Assembly: GCF_033568475.1 (NCBI RefSeq)
Contig: NC_133123.1
Span: forward strand, 2,170,001-2,234,000
Direction of reading: 5' to 3'
Length of the DNA stretch: 64,000 nucleotides
Source of the DNA: Henckelia pumila
Taxonomy: Eukaryota; Streptophyta; Magnoliopsida; Lamiales; Gesneriaceae
In this document: in pieces, positions 1-64,000 of the stretch
Layout: each line of letters opens with the position of its first letter
Numbering within the stretch: position 1 is the stretch's first letter
Notes under the pieces: generated by a model
Database searches by the model: none
Told to the model about the DNA's origin: nothing
The model's input: the letters and a program-made list of their open reading frames with translations, nothing else
Program-made: the position numbers and the translations under genes

Positions 1-283
1 TATGCCATGTTGTATTGATGATAAAGAAGATGATTAAGGCATTAATTAATTACGGTCACTTTATAAATTCATACGTGTTTTGTCATCGAAAATTAACTAA
101 TGATCTCTCTTCTAAAAAAACAAAGTCTATCTTTATTTAAAGATATCTTAAATTTCACTTAAATGTTCCTCCTTCCATATCAAAATTTTGACCCATATAT
201 TCGACAATTATCGTATTGGCTCCGGGTTTTTTTATATTTAATTTATAAAAAAATTTAAATTGCAAAAATAATTTGAAACAGTG
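1..283. other. AT-rich intergenic sequence
   Basis: No open frame of convincing length or composition is visible here. The sequence is AT-rich and leads directly into the hairpin cluster that follows. Confidence 0.5.
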
Positions 284-402
284 GGTTTTGCACAAGTACT
301 GCAAAACACCCCTGCAATTTTTATTGCAGGTACGCTATTGTTCAGAGCGGACGCTACATTTTGCAGCGTTCGCTCATGCTGGCAGCGAACACTGCCAGCA
401 TG
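284..402. repeat. Cluster of four short hairpins (MITE-like)
   Basis: Four inverted repeats follow one another almost without gap: 285-307 (arms GTTTTGCA/TGCAAAAC), 311-330 (CCTGCAA/TTGCAGG), 346-374 (AGCGGACGCT paired with AGCGTTCGCT) and 375-402 (CATGCTGGCAG/CTGCCAGCATG, a perfect 11-bp stem). The arms are much richer in GC than the surroundings. The last stem shares the word ATGCTGGCAG with a hairpin element near 21.68 kb, suggesting related non-autonomous DNA elements. No target-site duplication was found, so the ends are uncertain. Confidence 0.6.
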
Positions 403-1275
403 TCACATGGGGACTTGCAACTGTTTGTTTTATTTGTTTTTTAATTATATAATTATATAATTAATAATGTTTAATAAAATTATATTTAGTAGTATGATTT
501 TTTTTTTAAATTGTAAATTTCGAATTTGATAATCGGACTAAAAAATTATTAAAAAAACAAAACATAAAATTTACGGTTAAAAAAATTATATTGATTAAAT
601 AAATTTACGATTTAACTTTAATTTTGGTTAGTGGAGTTATATATTTATTTTAATCGTTTGGATTTGTGGAGATCCCTCGGTTACGTGGATAAATCTAGAG
701 TAGTTAATTCAAATCTATTCAAACTGAACTGATCCAAAAATGCTATTACAAAATTTCTCAATCCGAATTCAAGTCGAAACAAAATCCTCTAAAAAATTGT
801 GAACTCGAACCGACTGAAATATATCCGAATTAATTTTCTATGTCTATTCATAAGAACTTGCAAAGATCCAAACGAATTAAAATAAGCCAATAACTCCTCT
901 AACCAATTTTTAATAAAAAAAATAAAATTTATATTAAAAAAACATGATATAAAATAAATTTATCAAAAACAAAATTATATTAAAATAAATTTATCAAAAT
1001 ATGTTGATAACTGATCACAAAAAAATTTATTTAATCAATTGAATTTTTTAACCATAAATTTTAATTCTAATTTTCGAGATGATTTTGTAAAAAAAAAAAT
1101 TTGTATGAAAAATTTAACTTCTTGTTTAGGAACATTTGTTTGTGCGGCACGATGCATAGCTTTGTCTTCGCGAACACCTTTTCAATTTGAGTTGGTTTCT
1201 AGATCAGAGATCGATATATATGCACAATTTCTTTCTTATTTTTAAATCTTCCTTTTATTCTATATATATATATAT

Positions 1276-2958
1276 GGGATAATTTCCAATTTGGTCCCTC
1301 ATTTTATACATCATTCCTGATTTGGTCCTATGTTCTTACATCGACCCAATTTAGTCCTTCGATTTTCGTCGTTTTTCCGCAATTGGTCCATCCATTTAAT
1401 TAAACGTCAAAACGAACGGAATGACCTGCTAAGCCGAGGGACTAAATTAGGCCGATGTAAGAACGGAGGACCAAATCAGAAATGAGGTCTAAAATGAGGG
1501 ACCAAATTGGGAATTATCCCCTCATTCTAGCATTACTTTTGATTAAATGATTTTTTATCAGTTATATTTATAAAAATATTGTTTATCTAAATAAAAATAT
1601 TTTATAATAATTCAACACATATCATATTAATATTATTTTTTAAATTTTAAACACATAATAAAAAGTCTCGTTTATATATAATTAAAATGTAAAAGTTTAA
1701 TTTTAAAAATTTAAAGTATACTTAGTAAAAATAAATAAATATTTGTTAACAAAAATAAAAATTTTACAAAATAAATATTAATGATGACAATATGTTTTAA
1801 ATATACATTTTTTTTTCCGAATGAACTCATCTAGGTTTGTTAATATAATTGAAAAACCTTCATAAATCCAAACAAATTAAAATAAGTCAACAACTGATAT
1901 AACAACTTTGTAATTAAAAAATAAAATTTATAATAAATAAAATAAAAAATAATAAAAATATAATTTTATTTATATTAACCAATATTTTTATAAATATTTA
2001 TATAACTGATAAAAAAATTAGATTTAATGAATCTACTTTTCTTATTTTCGTCTCCTTAATAATTTTTAAAATGAACATCAAAATCGAAATTTAAAATTAA
2101 AATTTATCAATTTTGAGATAAAAAAATCCGCAAAAATATGTTTATAAACTTATATTTTATTTATTATAAATGTGAAATTTTGTTTCTCAAAATTGATAAA
2201 TTTTAATTTTAAATTTTGTTTTTGATGTCCATCAAAAAAATTATTAAGGAGACGAAAATAAAAAATTAAAGTCATTAAATAAAATTTTTTTGATCGGTTA
2301 TATTTATAAAAATATTGTTTAACATAAATAAAAATATCTTTTTATTATTTTTTATGAAGGTTTTTCAATTATATTAACAAACCTAGATGAGTTCATTCGA
2401 AAAATATTTTATGTTTGAAAAAATTTATATTTAAAACATATTGTCATCATTAATATTTATTTTGTAAAATTTTGATTTTTGTTAACAAATATTTATTAAT
2501 TTTTACTAAGTATACTTTAAATTTTTTAAATTAAACTTTCACATTTTAATTATATATAAACGAGAATTTGTATTATGTGTTTAAATTTTAAAAAATAATA
2601 TTAATATGGTATGTGTTGAATTCTTATAAAATATTTTTATTTAGGTAAACAATATTTTTATAAATATAACTGATAAAAAAAATCATTTAGTCAAAAATAA
2701 TGCTAGAATGAGGGGATAATTCCCAATTTGGTCCATCATTTTAGACTTTATTCCTGATTTGGTCCTTCGTTCTTAAATCGACCCAATTTAGTCCTTCGGC
2801 TTCACAGGTCATTCCGTTCGTTTTGACGTTTAATTAAACGGATGGACCAATTGCGAAAAAACGACGAAAATCGAGGGACTAAATTGGGTCGATGTAAGAA
2901 CGGAGGACCAAATCAGAAATAAGGTCTAAAATGAGGGACTAAATTGAGAATTATCCCA
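1276..2958. mobile_element. Foldback element with ~0.8-kb inverted arms
   Basis: The two halves (about 1276-2110 and 2190-2958) are near-perfect reverse complements around an AT-rich centre. Each arm ends in a ~245-bp unit (1276-1520 and 2712-2958) that is itself palindromic, beginning GGGATAATT and ending AATTATCCC, so the structure is a palindrome of palindromes. It is inserted in a (TA)n run, which hides any target-site duplication. No transposase is encoded. The GGGATAATT ends resemble non-autonomous Mutator-like or foldback elements; this family assignment is inference. Confidence 0.8.
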
Positions 2959-3040
2959 TATATATATATATATATATGTATGTGTGTTTGTGTGTGTGAT
3001 TTGAATCACCATACCTTTTTTAATTAAAAATAATCATTGT

Positions 3041-3079
<39 letters not shown>

Positions 3080-3124
3080 GCACAAAATTAACATATCATC
3101 AAAAAGAGTATGATTGACGTTAAC
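2959..3124. repeat. TA/TG microsatellite stretch
   Basis: TA-dinucleotide runs (2959-2980 and about 3048-3076) and a short TG-rich patch (about 2980-2998). No gene is seen. Confidence 0.7.
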
Positions 3125-3432
3125 TTATTTTCTAAAGCATGCTTGTATGAATGTCTTTGTTTAACTTTTTCCGTTGATTCCAAGTTGTACATGAATTTCA
3201 AATTCCTCATGCTCACTTGAAGTCGGTAGATGAGATCTTAGCATATGAGTAATACCCAAATCACGCATCCAACGGTTCTTATTTTCTAAAACATGATTGT
3301 ATGAACGTCTTTGTTTAACTTTTTCCGTTGATTCCAAGTTGTACGTGAATTTCAAATTCCTCATGCTCACTTGAAGTCGGTAGATGAGATCCTAGCATAT
3401 GGATAATACCTAAATCATGTATCCAACGATTC
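3125..3432. repeat. Tandem duplication, 154-bp unit, two copies
   Basis: The segment starting TTATTTTCTAAA at 3125 is repeated from 3279 with about 92-95% identity, a period of 154 bp. The open frame crossing it on the minus strand simply follows the duplication and does not look like a gene. Confidence 0.85.
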
Positions 3433-5097
3433 GTATTTTTACACATAGACGTCATTTTTTACACCCAAGTTAATTAATTATTCTATTACTAAAATACTTA
3501 CATAAAATTATAAATTAATTGTGTATTATTTATCGGTAATCTAAGCACAAATACGTAACGAAAACTTTTAACTAAATTAAATTCATTTTAAATATTTAAC
3601 AAAGGTGGATGCTAAGCTAAGAAATCCCAACCCATCCAAAAGGTTAGTAATATTATCCATTTCTCATTCCGTGTTTCCGTTTCAACCTTCTTTCCCAAGT
3701 TGAAGCAGCATATGTACTTCACTTACATCTGATTATTTCTCAACCTCTGATAATTCCATCGATTAGGTCCACGAATGCCTATTGAAGATACACTCCGAAC
3801 AAAGATGAATGTATAATTAATTCAGCGGTGGAATGCACATGTTTGATTATTTACACTATATTGTACACAGTACATATGTAGAGTATTTGTAAAAAGTCAA
3901 TGTCTTGAGTTGTAGAAAGTCGCATTTGCTCGAATTTATTTTGTTACCTTGAATGTTGTTCGATCAAGTGATGTATAAAATGTCGTCTGAGAGAATTACT
4001 CAATAAACAATGTGGTTGTGTATGTGGCAAATAGCAACATGTGTCACTGATTCAAGAGAAGGCTGAAAATAATTGAAAAAAATACTTAGGAAATTGAAAA
4101 GCAAACTTGGGGAAGCTGCGATATGGAGCAGGTATGGAAAAACCATAAAATTATGTATAAAACCTAAATCTCCGGTATGAAGACATTGGATCACTTGTTG
4201 GGGGATTTTAACATTCATTTATAGTTCAAAATCTTGTTCACTCCAGCTTCAAACGTGCATATTCATGACTTTTATTGATGCTGCCAAGATCTTGTCCAAA
4301 GAAACTAACCAATCTGCATCCCCCAGAACATTGGCACATCAAGAATAAACCGTTGCCAAGATTTTGTTGACTGTTGTAGAGTCGTGTGACATGGACAAAC
4401 TTTGTTGAAATGATTTGTAAACATCTATTAAAGCGTACATGGAATACAAACATGAAAGACCGTCTTTTGAAATCATAAAAGACAATTGCAAATAATTTTC
4501 AATTTCTCAATCAAAAATTAAGTTTGGTCCCAATCAAATTCACTATCATCTGTCAAATTTATCATCAACGTTGTAGTTTAAATCTACTTATATCTAGTTA
4601 TGTCAATGCCAACATGCCACAGATATAGTTTTAGTACCGACACATTTGCAGTACAGACTAGCCGTTGAACAAGGAGGGTTGTTCATGTATCTGTTAGTTC
4701 GATCCTACACTTAGTGCATTGTCCTAAGGCTGGATCAATGGCATACAAGGTGTAAGTCGTATGATGAACAAAAAATTGAGTCGTTGGATTTCGAATAGAG
4801 TAACATCGACACATCCATCCGTGTACTGGACAATGTGGGTCATCATTGTAGGCATTATGTGAACACTTGGACATAGGTTGAAACAAATCGTATTACACGA
4901 CGACCAAATGCATAGTTTCCATGAAATGCCATCAATAAATCGGTAACAGGTTTTATCGATACAAATATCAACATCTCGATTTTTACATTCATATATTCCT
5001 TGTATTAATTCACTTTTTTTTTCTATGCGTTATTTACCTGAAATTAAACAAATAGCAACTATACCCAAACCTGATTCCACCACACCTCACCGATCAA
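3433..5097. other. Intergenic stretch, no recognised gene
   Basis: Several minus-strand frames of 67-72 codons lie at 4000-4886. One (4683-4886) is rich in Cys/His and contains CPVHGWMCRC and GQCTKCRIEL, which look like remnants of a zinc-binding protein. I do not recognise the family, it has no credible exon partners, and I do not call it a gene. Confidence 0.4.
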
Positions 5098-6188
5098 TCA
5101 CATGAGAGAGCAAGATGATGGGTTCTCTTCGCTCAGGTAGTACTCACTTCTGCTATAACCGCGGCAATCTCTGCCGTACCCATATCCGCACCCGTATCCA
5201 CACCGGCAGCCGTAATAGCCTTCAAAAAACGGCCGTGGCGGCGGCGGAACTCCGTAGCCGAATAGACATGGCCCCCCATCATGACCGCCGTAGCATTGGC
5301 TACAGCAAGTCGGAACGGGATAAAGCGGCGGCGGTCCCTGGAACAGTTCCATAGGCGGGTTCGGTAATTTTGGCGGGTCCGGTTTCGGAGCTTCCTTGGG
5401 CTTTTCCACGGGAGGCGGCTCACTTGGTTTGGGCTTCTCAACAACAACAACCACCTTCGGTTTCTCTGGCTGCTTGGGCTTCTCAATGACAACCACTTTG
5501 GGCTTCTCGGGCTCCTTCGGCTTCTCAACCACGACCACTTTGGGTTTCTCGGGCTCCTTGGGTTTCTCAACCACAACTACTTTGGGCTTCTCGGGCTCCT
5601 TGGGCTTCACGGGCTCTTTGGGTTTCTCGGGCGCCTTGGGCTTGGGAGGGTCCTTGATTTCGATGCTTTTAATAACCCGGTGACCCTTACAGCACAATTT
5701 GTCCCGAATTTTCTCCGGATCGCAGCACACCACCGTGATAGTGACCGTGTTTGCTTTCTCATCATATACCTGGTCTCTAATTTCTCTTGTCCCAAAAATT
5801 TTTACATCACAAAATACAACTCAGTTTCCAATCCAAATAATATGCTAATAATAAATATTGAATCATTTGCTTTGAAATATTGTAAGTAATTATTATATAT
5901 GATACACATAAATCAGCATGATGATTCCATGGAATCAAGAAAAGTACTCACGGGGGAATTTGCAGAGGATTTTCTTGATCTTCTTGTAGCAGCATGAACA
6001 CTGAAGATCGACGACCTTGAGCACCATGATAGTCACCTATTTAATTCATTTATGGGAATTAAACGCATACAAATTAAAACTCTTCATCGATCATAGCTTT
6101 TTTCAAAAATCATTAGATAATCAAACGATCATGAAACAGAAACTATCAAAACATGGATTCTTCTTTTTTTTCGTACCTTTTCAGCCAT
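5098..6188 (-). CDS. Heavy metal-associated isoprenylated plant protein (HIPP), proline-rich
   Basis: Three exons can be read on the minus strand: 6188-6177 (MAEK), about 6036-5952 and 5783-5098, giving about 260 residues. Residues 5-70 form one HMA ferredoxin-like fold with the metal site C17-S-C-C20. The phase of the last intron rebuilds QIRDQVYDEK, as expected for this family. A Lys/Pro-rich linker follows with four tandem copies of a KPKEPEKPKVVVV-like unit, then a Tyr/Gly/Cys-rich tail and the terminal CaaX box CSLM, a farnesylation signal. HIPPs are known as metal-binding or scaffold proteins held at membranes by the lipid; several affect pathogen susceptibility (rice Pi21 has the same HMA plus proline-rich layout). 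Which metal it binds is not visible. Exon ends may be off by one base. The long open frames on both strands of the repeat are codon-bias shadows. Confidence 0.9.
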
Positions 6189-8992
6189 GATGAGTGAATG
6201 ATTTTCTTGGAGAGATGAATCTGGCCTGGAATCGACGCAGCAATTGGTAATTATAACAAGTAATTAAAATGAAAGAAACATGAATTGGGGAGACATTGGA
6301 TGGGATCATTAATGTGTTTTAATTAGGAACAAGGAATTAGTGAGAACTTAGTTAGCTGTGACTCACCTATCTTCTTATTACAATTTGACTCTAAATTTCA
6401 TGAAATCATTGAAACATTTAAATACCAAGTCTAAGACGTGACGTAAAGATTTTTTTTTTTTTTTTTCTCTTTTTTTGGCCCCAAATGAAGCTCGTATTTA
6501 TCTAAAGAATATGTATTCTTACGTATTTAGTTCGAACAAATATTATATTGTCCAAATTAAAATATATATCAATATAAGTCAAAATCAAAAGTTTTGATTT
6601 ATAAATAAATCCCCATTTGTTTTTCCTTTTTTTTCGTAACAGCCTGCCACGACTAATTTCCAACCTCTTCCTTTTTCCTTTTTTCTTTTTGTTTTTTTTT
6701 TGACACGGAGTAGCATCCCAACGTTGAAATAATGTTATAACAAATAGATGAAAAATCAAACCAATTTTAACGAACTCAAGGTATATTTCTGAATCTGATC
6801 GAGAACCATCAATAGTTAATTATAGTTGCGTTCGATTTCGAACTCTAATTCAAATCGAATTCTATCCCAAAATTGTCGATTTTTGAAATTAAATTCGATT
6901 TTAGGTCAGGAAGTTTAAGCAGCTGGAACTAGGAATATAACATTATATATATATATATTTATAATATATATGTTTTACATGAACTTCATCATATTTAATC
7001 GAAATGGTGAATTAATTTTAGTCTTTTTTTTAATTATAGAAGTTGGGTTTGGGGGACCCTTGCACGTTGCTTATGAATGGTCATATATTGAGCTGGCTTT
7101 GATAGGCACAACTTACCCTCCTAGCTCCATAAATATATATGTATATTAAAATATTAATGTGGCCAAACCCAAAAAATAAATGTATGGGAGACGGCTATAA
7201 TTTGTTTGGAGTTTCGAATTAAGCAAATATTGCCATTGGTCTTTCGAAAATGACATCTCTTGGCATATTTATTCGATTAATCGACTTGACTCTCTTCAAA
7301 ATCGAATAAGAACCTTTTTCGACAAGAGTCGAGTTTATGATTGATTGTTCATAAATTTTCCAACTCAAAACTAATTTTAATAATATTATTAAAAGTTATT
7401 ATTTTATATTGCATATCTGCTGGTGTTGTTATTACTATATATTATTTATTACACAATACAAATATCGTGGTTCAGTTTATCTTGTGTGACCAGGCACCGA
7501 GAATAATTTAAAGATTAAAGTATCTACGAAGTCAACTCATATCCAATGATTTAAATAATTTCGTAAACAAATACAAGAAAAGGGTTAATGAGATATTATA
7601 TTAAGGATAATATTTAAATCATGTATTTAATAATTTGTATTTTTACATATATTTTTGACGTAACAAATTATGAGACATTAAATCTATTCGGGATAATACT
7701 CTACCCAAGATAAGAATAAAAGCGAGAAGAACTAATTGACTTTGGAACAACATAACTATGCGGTTTAAAAGATTCACAATCAAGCTTCTTATAATTATAA
7801 ATAATTAATTACGTCTAAAAGCGCACTTATTCAACCAATTTAATTGTGTTAATCTAAAACTCACGTAAAGAACGGGATATCCACACGTATTTTTTTTAGC
7901 ATTTTTGTATTTTAAGAAAACATGTAGTTCTTTCCAATGTTATACGTTAAAGAAATATTTGATATTACAGCACGATCAATCCAGGTTAACATATGCGAGA
8001 ATACAAATTCTCGTCAGACACTTTTACGGTTTAATTTTAGGAAATTGATTTTCTATTTGATTTATTCATTAAACCAATTTATTTATTTTTATTGTAAATA
8101 GAGATAAGGTTTAACCAGTCCAACGAATAAAAAATATCTGAAATCATCTCAATAAGAAACTACAAAAAATACTAATTTATAATTATTCAACTTCGAGCTA
8201 GGGAATCCTCGAATTCCCGTGAATTAGAATCCATCTTAAAACAAAAACATCTCACTGTCAGTGGAATAGATGAAATTACCTAGCACGAGCTCCTTTTTAG
8301 AAAATCATCGAAACATTTATTTGCCAGCGAAATATTAATTAATTCATGAGAAAATTCCAAATGTTAATGCTTTTCCATATATATGAGATCCACTAAAAAA
8401 AAATTATGAACTCGGCATATAAAAAGTAATATCCTATTAGATGCATCTTTAGGACAATAACCATGCCCTAAAGATTGAAACGAATTAATTGAATTACCTC
8501 TTTTTATAAAAAAACAAAAACAAAAAAGAGTGATAGATGGCATAATTACATGGGCTATTAAGTTACAGCCAAAAGGCCCATCGGCATTAAATTGTTCTTA
8601 AATAGAATCACCGAACTTTGAAAAGTACGTTTGGACCACAACCAATTCCTTACACGATTGGTTCATTCATACAACCTTTTTTTTGTGCAAAGTGAGCACC
8701 TAATCAACCGCCCCGGACCACATAAAAGCCCAACACCTTTAATCTCGATTTTTTCTTTTTTCTCATTCACATATTATTTTTACTTTTATAATGATTTTTT
8801 TAATTATTTATATAAAATTTTTAATACACATAAATGCAATTTGTCAAAAAAAAAAAACACATAAATGCAATGCTTTAAATTTCATTTAAGGAGGGGCTCA
8901 AAAATCATTTCGTTAAAATTACAAAGTCAAATATTTAATTCTTGCGTTAACTGCACGAAAATAAAAATATGATTCAATGATAAATTTCTCAT
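6189..8992. other. Intergenic spacer upstream of the HIPP gene
   Basis: AT-rich, with poly-T and pyrimidine tracts around 6450-6475 and 6660-6700 and short TA runs near 6940. I see no gene, RNA gene or bounded repeat here. The first few hundred bases presumably carry the HIPP promoter. Confidence 0.5.
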
Positions 8993-9000
8993 TTGATTAA

Positions 9001-9772
9001 AGAGTAAAAATTATTTTGGTACATGAACTATTGATAAAATATCAAATTGGTACACGAACTATTGAAAATGTTTTAATTGATATATGATCAAACTCAAAAG
9101 TCAATTTTGCCCTTTACTTAAATTGTTTTTAAGTTGAATATTGTTATTAAATTGATTAATTGAACCACATACATATTTTTGTCTTTTAAATTATTATATT
9201 AATTATAATTGTAAATATAAATTCATATTTACTAATTACTATACTATAAAAAGAAGATTATATATCATGTATACGAAAAGTATTCAACGTAAAATTTGTA
9301 GATCATAAATGAAAAGACACACACATATATATCATTTTTATTTTGATTAATATAAATAATAATATTATAACATAAATAAACCTAAAAATATCTTTTATTA
9401 TATATTTTTAATATATATTATTTTTGAATATATAATTTATCAATCGTTATATATATATATATATATGTGTGTGTACATGTTTGTATTAATTAATATTTAC
9501 AATGTTTCGTACAATAAGTACGATCCCATGTTTATAATATAAAATTTAAATAAATATAAATTTATGCTTGTAATTGTATTAGTAAAATAATTTTGAAAAA
9601 TAAAATGTGTATCTATTTTAATTTAACAAAAATATTAGACTTTAAAATAATGTAGATAAAGGGTAAAATTGACTTTATGAGTTGATTATGTACCAATTAA
9701 ACCATTTTCAATAATTCACGTATCAATTTGATATTTTACCAATAATTTGTGTAACAAAATGAATTTTACTCT
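9001..9772. mobile_element. Non-autonomous TIR element with 8-bp TSD (hAT-like)
   Basis: About 120 bp at each end are imperfect inverted repeats: AGAGTAAAAATT at the left and AATTTTACTCT at the right. They are flanked by the direct repeat TTGATTAA at 8993-9000 and 9773-9780. The interior is AT-rich and encodes no transposase. An 8-bp duplication is typical of the hAT superfamily, which is the basis for the tentative class. Confidence 0.75.
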
Positions 9773-10027
9773 TTGATTAAATGCTTATTCATCCCCCGGT
9801 ATAGATAACAGAAAACTAAAGCGGAAAAATAATGTAACTATTGATAGTTGAAAAAAAGGGGGAAACTAAATTGAGAAAATGTGATAAAATGAAAGTCTAA
9901 CGGGAGGAGTAACAAGAAAAAATTATGCAAAATAAAGTTGGACAGTTGAAAATCGAGAATTAAATCGAAAAATACGGTAGAATGAGAAGCTAAAATAAGG
10001 TATTATATATTTCCACACACAAATTTA

Positions 10028-11314
10028 GGGAAAAATAGCATTTTAGTCCTGTATGTTGGCTTCATTTTGGTTTTGGTCCTGTATATTGGCTTGTTTTGGA
10101 AAAGATCCTGTAACTTTATTTTTATTTTGGATTTAGTCCTACATGTTGATTGTTTTGGTTTTGGTCCTATAAGTTGAATTAATTTTTTATTTTGGTTCTA
10201 TACAAAGTTATGTTTTGAAAAAAAGTACAGGAATTTGGATTTTTTGGATTTGGTCCTATAAGTTGACTTGTTTTTTTATTTTGGTCATGGAAAAGATACA
10301 GTTTTGACCAAATTAAGCACGGTTAAGTTAGAATAAGCGTCTATGATTTTTATTTTAAAATAATAAATTAAATTTAGAATTTAGAATTTGACTTTCCAAC
10401 TTCACCGCTTAAGCTTTTATAATAAATATTTTGTTATGATTTTATAATTAAATAAATTAGGTTTAAAATTTAGATGTTGACATTCTAATTATTTTTTAAA
10501 ATAATAATTATGTTCTAAAAGGTACAATAACTTGATTTTTTTTTTGTATTTTTCCTCCGTCGCCGAAACTGGAGGGAGCAGCAAAATTTTGCTTATTTGC
10601 AGTGTTCTAAAAAGCACGCTGAAGCGGCGATTAAGCGTGATAAAGTGAAACATACCTAAAAAGCTCTGCTTTCGAGAAAAGCGAAACCATAGTTGAGAAA
10701 GATAAAAAAAATATGTTAGAGTGTTACTTTTTAAAAGAATGAAAGTATGTTTTAAACATATTTTTAGTTTTTTAGTTAATTTTGTTAATTTAGGTTGGAA
10801 CTTATTTATATGATCATTAATAGGTGCTAAGTGGGCGAATACTTAGTGCCAAATAAATAAAAAAATCAAAGTTACACTTGAGAACGATATAAATGAATGT
10901 TTGTTTGTTACTTTTTAAAAGAACAAAAGTATGTTTACATTTAATACATTAAATTAACATATTTTAGATTTTATTAAATTATTTAGATTAAAAAAAGTTT
11001 AAGCGTAAAAAAATATTTTTTTATTAGTTAATTGTAATTATCTCAAACCAATAAGCAGATAAAACATGAAAGAATAAAAAATATTAATTACAAAAATAAT
11101 TAGAGATCAACTTCTAAATTCCAAAACATGATAACATACAGGACGAAAACCGAAAAACAAACCAACTTACAGGACCAAAACCAAAATAATCCAACATATA
11201 GGACTAAATCCAAAAAAAAAAATCGAGTTACAGAATCTTTTTCAAAACAAGCCAACATACAGGACCAAAACCAAAAAGAAGCCAACGTACAGGACCAAAA
11301 TGCTAATTTTTCCC
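10028..11314. mobile_element. Non-autonomous Mutator-like element (MULE) with 9-bp TSD
   Basis: The element begins GGGAAAAATAGC and ends GCTAATTTTTCCC. Its terminal inverted repeats are over 200 bp long (about 10028-10290 and 11110-11314) and are built from repeats of the word TTTTGGTCCTGTA. Exact 9-bp direct repeats ACAAATTTA flank it at 10019-10027 and 11315-11323, the Mutator hallmark. No transposase is present. The interior around 10550-10700 (GTCGCCGAAACTGGAG onward) has a different, GC-richer composition and could be captured DNA, but I cannot name a source. Confidence 0.88.
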
Positions 11315-11375
11315 ACAAATTTATATATGTCTTCTGTTGTTGTATATATGTAATTTTAATATGATTGTAGAGTTT

Positions 11376-11901
11376 AGAGCTGTCAAGAGAGCCAACCCAT
11401 GGCGGGGCGGGCCAATCTACCAAAAACCCACATTTTAGCGGGTCAAGGGTGGGCCAGCCCATCATTCCAGCGAACTGGAAATCCTAAACCCAACCCAAGG
11501 TGTGTTGCGAGTTAAGCGGACCGGCCCACTGGTTAGTGCACTACAAATAAAAATAAATAAATATAATTATAATTAATTATAATTTTATTTCATAAATAAA
11601 TATTAATAGAAATATATTAATAAAAATTTTAATTATTGATTTAATACGTATAAATTTTATATAAAGTAATTAATACAAAAAAAATTCACAACTTTCATTA
11701 AAAAAATACATATATTACAATAAAAATAAAAATAAAATAATAATTCTCCAGGCCCACGGCCAACCCACGCGGGTCGCGGGCCTAAACGGATTGGCCCACC
11801 TAGGCCCACCTTTAGTTGGATTTAAAAAATTTCAATCCAACCCACTTAAATTGTGTTGCGGGCGGGCTGACCCGACGAACCTAACCCAAATTGACGGCTC
11901 T
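11376..11901. mobile_element. TIR element with AGAGCTGTCAA ends (hAT-like MITE)
   Basis: The ends AGAGCTGTCAA (11376-11386) and TTGACGGCTCT (11891-11901) are inverted. They are followed inward by GC-rich, partly complementary blocks full of GGCCCAC/GTGGGCC words around an AT-rich core. Similar ends are widespread in plant non-autonomous hAT elements. I found no clean target-site duplication, so exact ends are provisional. Confidence 0.65.
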
Positions 11902-12117
11902 AATAAACCATAGAGTGAGGAAATCTTTCTTTCGTATTTTAATAAAGTTACCTCAACATTATAGATTTCAAACATTTTCATACACGGATTATAAAAGGAG
12001 TAAAAAGATACATATTTATTTATTTATGTTTTCAATAGCTTTGACGTAACATTTTCTACTCCGTCTACATACATGAAAAGCACGTCTAACAGTAGAGAAG
12101 TAGCCAAAGTAGTCCTA
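11902..12117. other. Spacer between MITEs
   Basis: AT-rich; no gene or bounded repeat recognised. Confidence 0.4.
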
Positions 12118-12213
12118 CACCGGGTGATTTTTATCCGGTGCAGCATCTGCCCTTCATGGAGCATGGGGCCCACACAAGGGCATGGATCCATCGGGTGAAG
12201 AACACCCGATGGA
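12118..12213. repeat. Three consecutive hairpins (MITE-like)
   Basis: Inverted repeats at 12118-12140 (CACCGGGTGA/TATCCGGTG), 12148-12182 (TGCCCTT/AAGGGCA) and 12187-12213 (TCCATCGGGTG/CACCCGATGGA, perfect). The cluster is GC-rich in an AT-rich spacer, as in the hairpin clusters at 0.3 and 21.6 kb. No terminal repeats or target duplication were identified. Confidence 0.6.
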
Positions 12214-13800
12214 GCATAGAAGCTCCCAATAGTCAAGAACTAAAAACTCTTTTCACCGTAAACTAATAATTAATTAATAATTTTTTTTTTTGAGAAGTCA
12301 ATAAATATTTTAATTTTTTTAAAAATTATAGTTTATCATTTATTTCATAAATAAAACTAAGTTTGATTAAATATTTAAGTATCCGAAAAGAGATTATTTT
12401 TATTTTTTGAATTAAGAAAAGATATTGTTATAGGTCTTGAACTCGAAACATCGTCTCGTATTTTAGATCTTGATGTCAGATAAATTCCACGTTATCGACC
12501 CAAAAAAATTTATGTGTAACAGAGATTTTGAGATTGTCTTGGTTTTGAGGGAGTGAATCAAGTTGAAAACACCGAAACAAAAACATCAATCAAACTTTAA
12601 CCTCATTGCCTCTCTCTCGTTTCCCTTTTTGGGTTGTCAAATTTAACCAAACCTTTTTCAATGAATGGGGTTTCGGCTTATCGGTGCATGGGGAGGAAGA
12701 TAACAACGATACGTGTTAACTTGTGATTGGGTGATTTGAGTTGATGGAGCCCCAATAGCTTCCAGCCTTTTCTATTATTTTGTATTTGTATATCTTAATG
12801 GGCCCTATGGGGACTGACCACGGTCCACGAGCTTGGATTTACTTGGCCCTGCCCACAATTACAATATTATTAGACTTCGTTTACTATTTTTACCATCTAT
12901 AACTTGGGGTGGTTATCGTATATATATCTATAAACAAATTTGTTTCATACCGTATATGGTAGGTATCAATATTTTTGGTATTGAAAAAAATTATATCAAT
13001 ACTGCATCGAAATTTTAGTATGAACAAATGACATATCGATTATACTCAAGATTTACGGTACACCATATGATATCGATATTATAACTTTCATGCTGAAAAT
13101 GATTCTTGGATATAATTTAACTCTAAAATCAGTCACTTTGAGTTCTTGAGCTTAGTTTTCTTGTTTTATTTATAATTTCATTGCTTAAAAATATTATATA
13201 TATATTTTTTATTTATAAACATTGTCTAAATATACAACAATTTTCATACCGATACTGTACCAACAATTTCAATATTATCATTACAGTGTACCGAAATTTT
13301 TGATAAACCGAAAATTTCGGTATTTTAATGTTTATAAGGAGAAAGGGTTAACACTTTAGTAGTGTTCAGCATTGATCTACTCGGGAATTGACGATTTTGA
13401 AGGGCATGACTAGGATTCCATTTATGTAAAGGTAAAGGTATTAGTTATCCATCATGTTTGTATGGGAAACTTTAATTATTTCGGTAGCTTAATTGTTTTA
13501 TGAAATATTATTCACACAATTAAATGAAAAATCCCAGTAATAACATTCTTGCAATGTTTCTTTAAAAATCCTAGAAAGTTGTCCGTTTCATCAAACAATT
13601 TTTTTTTGAGTTGTCCATTTCTTCAAACATTATTTCCAACGTTTCATTTATTTTCACCCAACACAGAGTGGGGAAAAACACATACACAAAAAAAAAAAAA
13701 AAAACATTTGAAAGTTGCAATGATAAGATTTACGCCACAAAATCTACCGAATATTGACTCTGATACACGCACATTAATTTCCAGGGTCTACGGTCAATTT
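12214..13800. other. Intergenic spacer upstream of the two-HMA HIPP gene
   Basis: Mostly AT-rich. At 12890-13330 there are scattered forward and reverse copies of GGTATCGATA/CGGTACACC-like words, probably a decayed MITE without clear ends. A-rich (13689-13704) and CA-repeat (13833-13846, 13894-13911) tracts lie close to the next gene. Confidence 0.4.
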
Positions 13801-13809
13801 CTGCGTCAC

Positions 13810-13820
13810 CACTATAAATT
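13810..13820 (+). promoter_or_regulatory. Probable TATA box of the two-HMA HIPP gene
   Basis: ACTATAAATTT lies about 215 bp upstream of the first ATG (14035). The CA-rich and purine-rich stretches between them would form the 5' leader. Confidence 0.5.
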
Positions 13821-14034
13821 TGGTGTCCCTCACACACACACACACATGACACAGCACTCAGCACATACAGCAAACTCTCTGCGGTCCCTCACTCACACAC
13901 ACACACACACGCCCACAATTTAAACACTGGAGAGAAGAGAAAAGAAGAGAAGAGAACTTGCCACCATTTCTTAATTCTGTTCGGCAAATTTTACTTTCTG
14001 TCTGTCCATAGACCGACGCTGAATTTCACAAGAA

Positions 14035-15799
14035 ATGGGAGAAGTGAGAACCCTAGCTTGTCCTAAAAATTTCCTTCTCTTTCTTGATTATTTTCTTTGC
14101 TTTTTATGCATTTGATTTGCTGATATATGTGATGTAAATGAAGGAAAAGAAAGAAGAAGGAAACAAGGAAGAGAAGAATATTAAAGAAGAAGCAGTAAAA
14201 GAAGATAAAAAAGAGGAAGCCAAGAAGAAAGATGAAGAAGAGCCTCAACAAATCATTCTCAAGGTAGACATGCATTGTGAGGCTTGTGCCAGAAAAGTTA
14301 CCAGATCCCTCAAAGGATTTCAAGGTCATTAAATCTCTCCACCGATCTCTCTTTCTCACCCATTATTAATTCATTGATTTTTTTTTTTTATATGTTAATA
14401 TCAGAGACTTAAGAATTTGAATTGGTTTAAAAAACGCACGCAGGAGTAGAGGACGTTACGGCGGATTGCAAGGCGAGTAAAGTGGTGGTGAAAGGAAATG
14501 CGGCGGACCCTTCAAAGGTGTGCCAAAGGATTCAAAAGAAAACTGGGAGAAAAGTGGAACTCATTTCACCATTACCTAAACCACCGGAAGAAATTAGTAA
14601 CAAGGAAGAACCAAAACCAGAACCCAAAGAAGAAAAGAAAGCAGAGGTATTACTATTATTAATATTATTTTACTATTACACTATCACTGTATTTATTGAC
14701 ATTAAGAACCTGAATTTATGTGGCATTATTACATAAAAAGGGTGTGATACTGATCAATTTCTTGAAAAAAAAAAAAAAGAAAAAGAGCTGGACCACCTTT
14801 AATAATCACAACAGTGAATAAAATTATTGATTGGTGGCATTAAGTTTGGGTGAGCGCAGTGCAGTGCAACTTGTGCACTGCTGTTGCATTGCTGACATGA
14901 AAACCACGGCTCAGCTGAAATTAGTAATGGGGTGGAAAGCAAAATCACTCGGCACATTTCACGATGCGGCTTAATTAAACGATGAGTCATTCTCCATTCG
15001 AATATGCATGGACCCTGTATATATATATCTGTGGCAGCAGCGTACAGTACAGGTCCTGCAAACAACCTGGCACTTGACCCACCCCACTCCACCCCCGACT
15101 GTTTCACGACTTTAGCTAATAGTAAAATTTATTTACACCTGTGATTTAAGGTACTTTATTAAGGTTTTATTAGTGCAGTAGATCTCATACTAGAATTATG
15201 ATATGTCACGTAATAAATAAATCGATCCTCAAACATATATGGGCTGTTTTCTTTTGAACCTGCCAGCCTCCACCAGTGATCAACGTGGTGCTGAAAGTTC
15301 GAATGCACTGCGATGCATGTGCTCAAGCATTGCAGAAGAGGATTGGAAGAATTCAGGGTAATTAAGAAGCTAGTAATAAAGTCCAAGCATTGATTTTTTT
15401 TAGAGCATAAAATGTGGTGACACAGTTTTGTGGCAATGCACAGGGGTGGAATCGGTGACAACAGACATAGCAAATGATCAAGTGACGGTGAAAGGTGTTG
15501 TTGATCCGGATAAGCTTGTGAATGATGTGTACAAGAAAACCGGTAAACAAGCGTCGGTGGTGAAGGATGAAGAGAAGAAGGAAGAAGAAGAAGAAGAAGA
15601 GAAGAAAGCAGAGGAGAAGAAGGATGAAAAACAAGATCAAGACAAGAAACAAGCTGGAGATCAGGAAAGCAAGGAAGAAGACGATAAGAAAACCGACATC
15701 AAGAAGAACGAGTATTGGCCTCCAAAGTATAACTTGGAGTATGCTTATGCGCCTCAAATGTTCAGTGATGAGAACCCAAATGCTTGCTCTGTTATGTAA
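14035..15799 (+). CDS. HIPP with two HMA domains (HIPP5/6/7, ATFP3-like)
   Basis: Five exons keep phase: 14035-14043, 14144-14324, 14444-14646, 15267-15357 and 15444-15799, giving 279 residues. After a Lys/Glu-rich start, the first HMA domain carries MHCEACARKV (C48, C51). A Pro/Glu linker follows, then a second HMA domain with MHCDACAQAL (C146, C149). The C-terminal part is a highly charged Lys/Glu/Asp segment ending in MFSDENPNACSVM, whose CSVM is a CaaX farnesylation box. Domain order, linker type and this C-terminus match the Arabidopsis ATFP3/HIPP7 group, membrane-anchored metal-binding proteins. The tiny first exon (MGE) was chosen because its GTGAGA donor and the AAG acceptor before 14144 give the usual MGEEKK start. 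An alternative start at 14138 within intron 1 is less likely. Confidence 0.92.
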
Positions 15800-17288
15800 C
15801 TACGTTTGTTCCCAGGACTACTACTAACTACATTTGGATCCATATTGTAGTTATTCGATTTGTCGATGGGAATAATATTGCTTATGCATTATATGTGTTA
15901 ATAAGTAGCCGTTTCCCAATAAAATCCTGCAAGTTTTTTGAATTCTTTCATGCACCATAAGCTGAAACTGCTCTTTCTCTTCAATGTATTTGTCCTAATT
16001 CATTTTCCATGTTACCAGAAACATATATATATATGTGATGCAAAGGTGATTTAACATTTTGTATGCAAAATTTTCAATGATTTTTATATAATTGTTGTAC
16101 TTGGGATTTTTTTTTTTTTTTTTTTTGGTCTTTCTTACTGTAAGATGCTATATGTCATATATAAACTTTAAAGACAATCATGAATTAAAAATGTACGTAC
16201 GCAGGCCCTTATCTACAAGTTGTTTGCATTGTATTGCCATTTAAAAAGGTTTTGAATCCGTGGCATGCACACATGTGCTTGAAAAGTCGCTAATTGCCCC
16301 CACAATTCCACATAAAAGTGAACTCGTAATCAAAATGTGGGGATTCACAACTACTAACCATTCATAATGATTCTTTTGTTTCATATGTTTGTCCAAGCCC
16401 ACTGAGCAATATGTACGTTTTGCGTATATTCTTATTTAGTTAATATTATTTTATATAGAGCTCAGTGATAGGTGTAAAGCATTTCAATTAAATATCTTTA
16501 TCGGATTTGTCTCTATATTTATATAAAATATAACTCGTTTAAATGCTCAACTTTGATTTAAAACCCATGTGTTTTATGAACTATATTTTATTAGGATGTT
16601 TATGGAATGTTTTGGGGAAAAATACATTTAATTTCTCATGTTAGGAAGACATGTTATTTCGAATATGATCATAATTGTGAGGATCGATCGGAGTACTTAA
16701 TTCCAAATCATTTTTTATATTAATCAAATCCATTAATTAAGATGAATGAGTCTTGGCACAACTTGTACTCATCATCTTAAATTAATTTGTTTGTCAAAAA
16801 AAAAAAAAAAAGAGTGGTCAATTTGAGGTGTAAATTGGAATCATTAATATACCCCCAAGATATGCACAAATCCAAAAACAGGAACATATAATTAATCTGT
16901 TTTCGCCTAATTTTATCATCATTTACAATTAATTAATTCTGAAATAAATCTGGCAACCAAAACCAGCCAGATTTGGGAATTCTATGTTCAAGTGAGATCC
17001 TTGTTTTGAAATATATTCGTGGTCGTGAAATGATATGATGATGTCCATGTTGGTCCACAACTTCAAGGCCGAGGTCCTTAATTAATTCTTGTTAATTAAA
17101 TGTATAAAATCAAATTATATGCAATTTTAATAAAATCTGTTCCAAAATTTGAATCATGTATTTGATAATTTCAATTCATCAGACTGTACATCACTACACT
17201 TTAAAAACCAAAACTCAGCAATCCAATCGAAACCTGAAACTCAGCGTGACTATAGCGCCATCTACTGATATCCAGATGCAAATAATTA
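15800..17288. other. 3' flank and convergent spacer
   Basis: Contains AATAAAATCC at about 15918 (possible polyadenylation signal of the HIPP gene), a poly-T run (16109-16127) and a poly-A run (16796-16812). No gene is seen. Confidence 0.5.
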
Positions 17289-17979
17289 TTACAAAGCAGA
17301 CATGGCAGCTACCTCTTTCTTGCCTCTATTTCTCATGTGGTCGTGACAAGGTTTGGACATCAGATGTATGTTATTCGTCGTATAAGTACGAACACCTTCG
17401 TGTCTGGAACTTAGCTTTATCCCTTTGTGTTTACCAGTGAAAGATTGTCTGCAAGGAGAATTCTTTGGAAGATGAAGGACTTTGACTTGGCACGTCTTTT
17501 CCAAGTTTGGGATTGCATGGAGATGCGATGGAAGATCGATTATGAATTCTCCATAGCTATCTGTCTTGCCTTTTGCCCATAATTTCTTAGTCCAGCTTCC
17601 ATTTGTGACACAGAAGACGGCCATGGATGCACCTGGAGATGTACATGTTAAAGAAAGTACTAATTAATCTTATATCGATATTTTCATTCATGTAAAAAAA
17701 AAAAGAACACTTCAAGCTATATCTACCTGAGACTGGATTTGGAACATGGATGGAAATTTGATCGTTTGCACCAGCATGGCAAACAAGTTTGCCACTTATT
17801 ACAACAGTGGAGAGCTTCTCCTCCCCATAACCTGCCCAATCAACCAACAATTCATCAACTTCAGAGTTCAATATTCTTCTCGCTTCCACCGGAGTTTCAA
17901 CACATATAATTATGACGATAAACACCAAGAAAGCCGTCTTCATGATCAACGCGAGACGGCCTCCCATAAATCGACTCAT
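17289..17979 (-). CDS. Pollen Ole e 1 allergen/extensin-family secreted protein
   Basis: Two exons on the minus strand: 17979-17727 and 17632-17289, 198 residues. Residues about 10-35 are a hydrophobic signal peptide (VFIVIIICVETPVEA). The mature part has VVISGKLVCHAGAND, then VPNPVSGASMAVFCVTNG, a charged loop and YGEFIIDLPSHLHAIP followed by CQVKVLHLP, which is the cysteine-spaced beta-sandwich pattern of the Ole e 1 domain. A basic, His-rich tail of about 45 residues follows and is not typical. Proteins of this family go to the cell wall or apoplast; some act in pollen and root hairs. The specific role here is unknown. The intron interrupts the SG-A codon and keeps phase. Confidence 0.85.
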
Positions 17980-18065
17980 TTTCTTCGCAATTGTTTATAG
18001 AATGCAACTTTGATTTGAAGGGAAGATGAGAATCAAGGTGACGATGAAGTTGAGGCTACCACCTT

Positions 18066-18078
18066 GGGGTTTTTATAC
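18066..18078 (-). promoter_or_regulatory. Probable TATA box of the Ole e 1-family gene
   Basis: On the minus strand ACGTATAAAAACC lies about 95 bp upstream of the ATG at 17979, a usual spacing for a plant TATA box plus short leader. Confidence 0.55.
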
Positions 18079-18079
18079 G

Positions 18080-18569
18080 TCTACAAAGAGAGTCAAGTGC
18101 ATGGTTCACATGCCATATTCCAACATGCGAAGTTACGGTCCTATCCCCCACGATGAAGGGTGGAGTACTTGTGGTAAAGTGATCAGAGAAAGACCCACTA
18201 GGGGACATAATAGTCAATGAAAGTAAATTTGAGTCTAAGGTCAAAGGGTTTGGTCAACTTTGAATGTCTTTTTAATCTTTTTTTAAGCGTAGAGGAATTA
18301 AAGATTGGAAGTTGGGAAATGGAAGGCTAACTGCTTATGTTGGTAGCCTAACTTTATCGCATACGTACGCATTGTTTTAATACCAAAATTCACTCAAAGA
18401 AGCCTCAAAATGAGAAGGCATCAATCCATGACTGGTGTTACGTACGTTAATGTTTGGAGTCAATTTGTCAAGCCTGCCTCAACTATTTCCTACCTATGCA
18501 TGCAACGCCTTCAAATAAAATTCTTTACCTAAAAAAAATGACACATCTTTTTGTATATTTTTGTAATGG

Positions 18570-18606
<37 letters not shown>

Positions 18607-19748
18607 CGTCGTTAAATTAAATAATTTCATTCCCATGCAATACATGCAATAATCAATAATCAACGCTTGACTTCTATACTAGATCTGACCTCGACATTTA
18701 TAATTCGATTTTTTTTTTGGGGTTTATGAGAATGAAAAAGAATAAAAATATATACAAGATCATTTGACCTTGCGACATCATGTCGTCCGACTTCTAAGAT
18801 AGTCCAATAATGGAGTTGGACCAAGCACGATAAGTCAAAAGGATTAATGCGCCTAATAATAATTCGGAGATCATCCACTACTTATAATTACATATTCAAT
18901 AACAATTAGTTAATTGCGCACGATCTTAATTGTATTATCAAGACTACAAGAAAACACGGCGGCAGTCAAATTATGTCATATTTTTTCACATTGTCAGCAC
19001 ATTTTTTTTAGAGAAAGATCTCGTAATATTAATTAAGATTAAGAAAAAAATAAGTTTTTAATTACAAGATCAATAAGTCAAAAGAAAAAACTCTCATGCT
19101 CCCAAACAAAAGAGAAAACTCCCGCGCTCGTAAGTTTTTTTTTTATTATTAAAAAACTAAAAAAATTTCAAGTTCATTAGGCATTATCATCTTTGTTTTT
19201 GATATAGCAGATTGATTTATTGCATGAAATATACACTCAACAATTTATAGATTGTTCATAAACTTGTAAAACAAAATAAAAGTATAGGAAGTAGTCACCT
19301 TGATAACTTAAAGTATATACATATTTGTTAGTTTTGTTTTTTTCACGATGTATGAATCCACACTCGTGAACACTGAGTAAATTTTGAACTAATGTGATAG
19401 TCTATAAACATTATTAACTAGCTAGTACTCTATCTATAAATTTTTACATATATTCGGGAATTGGGTGGGTAAGTTTTTCTGGGAAAATAATATATTTTAA
19501 ACACGTTCGGAATTTGGACGAAGTAATTCATTTTGATTTCTGGCTTATGCTGTATCTTTTAAAATCAAAATTTTTTTGTTGTTATATTCAAAATTGTTTT
19601 TTAAAACTTACGAATATTATTTACCTATAATTTTAAATTGGATAGTTAAATGTCTTCTCAAAAAAAAATTTGGATAGTTAAATGAAATAGATCGGGAATT
19701 GGAACGATTATTTGGCGGTCACTCTGCCTCTTCTTCTTTCTATTCACA
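18080..19748. other. Intergenic spacer between divergent genes
   Basis: AT-rich, with a (TA)n microsatellite at about 18571-18602. It lies between the minus-strand Ole e 1 gene and the plus-strand ALKBH2 gene, so both promoters are probably here. No other gene is seen. Confidence 0.5.
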
Positions 19749-21234
19749 ATGTCTGGCGGCCTCTTGAATTTGAAATCCGTGGGCGACCCGATTGGCGATC
19801 CGGACCCGGGAAATGAATCCGTCGAGAAACCTAAGAAAGTAACGGAGGTGGATTTAGGCAATGGAAGCCAAGTTTTGCACATGCCCAGATTTATTTCTTA
19901 CCAAGATTCTTGTCAATTTTTCGATTACTTGAATGAAAATATACCTTGGATAAGACCCACTATCCGCGTATTTGCCAAATCCCATGTCCAGGTTTGATTT
20001 CCCCACCAATAAATTTCCTTTTTTCATATGTTTTTACATAGTAACCAGATGTTGAGAGATACAGATGAGGGGAATTTTCTATCGTATCTCATATGTTCAT
20101 TTTTTATGCTCCAAGACTGATGGGAAGTTCTTTTTCTGTTGTTAAAAATTTGGCCATGTGTTGATAGATAACAGTGCAAAATCCTGAATCCCATCGTATC
20201 TGTGAGTTTCATTTTCTTGAAAATTGTAACTTCGTGATTGATACAAGTCACGTATAATTCAAAATTTGTTTGGTTTATGCAATCTTTGGTATCTTCTGCA
20301 GTTAACATACTTTTTGCCAGATGAATTCAAACGACTTGTGACAGGAAAGTTTGTGTCTTGAATTCGTTTTGAACAGCCCCGAGACACATGTTATGTTGCA
20401 AGTGAGGGATTGACACAACTAGCTTACAGTGGTTATCAGCCTCATGCTTATACCTGGAATGATTTTCCACCCCTAAAGGATATCTTGGATTTGGTAAAAT
20501 TGCATTCTTTGGCCATTTTAAGGAATACCTATAAGACAAACCGATTATGTAATCTCTGAAGTACCATAAAGTTTATCCATATTGCTTGTTTTGTTGCTAC
20601 TATCTAGGTTCTCAAAGCTATTCCTGGAAGCAGTTTCAATAGCTTACTCCTGAATAGGTATAATGGAGGCAATGATTATGTAGGCTGGCATGCGGATGAT
20701 GAAAAACTCTACGGACCAACTCCCCAAATTGCTTCGGTTTCATTGGGTTGCGAACGTGACTTTCTGTTGAAGAAGAAACCTAGTAGAGTTGTGCGAGGTA
20801 TGGAAAATAATCTTCTTGTTTGCATTTTTTGAGAATGGTCGAATATCAGCATCATTTTTGAGAGACATTTCAAATACCCCAGTAATCCTTGTGTATGCAT
20901 AAGGCTTTTTCTCATTTATTTGAGCAGTTTGCAAGCAAATGATTGGCTTTGTTCAATGGAGCTTTCAGCGTTACGAAGATTCAAATAATAAATTATAATG
21001 TTGTGACTTGTGATGTACTGTTTTCCAGATGAGCAAGCTAAAAGAAATGAAGGTGGACCTCCCAGCAAGAGATCAAAGAAAGTTAACCATGGTGACCAAC
21101 ATAGTTTTGTATTAAAGCATGGCTCACTGCTGGTAATGAGTGGCTACACCCAGCGGGATTGGCTCCACTCAGTCCCCAAGCGTGTGAAAGCCGAATCAAT
21201 GCGAATCAATCTCACATTCAGGCGCATTCTCTAA
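19749..21234 (+). CDS. ALKBH2: DNA oxidative demethylase, AlkB homologue 2-like
   Basis: Four exons in phase: 19749-19991, 20377-20493, 20608-20797 and 21029-21234, 251 residues. The Fe(II)/2-oxoglutarate dioxygenase core is complete: N-Y/F-type substrate segment LLLNRYNGG, the iron motif WHADDEK (H148, D150), the distal iron ligand H230 in RDWLHSVPKR, and the 2-oxoglutarate-binding arginines in MRINLTFRR (R242, R248). PQIASVSLGCERDF and HGSLLVMSGYTQRDW are signature stretches of AlkB homologues 2/3. These enzymes remove 1-methyladenine and 3-methylcytosine from DNA by oxidation. The Lys/Arg-rich insert around residues 186-203 (SKRSKK) could aid nuclear import. The plant ALKBH2 assignment is made from remembered similarity to the Arabidopsis protein. 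Confidence 0.92.
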
Positions 21235-21571
21235 TTGATACAAGTCTTTGCTATAAATGATACTCATTGATTTTGATTTACCGAGTATGGTTGCGCCATC
21301 AAAACATCACCCTAGTTCGCCGGCTGAGAGTGTTCCGGTTCAGTAATGCAGTGAAATATAGCATTAGAAAATGACTCGACCAGTGTTTCAGGGATTTTGA
21401 TGCTTATTTTCTAGTTAGAAGCTCTGCAGTTCCTTGCTGGGGATATCGGATTTCTTGCGCTTGTAAATTCTATTTTGCTCACAGTCGTCGGTCAGTTTCT
21501 GTTTCGAACATGATTATTCTATGCTACACATGCGCCGCTGTAATTCTTCCCCTATAAAGTAGACAAAGCCG

Positions 21572-21736
21572 GTCATGATCACGGAGGAGTCTATGCTACC
21601 CCAACCGGGCAGAGCCCGGATGGGGTAGCAACGGCCTGGATCACCCGGGAGATCACATCGGGTGATCAGGGCCCTTGATGCTGGCAGATCGGGCAGTGCC
21701 CGACTGCCAGCATAGACTCACTCCATGATCACATGT
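21572..21736. mobile_element. Hairpin-rich MITE with nested cruciform arms
   Basis: Outer arms (about 21574-21597 and 21709-21732) share GAGTCTATGCT with AGCATAGACTC. Inside are three further stems: 21594-21630 (TGCTACCCC/GGGGTAGCA, with CCGGGC/GCCCGG inside), 21638-21667 (GATCACCCG/CGGGTGATC) and 21677-21713 (ATGCTGGCAG/CTGCCAGCAT, with TCGGGCA/TGCCCGA inside). The single-stranded form would be cloverleaf-like. GC content is far above the flanks. No target-site duplication is certain. Confidence 0.65.
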
Positions 21737-21832
21737 CAATTTTTAAAAAAATGCGAGGACCTACTCTATTCCCTTTTTTTTCCCTTCAAAGCATCTGATG
21801 GAAAATTTGCAATAGTATTATCAAGTTATGAG

Positions 21833-22537
21833 AGCATGTACAAGGGGCGATCCCAACTTGATCGCCCCATTTAAATATTGCCCCCTCCAAGGGGCAATGA
21901 TATTGCACGAGGAAACTTCCTCGTGCAATCAAGATTGTGGGCCCCGCGCGGACACTCTTCGCGCGGTGAAACCCACAAATCTTGTTTTTCTTTTTTTTAT
22001 ATAATTTTTTTTAAACATGGTAGGGAGTTGATCTATTATTTTAATTTATAAAAATGATTTTAATTAAAAATAAATTGTTAAAAAAATCAAAAAAATTAAG
22101 AATAATTAATAAAAATATTTAAAAAGGTCAATGATTATATTTTTCAAAATCAATGAAATTTTATTTTTAGTGTCAAGTTTTATTCATGTGTTTTTTTTTC
22201 ATGTTTGTTTTTTATTTTGGAATATTATGTATGCTTTTAAAATTATTTTTTTATTTTTTTAAAAAATATTATTTTTTATTTCTTATATTTATGTGCATTT
22301 TTTTAATGTAGTTTTTAAATTTAATTATGTTTATTTTTAATTTGTTATATTTATGTGTATTTTTATTATGTTTGAAAAATATTATTTAATTGATTAAAAA
22401 ATTATTATTTCAACATCACCACTACAACATCAACACACCATTGTAGGAACAAACAATGAAGTTATCAATACTGACATCATCATGCGATCAAGTTATCAAC
22501 TTAACTATATCAATTTTCTTACGTCCTTGTACATGCT
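21833..22537. mobile_element. MITE with AGCATGTACAAGG ends (PIF/Harbinger-like) and four internal hairpins
   Basis: The terminal inverted repeat AGCATGTACAAGG (21833) matches CCTTGTACATGCT (ending 22537). The left 150 bp contain four strong hairpins: 21844-21868, 21877-21898, 21902-21929 (14-bp perfect stem ATTGCACGAGGAAA) and 21931-21983. The rest is AT-rich filler. TACAAGG-type ends recall PIF/Harbinger MITEs, but the expected 3-bp duplication is not clear, so the class is tentative. Confidence 0.6.
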
Positions 22538-23631
22538 ATTGATCTTTTTCCCCTTTTTCTTTTACGCATGTGATTTATTACTATTTTATTTCCATCATTA
22601 TTCCAGTCCAATTTAAATACTGTATTTTTTTTTGAAATACAACACTGTACTTTTTGCATCCAAAATTTATTATTTAAAATTAGATTTTTTTAGATTACAA
22701 CTATGTTATATCATCTTTTTAAAAAATAATTATTATATTTTTTTAAAACATCAATGCAAGGAAAAAATACATGTAAATACCAGCTTTTATTTCACAATAC
22801 GATATAATTTTAAAATTTCTTTTGGTCGATATCTCGACAAATGCAAAATATATAATTTTTAAGAACATATGAAATTTCAAAAAAAAAAGAAAAAGAACAC
22901 AACACTAAAAAAAAAAGAAAAAAGAACACATGAATATTTATTAAAAAAAAATCACAAAATCATTTGTCTAAGTAATATTTGATTAATAGGATTCATTAAA
23001 AAAAAAAAAACAGGTAATATTTGATAAGATAAGGAGGGGTAGAAAGGCACAGTTTCCAATAAAAAAAACTCGGTACGCTGACTCAAGCGGGACTTCAATT
23101 CCCACCACCTCTCGGGGGTTGTCAGTCGGTGATCCTCCGTCGCCAAATCGCCGAACCGAGCAAACGCAGCGTCGAAGAAAGGCGGTGTTGCCAAGGAAAA
23201 TCGGCTGATTGTAGTTCAACGTTTCCGTAGCTTGGTGTGTGATTATTTCGATCGCCCCGAACGACTTCCCATTTTGAGTTCTTCCTCTTTCTTATATTTC
23301 CTTTATCATATTTTTTTCGGTTTGAATGTGTTCGCAGATCATTGTCATTAAATTTCGCGACTCTTTTAATTCCGACGTTATCGGTAGTTAGATTTCTTTT
23401 TTTTTAAAAAAAAAAATTGATGATCATGAGGTGGTACTCTGTTTTCTTTGATGCTACATGGAGGGTTTTCTTCATGTACAAATTCAAAATTTTTAGTTTC
23501 CCAATGTTAATTGTTCGAGAAGATTTGCTACTGTGTCTGCATTTCGTGTCGATCTTCGTTTTATTTTTCTTTTCCAATTTGGCTGTTTGATGTCTTCTCT
23601 GGGTTTCTGCAGATTTTTATTGCAGACTCCC
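22538..23631 (+). promoter_or_regulatory. Promoter region and 5' leader of the thiolase gene
   Basis: 22538-23030 is AT-rich with no gene. From about 23040 the composition becomes GC-richer, as in a leader. A 5'-leader intron is likely, with a donor near 23237 (CTTG|GTGTGT) and an acceptor at 23612 (TTCTGCAG), 20 bases before the ATG. The minus-strand frames seen here have no family signature. Confidence 0.45.
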
Positions 23632-27146
<3,515 letters not shown>

Positions 27147-27656
27147 AATTAGAGGTTTATTGCTTAACCAAGGTCTCCAAAACTTCTTATGCTGCGTTCT
27201 ATTTTAATGATGTAAATTTCTGTCCTAATTAATCTCGACGAATTACTCATTTTCGGTAGCTTTAAACGCGATTCACTTCAGAAACATTATGTTAATGCAT
27301 CGAAAAATTTGTTAAATACGTACAGATGGATGCTTTGCACCACTCTAAGCAAACGCGATTTGACAACACATTGTAAAAGTGGGTTTTGGCACCAAAAAAA
27401 TATTAAGTTATTTATTTAAATCAATATAATTTTTAATTACATCTAAATATATCTTAAATTTATTTAAAATATATTAGCTTCTTACAATGCCGAGACATTG
27501 TGTACAGATTGGGGACCGCCCACAATGTTATGTTATAATAATGTGCTGACATGTGAAAGCACATGCATTGCCTGCGGCTGTCTCCTAGGAAACATGTTTG
27601 ATTATAGACCGTCTCTGAGAACACGGGATCAAGAGCGTGAATGTTTGTTTATCACT
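27147..27656. other. Convergent 3' spacer between thiolase and SEC14 genes
   Basis: About 510 bp between two stop codons on opposite strands. AT-rich with no distinct gene; the 3' ends of both transcripts must lie here and may overlap. Confidence 0.5.
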
Positions 27657-29946
27657 TCACATATTCTCTCGCTTATCATCAGTGGTTTTCAGACCCTTGA
27701 ACGATTCGCGACATCTTTCAAGATTCTTGAATTTCTGTAGTTCGGATTCTAGAGTATTGGCGATCTCTTCGTCATCAGCGTTCTCTGGCACAGTGACATG
27801 CACAGACCCATGTTTTATCGGCCTAGCAGGTTTGCGAACGACGGCTTGCTGGTTAATGTAATTGTAAAGTTGTTGGTGAAATGGGTGGTCCAAGGAATAG
27901 CAGTTGTCACTGCTAGAATTCGAAGAGCCAGAGCTTCTCTTACGGCAGAAATGGGGGAGGGAGGAATAATCCATTATCTGCACCAAATATATAAATCAGA
28001 CTAAACCCCCAAAAAAATCCCAAGATTTTAGATGCCAACACAAGAAAAAAAGCAAACGAAACTACCTTCAATAGTTCTTCCTGTCCGCAACCGGACAACA
28101 CATTAATTTTCCTCTGTGTCCTCTCATGCAGAAGGGGCTTGACGATCTGATATCAGAAAGAATATTATTAATACGAAAAATGAAAACAAACTCGAAATGG
28201 AGCAAATCAAGAGACAAACCTTCCAACAAGCAGAGAAGGCATATGGAGAATTCACAATGTAATAAGTTAGAGTTTTCTCTGGGTAGTTCAGATCATCAAT
28301 CGAAGAAATACGCGTAACAAGCTGAACAAACAAAAACAAAAATATATCAGGGCAACAGTTAGCTGTATAAGTACTGCAAAAGATCTATGAATCTTTAACT
28401 CATGGTGCCACCTTTATCTGGTTCAAGGCTGAGAGCTTCAAACCAGTCATATCTAGAATCTTTATACATTTGCTAATAAGCTTCCCACATTTTTTGGTAA
28501 CACCCGGCTGAAAATAAATATGGTTTGAGTGAATCAAAAGTGTAAACAAAAGGTAAAGGAAAGGAAAAAAATAAAAACAAGCAAGTGTTGGTATATTTAA
28601 GCTAACCAAAATCACACGGTCTCGGTATTCGTTCATCTGAATGTGGGATTGAACATAATAATGAACCTGAAAATGAAGATTACTACAGTCAACCGCAACG
28701 GAAAACAATGTTATCAAGTGAAAAGTATACAATATTTCTGGCAGACAATCTATTTCTTCTGTGAATTTCGATGAAGATCGAACATGGTTTAACAATATGG
28801 TTTACCGATGCTTTGTCATACGTGCTGAGACCTACTCCAACAGCAAAGACGGGGAGGCCCTGCCATTGGAAACATCGGGATATCAGAAAATGATATCAAG
28901 AAAATGGCAAGAATTTGTCAACTCATCAGTATTGAACTTGTTTCAGCTTCATCTTCACTCGAATTCTCACCTCATTGGAGTAACCTGACAATCCTATAAG
29001 CTGTGAATCACGTATAGCTCTGTAATGATCCACAGGGACAATGGGTTTCTGCAGTATGAGTAATCGTAAAATCGAGACTTAAATATGGGAGCCAATACAC
29101 ATATATTGAGTACATCAAAGTTCATATACACGAATTATAGTCACGAATATCGCTACTCACCGTTAACATGTCATCAATTTCATTCTGTGTTCTCCATTCC
29201 AAACTATCCATCAACTGTTAAAAACAATCAACAAGCAATTTGGCAAGTAAGAGTTCAGCACATGTAGCATTTTCATAATTTAAAGGCCAAGATGATCATT
29301 TATCTAACCATCTTTCTGGCTTTGGTAACATTTCCTTCTCTTGCCTTCAGAAAGCGAGTTAGAGTTTCGTGAGGATATCCTTGATGGACATTCTGCATTT
29401 GAATGGAAAGATAAGGATTTCATACAAGCTGAAGAAAATTCAAGATTTTGTACCGATGAACTGGAGTTCAATCAATGTTTGTGGGGGGGAAATAATTTCA
29501 GAGAATACTCTACACACAAAGAATAAAAGCAAGTCATTTTTGTTAGAAGTGAAAGTATGGGATCTCATTATTGGATGACTTCTTTGCTCAAATATAGCAT
29601 CAATCTTTTGGTAAAAATCTGATTGTTGCAAATACAGCACTTTTACCAATCAAAGAATAAGAAAAGATCAGGCAGAACAAAGCCAAAGCACATAAGAAAC
29701 AAGAAAAAGAACGAACTACAGAACCTGAAAAGTTCTTTTGAGCGGTTCATCAACTGCATCGAATTCCACAAGAAAAGAATCAAAAATCGAAAAGTTAATT
29801 TAATCCAGAAGAAACAAAAAGCAAAGGTTCATAAATAAAAGATGATAAAGATCAAGAAATATCAATAGAAAGAGATAAAAAGGTAGCTCACCTTCGCCCA
29901 TTAACGCTTCAAATTGGTCGATGGCTTCCTGAGGAACCACAGCCAT
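27657..29946 (-). CDS. SEC14-like phosphatidylinositol transfer protein (CRAL-TRIO)
   Basis: Eleven exons on the minus strand keep phase: 29946-29892, 29753-29725, 29392-29309, 29214-29161, 29048-28971, 28859-28806, 28666-28607, 28507-28412, 28321-28220, 28146-28066 and 27977-27657, 337 residues. The N-terminal CRAL-TRIO-N helices include LTRFLKAREGNVTKARKM. The lipid-binding fold follows with SHIQMNEYRDRVIL, IKILDMTGLKLSALNQIK, YPEKTLTYYIVNSPYAFSAC and KINVLSGCGQEELLK. The last exon adds a Ser/Asn-rich tail (about residues 245-270) that ends with a charged ENADDEEI segment. Proteins of this family exchange phosphatidylinositol and phosphatidylcholine between membranes. There is no GOLD or nodulin domain, so it is the short SEC14-only class. 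An upstream in-frame ATG (30006) exists, but MAVVPQEAIDQFEAL is the usual start. Confidence 0.92.
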
Positions 29947-31174
29947 TTCTTCTTTCTTCTCCGCAAATTTTAAACAAGAAATAAACTCCACACAACAATT
30001 ATTCAAAATTTTTGAAACTGCATATTCGAGTGTACAAAAAGCAAAAGAAACAGAGAGAGAGATCGAGTAAAGATTCTACTTTTAAGTTTCACAAAAGAGA
30101 GTTAATATGGTCAAGATCCAAGAAAAGGTAACCTCTCTTATCCTTCCATGATGGCCTCTTTTAACCTTTCCTACGTCTCTCTCTGTAAAAAAAAATGTTA
30201 AACAGAGCTCTGATTCTTTCCCCTTTCTGAGTTCAAAGAATACGGACAACAATAATTTGTTGGTCTCTTTTCACGTAAATAGCTACTGTGGAGTACCGAA
30301 AAGTCGGGTAGGCAGTGAAAATATGGAGGCTCGTAAATTTTACAGTTGACCTGTTAAAAATATAAGACTGACCAGAGGAACTGGAAAAAGAAAGTCCAAC
30401 CACCAAAGGAGACTTTAAAGTCAAGATCCACTAAATTGAAAAATACATCAAAATGGAGATTCTCACTCAAAGATGCAATAGGGGTCTAAGTCCCATGTTC
30501 ATCTTCCTCGAAAGTTCATTTCTTGAAACCTTGTATTTAATATATTAATGTAATATTATATCTAGGCACGTTTTCACGACTTCGCATAAGATTAATTTTA
30601 TATCCAGCGCTATAAACAGCAACCTTAAATTTAACTATTTTTTAAACAAATAAACATATACAAGCTTCGGTCTTTATCGTTTCTTTCTTGATTTTACTGA
30701 TCCCATATGCATTCTCTTGAATTGTTTCTTGTAATGGATAAGCTCATGATGATTCAGATGAAGTTGGGAGACAGGAAATGAAAGGTTTCAACTTGAATTC
30801 GGCCCCTCCCAACATGGCCTGATATGGATGTCACAATTATATTTATACAGATGCCGAATTTTTATGGCCACCTTCTCTGGTCTGCAGCTCAAGGAAAAAG
30901 CAAAACAATAATGGATATCAAGTCACATCTAACTATGCCTGCTTCATATGTCACCACCACACAAGCAAATGCGAGTGGCGCACATATAATTCGGCCCTAC
31001 CAAGTCTTAAATTCAACAACCCTCGTTTAAAAATTATAGGAAAAGAATAATACAGAACGTGTGGCCAAATCTTGTCCAGTTCCATGTTCTTATACGTAAA
31101 ATTTAACAAAATCCCAGGAGTTTCCGATTATGATCTTGGATAACAGTTCTTGATGAATCAAATACCAATATGAC
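29947..31174. other. SEC14 promoter region and spacer
   Basis: Probable 5' leader and promoter of the minus-strand SEC14 gene up to about 30250, then spacer to the kinase stop codon. No open frame has family-like composition. Confidence 0.5.
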
Positions 31175-33350
31175 CTAAAAGAAATCAAATTCCAGATATT
31201 TATCACCCTTCTGATCCTTAACAGCAGCAGAAGCATTGGCTTTTCCCTTCGCGCATGCTGCTGGAATAGGCATTCGCTCGTAGTCGACAGGCTTGGGTAT
31301 CTCAGGAGGGGTAGCACAGCGTATCAAAGCCCAGTTAACTCCTTCGAAAAAAGGGTGCTGCTTTATCTCTGTTGCGCCTCGTTTATAGGCCAACCGATTC
31401 TGAGGCTCTTTCACGAGCAAGCCCCTAATAAGGTCCCTGGCAGCAAAACTGACGACCGGAGATTCTGGGAACCGAAGAGGTTGTCCAACAACATTGAATA
31501 ATGTTGCTCGATTGCCAGATCCTTTGAATGGGGTTTTACCGAACAAAAGCTCGTAAATAAAGATCCCAAAAGTCCACCAATCCACAGCACTACCATGACC
31601 TTCACCTTTGATGATCTCAGGTGCCAGATATTCATGAGTTCCAACAAACGACATAGATCGAGCATTAGTTGGCTCAGCCATCAGCTCAGGTAACGGGCTA
31701 ACTTGGTTTCCAACTTCATTCTTGGGCTTCCTATCTTTCTTCGATTTGCTAGAAAAGAGACGAGGACCGAAGCATGTCGTTGGGACAACACATGATGGCT
31801 GAATGCAGGAAGGTTCTATGCATGCTGGCTGGACACAGTACACGGAGTTTTTACGCTGGGGATCTGAATCAAAGGATGAGATTTTGACCAAAGTTGGACT
31901 AACAACGCAACGAAGTGAAAGATCGAAGTCTGAAAGCATTATATGTCCATCATCCCTAACAAGAACATTTTCTGGCTTAAGGTCGCGGTAGATGATCCCA
32001 AGCATGTGTAGATACTCCAGAGACAGCAAGATTTCGGCCACATAAAATCTGCCAAAGCATAACGGTAAAAGATAATGTATCAGTCCAAGTAATTACATGG
32101 TTAACGTTTAATAAAATAACGACCAACTAACATGCTCTTCAATCATGTAATTCAAGGCTCGTGTTTCTGCAAAACTACAAGTAAACAACCAACGAAACTA
32201 AACAGAGCAAAAAGCTATTACTACATTTGGCATGTTATTTGATGGTACAGCAATAAGAAACAATTACAGGACAAAGCCAGGCAGAGCAAAAAATCCTTCA
32301 TTCCAACTAGAATGAAGGATAAACAGTATCATAATACATTACATATTTACTGATCATACAACATATAAGAGAATCCTAACTTTAAATTAGTCCATTTTGT
32401 AGAAAAATCGTTTGCCAAAATTAAATTAAGGCAGATGGGAATTTTGAAATCGATCCACGGGCCAAATAGGATAGCTTTTAAATGAAGCAAAACAGACACA
32501 AATTCAACTTCACTATCATATATGGTCCAAGATTATCTTACTTCACAGCCTGCTCGGAGAAATATTTCCCAGGTTGTCTCTGCCGGAGAGTGTGTAGGTC
32601 TCCTCCGGGGCAGAATTCCATCACCAAACAAGAAAACTTGTCGGTCTCAAAATGGTTGTACAGAGTGGGAAGAAAGGGATGATCCAGGGATTGCAGTATC
32701 TCTCTCTCGGTCTGAGCACGAAGGAGCTTCTTTCTACTGGCTAGGGAAGTTTTATCCATCACTTTCATGGCAAAGTAACATTTCGTTCCACTCAACTCAG
32801 CCAGGTAAACGCTCCCAATATCTCCACAACCTAATCTTTTCAATAGCCTGAAATGACTCAACCCCAACATGCCATCTCTTGCTCTGGTAGCTTGGATGGC
32901 GGCCCAGTGTATGTCATTTGCTTTATGGGGCTTACTGATACTGCTACTAAAACTGCTACAAGTGCTTTCATTGCTCACGTTACTACTTGTGCTTTCTCGA
33001 CAAACGCTGCTCTTCCCACTCTCGATGAGATCGGCATTCTCACTTATTTTGGCACTGCCACTGGTTTTAGCAATACTGTTTGCTTCATCACTAACTTTTG
33101 CAGAAACTGAACTGTTCTTCACACTTATTTGTCCGTGTTCCTTTTCTTGATCGATAAAACTTCCAATCTCATTTGTTTCAAGATCTGATCCAATGGAAGA
33201 AATGTTCGAATCCATGTTACCATAAGACAGATCTTCTAAGGATTCATTGAGATCATTCGGCGACAAAATTTTTGATTCATCAGCTTGTACAGTCACTAGC
33301 GCGGTTAATCCAGCAGAATCTGCTGATATAGCTCCATAGTTGGAGGCCAT
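31175..33350 (-). CDS. AGC VIII protein kinase, D6PK/PVPK-1-like
   Basis: Two exons on the minus strand: 33350-32542 and 32048-31175, 560 residues. Residues 1-150 are a Ser-rich, probably disordered leader. The kinase domain shows the glycine loop [15 protein letters not shown]196 in AMKVMDK, the catalytic loop [11 protein letters not shown] (D292) and DFD (310-312) in place of DFG, the mark of plant AGC VIII kinases. Between DFD and the APE motif (LAPEIIKG) is an insertion of about 95 residues with Cys-Pro repeats ([12 protein letters not shown]) and a basic stretch KSKKDRKPK, matching the plasma-membrane-targeting middle domain of D6PK. It ends in YLEFDFF, the hydrophobic PIF motif that recruits PDK1. 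D6PK-type kinases phosphorylate PIN auxin exporters at the plasma membrane. The exact subfamily member cannot be fixed by eye. Confidence 0.93.
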
Positions 33351-34854
33351 CAGAGAAACAACAGACTTAGCTTAAAGCAAGATCAAGGTAATATGTTTAG
33401 CAGCCGCAACAATAACAAAATTGACCATGTTTGATTTAACAACCAGACATCTTATCAGCACCGACTCTGAAGAAGAACGAGCCTGTAAAAGGAAAAGCTG
33501 TTAAGCTACTAAACAGTAACTATATATAACTACAGTATCTACTGTGTTTTAAACATTAAAGAGGGGAAACATCAAAAAAGGCTTAATTGTGCTTTCACTG
33601 CATTCATAAACAGTATTCACAAATAACTAGGAAACGTCAAGGAGAATCGCTTTTAAATGGGAAAGGAGTAAAAATTTGCAATGCTCAGATAATAGATATC
33701 ATGATAAATAGAAGTAGCGTAAAAAAGAATCAGCTGACAGATAGCATTGCTCAAGTTCTCTCAAGTTCCAACCCGCAACAAACCACCAAATATAAGATTT
33801 TTCATAAAATAATCTACAAAACAGTCAAGGGTCTAAATCTCAATCTGAAGGACGAACTCGAATTCCTACATACATACTCGAGAGCTACAACTCAAAGCTG
33901 CACAAAACTTTATGAAATATCAATTGGAATGAGAAACAAAGATTGACAATTTTCATCAAGAAAAAGGTAAAGAAAGACGGTTATAGGCTTATAGCACAGT
34001 AGAGAATAGTGTGAGTCACATAACTCCAAAGTCCATACAGTTACTTTTCTCCCAGAAAAGAGGCTTTTAGCTAAATTATAAAATCAACCCTACTTCCAGA
34101 AAACCTGAAAAGATTCAACCCAGAAAAATAAAATTCAAACAGGGAATCAAGGACCACCAGAGAAAAAGTAAAGATGAACTGAATCAAGTCAGTTCCTGAC
34201 AAATGCAGCAGTTTTATGCTAACATGCAGTTACTTCACGTTCACAAAACAAGCCATTCATCAGAACACGCAATTAGAGGGAAATATAGAGATAAAAATCG
34301 GATCTTGAAAGAGAAATCCAACCAGATCCACAATCAAAAAACCATTTGCACATATGAAGAGAATCTTGAAACCAAAGGATTCAGAACCATTAATCAAGAA
34401 CCCAAAAGGCAGCGAGCTTGAAAAGATGGAAAAAAGTAAAAGCACCTAAGATTAGCAATGATCAGAGATTGGAGCTTAGGTTTGGCAGTGAAAAGAGTAT
34501 GGTGGAAAGATAAAGAAACTGCCCCATAGCCTTGTTTCTTATTGTTGGTATTTTTTTGCTGCGATGACAACTAATAAGTGGAGGAGAGAGAGACACAAAG
34601 AGCCATTGAATGGAAACTAAATGCTTCAAAAAAATAAAAAAGAAACACTGGGGCCTCTCCATTTCTGGATAAACTATTAGGCCAATCACGACACAGAGTG
34701 CAGAGATGATGCGGTCAAACTACAACTGAAAAGGCACAGTCCAAAATCAAACCAATGAACCCAATTTTTTTTTTCCTTCTCTGATTTTTTTTTTTCCATC
34801 TTTCTATGAAAACTAATATGCGTGTACGGTGTACGTGAGATGAAACGATAGCTA
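33351..34854 (-). promoter_or_regulatory. Kinase 5' leader (probably intron-containing) and promoter
   Basis: About 1.5 kb between the kinase ATG and the copia insertion. CT/GA-rich stretches near 34560-34600 look like a transcription start region, and splice-like signals between suggest a leader intron, but I cannot fix exact sites. Plus-strand frames here have no family signature. Confidence 0.4.
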
Positions 34855-35049
34855 TGAAGAACTTTGTGGTGAATAAATAATTTTATTATCATGCTTGAAG
34901 GTATAAATACAGATTTATAATTTTTAGATAGTGCAAGATAAGCACAAATAATTACCTAATCTTAGATACAAAATACAAGAAAATAAATCACAAATCTAAT
35001 CTATATAATTAAAAACAAATAAACAATATATGTGCAAGATATGCTAACA
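34855..35049 (-). repeat. Copia 3' LTR (left)
   Basis: 195 bp, TG...CA ends. It pairs with the right LTR with about nine differences, nearly all transitions. Confidence 0.93.
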
Positions 35050-38000
35050 GGCCCCCTCAATATGGAGGTTCAGAAGAAACACCAATCTTGGAAGTTAAGG
35101 AACGAAGGCGAGCACTAGACAATGGCTTTGTAAGAGCATCGGCAAGTTGATCATCCGAGGAGACATGTGAGACGCGCAACTTCGAAGTTTGAACAAGCTC
35201 ACGAACAAAGTGATAGTTCAGAGCAATATGCTTCATACGAGAATGAAAGATTGGATTTGCACACAAATAGGTGGCACCAATGTTGTCAGTGTAAAGTGTA
35301 GGAACATCCGGAACAGTAACCCCGAGCTCAAAAAGCAAAGAACAGATCCAAAAGAGTTCCGCAGCCCCCGAAGCAAGAGCACGGTATTCCGCCTCAGTGG
35401 ATGAGCGAGAAACCGAGCGTTGCTTCTTCGAACTCCAAGAGATAGGATTGGGACCGAGAAAAATAACATAAGCAGCTGTGGAGCATCGGTCATCCGGATT
35501 ACCAGCCCAATCAGAGTCAATGTAACCATGTAGCGAGAGAGAGGCATGCGGCCGAATCCGAAGACTATAATGAAGAGAACCATTGAGATAACGAAGCAAC
35601 CGTTTGACAGCACACCAGTGGTGTTCAGAAGGAGCATGCATAAACTGAGATAGTCTGTTGACAGCAAATGCAATATCGGGCCGAGTAAGAAGCAAGTATT
35701 GAAGACTCCCAACAACCTGTCTGTAACTTGTAGCGTCAGCGAGTGGAGCACCATCATGAAGGGAAAGTTGTGTGCTGGTGGCAAGAGGTGTCTGAACTGG
35801 CTTAGATTGTTGCATATTGAAACGAGCCAGAATATCAAGAATATATCTTTTCTGAGACAAAAGAAGACCATCGGACGCAGGAAGGACTTCAACTCCAAGA
35901 AAGTAGGACAGAGTACCCAAGTCTTTGATGGAGAACCTAGAAGTCAGTTTTGCAATAATAGAATTGAGAAACGGAACATCATCACCTGTAATTATTAAAT
36001 CATCAACATACACCAAAAAATACACAGTGTGACCCTGACTGCGAAGAATAAATAGAGAAGCATCAGACTTAGAGTTAAGAAACCCAAGGGTGAGTAAATA
36101 ATGACGCAATTCCTGATACCAGGCACATGGCGCCTGTTTGAGACCGTTAATAGCTTTATGAAGCTTACAGACATGATCTGGGAAATTGTAGTCTACAAAG
36201 CCAGGAGGTTGTGCCATAAAAACTTCCTCGTCAAGAGTACCCTGAAGAAAGGCATTGTAGACATCTAGTTGACGTAACGACCACCCGTAGTGAATGGCCA
36301 GGCTTAAGATTACACGGATAGTGGCAGGTTTGACCACAGGGCTGAAGGTATCATGATAATCAAGACCAGGACGCTGATGAAAACCTTTGGCAACCAAACG
36401 GGCTTTGAACCAATCTACCGAGCCATCGAACTTGCGTTTAATGCGAAAGACCCATTTACAACCAACAAGATTCTGAGTGTGATGAGGGGGGACAAGGTCC
36501 CATGTGCCATTACGCAAAAGAGCATCAAATTCATCCGACATCGCGGTGTGCCAACGGGGGTCCCGAATAGCGGCAGTTACACATGTGGGCTCACAGTCAA
36601 GAGACAAGGGAGAGACATGGAATGAGTATTTGGGATTGGGTTTGAAAATTTTGTTTTTAGCGCGGGTGGTCATAGGGTGGGTAGGCTGCGTGGGTGGAGA
36701 ATTGCCGGTGTTAGGTGGTAAAGGAGCAGGGCGAGCGAGCTGTTGATCATCACCAGAGACAATATGAGAGGAGACATCTACATGTGGCGGGACGATGAAG
36801 ACAAAAGGCGCAGTGGAAGTGACGGGGGAGGTGGGACACGGGTTATCATGATGAGGGTAAGGGAAAATATGTTCGAAGAAGCGGACATGACGGGAAATGA
36901 ACAATTTATGAGAAGAGAAGTCAAGACATATGTAAGCACTCTGAGTAAGAGAATACCCAAGGAAGATGCAGGTTTGGGATTTTGGGTCTAGTTTATGAGT
37001 GGTATAGGGGCGAAGCCAGGGGTAGCAGAGACAACCAAACACACGTAGCTTAAGAAGATTAGGGGGTTGATTAAATAGTTTTGTGAAGGAAGACATCATG
37101 GATAGATTTTTCTTAGGCATACGGTTGATAAGGTAAGTTGCAGTGGCGAAGGCAAAGGGCCAAAGAGTAAGGGGAATGGAGGCTTGATGGAGGAGGGTGA
37201 GACCGGTTTCGACGATGTGACGATGACGACGTTCGGAATAACCATTGTGTTCTGGAGTATGAGGGGGTGTGGTGAGATGAAAAATTCCATGAGTCGCCAA
37301 GAACGACTTGAGACCCAAAAATTTACCACCATTGTCAGTGTAGAGGGTTATGATTTTACGATTAAGTTTAGTTTCAATGAGAGACTTGTAGCTTTGGAAA
37401 ACAGATAAAACATTCGATTTGCGCCGGAGGGGATAAAGCCAAATGTGTAAAGTGATCTACAAAAATAACATAGTACTTATATCCATCCGTAGAAACAACC
37501 GGAGAGGTCCAAACATCAGAGAAAATTAATTCAAGAGGAGCAGCGGAAAGTAGAGTAGAGTCAGAAAAAGGCAATTTATGACTTTTATTAATGTTGCAGG
37601 AATTACAATGAAAATTAGAAAGTGAACTGGGAGACAGTGATAAAACCCTAGAGGACACTAAATGACTGATAATAGTGGGGGAGGGGTGACCTAGGCAGGA
37701 GTGCCACAGGGGCACCGACTCTAAGGATGAAGAGAAGGCGCGTAAGGAGGATGCATTAGTTGGAGAGGAAGGCCAAAAGTAGATGCCATTCTTACATGGT
37801 CCTGTGAGGAGCAGATCGCCCGTACTGAGATCCTTCGCCTGGAAGCAAGAGGGAAGAAAAGAAACAGAAACATTGTGGTTAAGACATAACCGTGCAACAG
37901 AAATTAAGTTTTTAGCCATAGAAGGAACACAAAGAACATCTGTGAGTAAGAACTCAATGGACGAAGTAGGCAAACGAAGATAGCCAATGTGTGAAATAAA

Positions 38001-39200
38001 CAAACCAGAGCCATTGCCAATGACAATGGAATCAGAGCCACTGGACGGAGAGTGGAGGGACAAATTTGCTAGATCAGTAGTCACATGGTGAGAAGCACCA
38101 GAGTCGAGGATCCATTCCGAAGAAGCAGGAGTAGCAATGGGATGTGAGGCAGTATGAGCCTGCGGCCCAGTGGACGGACAAGGGAAGGCAGCTGCTGGTG
38201 GTTGCGGAGTCCAGGGGAGATATTGAAAATCCGGACAACACTTGGCAGAGTGACCTTGAACACCGCATAATTGACAGCGTCCTAAGTATGTCTTAGGAGA
38301 AACAGGCGCGGCTGGGCGATGGTTCCAAGTGCCTGGTGATCGCTGGTCACGAGGGCGATACGAGCCAGACGGACGAGAGAAACCCGAAGCAGAGCCCAGT
38401 GGTGCAACCTTTGCGGAGCGTGAAGTGGCAAGCGATGTGGCGGGGCTGCTCGGACTGTGGTTGCGGATCATGAGTTGGGCTTCAAAAGTGAGTAATTTCT
38501 CATGTAATTCATTGAAAGTGAATGGAGTATCACGGGCTTGAATTGCATGAGAAAGTTCCTTGTAGCTGTCGTCGAGTCCATGAAGAATTTTGAGTGTAAG
38601 ATCTTCAGTATCAACCGGAACATTCATAAGCGCAAGGGCATCGACATGAGTTTTGATACCTTGCAGATACTCCGTGATAGATTTAGAACCTTTGATTGGA
38701 TTGGAGAGGTGGGATTTAAGTTGCATGATGCGACCTCGACTCGGGGCAGCATAAGTTTTATCGAGAATAAGCCAAGCGTCACGGGACGTGCTTGCAGAAG
38801 CAATGAAGGGTATAATGGTGGGAGAGAGAGCACCAATAATGGCGTTAAGCAGGAGTTGATCTTGACGAATCCAAAAAGAGTAATCTGGATTGGGAATTAA
38901 GGTAGCGCCGTTGGTGATGGTTGGGGATGGACATGGCTTCATGCCGTCAATGAAACCAAGGAGGTCATAACTAATTAGTAGGGTATGAAATTGTAGACGC
39001 CAAGCGGAGTAATTTGTGGATGTGAGTTTGAGGGGAACTTGGACAGCAATATTAAAAGAGATGAGGGGAGGAGACTTGTCGTTAGTTGGAGGAGGCGGGG
39101 GAGGAGTTTGGGTGGATTCATTGGAGGCCATGGTTGTAGCGTGAGGAAGAAGAAGAAAAAAAAATTGGCTATGGCGATTAGCCTTGAGGCTTTGATACCA

Positions 39201-39395
39201 TGAAGAACTTTGTGGTGAATGAATAATTTTATTATCACGCTTGAAGGTATAAATACAGATTTACAATCCTTAGATAGTGCAAGATAAGCACAAATAACTA
39301 CCTAATCTTAGATACAAAATACAAGAAAATAAATCACAAATCTAATCTGTATAATTAGAAACAAATAAACAATATATGTGCAAGATATGCGAACA
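39201..39395 (-). repeat. Copia 5' LTR (right)
   Basis: 195 bp, TG...CA ends; the primer-binding site follows immediately inside the element. Confidence 0.93.
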
Positions 39396-39969
39396 AGGTA
39401 TCCGCTCGATTCATATTTATTATTGAAAAATAATAATATTTTTGATTTTTGATATCTCGCATATGAGTTCATCACATGTTCGAGCCTGATGCAGGTCTAT
39501 AAACTAAGGACTATGATTCGAGTCTCGTTCAAAAGAGTAGTAGGGTTGGCCCATAAAAATAAATGTTGAAAAGGAAGTGTGTTGCCTCCCAAGGCCTGAA
39601 AAAGAGCCCATCAAATTGGACCCTAGCCATATAGCTCGTACTTCGACCCTAGCCATGGAGGTATGCACGAGGATCCAATAACTTATGGCAGAGGTGAAAT
39701 GAGACGTGGCAAGTGTATAAAAAAGAAATGGAGGGCTCGCCCAAGGTGGGCAAACCTTTTAAAGGCAAAACCTAGGGTGGGCGAGCTCTAAGGTAAGTAA
39801 GCTCGGCTTTGCGTCTGGGGTTGTCTTGGGAGGGCGAGTTCAGAATGAGAGGCGTATGAACTACACGTTCGTGGTCTCTTACAAATTGTTTGTGGTCCCC
39901 TACCTTGCTTTCTATTTATACTAGTTTGCTCACTTCATTTGTGATTCATTCATTTTCAGTTTGAGGGCC
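39396..39969. other. Spacer, possible old LTR fragment
   Basis: GC-richer than the surroundings, with repeated GGGCGAGCTC/GCTCGCCC words (39730-39840) and a TATA-like CTATTTATACTAG near 39911. This looks like promoter-bearing repeat DNA, perhaps a decayed LTR, but no ends or coding parts are visible. Confidence 0.35.
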
Positions 39970-39977
39970 ACAGGCCC

Positions 39978-40162
39978 CAGTGGCGGAGCCACATATATTG
40001 TCACCCGGGCTTTAGTCCGGGTGGCAGAATTTTTTTTTTGAAATTTTTAATAATTTTAGATTAATTTGATATTAGCCCGGGTAGCTCGATTCAAAAAAAT
40101 TAAAGTATTGGAGGGCTTAAAATTGTAGCCCGAGTAGATTGATATTTCTGGCTCCGCCATTG
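39978..40162. mobile_element. 185-bp hAT-type MITE with exact 8-bp TSD
   Basis: The ends CAGTGGCGGAGCCA and TGGCTCCGCCATTG are 14-bp inverted repeats with one mismatch. The 8-bp direct repeat ACAGGCCC flanks it at 39970-39977 and 40163-40170. Internally, CACCCGGGCT/AGTCCGGGTG and related words form further stems. Short length, no coding capacity and an 8-bp duplication fit a non-autonomous hAT element. Confidence 0.88.
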
Positions 40163-42229
40163 ACAGGCCCACAAGCTCCTCGCTTTTCTTATTCATTCAC
40201 GTCGAGGTTACGCTTGGTCCCTTATTTTTTATTGGTTTCAGGTTCACCTATGAACTTGAAGCTTGGGGCTTATGTTTGTGAATATCAACGTTATTTTTTT
40301 TTTTTTCATAAATTGAGTTAAAAAGTATTTATTTCATAAAATTAATATGTGAAATCATTTCATAAGAGTTCGAATGAGTCTTCGAACGATCCATTAAACG
40401 TGATAACATAAGATTATTATTATTTGGAAAAGATAACTTAATAATATTATTTGGGATAGAAGATTTTGACCACATAGTTGAAAACCCCCCAACCAAACGA
40501 GACTTGCATGTTTGATTTGGAATAATTCATGGAATTGAAGGCGATTGGACCATGAGTGAAAACGAATGCTACAAATCCCGTGGATGCAAATCTCTCTCTT
40601 TTAACTGGCAAAATCCAAAATATCCATCAACGTGAGGCCCAACTTTAAATCAAAATAATATTGATACCGGAATCAATGAATATGTCGAAATAAAATCACT
40701 TTCACATATTTACAATTAAAATGACAATGAATGATTCCACAGAAAACTTAATCAGACCAATTAAATAATTTAAATTCTCTTTCTCTCTTTTTAAGAGCAG
40801 GTCTCTTGTACAATAGTTGATTAAGTTTTTATCTGTGAAAAATAATATTTTCATTTAATAGTTGATTAAGTTTTTATCTGTGAAAAATAATATTTTCATT
40901 TCAATTAATATATATATATATATAACATAACTAATAGAAATGTTAATTTTGCAGTGAATAATCCTTTGAATATAAATTTTTTTTTTTCGAGTTGAGTAAG
41001 AAATTCGTCACTAAAAGTTGACTGATGCCGGAGAAAAGTTTTTTAAAAAAACAAAAAAAAATCGAAAATCCTTATGAAAAAAGGGAAGTGCCCAAGATTT
41101 TCTCAGCTCATTTGCATGTGAATTATTCATTTATTTTTAATTTAATAAATTTCTCCTTTGAAAAATTAGGCAAACAAGGCCCAACATCCAATATGCGATT
41201 GCCATTGTGAGACAAGGCACGAAGCTTAGAATTGCCTATCTACTTTATTCGCGTGTGCAGAAGCATACATACATACACGTGTGGTGGCGTGATGGCACGT
41301 GCGAGCTCATGAATTAGGATATATATGTTCTAAATAAAGGCCCCTCAACATGAATTCTCATTCATTACATGCAACCAAGTTGGTTGTAACTCATTATCAT
41401 CCAAAAATTGACATGTCTGTGATTTTGAGATTAATTTTTTTTAACTCCGTTTCTGAAACGTTTGTTTTAACTGATTATTATGTGTTACAAAAGCCTCGAT
41501 CAAACCATCTCACATCTCATTTTTATAAAACATATCGGAGATCCGATCTTTATTCATAAAAAATGTATTATATTACTTTCCATTGCAAAATATACTTACT
41601 ATGCATATTTTTACTAAAAATAAAATGTGGTTCTCGCGATGATGATGTTTTCAAATGGAGATCATACATATATATCTTTTCTTAAATCAACATGGAGATT
41701 TTACATTTATGTAAATAGTATGATAAAAGTATCTAAAATATTTTGATAAAAAGTTAATAAAAATTGTTAACTTTAATTATAATAGACATTAACTCAAACA
41801 TTGGATCTAAGAGTCATGAATGTCTTTGATCCAGTATAATCCGTTTCAATCCAGAAACAATTATGGGTTGAATCCAATTAAAAAAAATGTTTAATCTGGT
41901 CCGTTTGAATGTGGTACTCGGACATAGTTCATGACCAATTTTGAACTATATTATATTACATGTACACTACACATATACATATCTAATACTTGATTTTTAA
42001 GGGAAAAAAATTGATTTGATTTCTCTCCTTCCAAATTTATGGTCTCGAGCTTTCACAAATAAATTTCGAAAAAACAATTTTGTCTCCACTCTCCACGATC
42101 TGGCTTGTACGCACTGATCGGGTGAATTTATGACGGTGACTATACCAAATTTTTATTGAGATTCTAAATTATAATTCTAGCGGAATTTTTCTCAAACTAT
42201 CTTTGAAACATTGCATCGCAATTCTACTG
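40163..42229. other. AT-rich intergenic spacer
   Basis: No gene is recognised. A small tandem repeat of a 45-bp unit lies at 40812-40901, two near-identical copies starting AATAGTTGATTAAG. The remaining frames are short and of non-coding composition. Confidence 0.5.
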
Positions 42230-42830
42230 AAATTCTTCCAACAAATTTGATGATGTCGATTTTTTACCTCGGGTTCGGTCTGATAGAATGGATCCTCCAA
42301 TTCCTTTATAGAGTAGGTCGGGTCGGGTATCAATGAAATCTGCGCAAGCAACAGCTAGGTCAAGGGGCGCCGAAGGTGTTTTAGGCGTGACCCCTCCGAT
42401 GCCTAAGTCAGTGTCTTGAAGGCAGAGGGTATGATTAATGCGAAAACTGAGAGATATGAGTGCGTGAATGTAAAAGTAAGAGTGAGCGTTGATGAATAAT
42501 GAATACTGAATCATCACAACCATAACAATACCTGTATTTATAGGAGAAAAATAGTAAGTTACCTAGTCGAATTATAAAATGTCCTGAACTAGGACTCTTC
42601 ATCCATTGGATCCTCTTTAAGTTTATCTCTATCTTATGAATATTTGAAAAGATCCAAGCTTATCTCATATATATCAGAGTCCTACTTAAACTCGAAAAAG
42701 ATGCATGCGGCCTATTAGGCCCAGCCCAGGTCGGCCCATAAAATACCAGCCCTGGTCATATCTGGTAGACCCATTATAAACGGGCTCAGGTTAAAATATT
42801 TTCTCGGGATAACAATAGTACCTCCCGAAC
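42230..42830 (-). mobile_element. Decayed LTR fragment, probably Ty3/gypsy
   Basis: On the minus strand a TATA-like CTATAAATACAGG (about 42532-42544) is followed by a leader-like segment and GACTTAGGCATCGGAGG with GTCACGCC, wording typical of plant gypsy LTRs. No coding domain is attached. A fossil; ends are not defined. Confidence 0.4.
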
Positions 42831-42958
42831 TGGTCTAAAAGAAGAATGAGTTTAGACCAAGAATGTAGACCGGACCCCGAACTACCTGTGCCTTCTTTGG
42901 AAGGCCTAGGTTTGAATCTGCGTGATGTGTTTTCAACGAACGGTCTAGATAAAGGTCT

Positions 42959-43390
42959 GACCCATTATAAACGGGCTCGGGTTGAAATATTTTCTCGGGG
43001 TAACAAAATTATTTTAAAAATTCATACTCTCGATCGAGTCTTGACCATCTCGTTAACCGAGAGTGGGGGCTTATGACGAATTATGACTCATTTTGACTTT
43101 CTCCCGGGTCCCAAGTCCAGTGACTCAATCCATTTGGGTCTCATATTAATTATTTATTTGGACATTTTATGAAGACCCATAAATTCTTAAAAGCTCATAA
43201 GAGGCTCGACCATATGAAAAACTCCGTCTATCTATAAATAGCTAAAGTCTTTTAATTTTTAAGGTACGTTGTCTATAGTCACATGCTCTAATTCTCTAGA
43301 ACTTTTATTGAACAAATACTGACTTGAGTGTCGGAGTGTCTTTGTCGGCAACTCCGACGCCATTCACTTAACTTTGTGATGCAGGTAACA
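42959..43390 (+). mobile_element. Second decayed LTR fragment (gypsy-like), plus orientation
   Basis: A purine tract GAGAGTGGGGGCT (about 43059-43071) is followed by TGACGAATTATG, the expected junction of polypurine tract and LTR start. TATAAATAG (about 43235) and GTCGGAGTGTCTTTG...CTCCGACGCC (about 43330-43365) then follow, as in plant gypsy LTRs. The segment ATTATAAACGGGCTC occurs both at about 42775 and 42964, linking this fragment with the previous one. No coding parts remain. Confidence 0.45.
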
Positions 43391-44212
43391 AATCCACAAA
43401 GTTCTTTATCTGGAACCGTTCGAGTATTAACGGTAACTTGGATCTCCACATATTATCGAAATTTTCTCCAATCGGGTAAATCCGGAATCGATCCAAAAGG
43501 GTGTCATACAACTTCTCATCTTTTCTTTCTCAAAAATGTTGAAATTTTGTGAAACAAAAACTGAGAAATACTTCCTAAAAACTCTCCCAAACACTACCTT
43601 AAAATTTCATGTTTCCAGAATTTCCCAAGTTCTCATAAGAAGAATGGATGCAACTAACGAACTATCAACCTCCTTCTAAATCCATGATCCACTTATACAA
43701 TCAAGTCGATTGAAGAATTAAAGCTTATTATTGTTATTATTATTATTATAATAATAATAAATATTAAATACAAATAACTAATCTTAAATTGGACGACGAC
43801 TTCCAAGTCCATCTATCTAACAATATTAAATTTGGCATAAATTGCAATGATTCGATTCCCAGTTTTTCTCTCTTCGTGGTTAATTTTTAATTATTACTAG
43901 TGCTTCTTACATGCATTGTGTGATTATAAAGCTGAATTATTGTTTTTAATTTTTTTATTTTCAAATTAATAGTTTTAATTATTAAAAAATAAATAAAATA
44001 TAGAGACATAACGTTTGCATCTTATCGTAGAAGCTTAAAATATAACATGGATCTCGAACTCACGCACAGGTCTACAGAATGCATGTGGGCTTGGAACTGG
44101 CAAAGATAAACGGGCTTAGATATGTTTGGGATATGGAAAACAATGGGTTAGGTGGTTTTTGATCCATTTTTTTAGATTTTGGAGTATTTTATAGGTATTT
44201 TGGTTCTATGCA
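43391..44212. other. AT-rich spacer
   Basis: A TTA/ATA microsatellite lies near 43725-43765. Nothing else is recognised. Confidence 0.45.
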
Positions 44213-44340
44213 GGGGCGGATCTGCACGTGTATCAGGAGTGGCACGAGTCACGAGACTCACGACCCCCTGAAAATTTTAAAAATCATTAGAATATATATC
44301 AATTTTTATTAAATATAAATATATATATATATATTTGAAC
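44213..44340. repeat. Possible left end of an uncharacterised TIR element
   Basis: GCAGGGGCGGATCTGC resembles the CAGTGGCGGAGCCA ends of the hAT-type MITE at 39978, and it is followed by GTGGCACGAGTCACGAGACTC. I could not find the matching right end. Confidence 0.3.
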
Positions 44341-44367
44341 TAACTATCCACTTTTATGTTTAGACTT

Positions 44368-44440
44368 TATAGCCTAGATGACATGGTCTTTTTCTCAAAA
44401 GCATAGGAGTCCGTGGTTCAAATCTCCTTTGTACAAACTT
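44368..44440 (+). repeat. tRNA-like or SINE-head-like relic
   Basis: TAGCCTAGATGACATGG resembles a pol III A box, and about 50 bases later GGTTCAAATCTCC matches the B-box consensus. The sequence between does not fold into a good tRNA, so this is more likely a SINE head or tRNA pseudogene than a working tRNA gene. Confidence 0.4.
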
Positions 44441-47400
44441 CAATTTTTTTAATTGGATCGGTTTAAATTATTGAACAATAATGTTTATTATTAAGCCTTT
44501 GTTAAATTTAAATTTTTTATACATGTACTGGCGTTAACCGTTGATATTTCCTATAAAACTAAAACTTTGATTTTAATTAAATTTTTATTTTAACTCAATT
44601 TTTGGTATCGAAAAAAGGTCTAAAAAATTAGTTAAAAAATATATTTCTGAACTTTAAATTATATTTTTAAAATAAAATATAAATGACACAAAAATTAGGA
44701 TTTTATTAAGTTAAAAAATTTTATTTTACTAATTATTACAGTTCTTTGTGGACTTCGAACAAAAAATTTTCAATTATTTTTCTTTATATATATCTCACAC
44801 TCAAACATAAAGTTTTAAAAAAATTATAACATATAGACTTGTCAAAAGAGCGAAACTAATAGTTATTGCTGAAAATTGGTAACTCCAATACCGCCGCATA
44901 TTGTCGTCACTTAATATGTGATCCCCCAAATGGTTGATTATTTTTCATAGATCTTGAAACGTAAATTGCTCTTTGTATATTGGATGTTGGGATAAAACCC
45001 AAATACGTCCTTAAAGTTTCTTAACTTTCCCAAAAATATACTAACACTTTATTCGTTCCTAATTTTGTCTCTTATTTAACAAATAGTTTCCTTAATATGT
45101 CCCTCAAACTAAAAATTGCCTATAATACCCTTATTCTAACAATTATAATTAATATTTTCTCTGGGCTCAGAAAATGGTATCAGAGCCTAGGTAATTTTAT
45201 TCAGACTTTATATTATTCATTAAATCATACTTTTCTTTGTTGAGGAAGAGATTTTCAACAAACCATGGATTCAAACGAGAGTTTGAACCAGAAAGATTTC
45301 ATTTATATGAAATCCCATAAACAAGTGAATCTATTTAAAATAGATTCTTTACAACAGAACTTAAAGAGACTTAGGTCTTTTATACTCTCTGAAGAGATTA
45401 AGAAATATGATTTCTAATTCTCAATTTCTAGAAATCACACCAGATTCCTCTAAACTCTCCGGAGATCTTAGAGAAATTCAAAAGACGGTACACTATTACA
45501 GCAATCAGCTGTATGAAATACCTCGGCAGATTGGAGAAATCCTTAAAAAACAAGAATAAATTCTTGTAACTCTAAAGGATCTTCAAACTAAAATTATAAA
45601 TCTAGAACATACTTCTGGTTCTAGCTAGAAAGGAAAATACAGGAGGAAAGTTACCACTCTCGTTTGGTACCGAACCTCTATTACATCAGAGAGGTAAAAC
45701 CAAAATGGTTCAAAGACCTTTAACTGATGATGAATTGATGATTAATCTTATAAAGACAGTATCAGAGAAAAACACTATCTGATGACTACTTTAAAAAGAT
45801 TAAATCTCGAGGATCTACAAGATCTTGCGGATTCTTTTTCGAATCTTAAAGTAGTAGATCTAAAAATGAATTCTCCTGATAGTGAACAACCCATAGGGAA
45901 TCCCCCGAGATATGTGGTTAAAACAGAAGAACCACATAGTGAGTTCCATGTTGGAAAAAATTCACATCCAACAGGAACCAAATCAAGAAGTAGTAATATA
46001 CCAATACATCAAACTCCTTATGGAAAAACCGTTTTAGACCCGATACATCCTTATGGGGTTATGTTAAACCTGGATGTTCTGGACTTTAAAAACAGAGAAG
46101 ATCTCATAGAATATTGGACATCAGCCATGAGAATAGCAGCAGGAACTTTAGATCTCAATAAAGAAGGATTTATCAAACTTCTGGAAATGAGTTTAATGGG
46201 ATCTGTCAAAATAGCTTGGGAAATGACCATGCCAGAAACCAAGGAATCAATATTAGCAGGAGAATCACTTAGCGAGATTGGAGGAAGAATGGCCACCCCT
46301 TTTAAAGCACAATTCATAGGGGTAGACTATTTCAATAATCAAGATACAGAGAAAAAAAGAAGATATACTCAAGCTCTGTATAGTCTCGAGTTACATGATA
46401 TCTGTTTAGTTGATGAATATATTATGTTATTCACCAAATACAAATGGAAATCGGAAGTTGAAGAAAATGTAGCCATTCAGCTATTTTTCGCAAAAATGTC
46501 AAGCCCCTGGAGAGAAATGTTGATAAAAGAATACGTTCTAGGTAATCTTGATACTTTGGCAAGACGCGCCTCTTTTTTGAAAGGAAAATTGGCGGAATGG
46601 TGTCATATGGCAGCATTACAGAAGAACTACAAGAAAATAAGGGGTATTAACAAGCATACTCCTCTATGTTGTAGAGAAAATGATCTCCCTACGGTTATAG
46701 GGAATAAATCACAGGGATTTAAGAGGAAGAAATTCAGAAATAATCCCTACAATAAAAGAATAAAAAGTTCTTGGAAACCAAGAACATTTTGATCCAAACA
46801 AAAGGCCAGATCTTATAGATCAGGTAGAAGAAGTGGACCTACAAGAACATTCCCAGCAACAAACTCATCACAAGGCAGGGGAAGAACACCATCTAGAAGA
46901 ACTTTCAGAAGAACTCATACGAGAACAAGTGAAAGTTTCAAGGATTGCAACTGCTGGACATGTGGAGCAAGAGGACATATATCTACAAACTGTCCAGAAA
47001 ACGAGAAAAAAGGATTTAAACTCTTTGAAGCAACACCAGATATGGATGATGCGGTATTCTTTCAAGATCTAGTCCAAGTATATCAATTTGAAGATATTCC
47101 CCCAGATGAAAGTATATACGAAGAAGAGATATTGTTTAAGCAATATGAATCTGAAGATGAATCAGAATCAGAATAAAGAAGAAGTGTTTCGACACGAAAC
47201 ACATGAGAGTTTGGCTGGATTTTTTAGTCAAACCACGATATCTCATAATATGGTCCAAAGGATTATGAGAGAAAATCCAACATTACAGAAGTACCAAGGA
47301 TTTTCGGCAGGACAAGTAGAGAGGGTCTTAGGAAACCTAGGGCTAAGACAAAGAAGACATCATTTGATTTACAAAGTATCCAGAAGGGAAATGGCAATCT

Positions 47401-50400
47401 CGATGGAGTTAACAAGTAATCAAATAGAGATGCAGTTAATTCCTTTTGAAGAAGTAAGAGAGGAATTGCAAAAGATAAAAAGTGAGGTAGCAAGAACGAT
47501 GTCTTGGATTCATATTGGAGCAATCCAAATAATGATCAAGGCAAGTTTTAAAGAAGGAATAGATTCACCCATAGATATCGTAGTATGTGATAAAAGAATG
47601 AGGAATATCCAAGATGCTGTTTTGGGTATGATCTCAGGAAATCTATGTGCAGGAAAAATTGTAGGAGTTATTTATCCAAAAATAGCCTACAATTTAGCTG
47701 ACTGAGACTTTAGTCGAGCCTTGACGTTGCATCAAAACTTCAAGGAAAAAAGATTAATGAAGGAAGGTAATAGACCATATTCTATTACTTATCAAATTTT
47801 ATATTCTCTTTCTAATACGCACCATTCTGAATTATTTATTAAAAATGAGTTTATTGAAATTCCAGAAATCTTTGGAAAAGTTGCTCAAGCAATATACCCG
47901 AAAAGAATCGAGTTTTCTTTAATTCAGAAAATAGACATTCAAATACAAGATAAACCGGTTCTATACAGAGATCTGAAAATAGAACCCCGAAGGTTATATT
48001 TCCAAGGTGACCGAATGACAAGTCGAAGGTGGGAAAAATCTCCTATTCAGGAAATTCCACTAGAAGAAAAGGAGTTTTCAATAATAGGAAAACTTAGATC
48101 TCCAGAAGGATGGAAAAAAGTCAAAATAGTATTCGAAATTACAAGTCACAGGAACCAATTTCCTTGTAACTCGATTTACAATTTAGAGCAGCAAGTAACA
48201 GGAACTTACCAAGGATTAATAAATATTGGAGAATTGAAAGTTCAAATAGTGGAATTCCAGGAAAAGAAGTGGATCAGCTCATTTTTGGCCTAGAGTTTCT
48301 GGAGGACCATAAACCATGGAAATGCCTTAAAAAAGGAATAGAGTTTATGGCAAAAGAAAAGACTTGGAGGATTCAATAAGAATTCTACGAGATGGAAAAC
48401 CAAGAGAATTGGATAAGGAACAATCCCTTAATCAGATTCGAAAACTCTGTTTACAAACAGAGGAAGAAGCAATTGTTGAAATTAGTAAGTCATGAACATG
48501 ATTTACTAGAACGCATTGAAGAAGTGGAAATGAGTAACCATACTCTACCTTCTGAGACCTTAGGAAAACTAAAGGTAAATAGTCTTAATCGTATTACTGA
48601 GTTACAAAACAGTCTGTTAAAAATGGCAGGGCCATTTAGTAATTCCTTTAAAAAATGACAACAAGTCCTTTCTCCATATACATTCCAATAGGGATGTTGT
48701 ATGAACAATATAAAGCTGAATATTTTGCAGCTTATATTGACTCGGGAGCAGAAATTTGTACAGCAAAAAGAGGAGTCTTCCCTGAAGAATGTGAAGAAGA
48801 ATTGCCAAAAATTGCTGGACGAGATTTCTCTCGAAGAATTTTAATTCTTTGCAAAGGAATAAAACAAGCAGAGATCCTTATAGGAGGAGCAGGTCAAACA
48901 CCTTGGTACAAGGTAAAGACACCACCAATCTATTTCCATGATACAAGAGCTGATATCCTGTTAGGAAATAACTTTTTACAAATGTTTAAGAAGTACACAC
49001 AAGAAAATGAGTCAAGAAGACTTATGTTCACTACAATTTGTGATCATAAAATTATCGTTCAATGACTCAAGGTTGCTTTTTATCGACAAATACCGATAAC
49101 ATTTCGCAGCCAGTGTGGTGATAAAGGACAACTTTTTCACCCAAAAATGAAAGATCCAAGAAGGTTTGGAGAAACCATGTTGAAAATCACAGATATATAG
49201 AGTTAGAAAATAAGGTATCCCTTGAAGATGTCAAAAAAAGGCTCAAAGAAAGTTACAACGAGCATCCTTTGGCATGGTGGGATAGAAATCAACTCAAAGC
49301 CAGTCTTACTCTAAAAAAAGGCAAAGAGTATAAATTCGTCAGATATAAGCATGTCCCAATGAACATAACAGATCAAAGGGATATGAGAATGATTATCAAG
49401 GAACATTTGGACCTTGGTCTAATCAAAGAAGGAGTTTCACCATATAGCAGCCCAGGTTTTCTGGTCAGAAATCATGGTGAAATAAAAAGAGGAAAACCCA
49501 GGTTAGTTATTAACTACCAAGGTATTAATAAAATCCTGGAGTTTGATGGGTACTTCATACCCAGTAGAGAACATCTAATTAGCTATGTACGAAATTCTAG
49601 AGTGTTCTCAAAATTTGATTGTAAGTCTGGATTTTACCAGATTCGAATGGAAGAAGGCAGTAAAAAATTCACAGCCTAGCTTCTCTACACCACAAGGACA
49701 TTATATCTGGAAAGTTATGCCTATGGAATTGGCTAATGCACCCCAAATATTTCAAAGAAAGATGGATAATCTTTTTAAAGATTATTTCAACTTCATGTTT
49801 GTTTATATTGATGATATTCTTATAGCATCAAAAAACATAGATAAACATATTAAACATTTAAAGATTTTCTCAAAAATCTGTACACAAGAAGGACTGGTTT
49901 TATCTGAAAAGAAAGCAGTCATAGCAACAAGGAAAATTGAATTTCTTGGAATTGAGATTGATGAAACTGGAATAATTCTATAACCTCATATTGTGGAAAA
50001 AGTAAAGAATTTTCCAGATAAACTCAAAGATGTAAAACAACTCCAAAGTTTTCTAGGAGTAGTTAATTTTGCAGGGATGTTCATAAACAATCTGGCAATG
50101 TATAGAAAGGTGTTTAGTCATTTGTTAAAAAAGGATGCAAGGTTTATATGGACCGATGAACATACTAAAGGGGTGAACCAATTAAAGGAGATATGTAAGA
50201 ATCTCCCAAAAATGGCTATACCCGTGGATGAATATGATCTGGTGTTATTTACAGACGCCAGTGACGAATGGTGGGCAGAAGTTCTTACTAAGATCACTCC
50301 GAATGGAGAAATACCATGCAGATACTGTAGCGGTCTTTTTTCAGAATCTGAGGCTATCAGATGGCATATCAACGAAAAGGAATTTTATGCAGTTAAAAGG

Positions 50401-51989
50401 GCTTTCGAAAAATGGCCATTATTTTTACTTGCTAAAAAATTCACTTTGAATGTTGATAACACTCAGGTAAAAGCTTTCCTAAGGAATAAGATTGAATCTA
50501 AACTTGAGAAGGCTAGGTTATTAAGATGACAAGCTTTATGTCAAAATTATATTTTTGATATTGTTATTATTAAATCTCATGAAAATATTCTTGCAGATTT
50601 CTTAACAAGAGATGGAAGGCAGTGACGTAGATTCCATCATGAAAATGTAAAGGCATCTCAGGGAACACCTTGGGTTGCTTCAAACCGAGTTCAACCAGCT
50701 TGTCATAAGTGCCGATATGGCGGACAGGTTACAACAAGCTGATCGGATCAAAGTATCCAATCGAATCACAGGATGTATGCAAGCTCAAACTCAACTATGG
50801 GCTGCTATTCAAGGGCCAATTATGCGTGCCATAGAAAAACCACTGGTTTCTCAAAAACAAGAAATACAGCCACCAGTTGTAAAATAATATGTTGAGGATT
50901 CTAATACTCAAAAAACAAGCGCTAATCTATCATCAGCTTTTGATGATCTAGATAAAGCAACAATTGATGAGGATAACTCATCAAATCAACCCTCCGCTTC
51001 TGGGGTAAAAGAGGAAGAGATCAATCTTAGGCCCCACACCGACAAGGGCAAATCTAAGATTGATACTAACCCAGCTGTAATTTCTCCATTTCAGGTATAT
51101 CAACAAATATGGGAGAAATTAAGTACAAGAAATGAAATCAACCCGATCACTTGCAGGGTTGATGTTGCAGGAATATATCCAAGGGTTTGGCTAAAAAACA
51201 ATGTCAATCCTAAGGATGTAAAGCTATGGTATGAATTTGGGGATCTAGCCTCAGTTTATACAACTTCACCAGGCTTCCAGGAAATATCACAACTACCAAA
51301 ATGGATTCAGAAAGCAGTCCAAGAAACATGGTCAAATAATGATCATTTGTCCAGAGGAGATGTGCTCGAGTTATACTTCTTTAGTGCAGCTCCAGAACCA
51401 ACAGGAAAATGATCACACGAGCCATTTCATTTCATCAATCTAAGGAGACCTGACATGAATAATCAAAGATTTATCAAGGATCCTATATCTGAAGAAATAC
51501 CATTGGTGTCCACCTTTGGAGAAAATGAAATTTCAACCAGAAGGGCATGAGGTATTTGGGTTTGTCTCACCGAGATGGATAAGGTCAAGTTTTCGTTCAA
51601 ATTTTATCAAAATTCTGTGAACGGATCATTCCTGTTAAACACAATGACAGGAAAAACTACGGCTTTTGCGGAAGAACTCTTCGAAAAGAAGAGAAACTTT
51701 TTGTGGAACAACAAGCTGTCGAGGAGTAAAGAAACTCGCCGAAAATTTTGTAACATGGCTCATATCGGAAGATGGTCAGAGAATACCTGTCCAGAATGTC
51801 CAAACCAGAAGGAGCCAGAATTCGGAAAAACCTTCAAACCCCGAACGGATCGAAAAAATTTTTCCGAGACAAGCAAAAGTGGACAGGGACCACCAAAACC
51901 GCATTTTCCCAGGGGCCCACTACAAAAGCAAAAGATGCCCCGACAACAATAAAGAAGGCATATGAGGAGAATAAATCCAAAAGAAAAAG

Positions 51990-52061
51990 TCAAGCATGTG
52001 ACTCCTCCACTAGTAAAAGATGACATCGGGCATGTGACTCCCACTAGCAAAAGATGTCATC
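51990..52061 (+). repeat. Direct repeat upstream of the fossil viral promoter
   Basis: GCATGTGACTCC and ACTAGTAAAAGATGAC recur about 33 bp further on as GCATGTGACTCCC and ACTAGCAAAAGATGTC. This lies 75-145 bp upstream of the TATA box, where caulimovirid promoters carry enhancer elements. Confidence 0.7.
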
Positions 52062-52135
52062 AATAATGACATAAAGAATTCAAGACAGCTGTAAGATTCT
52101 CTGAAGTTTCTCGGTGAAACGAGTGGAACTTCGGC

Positions 52136-52143
52136 TATAAATA
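52136..52143 (+). promoter_or_regulatory. Fossil pararetroviral TATA box
   Basis: TATAAATA after the transactivator region and before AATAAA-type signals (about 52196 and 52335). This is the position of the pregenomic RNA promoter in Caulimoviridae. Confidence 0.65.
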
Positions 52144-52943
52144 CAAGATTTTAAGGAAGCTGAAGACATCGATCATTTTCTTCAGTTTTCTTACAAATAA
52201 AACATTGTAATATTTCTCTTTCTATTGTATTAAGTTTTACTTTTATGTATTTCAAGAACAAGGCTACTATGAGTAGCTAAACAAGTTATCTCCTCCTCTT
52301 CAAAGGAGGTTGATTTATGTAATAATATGTTGTCTGAATAAATTTCCGAAGCTCTTCTCTATCATGTTATTTTATTTAAAAAATTAAGCTTTTGCTATAC
52401 GCCCTAAGGTAGGAAACGAAATAGGGCTGTGCTAGCTGCTGCTGAAGGAGTCAGTGTCAGGAACCATCGGTTGCGATCGCGTGGTTTGGTTGTGAGGAAC
52501 CTGTAAAACCCGGTGGACATAACCCGACAACAGTGTGGTCAAAGAGGTATTCTGCTTTAATTTACTGACGAAAGCATGATGGGATTAAATCTTTAAATTT
52601 TAAATAGGAAAATAAAGGGTAGAATGAACATTATTTAGTTTTAAGGACAAATTCAAGAAACTATTTAATGAATCAGGGATATATTTGGAACATGAAAAGT
52701 GAAAGAGATATAATACGAAAAATGGAAAAGATACAGGGATATATTTAGGAATTGTCCCTTGGATGTTTATACGGTCTTATTTGATTTTAATATCATTTGA
52801 AATTACTTAGAATTGTTGATGTAAGTCTTTTTTTAGGTTTTAGTATAAGTTTATTAATTAATTAAAATAGAATGTTAATTGAACATAAGTATTTGATTTG
52901 GTATAAATGTATAGTTATAATTTTTTTTAATTTTAGTTTAAGT

Positions 52944-53073
52944 GAGTGTTTGCAATTACTTAAAAAAAATTTGATTGTTAGATTTTGGCTTAAAAATCAT
53001 TTTTTATGTTTTTAAACCCAAATTATGTGTTAAGTTATGCTTAATTTAATTAAAATTCCAAAGCTAGTCATAT
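52944..53073. mobile_element. Half copy of a MITE also present at 60.1 kb
   Basis: GAGTGTTTGCAATTACT and the following ~130 bp (TTGTTAGATTTTGGCTTAAAAA, TTATGTGTTAAGTTATGCTT in part) match the reverse complement of the right half of the element at 60083-60423. The other end is missing. Confidence 0.65.
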
Positions 53074-54081
53074 AATATGATTGCATCAAGTACGGGGAAA
53101 ATATTATCCCAAATATAACTATATAAGATAGAGTCATCTTCATTAATTAAAACATTTTGATTGACATATATAGCGAGCAAGTGGATGAAGACGAATTATA
53201 TATTATATATATCTAGTGGCTTGAGTTGTTGAAATAGCTATTAGTACTTATATATGCAGGTAGGGGTTGACATTATAAATAACAAGCAATTGGTTTCAAA
53301 ATTTTATTATGGACTGGATTCGTACACGTATTATTCGTACGAATAATTAATTATGTCAATATGAAAATAATATATAGAAGATATACATTTTGTTATACAT
53401 CATATATTTCAATACATTCCCACGAAATAGCTAGGCCATATACATATATAGACAGGAGTCACAGGAGTCACAGGAGCAAGGTTTCATAAAATGCTAGCAT
53501 GCAATCGCAGACATACGAATTAATTTGTATGCACATATAGGCAGGAATAATGATATTAATATTTAATATTTTTACATATTTTATAATAAACACTAATTAA
53601 GGCATCGAGACAGGCGCTTTGAGTAAATTTTTTTTTTTTTTGATTTAAAGTTATAATTAAATTTATTAGATCTAAATAATCTATATTAAGGCATCGAGAC
53701 AGGCGCTTTGAGCGTGTATATATAAAATTTTTTTGGTTTAAAGTAATAATTAAATTTAGATCTAAATACTTTATATAATCCAAAAATTACATTGTACGGG
53801 ATATATATATTTTACAGACATCATTATTTGGCCAAAGTAATTTGTGGGAAGTCGTAGACAAATGACTTGCGAGAATCATGCGTCGACGAAAAAAAAATTA
53901 CATTTTAATTTACGGGATATACACCTTAGTTTGAAATGAAATGAACAAGCATAGCCGCAAATTGCAACGAATTAATGAACTCTTGACAAGGTAAAATTAA
54001 TTAATTACGGGGAATGATTGGCTTGGCTCATGCATGCAACGTATATATGTATGCATATATGAGATATATCACATGACAGTA
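53074..54081. other. AT-rich spacer with a small tandem duplication
   Basis: AAGGCATCGAGACAGGCGCTT occurs at 53599 and 53688, part of a ~89-bp unit repeated twice up to about 53775. GACAGGAGTCACAGGAGTC near 53450 is a 9-bp tandem. No gene is seen. Confidence 0.6.
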
Positions 54082-54360
54082 CTAGAGGATTAAATAAGCA
54101 AGAAAAATATTGAAAATGAAACGTTCCACCATGGAGATTTTATTTGCCATTAAGGCACAAGAAAGTGATGAAGCAGCAGAGTGGCGCCGGTGGTGTACTT
54201 TTCCGCCGGCTGTCCCTCCCAATCCGGTGGCACCTTTCCGACCTCCACTGCCCCTTCTGCCTTCCGCCGCCTCAGTCATCAGCACGGCTATGAATATCGC
54301 AACCACCAAGACGAATTTCCCAGTACTGATCGGTACCGACGACTTCCAGTAGTACTCCAT
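54082..54360 (-). CDS. Possible small secreted or single-pass peptide (92 aa)
   Basis: A single-exon frame on the minus strand with a GC-rich core unlike its AT-rich flanks. Residues about 13-31 (STGKFVLVVAIFIAVLMTE) form a signal peptide or signal anchor ending at AAEGRR. A Gly/Arg-rich stretch (GSGGRKGATGLGGTAGGK), a basic patch HHRRH and SAASSLSCALMANKISM follow. I do not recognise a family; short plant signalling precursors have this layout. The opposite strand also has an 80-codon frame without a signal sequence. Coding status is likely but unproven. Confidence 0.5.
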   Translation of the reverse strand: MEYYWKSSVPISTGKFVLVVAIFIAVLMTEAAEGRRGSGGRKGATGLGGTAGGKVHHRRHSAASSLSCALMANKISMVERFIFNIFLAYLIL

Positions 54361-55329
54361 ATCCCATCAACAAATTAAAGTCCCCACTCAACTGAAAAAT
54401 TGGAGGTGGCCGGATGTTAGCTAACAAGATTACTAGTAGTTATCTGCAAGCTCAATTGTTTGGTCACCATTTCACTAAATACTCGGTGTATTTATTAAAA
54501 GAAAAAAAATAAAAACAAAACAAATTAAATTAAATTAGTTGTCCTTATCTTTTAGCTAGCTAGCTAGGCTTCTAAATTTACATGGCCGGGGAAGAGAAGA
54601 CAGCAGGGAATATATAAATCACTTTCAACACATACAATGCTTTTCTCATTTCACGTGAACCCGAATTGAATGAAACTATGGCGGATATATATTCAAGATA
54701 GGACAGTATATATAATTAATAAAGAATAAATGGCAACCATACGTATTACAGAAACTTCCAACAGCTAGCATGGCGTACAAAAAAATATGGAACGTCTAAG
54801 AAGTAGACAACACTTGGTTTTCTACACATTTTTTCCATGTGAAGCAGCAGTCCCACATATTCTATTATTTAGTTTTTTTTCCCTTAATATCTAATTCAAA
54901 GATAACTTATTTTTCTCATGTGAAGCAGCTCTGGTAAATGTATATATTCTTCAACTATTATTAATTATGCAATTTTTTTAAATATTTATGTGTATGTAAA
55001 AACGTGACATATATATACTGATCCTTCAATGTTTAATTATTATTAAGACTAGTATCGAATTGCACATTACGTGCGTGTACAGTCTGTTTTACATTCAGGT
55101 TGCGTGTTTTTAATCCGTTTTTTTATTAAATAATTATAATAGATAAAGATAATAAATAGTAAAAAAAACTTAAATAAAAATGTGGTCACACCAAATTGGT
55201 ATATTGGCATAGCCTCACATTTATTAATATAATAGAATAGAATAGACGATGTTTGATCGCGTATATAATAAGTTTATAAAAGTGCAAAAATCAAAATAAG
55301 ATATTTTAACAACTTTGTTGTTTAAAAAG
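54361..55329. other. AT-rich spacer
   Basis: GTATTTATT (54487) on the other strand reads AATAAATAC and could be a TATA box for the small minus-strand frame. No other feature is recognised. Confidence 0.35.
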
Positions 55330-55334
55330 TCAAT

Positions 55335-55455
55335 TAATTTTTGCATAGTGTGGTTTACTTGATTAACGTAGTTTGCAGGCTATTGCGTTAGTTCGAGGGT
55401 TTATCCAGTGCGCATCGAAGATAGCGGCTGCGGGTTCCCACGTCACAAAAAAAAA
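55335..55455 (+). mobile_element. SINE-like element (plus orientation)
   Basis: GCATAGTGTGGTTTACTTG and TTAGTTCGAGG resemble A and B boxes. They are followed by GTGCGCATCGAAGATAGCGG, GGTTCCCACGTCAC and an A-run (55447-55455), as in the 3' ends of many dicot SINEs. The family is not named. Confidence 0.5.
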
Positions 55456-56140
55456 GTCATTTAATTTTACCATAAAAAAGTCAATTATTTTTTTAAAAAA
55501 AATTAATTAGGTTATCCCGACTTATTTAATGAGATTTTTTTAAATATCTTTACAAACCAAATTATCCTTATTTATTTTAGGGAAATGATATAAAAAAATA
55601 AACAAGGTAAAACTTATTAATTAATTAATAACATAAAAGAAGAGTTGACGAAATATTTCATTTTTAAAAAAAAATTAAACTCTATTAAAAGAATAATCAT
55701 ATCTGAAAAATCTAAACACCATTAATTTAAATAAAAATTAAACTCAATTAAAGGAAACGATCTAAAGGATATATGTGTAATTTAATGTAAACAATAGGCT
55801 AGTTTGATTACTTGATTGATTTTAAGGCATGATTTGATTAATATATTTTCTCAAGGTCATTTTAAAAATCCCACTTTATTTTAATATATCTCTTATCTAT
55901 CCTCTTAATAATATATCATACAAGTTAAATTTCAAATAATAATTAAAATTTATATTTTATTATCATTATCAATATTAACGTTCTTATTAATATTTAATTA
56001 TTGTAATTACGTTTATATTCGTGTATATAATTACGTATTGGTGTATGTATGTACCTGCATATTTAATATATATATATATATATATAATATAATATATAAT
56101 TATAATCATCATAATCATCGTTATCGTCATTTAATCATAT
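55456..56140. other. AT-rich spacer between two inverted SINE-like copies
   Basis: Strongly AT-rich with a TA run near 56070-56095; no gene is seen. Confidence 0.4.
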
Positions 56141-56250
56141 GATGTGAGAATCCGCAGTTGCTAGTTTTCGGTGCGCATTGACTAAACCTCGAACTAACGT
56201 AATAGTTTGTAAACTACGTTAATTAGCTAAGTAAACCGCACGAGACAAAT
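56141..56250 (-). mobile_element. SINE-like element (minus orientation)
   Basis: The reverse complement of this segment (CGTGCGGTTTACTTAGC, AACGTAGTTTACAAACTATT, ACGTTAGTTCGAGG, CAATGCGCACCGAAAAC, GCGGATTCTCACATC) aligns with the copy at 55335 over about 95 bp. The two are inverted about 0.7 kb apart. Confidence 0.5.
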
Positions 56251-57200
56251 CTTTACATCATCATTATTTTAATCATCATTTTTATTAAAATCTTATCATT
56301 AAGTAATTATTGATTAATTAATATTATTTAGTTCTTTATATATATATATATTTCAATTTGATTCATTTTTTGACATAAAAATGATTAAAATTGTTTAAAA
56401 AATAGAATATAAATGACTAAGGCTAAAATTTGATAACAACATAGATAACAAAAAATGTAAAAAAATAAACACTGAGAAAAAAATATTGTTTTCCTTGGGA
56501 ATAATGTAGATAAAAATTGATTAATGTTTGGTGCCAAATTCTATTGATACAAGTTTACGGTGCACTTGGAGCAATAAATTTAAAATCCGTAGATTTCAAT
56601 GTTAGTTTTATTGTTTATAATAATGAAATAATATAAAAAAATATTAAAACATGTCTTACTTATTTACACATTAATAATATAAAATAGAATAGATGAATCT
56701 CAAATGACACATTAATTGTTGAATATTGAACCTAAAATTAATTCTAATTAAAATAAAAAAAATATTATATAAACATACAACGAGTAAATTTGAAATTTAT
56801 AATCTTATTTATCTAAAAAAAATTGAAATCCGAAACACAAACTTAATTAATTTAGTTAATTTGGCTTCGAGCATATATGTTCTATTGGTGGAATTCCTTT
56901 CGTACAGTTTTTATTCCCTGAACGGCTGAACCGGTCATCTCAGGCATCACCAAGTTGACGTTGACGAAAAGAATTAATATATATAAAGTTAGAAAATTCA
57001 TATAAGAATGTTAAATTAATGAGTATGATGCGATGCTATTTGCGTGAGTGCGATATATATATATATTAAGAAGTCAACTTATGAGTTTTAAATTAAATAA
57101 ACCTTAGCTTACTTGATCGGTACTTAACCTGACCTTTCAGCCATAAAAATGGCTCTTTGTTCGTCTTTAGTTTTTTGCGCTTAATTAAAGCCCCTCAGCT
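56251..57200. other. AT-rich spacer
   Basis: TA microsatellites near 56338 and 57054. The last ~200 bp probably hold the promoter of the RGLG-like gene. No gene is seen. Confidence 0.4.
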
Positions 57201-57251
57201 ACGTACCATCTCTTATTTTCTTTCGTTTCCAATATCATCATTCTTTCTCAG

Positions 57252-57467
57252 GTAAGTTATGTGCTAATTTGGAAAACAAGAAAAAAAAAAAATAAAACCC
57301 TTTCATTTTATCTTATTTTTGTCGGAGTACGTTTAATAACTTGGTGCATGCTACTCTTTCCAAGAATGCATGAACTAGGAGAAATTAAATCTTGATTCAT
57401 GCTTCAAAATATATATTTTGCAATGACAAGTTTTCTATATATATATATATATATATATATTTTACAG
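57252..57467 (+). other. Probable 5'-leader intron of the RGLG-like gene
   Basis: The donor CTCAG|GTAAGT (57252) is a perfect consensus. The acceptor TTTTACAG ends at 57467, 13 bases before the ATG, with a TA-rich microsatellite in front of it. Confidence 0.6.
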
Positions 57468-57480
57468 GTAGCTAGCTAGC

Positions 57481-59733
57481 ATGGGTGCAAAACCATCCGT
57501 TAGTGGCAGCACACGACGTGGCGATTCGTTTAGCCGTTCGAGCTCTAAATATTCTCCCCGCCGTGCTTATAACTCAGAAACAAGCTCTAGTTCTGAACCT
57601 GATCATAATAGAATGACCGAGTTTCAGAAGAAGTACGGAAGGATCCTTGACAAGTATAATTCTCTCGAACAGGTCAATATTAATTAAGTTTTATAATTTC
57701 TAATGCAAATAATTAGATATTTATGAATAGTACTACATATTGTTTCTTGAATATTAATATTAATTTTATATGGTGATCGATGTTCCTGCTGCAGGTGACA
57801 CAAGCTCTTGTTGATTGCGGTCTCGAATCCTCTAATCTCATTGTTGCCATCGACTTCACGAAAAGCAACGAATGGACGGGGATGAAGTCGTTCAAAGGGA
57901 AGAGCCTGCATCACCTTGATGAACATGATGACTTAAATCCATACGAGCATGCCATCTCCATTATTGGAAAGACACTTTCGAGATTTGATGAGGATAATCT
58001 CATTCCTTGTTTTGGCTTTGGTGACGGTATATTATATTATAATATATATATATATTATATAAACCATGAAACTATAATATTATTTGTGTTGATCGAATTA
58101 TAATATTAATTCTTGAAGTAACAACCCACGATCGAGATGTGTTCAGCTTTTATCCAGACCACAGCCCCTGCTATGGATTCGAGCAGGCATTGAACCGATA
58201 CAGAGAGGTTGTAAAAGGCGTTAAGTTAGCAGGTTAAAATTAAATTAATTTGTTTAGGGACTCGATGGATGCATGTTTTATGATCATGAGGTTCATGAAA
58301 TATTTTGATTGATCTGCTGGGGCATAATTAAGCTCATGATGTGTGTACTTGTATATATATAGGACCAACATCATTTGGCCCGATAATTGAAACCGCAATC
58401 GGAATAGTTGATAGCAGTGGTGGCCAGTATCATGTTCTTTTGATCATAGCCGACGGGCAGGTGACACGAAGTGTTGACACCAGATTCGGGCAGTTTAGTC
58501 CTCAAGAGAGCAGCACAATCGATGCGATTGTGGAAGCAAGGTTAATCTTGAAATGAAACAATTGAATTTTTTTGGTCCTAGCTAGATTAGTAAGCAAATA
58601 AATATTTAGTTGATTTGTGGTGGTGGTGTCTGTTTTGCAGCAAGTACCCTTTGTCGATTATCGTTGTCGGAGTTGGAGATGGGCCATGGGACACAATGAA
58701 ACAGTTCGACGACAACATTCCGGCCAGAGACTTCGATAATATTCAGGTTCAAAACATGATCATGTGTACTGATGAATATATATATATATATATAGGAGCA
58801 GAACATTAACCAATTTTAGGATGCACACGTACAGTTTGTTAATTTCACAGAAATCATGTCAAAAAACATCCCCTTAGCTCAAAGGGAAGCAGAATTCGCC
58901 CTGTGGGCATTGATGGAAATCCCATCACAATACAAGGCAACACTGGAGCTTGGACTATTGGGGTACATACATATATTACATCACTCTCTGTTTGATGAAT
59001 GAATGCATAATTAATTAACGGGTAATGCTATATGTACACTGACACAACGTGTAACCCGCAGTGTACTTATAGCATTATCCTTAATTAACACGTGGTTGTT
59101 ATTCGATCCGCAGCAGGAGAAGAGGTAATAGCACAAAAGATCCATTGCCCCCTCCATCTGCAGCAAACTTGAGGCAACCATATAGTACTCCTCCTCCGTA
59201 TCCCTCCCCGGTGCACAGAAGCTTCAGTACTCCAACAGTACCTTCCACCAGTAGCACTTACTGTCCCCCCTCCCCAAATCCCATGGTAAATTCCATCTCT
59301 CCACTTATAAATTTACACATCCATCTTTTAACTGACTGAATTCAGTCATCTGATGCTCCACAGAACTGCCCGGTTTGTTGCGGGAACAAAAGGGACGTCG
59401 TGCTCGGATGCGGACATACAGTAAGCAAAATATATAGCGATCGAGTCAGAAAGATTAAGGTAGTGTTTGGGAGAACTTTTTAGAAGCACTTCTCGGCTTT
59501 TCCGTTAACAAAAATATGAAATTTTATGAAATTTTGTTGACGAAAAGCTGAAAAGTGCTTCTTAAAAGATCTCTCAAACACTACATAATAATGCAATATT
59601 AATTGTTGGTACATATCTCAAAATTTGTGTGCAGGTCTGCTATGAGTGTGACATACATCTAAGCTGGTGCCCTGTTTGCTTGACGGAGATAACCAACAGG
59701 ATCAGACTCTCACAAAACTCATCTTATAATTAA
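57481..59733 (+). CDS. E3 ubiquitin ligase, RGLG type (copine/vWA plus RING)
   Basis: Nine coding exons in phase: 57481-57672, 57795-58026, 58119-58232, 58363-58540, 58641-58746, 58835-58962, 59114-59285, 59346-59420 and 59635-59733, 431 residues. MGAKPS offers Gly2 for myristoylation, in keeping with membrane association in this family. A Ser-rich leader is followed by a copine-like vWA domain (about residues 65-330) with the metal-ion site DFTKS (84-88), PCFGFGD and [13 protein letters not shown] Pro/Ser-rich linker (about 335-374) leads to a C-terminal RING finger with C382, C385, C396, H398, C401, C404, C411 and C414. RGLG ligases ubiquitinate targets in hormone and stress signalling (Lys63 chains in RGLG1/2). 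Whether this is an RGLG1/2 or RGLG3-5 type cannot be settled by eye. Intron 6 ends in CAGCAG, which allows two in-frame acceptors. Confidence 0.94.
59461..59583. mobile_element. Short MITE inside intron 8 of the RGLG-like gene
   Basis: TAGTGTTTGGGAGAACTTTT at the left pairs with AAAGATCTCTCAAACACTA at the right. The inner arms (AGAAGCACTTCTCGGCTTTTC / GAAAAGCTGAAAAGTGCTTCT in part) also pair, giving a near-complete 123-bp foldback. Flanking duplication is at most TA, so the superfamily is unclear. Confidence 0.7.
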
Positions 59734-60082
59734 GTCCCCAGATATATCGATGTTCAAATTCAAGATATGTAATATATATTGGTGTGGATTGTGCGATGAC
59801 TTGCGAATTCGTTACACATACATTGCAGAGTGTATACCTCCAGTTTTATGCGTTCTTGTCTCAATGAAAGGATATGTGTGTGTTGTGTGGTACAGTTTGA
59901 GAAAATATACAGTCACAGCCTCATCGTTCCACTCTTTCTCCATCCGGTACGTGTATGCAAATCCACTATCTTAATAAAATAAATAAATGAAAGCTCTAGC
60001 TAGTTTGACTGAATTATTCTACTGCAAAACGAATTCAAGAAGGATTATTTTATTATAAATTGCACTTATCAGCATCCAACTT
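59734..60082. other. 3' flank of the RGLG-like gene
   Basis: Probable 3' UTR; AATAAAATAAATAAATG near 59975 could be the polyadenylation signal. Confidence 0.45.
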
Positions 60083-60423
60083 AGGAAGTGTTTGCAATAA
60101 ATTGTGTTTTTTAGAAGTGATTAATTTATAAATTATAAAAAAGTTAAGAAAAATCAAAAGTTGGTAATGTTTGAAAACAAATGTGAAAATCTAAAAATCA
60201 AAGTTGGATAGTGTTTGATAAATAAGTTATTAGAGTGATTTTAACAATAACCTTCATATTAAAATCACTTTTGAAGAATCATAATCACCACATGACTAGC
60301 TTTTGGATTTCAATTAAGTTAAGCATAAGCTAACACATAATCTAGGTTTAAGGAACACACAAAAATATTTTTTTAAGCCAAAAGCTAACAATCACTTTTT
60401 TTTAGTGATTGCAAACACTCCTT
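60083..60423. mobile_element. MITE with GGAAGTGTTTGCAAT ends
   Basis: AGGAAGTGTTTGCAAT (60083) and ATTGCAAACACTCCTT (ending 60423) are inverted, with further complementary segments inside (GTGATTTTAACAA / ATTAAAATCAC near the centre). A half copy lies at 52944. Target-site duplication is not clear. Confidence 0.7.
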
Positions 60424-63224
60424 TAATATACATAGACTATTCAGTATTTACCGTTGTGTGTTAAAAAAAATAGTGACCAAGCAAATTGAGATATATATAA
60501 TGTTGGAACACGTTTCATTAGCTATTTTTTAACCAAACGTTTCTCTTTTCATCTTTGGTTAGGTGTGATTTTTTAGCACAAGTTGAGCTTAATATGTGTT
60601 AAAGGGCACATGATTCTTCTGTTGGAACCAATCCACTTAACATTCTAATTTGAGATTCCCATTTGGAGGCGGTTGGGGAGAGATAATGCGGGGAATAAAA
60701 ATAGAAAGTTTGTTAGGATTTGGGAGCTTTTACTTGTGTTCCGGCCATTACTAATTGAAAATTCTCGGTTTGTATTCCAATTTGGTTTGTATTCCAATTT
60801 TTAATAAATTTTGATATGTTAACTTTGAGGTTATTTTAGAAAGGGAATTTTGTATTTAACATTTATGTGGCTTCTTGGTAAGATTTCCCCATTTCCTCCA
60901 AGAGGTCACTTGGATTTCTTAATTTCTTTTCTCTATTCCGTTCATTGTCATGTCTTGTTTCTAAACTTTTTCCTAGAACATTTTTGAAAAAAAGGACGTG
61001 TTTCTACAAATAACTAAAAGAAGTAATTTTCCTGTTTGCACATGAATTTCGATTGTTTAACTCTTGAATTTGTGGGCTTTTGATTTTACTGGATTGGATT
61101 CATCTACTTGTTTCAGTTGCATCTTTTATGGGTTTTTTTAACATAGTTGTTGATTAAAACGTGAAAAAGGGAACTTCGGTCTTCTTTTTTTGGCTACCAA
61201 AATTGAGAGTTTGGAGTGTTGTTAAGTGGATCGTGTACTGGTCGTAGAGAATTTGGATTGTTGATCTTGGAATTGGATTAAGCTTTAGGTGTGGTTTTAC
61301 GATGGAAGCTCGAGTCTTTTTACATTTGGGAAATGTTGGATTCCTTTTTTTTTTTAATTTTTTTTTAATGAGATCTGAGTTTGGTTTTTTTTTTTTTTAC
61401 CTTGGTAAATCTGTTTTTGGTATTGAAAATACAATGATGCTACTGAATTACTTACTTTTTCCAGTTTCTTTATTGAATTGAGTATTTGGTTATCGTTCGG
61501 GATTATTAATACGAATACATGATTGATGTTTGTTGTTGTTTTTGTTTGATTTACTCGATATTAGACACTCATGTATGATTTACAATATTATATTCTTTTA
61601 TATATATGAAATTAGATCTACTATTTTTGTGGTTATACGTGCGAATTAGATTTGTCGTATAGTCAATTAGTCCAATTTGAATATTAAATTTTAATATTTC
61701 AAAATGATTTAGTTTTTTTAAAAAAAAAAAAATAGTTTAAATTACATAAACCTGGTACATTTATAACATAAAAGTTACTTTATAAATTAAATCTCAGTGA
61801 TTTAAGACGATAAATTGAAAATTAATATATTTTTATCATAATGTTCATTCCATTGACATGTAGCATAAAACAATGATGGCTAACTTTATAGGACATTACA
61901 TGTGATGGATATCAACCAAATAATGTGATGATTAATATTTTTACTTTGAAATAACAAATTGTAACCTATACTTGTCAATAGTTACTGATAACTAATATAC
62001 ATGTGCTGAAGTGTTTATTTTTTGGTTTCCTTAAATATTTGGTTAACTTCTCTTTTTCCTCATGAAATTGACGAACTTGCTTTTGGATGAAGGTCCTAGA
62101 AATAACAGTTTTTTTTCTTATGTGAAAACATTCATAAAAGGATTTCCACTGGTATATTAATTGATTGTTATTAATGTATGATGATATAATTTCAAATAAC
62201 AATGGTTCATGACTACAACATATGTCGATTTTCTATTTTAGATTATTAATAAACATTGTTTTTACTTCTTTGGGACCTAGCTACCTCTTGCTTGTTAGTG
62301 TGTTTCTTAACCTTTCCCACTTTTTCTTCTTAACCTATGTTGAAGTGTATGAAAAACCTTGTAAACCGAATGTTATGTGGTTGTGCGTTAAGCCAATAAT
62401 TTTATATTCAAATTAATAATATCTGTTATTATCATATTATTTAATCCATCTGGAATTTTTCAATATTTGGTTCCCCTATGCATAACTTAGTTGAGTTTTG
62501 TGATTGTATATCGGTATTTGGTTCAGCTATGCATGACTTAGTTCACTTCCATGAGTGAGTCAAGGTTTTCATCCAGAAGTTAGAATTTGTTAGCTGTTCG
62601 ACTATGAGCCTCAAAAAGTCCACTGAGAAGATTGCTCCTCTGAATTATTAGGTCGAAAATCATCGCAATTATTTTTAAAAAAATTAATTTAATGACTTGG
62701 GCCAACCAGACCCAATCTTTTTATGTGTCGATGTGCCTATACACACACGTAAATATATCATATATGTATAATGTATGTATATAATTTTTTTTTACATTGA
62801 ATCATATCATTTTATCATAAATGGGATATCAAAATCCAAATCATAAAATTTTATTATATTTTCTTTCTTTCTTCCCTGCTCTGTTTTTTACTGCTGGAGA
62901 TGCCACTCCGAGGGAGGATATATTGAACATTAATTATAATTATTGAAAGCATAATTTATTCATAATCTTATCTTTGATTATTTATTATTTAGGTGTTGAA
63001 TCAGTACTAGCAATATTAGAGGGGCAGCAGAAAAATGAAGTGGTGGCGATTGTTAATTAGTGTGTTCGTGTTAATTAATGTGTGATTAATTATTAATTAA
63101 TTGCTTAATATTTGGAATAAGTCCTTCGATCCCTTTCATTGACACGACAATGTGGTAATTTGTTTATAGGTTGTATAAATAATAATTCAATTATTGATTA
63201 ATCATATCCATATAATATATATAT
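60424..63224. other. Long intergenic spacer
   Basis: AT-rich, with pyrimidine runs near 61347-61400 and A-runs near 61720. ATGGAAGCTCGAG at 61302 follows a stretch of leader-like composition but opens only a short frame, so I do not call a gene. Confidence 0.4.
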
Positions 63225-63487
63225 TGTTGTGGAAAAGTAAAAATTTACGGTAAAAAGTAAATACTCCAAAACTCAAAATATATCAAACTCTACACTTTAT
63301 AATATTTTTCTCTCAACTCAATTGTATTTTTCATCACAAATGAAGACCTATTTATAGATCCACATTTGAGATTAGTCCAAAAATTAAAACATCATCATCT
63401 ACATCATCACACACTAATTTTCCACATTTTACAACTCAATATTCAACATTCAATATTCAACAATAATAAAATAATATATTTTCAACA
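63225..63487 (-). repeat. Copia 3' LTR (about 263 bp)
   Basis: TGTTGTGGAAAAG to TTTTCAACA with TG...CA ends, next to the purine tract at 63488-63496. A TATA-like CTATTTATAGATC lies within. The outer edge in a TA-rich run is approximate. Confidence 0.7.
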
Positions 63488-64000
63488 CTCCCCCTTGTGA
63501 TGATGATCGTCATATGATGATTGTCTTTATTATGTGTTTTATACTGCCTCGTTAAAAACCTTACTAGAAAAAACCCAGTGGGATAAAAACCATAGTAAGG
63601 GAAAAAGAGTACAGCCACGTAAACTCCCCCTCATGTTAACATGAGTGATTCTTCACATATTCCGCAGATTGCGCATCCCAATGTTGTATATATGCTTTCT
63701 GAATATCGTCGTGGGAAGTGCCTTTATGAAGAGATCTGATGAGTTCTCACTTGATTGAATATAACAGATATCAATATCTTTATTCTTCTCAAGCTCTTGA
63801 GTGTAGGCAAAGAACTTTGGGGGTATATGTTTTGTTCTGTCACTTTTGATGTATCCTTTTTTCATTTGAGCAATACATGCAGCATTGTCTTCATACAACG
63901 TCACAGGCTTCTTGTCTACTGATAATCCACAAGAAGTTTGGATATGTTGTGTCATTGATTTTAGCCAAACACATTCACGGCTTGCTTCATGTAGCGCAAT
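63225..64000 (-). mobile_element. 3' end of a Ty1/copia element, cut by the window edge
   Basis: On the minus strand, a copia RNase H C-terminus (YEDNAACIAQMKKGYIKSD, RTKHI, KALPTTIFRKHIYNIGMR) at about 63650-64000 is followed by an untranslated part with the phrase AACCCAGTGGGATAAAAACC, which is common in plant copia elements. Then come a purine tract (AAGGGGGAG) and an LTR. The visible part looks mostly open. A fossil or relatively recent copy; its age cannot be judged without the other LTR. Confidence 0.85.

What the first reader, a model, noticed from the sequence alone, without database searches (positions are those of the whole stretch)
44989..52758. A near full-length pararetrovirus fossil framed exactly by Mutator-type inverted repeats and a 9-bp target duplication
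TTGGATGTT occurs on both sides (44980-44988, 52759-52767), and immediately inside are divergent but alignable inverted repeats starting GGGATAA/GGGACAA, about 150 bp long. Everything between is one caulimovirid genome that starts at its tRNA-Met primer site. Either viral DNA was joined into the middle of a small foldback MULE (a break at the hairpin tip would give this symmetry), or a MULE picked up and moved a whole viral genome. In the second case the element would be a DNA transposon carrying a virus. Integrated caulimovirids normally sit in host DNA without transposon ends or target duplications.
Basis: partly seen in the sequence, partly recalled or inferred. Interest (0 to 1): 0.88.

Follow-up and report, generated by a model that had tools for sequence, protein, structure and literature searches.

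The report
DNA transposon carrying a plant virus
A near-complete genome of a plant DNA virus sits between the ends of a cut-and-paste jumping gene, and the whole package has moved to many places in this plant's genome, which would give fossil viruses a way to multiply in plant chromosomes that has been missing.

Summary
The 9-bp duplication TTGGATGTT is exact. The inverted repeats (about 170-180 bp, 72% identical) are colinear from the outermost base. The interior is one near-full-length caulimovirid, opened near its tRNA-Met primer site; its two ends still pair as one leader hairpin. A search of the window's own 885-Mb genome was decisive: 39 other left ends, 94-97% identical; 37 of the 39 begin GGGATAAA like ours. 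Eighteen of the 39 have the right end at the expected distance (unit 7.7-8.1 kb). Thirteen of those 18 carry an exact 9-10 bp duplication, all 13 different; mismatched flanks gave 0 of 342 exact 9-bp matches. One copy has a related, uninterrupted empty site. No virus-free frame appeared among 40 scored matches. Nineteen sampled copies form a star tree (about 2% divergence per lineage) and drift nearly neutrally. This is therefore a multi-copy DNA transposon of Mutator type with a pararetrovirus as cargo. Its transposase source was not identified, and the amplification route (passenger, or an episomal viral stage) is open. The closest known case is Teratorn (piggyBac plus herpesvirus) in fish.

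The parts
44980..44988 (+). left target site duplication TTGGATGTT
   Evidence: exact match to 52759-52767
44989..45159 (+). left terminal inverted repeat; inner edge uncertain by about 20 bp
   Evidence: alignment with right arm; 37 of 39 other copies begin GGGATAAA here
45177..45189 (+). tRNA-Met primer binding site TGGTATCAGAGCC, at or near the start of the viral genome as inserted
   Evidence: sequence; motif recalled from caulimovirids and LTR elements
45181..45269 (+). descending arm of the pgRNA leader hairpin, pairing with 52266-52356
   Evidence: duplex -64.0 kcal/mol; 0 of 1000 resampled pairs as good; best of 137+137 control segments -43.9
45746..46792 (+). coat protein piece (Caulimovir_coat_dom), ends in a stop
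   Evidence: PF22909, E 2.5e-5, 25 bits, below the curated cut-off of 27
46793..47176 (+). zinc knuckle piece
   Evidence: PF00098, E 3.1e-4, 21.1 bits, cut-off 20.8
47073..48293 (+). movement protein, interrupted by one stop
   Evidence: PF01107, E 5e-20 and, below cut-off, 8e-4; relatives in Sesamum, Paulownia, Dorcoceras
48652..49065 (+). aspartic protease piece
   Evidence: PF02160, E 1.5e-12
49125..49983 (+). reverse transcriptase, in two frames
   Evidence: PF00078, E 1.8e-5 (below cut-off) and 2.2e-21
49984..50619 (+). RNase H region, interrupted by one stop
   Evidence: PF17919/PF17917; 25 relatives at 50-83% identity, the named ones Sesamum and Rehmannia
50888..51412 (+). downstream ORF piece, no Pfam match; position of a TAV gene (recalled) but not shown to be one
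   Evidence: relatives in Sesamum and Perilla; no Pfam
52137..52144 (+). TATA box of the presumed pgRNA promoter
   Evidence: sequence TATAAATA; role inferred
52269..52280 (+). short leader ORF ATGAGTAGCTAA near the foot of the hairpin, a shunt-type arrangement
   Evidence: shunt model in PMC5902531, passages
52266..52356 (+). ascending arm of the leader hairpin
52579..52758 (-). right terminal inverted repeat; inner edge near 52576-52590
   Evidence: alignment; GC drop; 18 of 39 copies have it at the expected distance
52759..52767 (+). right target site duplication TTGGATGTT

Best explanation
The feature is one copy of a repeated, non-autonomous DNA transposon of Mutator (MULE) type whose cargo is a near-complete caulimovirid genome. 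Founder event (inferred): linear viral DNA, open at its minus-strand primer site, was joined between two MULE inverted repeats. Afterwards (shown) the whole unit moved as one piece to many places, each time making a 9-10 bp target duplication. The enzyme is inferred to be a MULE transposase acting in trans, since the unit encodes none that was recognised. The spread was a burst from an essentially single founder whose sampled viral frames were largely open; later each copy decayed on its own. (The first rival below differs only in the route of copying, so the two overlap.)
For: The left-end query gave 39 other places at 94-97% identity; matches start within 16 bases of the first TIR base, 17 of 39 exactly on it, and 37 of 39 begin GGGATAAA. 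18 of 39 have a right end giving a 7.7-8.1 kb unit; 13 of 18 have exact 9-10 bp duplications, 13 distinct. Control: 0 of 342 mismatched left/right flank pairs match exactly over 9 bp, 5 of 342 at 8 of 9 or more; the 10-bp register was not run as a control. Three more right ends lie beyond later insertions; by eye two have exact duplications and one 8 of 9. Copy 22 has a paralogous uninterrupted site, 79% identical over 276 bp, with one duplication unit. Viral pieces (MP, RNase H) lie at the expected offsets in all 18. Mean pairwise difference is 3.4-4.1% in ends and interior alike; star tree, internal length 0.011 against terminal 0.333. No alignment spans the two joined arms without virus, 40 scored of 695. 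MULE transposase domains are plentiful in the genome: 150 scored of 1188 candidates. Both ends of the insert pair as one viral leader.
Against: No transposase with these same TIRs was found; membership in MULE rests on duplication length, long TIRs and resemblance of termini, which is clear for the left arm only. 21 of 39 copies have no right end at the expected place; 10 of the 21 were looked at, 3 resolved with a right end, 7 showed interrupted, partial or no further unit sequence, 11 were not looked at. Five of the 18 lack an exact 9-bp duplication: 8/9 in two, an A-run with identical flanks in two, poor in one. The duplication length was chosen per copy among 8-11 bp. Copies were the best 39 of 1051 candidates, so divergent copies and subfamilies are under-sampled.
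Confidence: 0.88

Rival explanations
1. A hybrid virus stage: the unit circularises with its two TIRs abutted, is transcribed and reverse transcribed as a pararetrovirus with the TIR pair in the leader just before the primer site, and MULE transposase then integrates the many viral DNA copies.
For: The promoter-like site lies at the right end and the primer site just inside the left TIR, so only a circle (or tandem) gives a full pgRNA. The star tree and mostly private stops (RNase H 5 of 7 stop positions in one copy only, MP 10 of 12) fit an intact master copied many times.
Against: No circle-junction sequence was seen, but the pattern search for it did not complete, so this is untested. Near-neutral N/S is expected in both models because nearly all branch length is terminal.
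Confidence: 0.17
2. Single nested event only: viral DNA was end-joined into an existing foldback MULE at this site, and the unit never moved.
For: Anatomy of one copy alone allows it; break repair is one of two widely held hypotheses for integrated caulimovirids (PMC10377300 section 3.1, read).
Against: The same TIR-virus joint occurs at dozens of sites with different flanks, and 13 of 18 two-ended copies have their own different duplications.
Confidence: 0.02
3. Amplification by segmental duplication or ectopic recombination of a host segment holding the unit, without transposition.
For: Copies 9 and 21 have identical flanks over about 250 bp each side, and the left end and flank of copies 31 and 33 are 100% identical over 561 bp.
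Against: 13 copies have 13 distinct duplications. In the flank cross-match of 18 copies plus window, only 9 and 21 share both flanks outright; copies 6, 10 and 22 show partial repeat similarity at 74-96%.
Confidence: 0.03
4. A new class of pararetrovirus-like retroelement with its own inverted ends and integrase, unrelated to MULEs.
For: No transposase partner was identified; the arms are only 72% alike.
Against: Left-arm termini resemble other TIR elements in the window, and a neighbouring TIR element has a 9-bp duplication too; no integrase or transposase domain was found in 34 of 53 ORFs, including all those of 60 aa or more.
Confidence: 0.06

Closest known systems
Teratorn (piggyBac transposon fused with an alloherpesvirus, medaka; PMC5601938 abstract and section list seen, PMC10175614 passages seen)
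   Same: a whole DNA-virus genome fused with a cut-and-paste transposon and resident in the host genome
   Different: there: piggyBac, 180 kb, retains transposition activity, animal herpesvirus; here: MULE-type ends, about 7.8 kb, no transposase recognised, reverse-transcribing plant virus
Endogenous caulimovirids (review PMC10377300, section 3.1 read, other passages seen)
   Same: viral gene content, decay, plant host
   Different: integration is described as break repair or retrotransposon-linked, often at (TA)n; here copies have transposon ends and 9-10 bp duplications
Pack-MULEs and other Pack-TYPE elements (PMC8277862 passages seen; PMC8903248 search listing only)
   Same: non-autonomous TIR element carrying foreign sequence
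   Different: cargo is a near-whole virus genome of about 7.4 kb rather than host gene fragments (usual cargo recalled)

Membership tests
Mutator-like element (MULE) | 9-11 bp target site duplication (9 bp in maize Mu, PMC2774946 abstract start in the listing; the range is recalled) | tested here: met
   window plus 13 of 18 other copies exact at 9-10 bp
Mutator-like element (MULE) | long terminal inverted repeats | tested here: met
   170-180 bp, 72% identical; unequal arms, so at the weak end
Mutator-like element (MULE) | mobilised by a MULE (MURA-type) transposase with the same TIRs | tested here: inconclusive
   PF10551 common in the genome, 150 scored of 1188 candidates, but none tied to these TIRs
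Caulimoviridae | MP, CP, aspartic protease, RT and RNase H of caulimovirid type | tested here: met
   the CP match is below the curated cut-off
Caulimoviridae | tRNA-Met primer site and structured leader with short ORF | tested here: met
   model in PMC5902531 passages
Cavemovirus/Solendovirus-like lineage | CP before MP, and a TAV gene after RNase H | tested here: inconclusive
   order CP-zinc knuckle-MP seen; TAV not recognised; the CP-before-MP layout of these genera is recalled
Teratorn-type transposon-virus fusion | whole virus genome mobilised by transposon ends | tested here: met
   the genome is near-whole, exact completeness not known
Teratorn-type transposon-virus fusion | transposase encoded inside the element (recalled for Teratorn) | tested here: not met
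   no transposase domain in 34 of 53 ORFs of at least 50 aa, including all 32 of at least 60 aa; works like Teratorn but is not a member

The most novel reading that the evidence does not exclude
The hybrid was, for a time, a replicating pararetrovirus that used MULE ends and a host transposase as its integration system: an integrating plant DNA virus with a two-phase life cycle, leaving a burst of integrated copies.
Probability: 0.17. Interest if true: 0.97.

Novelty: new variant of a known kind. Interest (0 to 1): 0.92.

Why it matters
How integrated pararetroviruses multiply within plant genomes is an open question: a review calls the mechanism of integration speculative (PMC10377300), and another says the mechanism of integration and propagation is unknown and calls Teratorn the first example of a fusion of a cut-and-paste transposon with a DNA virus (PMC10175614 passages). 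This locus gives one concrete, testable mechanism: transposition of the virus as cargo between MULE ends. I saw no earlier report of a MULE-caulimovirid unit in my ten paper searches, which cover only openly licensed full texts; nearly all hits were seen as listings only, and the three papers that hold both terms were not opened.

Tried and rejected
Rejected: chance duplication and chance arms. Rejected: a single nested insertion that never moved. Weakened: a break at a hairpin tip, because the arms are 72% alike although copies of the unit are about 96% alike to each other, so the inequality predates the burst. Led nowhere: viral-contig scans with an RNase H piece, an MP alignment and a TIR pattern gave no relative; NCBIfam gave only weak matches; no genus assignment was possible. 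Purifying selection: N/S relative to a neutral spectrum was 1.07 and 0.91 (RNase H, singletons and shared sites) and 0.71 and 0.81 (MP), so no clear selection. A virus age from 4 stop codons in 1402 codons, 0.017 substitutions per site (95% 0.005-0.043), agrees with the later half-distance between copies, about 0.019. Not obtained: a right-end search, a circle-junction pattern and an end-count pattern, never answered.

Full report
What was claimed and what is there. The finding describes a caulimovirid fossil at 44989-52758 framed by inverted repeats and a 9-bp duplication. All three parts are real. The duplication is exact. The arms align from their first base, 119 of 165 columns identical, with a score that no control reached. 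The left terminus resembles the termini of other foldback elements in the same window: outside itself its four best 26-bp matches are the four ends of the elements at 1276-1520 and 2713-2957. The right terminus gives a weaker signal, with one of those ends tied with a chance place inside the virus. A scan of 5390 9-mer pairs puts this locus beside three other TIR elements, one of which, 10019-11323, has its own 9-bp duplication ACAAATTTA.

The interior. Pieces searched one by one give coat protein domain (below its cut-off), zinc knuckle, movement protein, A3 protease, reverse transcriptase and RNase H. All 32 ORFs of at least 60 aa, and 2 shorter, of the 53 listed were scanned; none shows a transposase or integrase domain. 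Named relatives of the movement piece (48-66% identity; Sesamum, Paulownia, Dorcoceras) and of the RNase H piece (59-80%; in round terms Sesamum 59-66, Rehmannia 71-78) suggest a host in Lamiales (inference). The promoter-like TATAAATA and a leader lie at the right end, the primer site at the left end. The two ends pair with each other at -64 kcal/mol; 0 of 1000 resampled pairs and none of 274 control segments did as well. So the two ends were neighbours in one viral circle, opened close to the primer site, where the minus strand keeps a discontinuity (PMC5902531 passages).

The decisive test. The window lies at G000:C4:2170001-2234000 in an 885-Mb assembly. A query across the left end gave 40 scored of 1051 candidates; apart from the window itself, 39 places matched at 94-97%, the matches starting within 16 bases of the first TIR base (17 of 39 exactly on it) and running into the virus. 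I fetched the left end and the expected right end of all 39. In 37 of 39 the element begins GGGATAAA. In 18 of 39 the right end is where it should be, giving units of 7.7-8.1 kb. Thirteen of the 18 have exact 9-10 bp duplications, all different; two more match at 8 of 9; two lie in the same A-run with identical flanks; one matches poorly. Left and right flanks taken from different copies never matched over 9 bp, 0 of 342, and 5 of 342 reached 8 of 9 or more; the 10-bp register was not run as a control.

Copies without a right end. Of the 21, I looked at 10. Three show the right end farther out behind a later insertion, with duplications (read by eye) exact in two and 8 of 9 in one. Seven show interrupted, partial or no further unit sequence. 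Eleven were not examined. For copies 12, 23, 31 and 33, one search lists a right end in the same orientation about 9.7 to 18.8 kb from the left end.

Empty site and empty frame. The joined flanks of copy 22 match one continuous stretch of a repeat elsewhere, 79% over 276 bp, with a single copy of the duplication. A query of the two arms joined without virus gave 40 scored of 695 candidates; none spans both arms. A virus-free frame more than about 80% alike would probably have ranked above these half matches (my estimate); more diverged frames could be missed. together name 66 places more than 25 kb apart, not all checked for both ends.

Age and mode. In 19 copies (window plus 18), four pieces differ by 3.4-4.1% on average per pair, in ends and interior alike. 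The neighbour-joining tree has 0.333 of terminal and 0.011 of internal length, mean distance 0.038: a burst from nearly one founder. With a recalled rate of 7e-9 per site per year this is about 2.7 million years. Sampling favours copies close to the window. Most stop positions belong to one copy only (RNase H 5 of 7, one shared by 7 copies and one by 3; MP 10 of 12), so the founder's frames there were largely open. Changes are near neutral. Since almost all branch length is terminal, this does not tell a passenger from a former virus.

Mechanism. Shown: the unit moved as one piece, with target duplications. Inferred: a MULE transposase in trans. The genome has many such genes (150 scored of 1188 candidates) but none was tied to these ends. 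Inferred: the founder arose when linear viral DNA, open at the primer site, was joined between two MULE arms. The arms are 72% alike while copies are about 96% alike, so the arms were unequal from the start and a hairpin-tip break is not needed.

Standing. It works like Teratorn, the piggyBac-herpesvirus fusion of medaka (PMC5601938 abstract), but lacks a recognised transposase of its own and joins different partners. I rate it a new variant of a known kind; in the searches named under Why it matters I saw no earlier case with a plant pararetrovirus.

Noticed in passing
window 10019-11323: TIR element with GGGAAAAAT ends and an exact 9-bp duplication ACAAATTTA, a MULE-like neighbour.
   Followed up: partly
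window 1261-2972: Two 245-bp foldback elements with GGGATAATT ends, at (TA)n on their outer sides, inside a larger inverted duplication.
   Followed up: partly
window 8992-9782: TIR element with GAGTAAAA ends and an 8-10 bp duplication around TTTGATTAAA.
   Followed up: partly
L018/L050 and L038/L069 (copies 9 and 21, C3 169.79 Mb and 104.79 Mb): Flanks identical over about 250 bp compared on each side, yet the units inside differ by about 2.3-3.5%. Gene conversion, exchange of units or an assembly fault could explain it.
   Followed up: partly
L079 and L081 (copies 31 and 33, contigs C79 and C3): Left end and flank 100% identical over 561 bp, probably a duplicated contig or recent segmental duplication.
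   Followed up: no
window 34854-39395: Copia LTR retrotransposon on the minus strand with 196-bp LTR-like repeats 95% identical.
   Followed up: no
window 52963-53071 and 60292-60403: Inverted repeat pair over 80% alike starting about 200 bp right of the unit, another unnamed repeat family.
   Followed up: no
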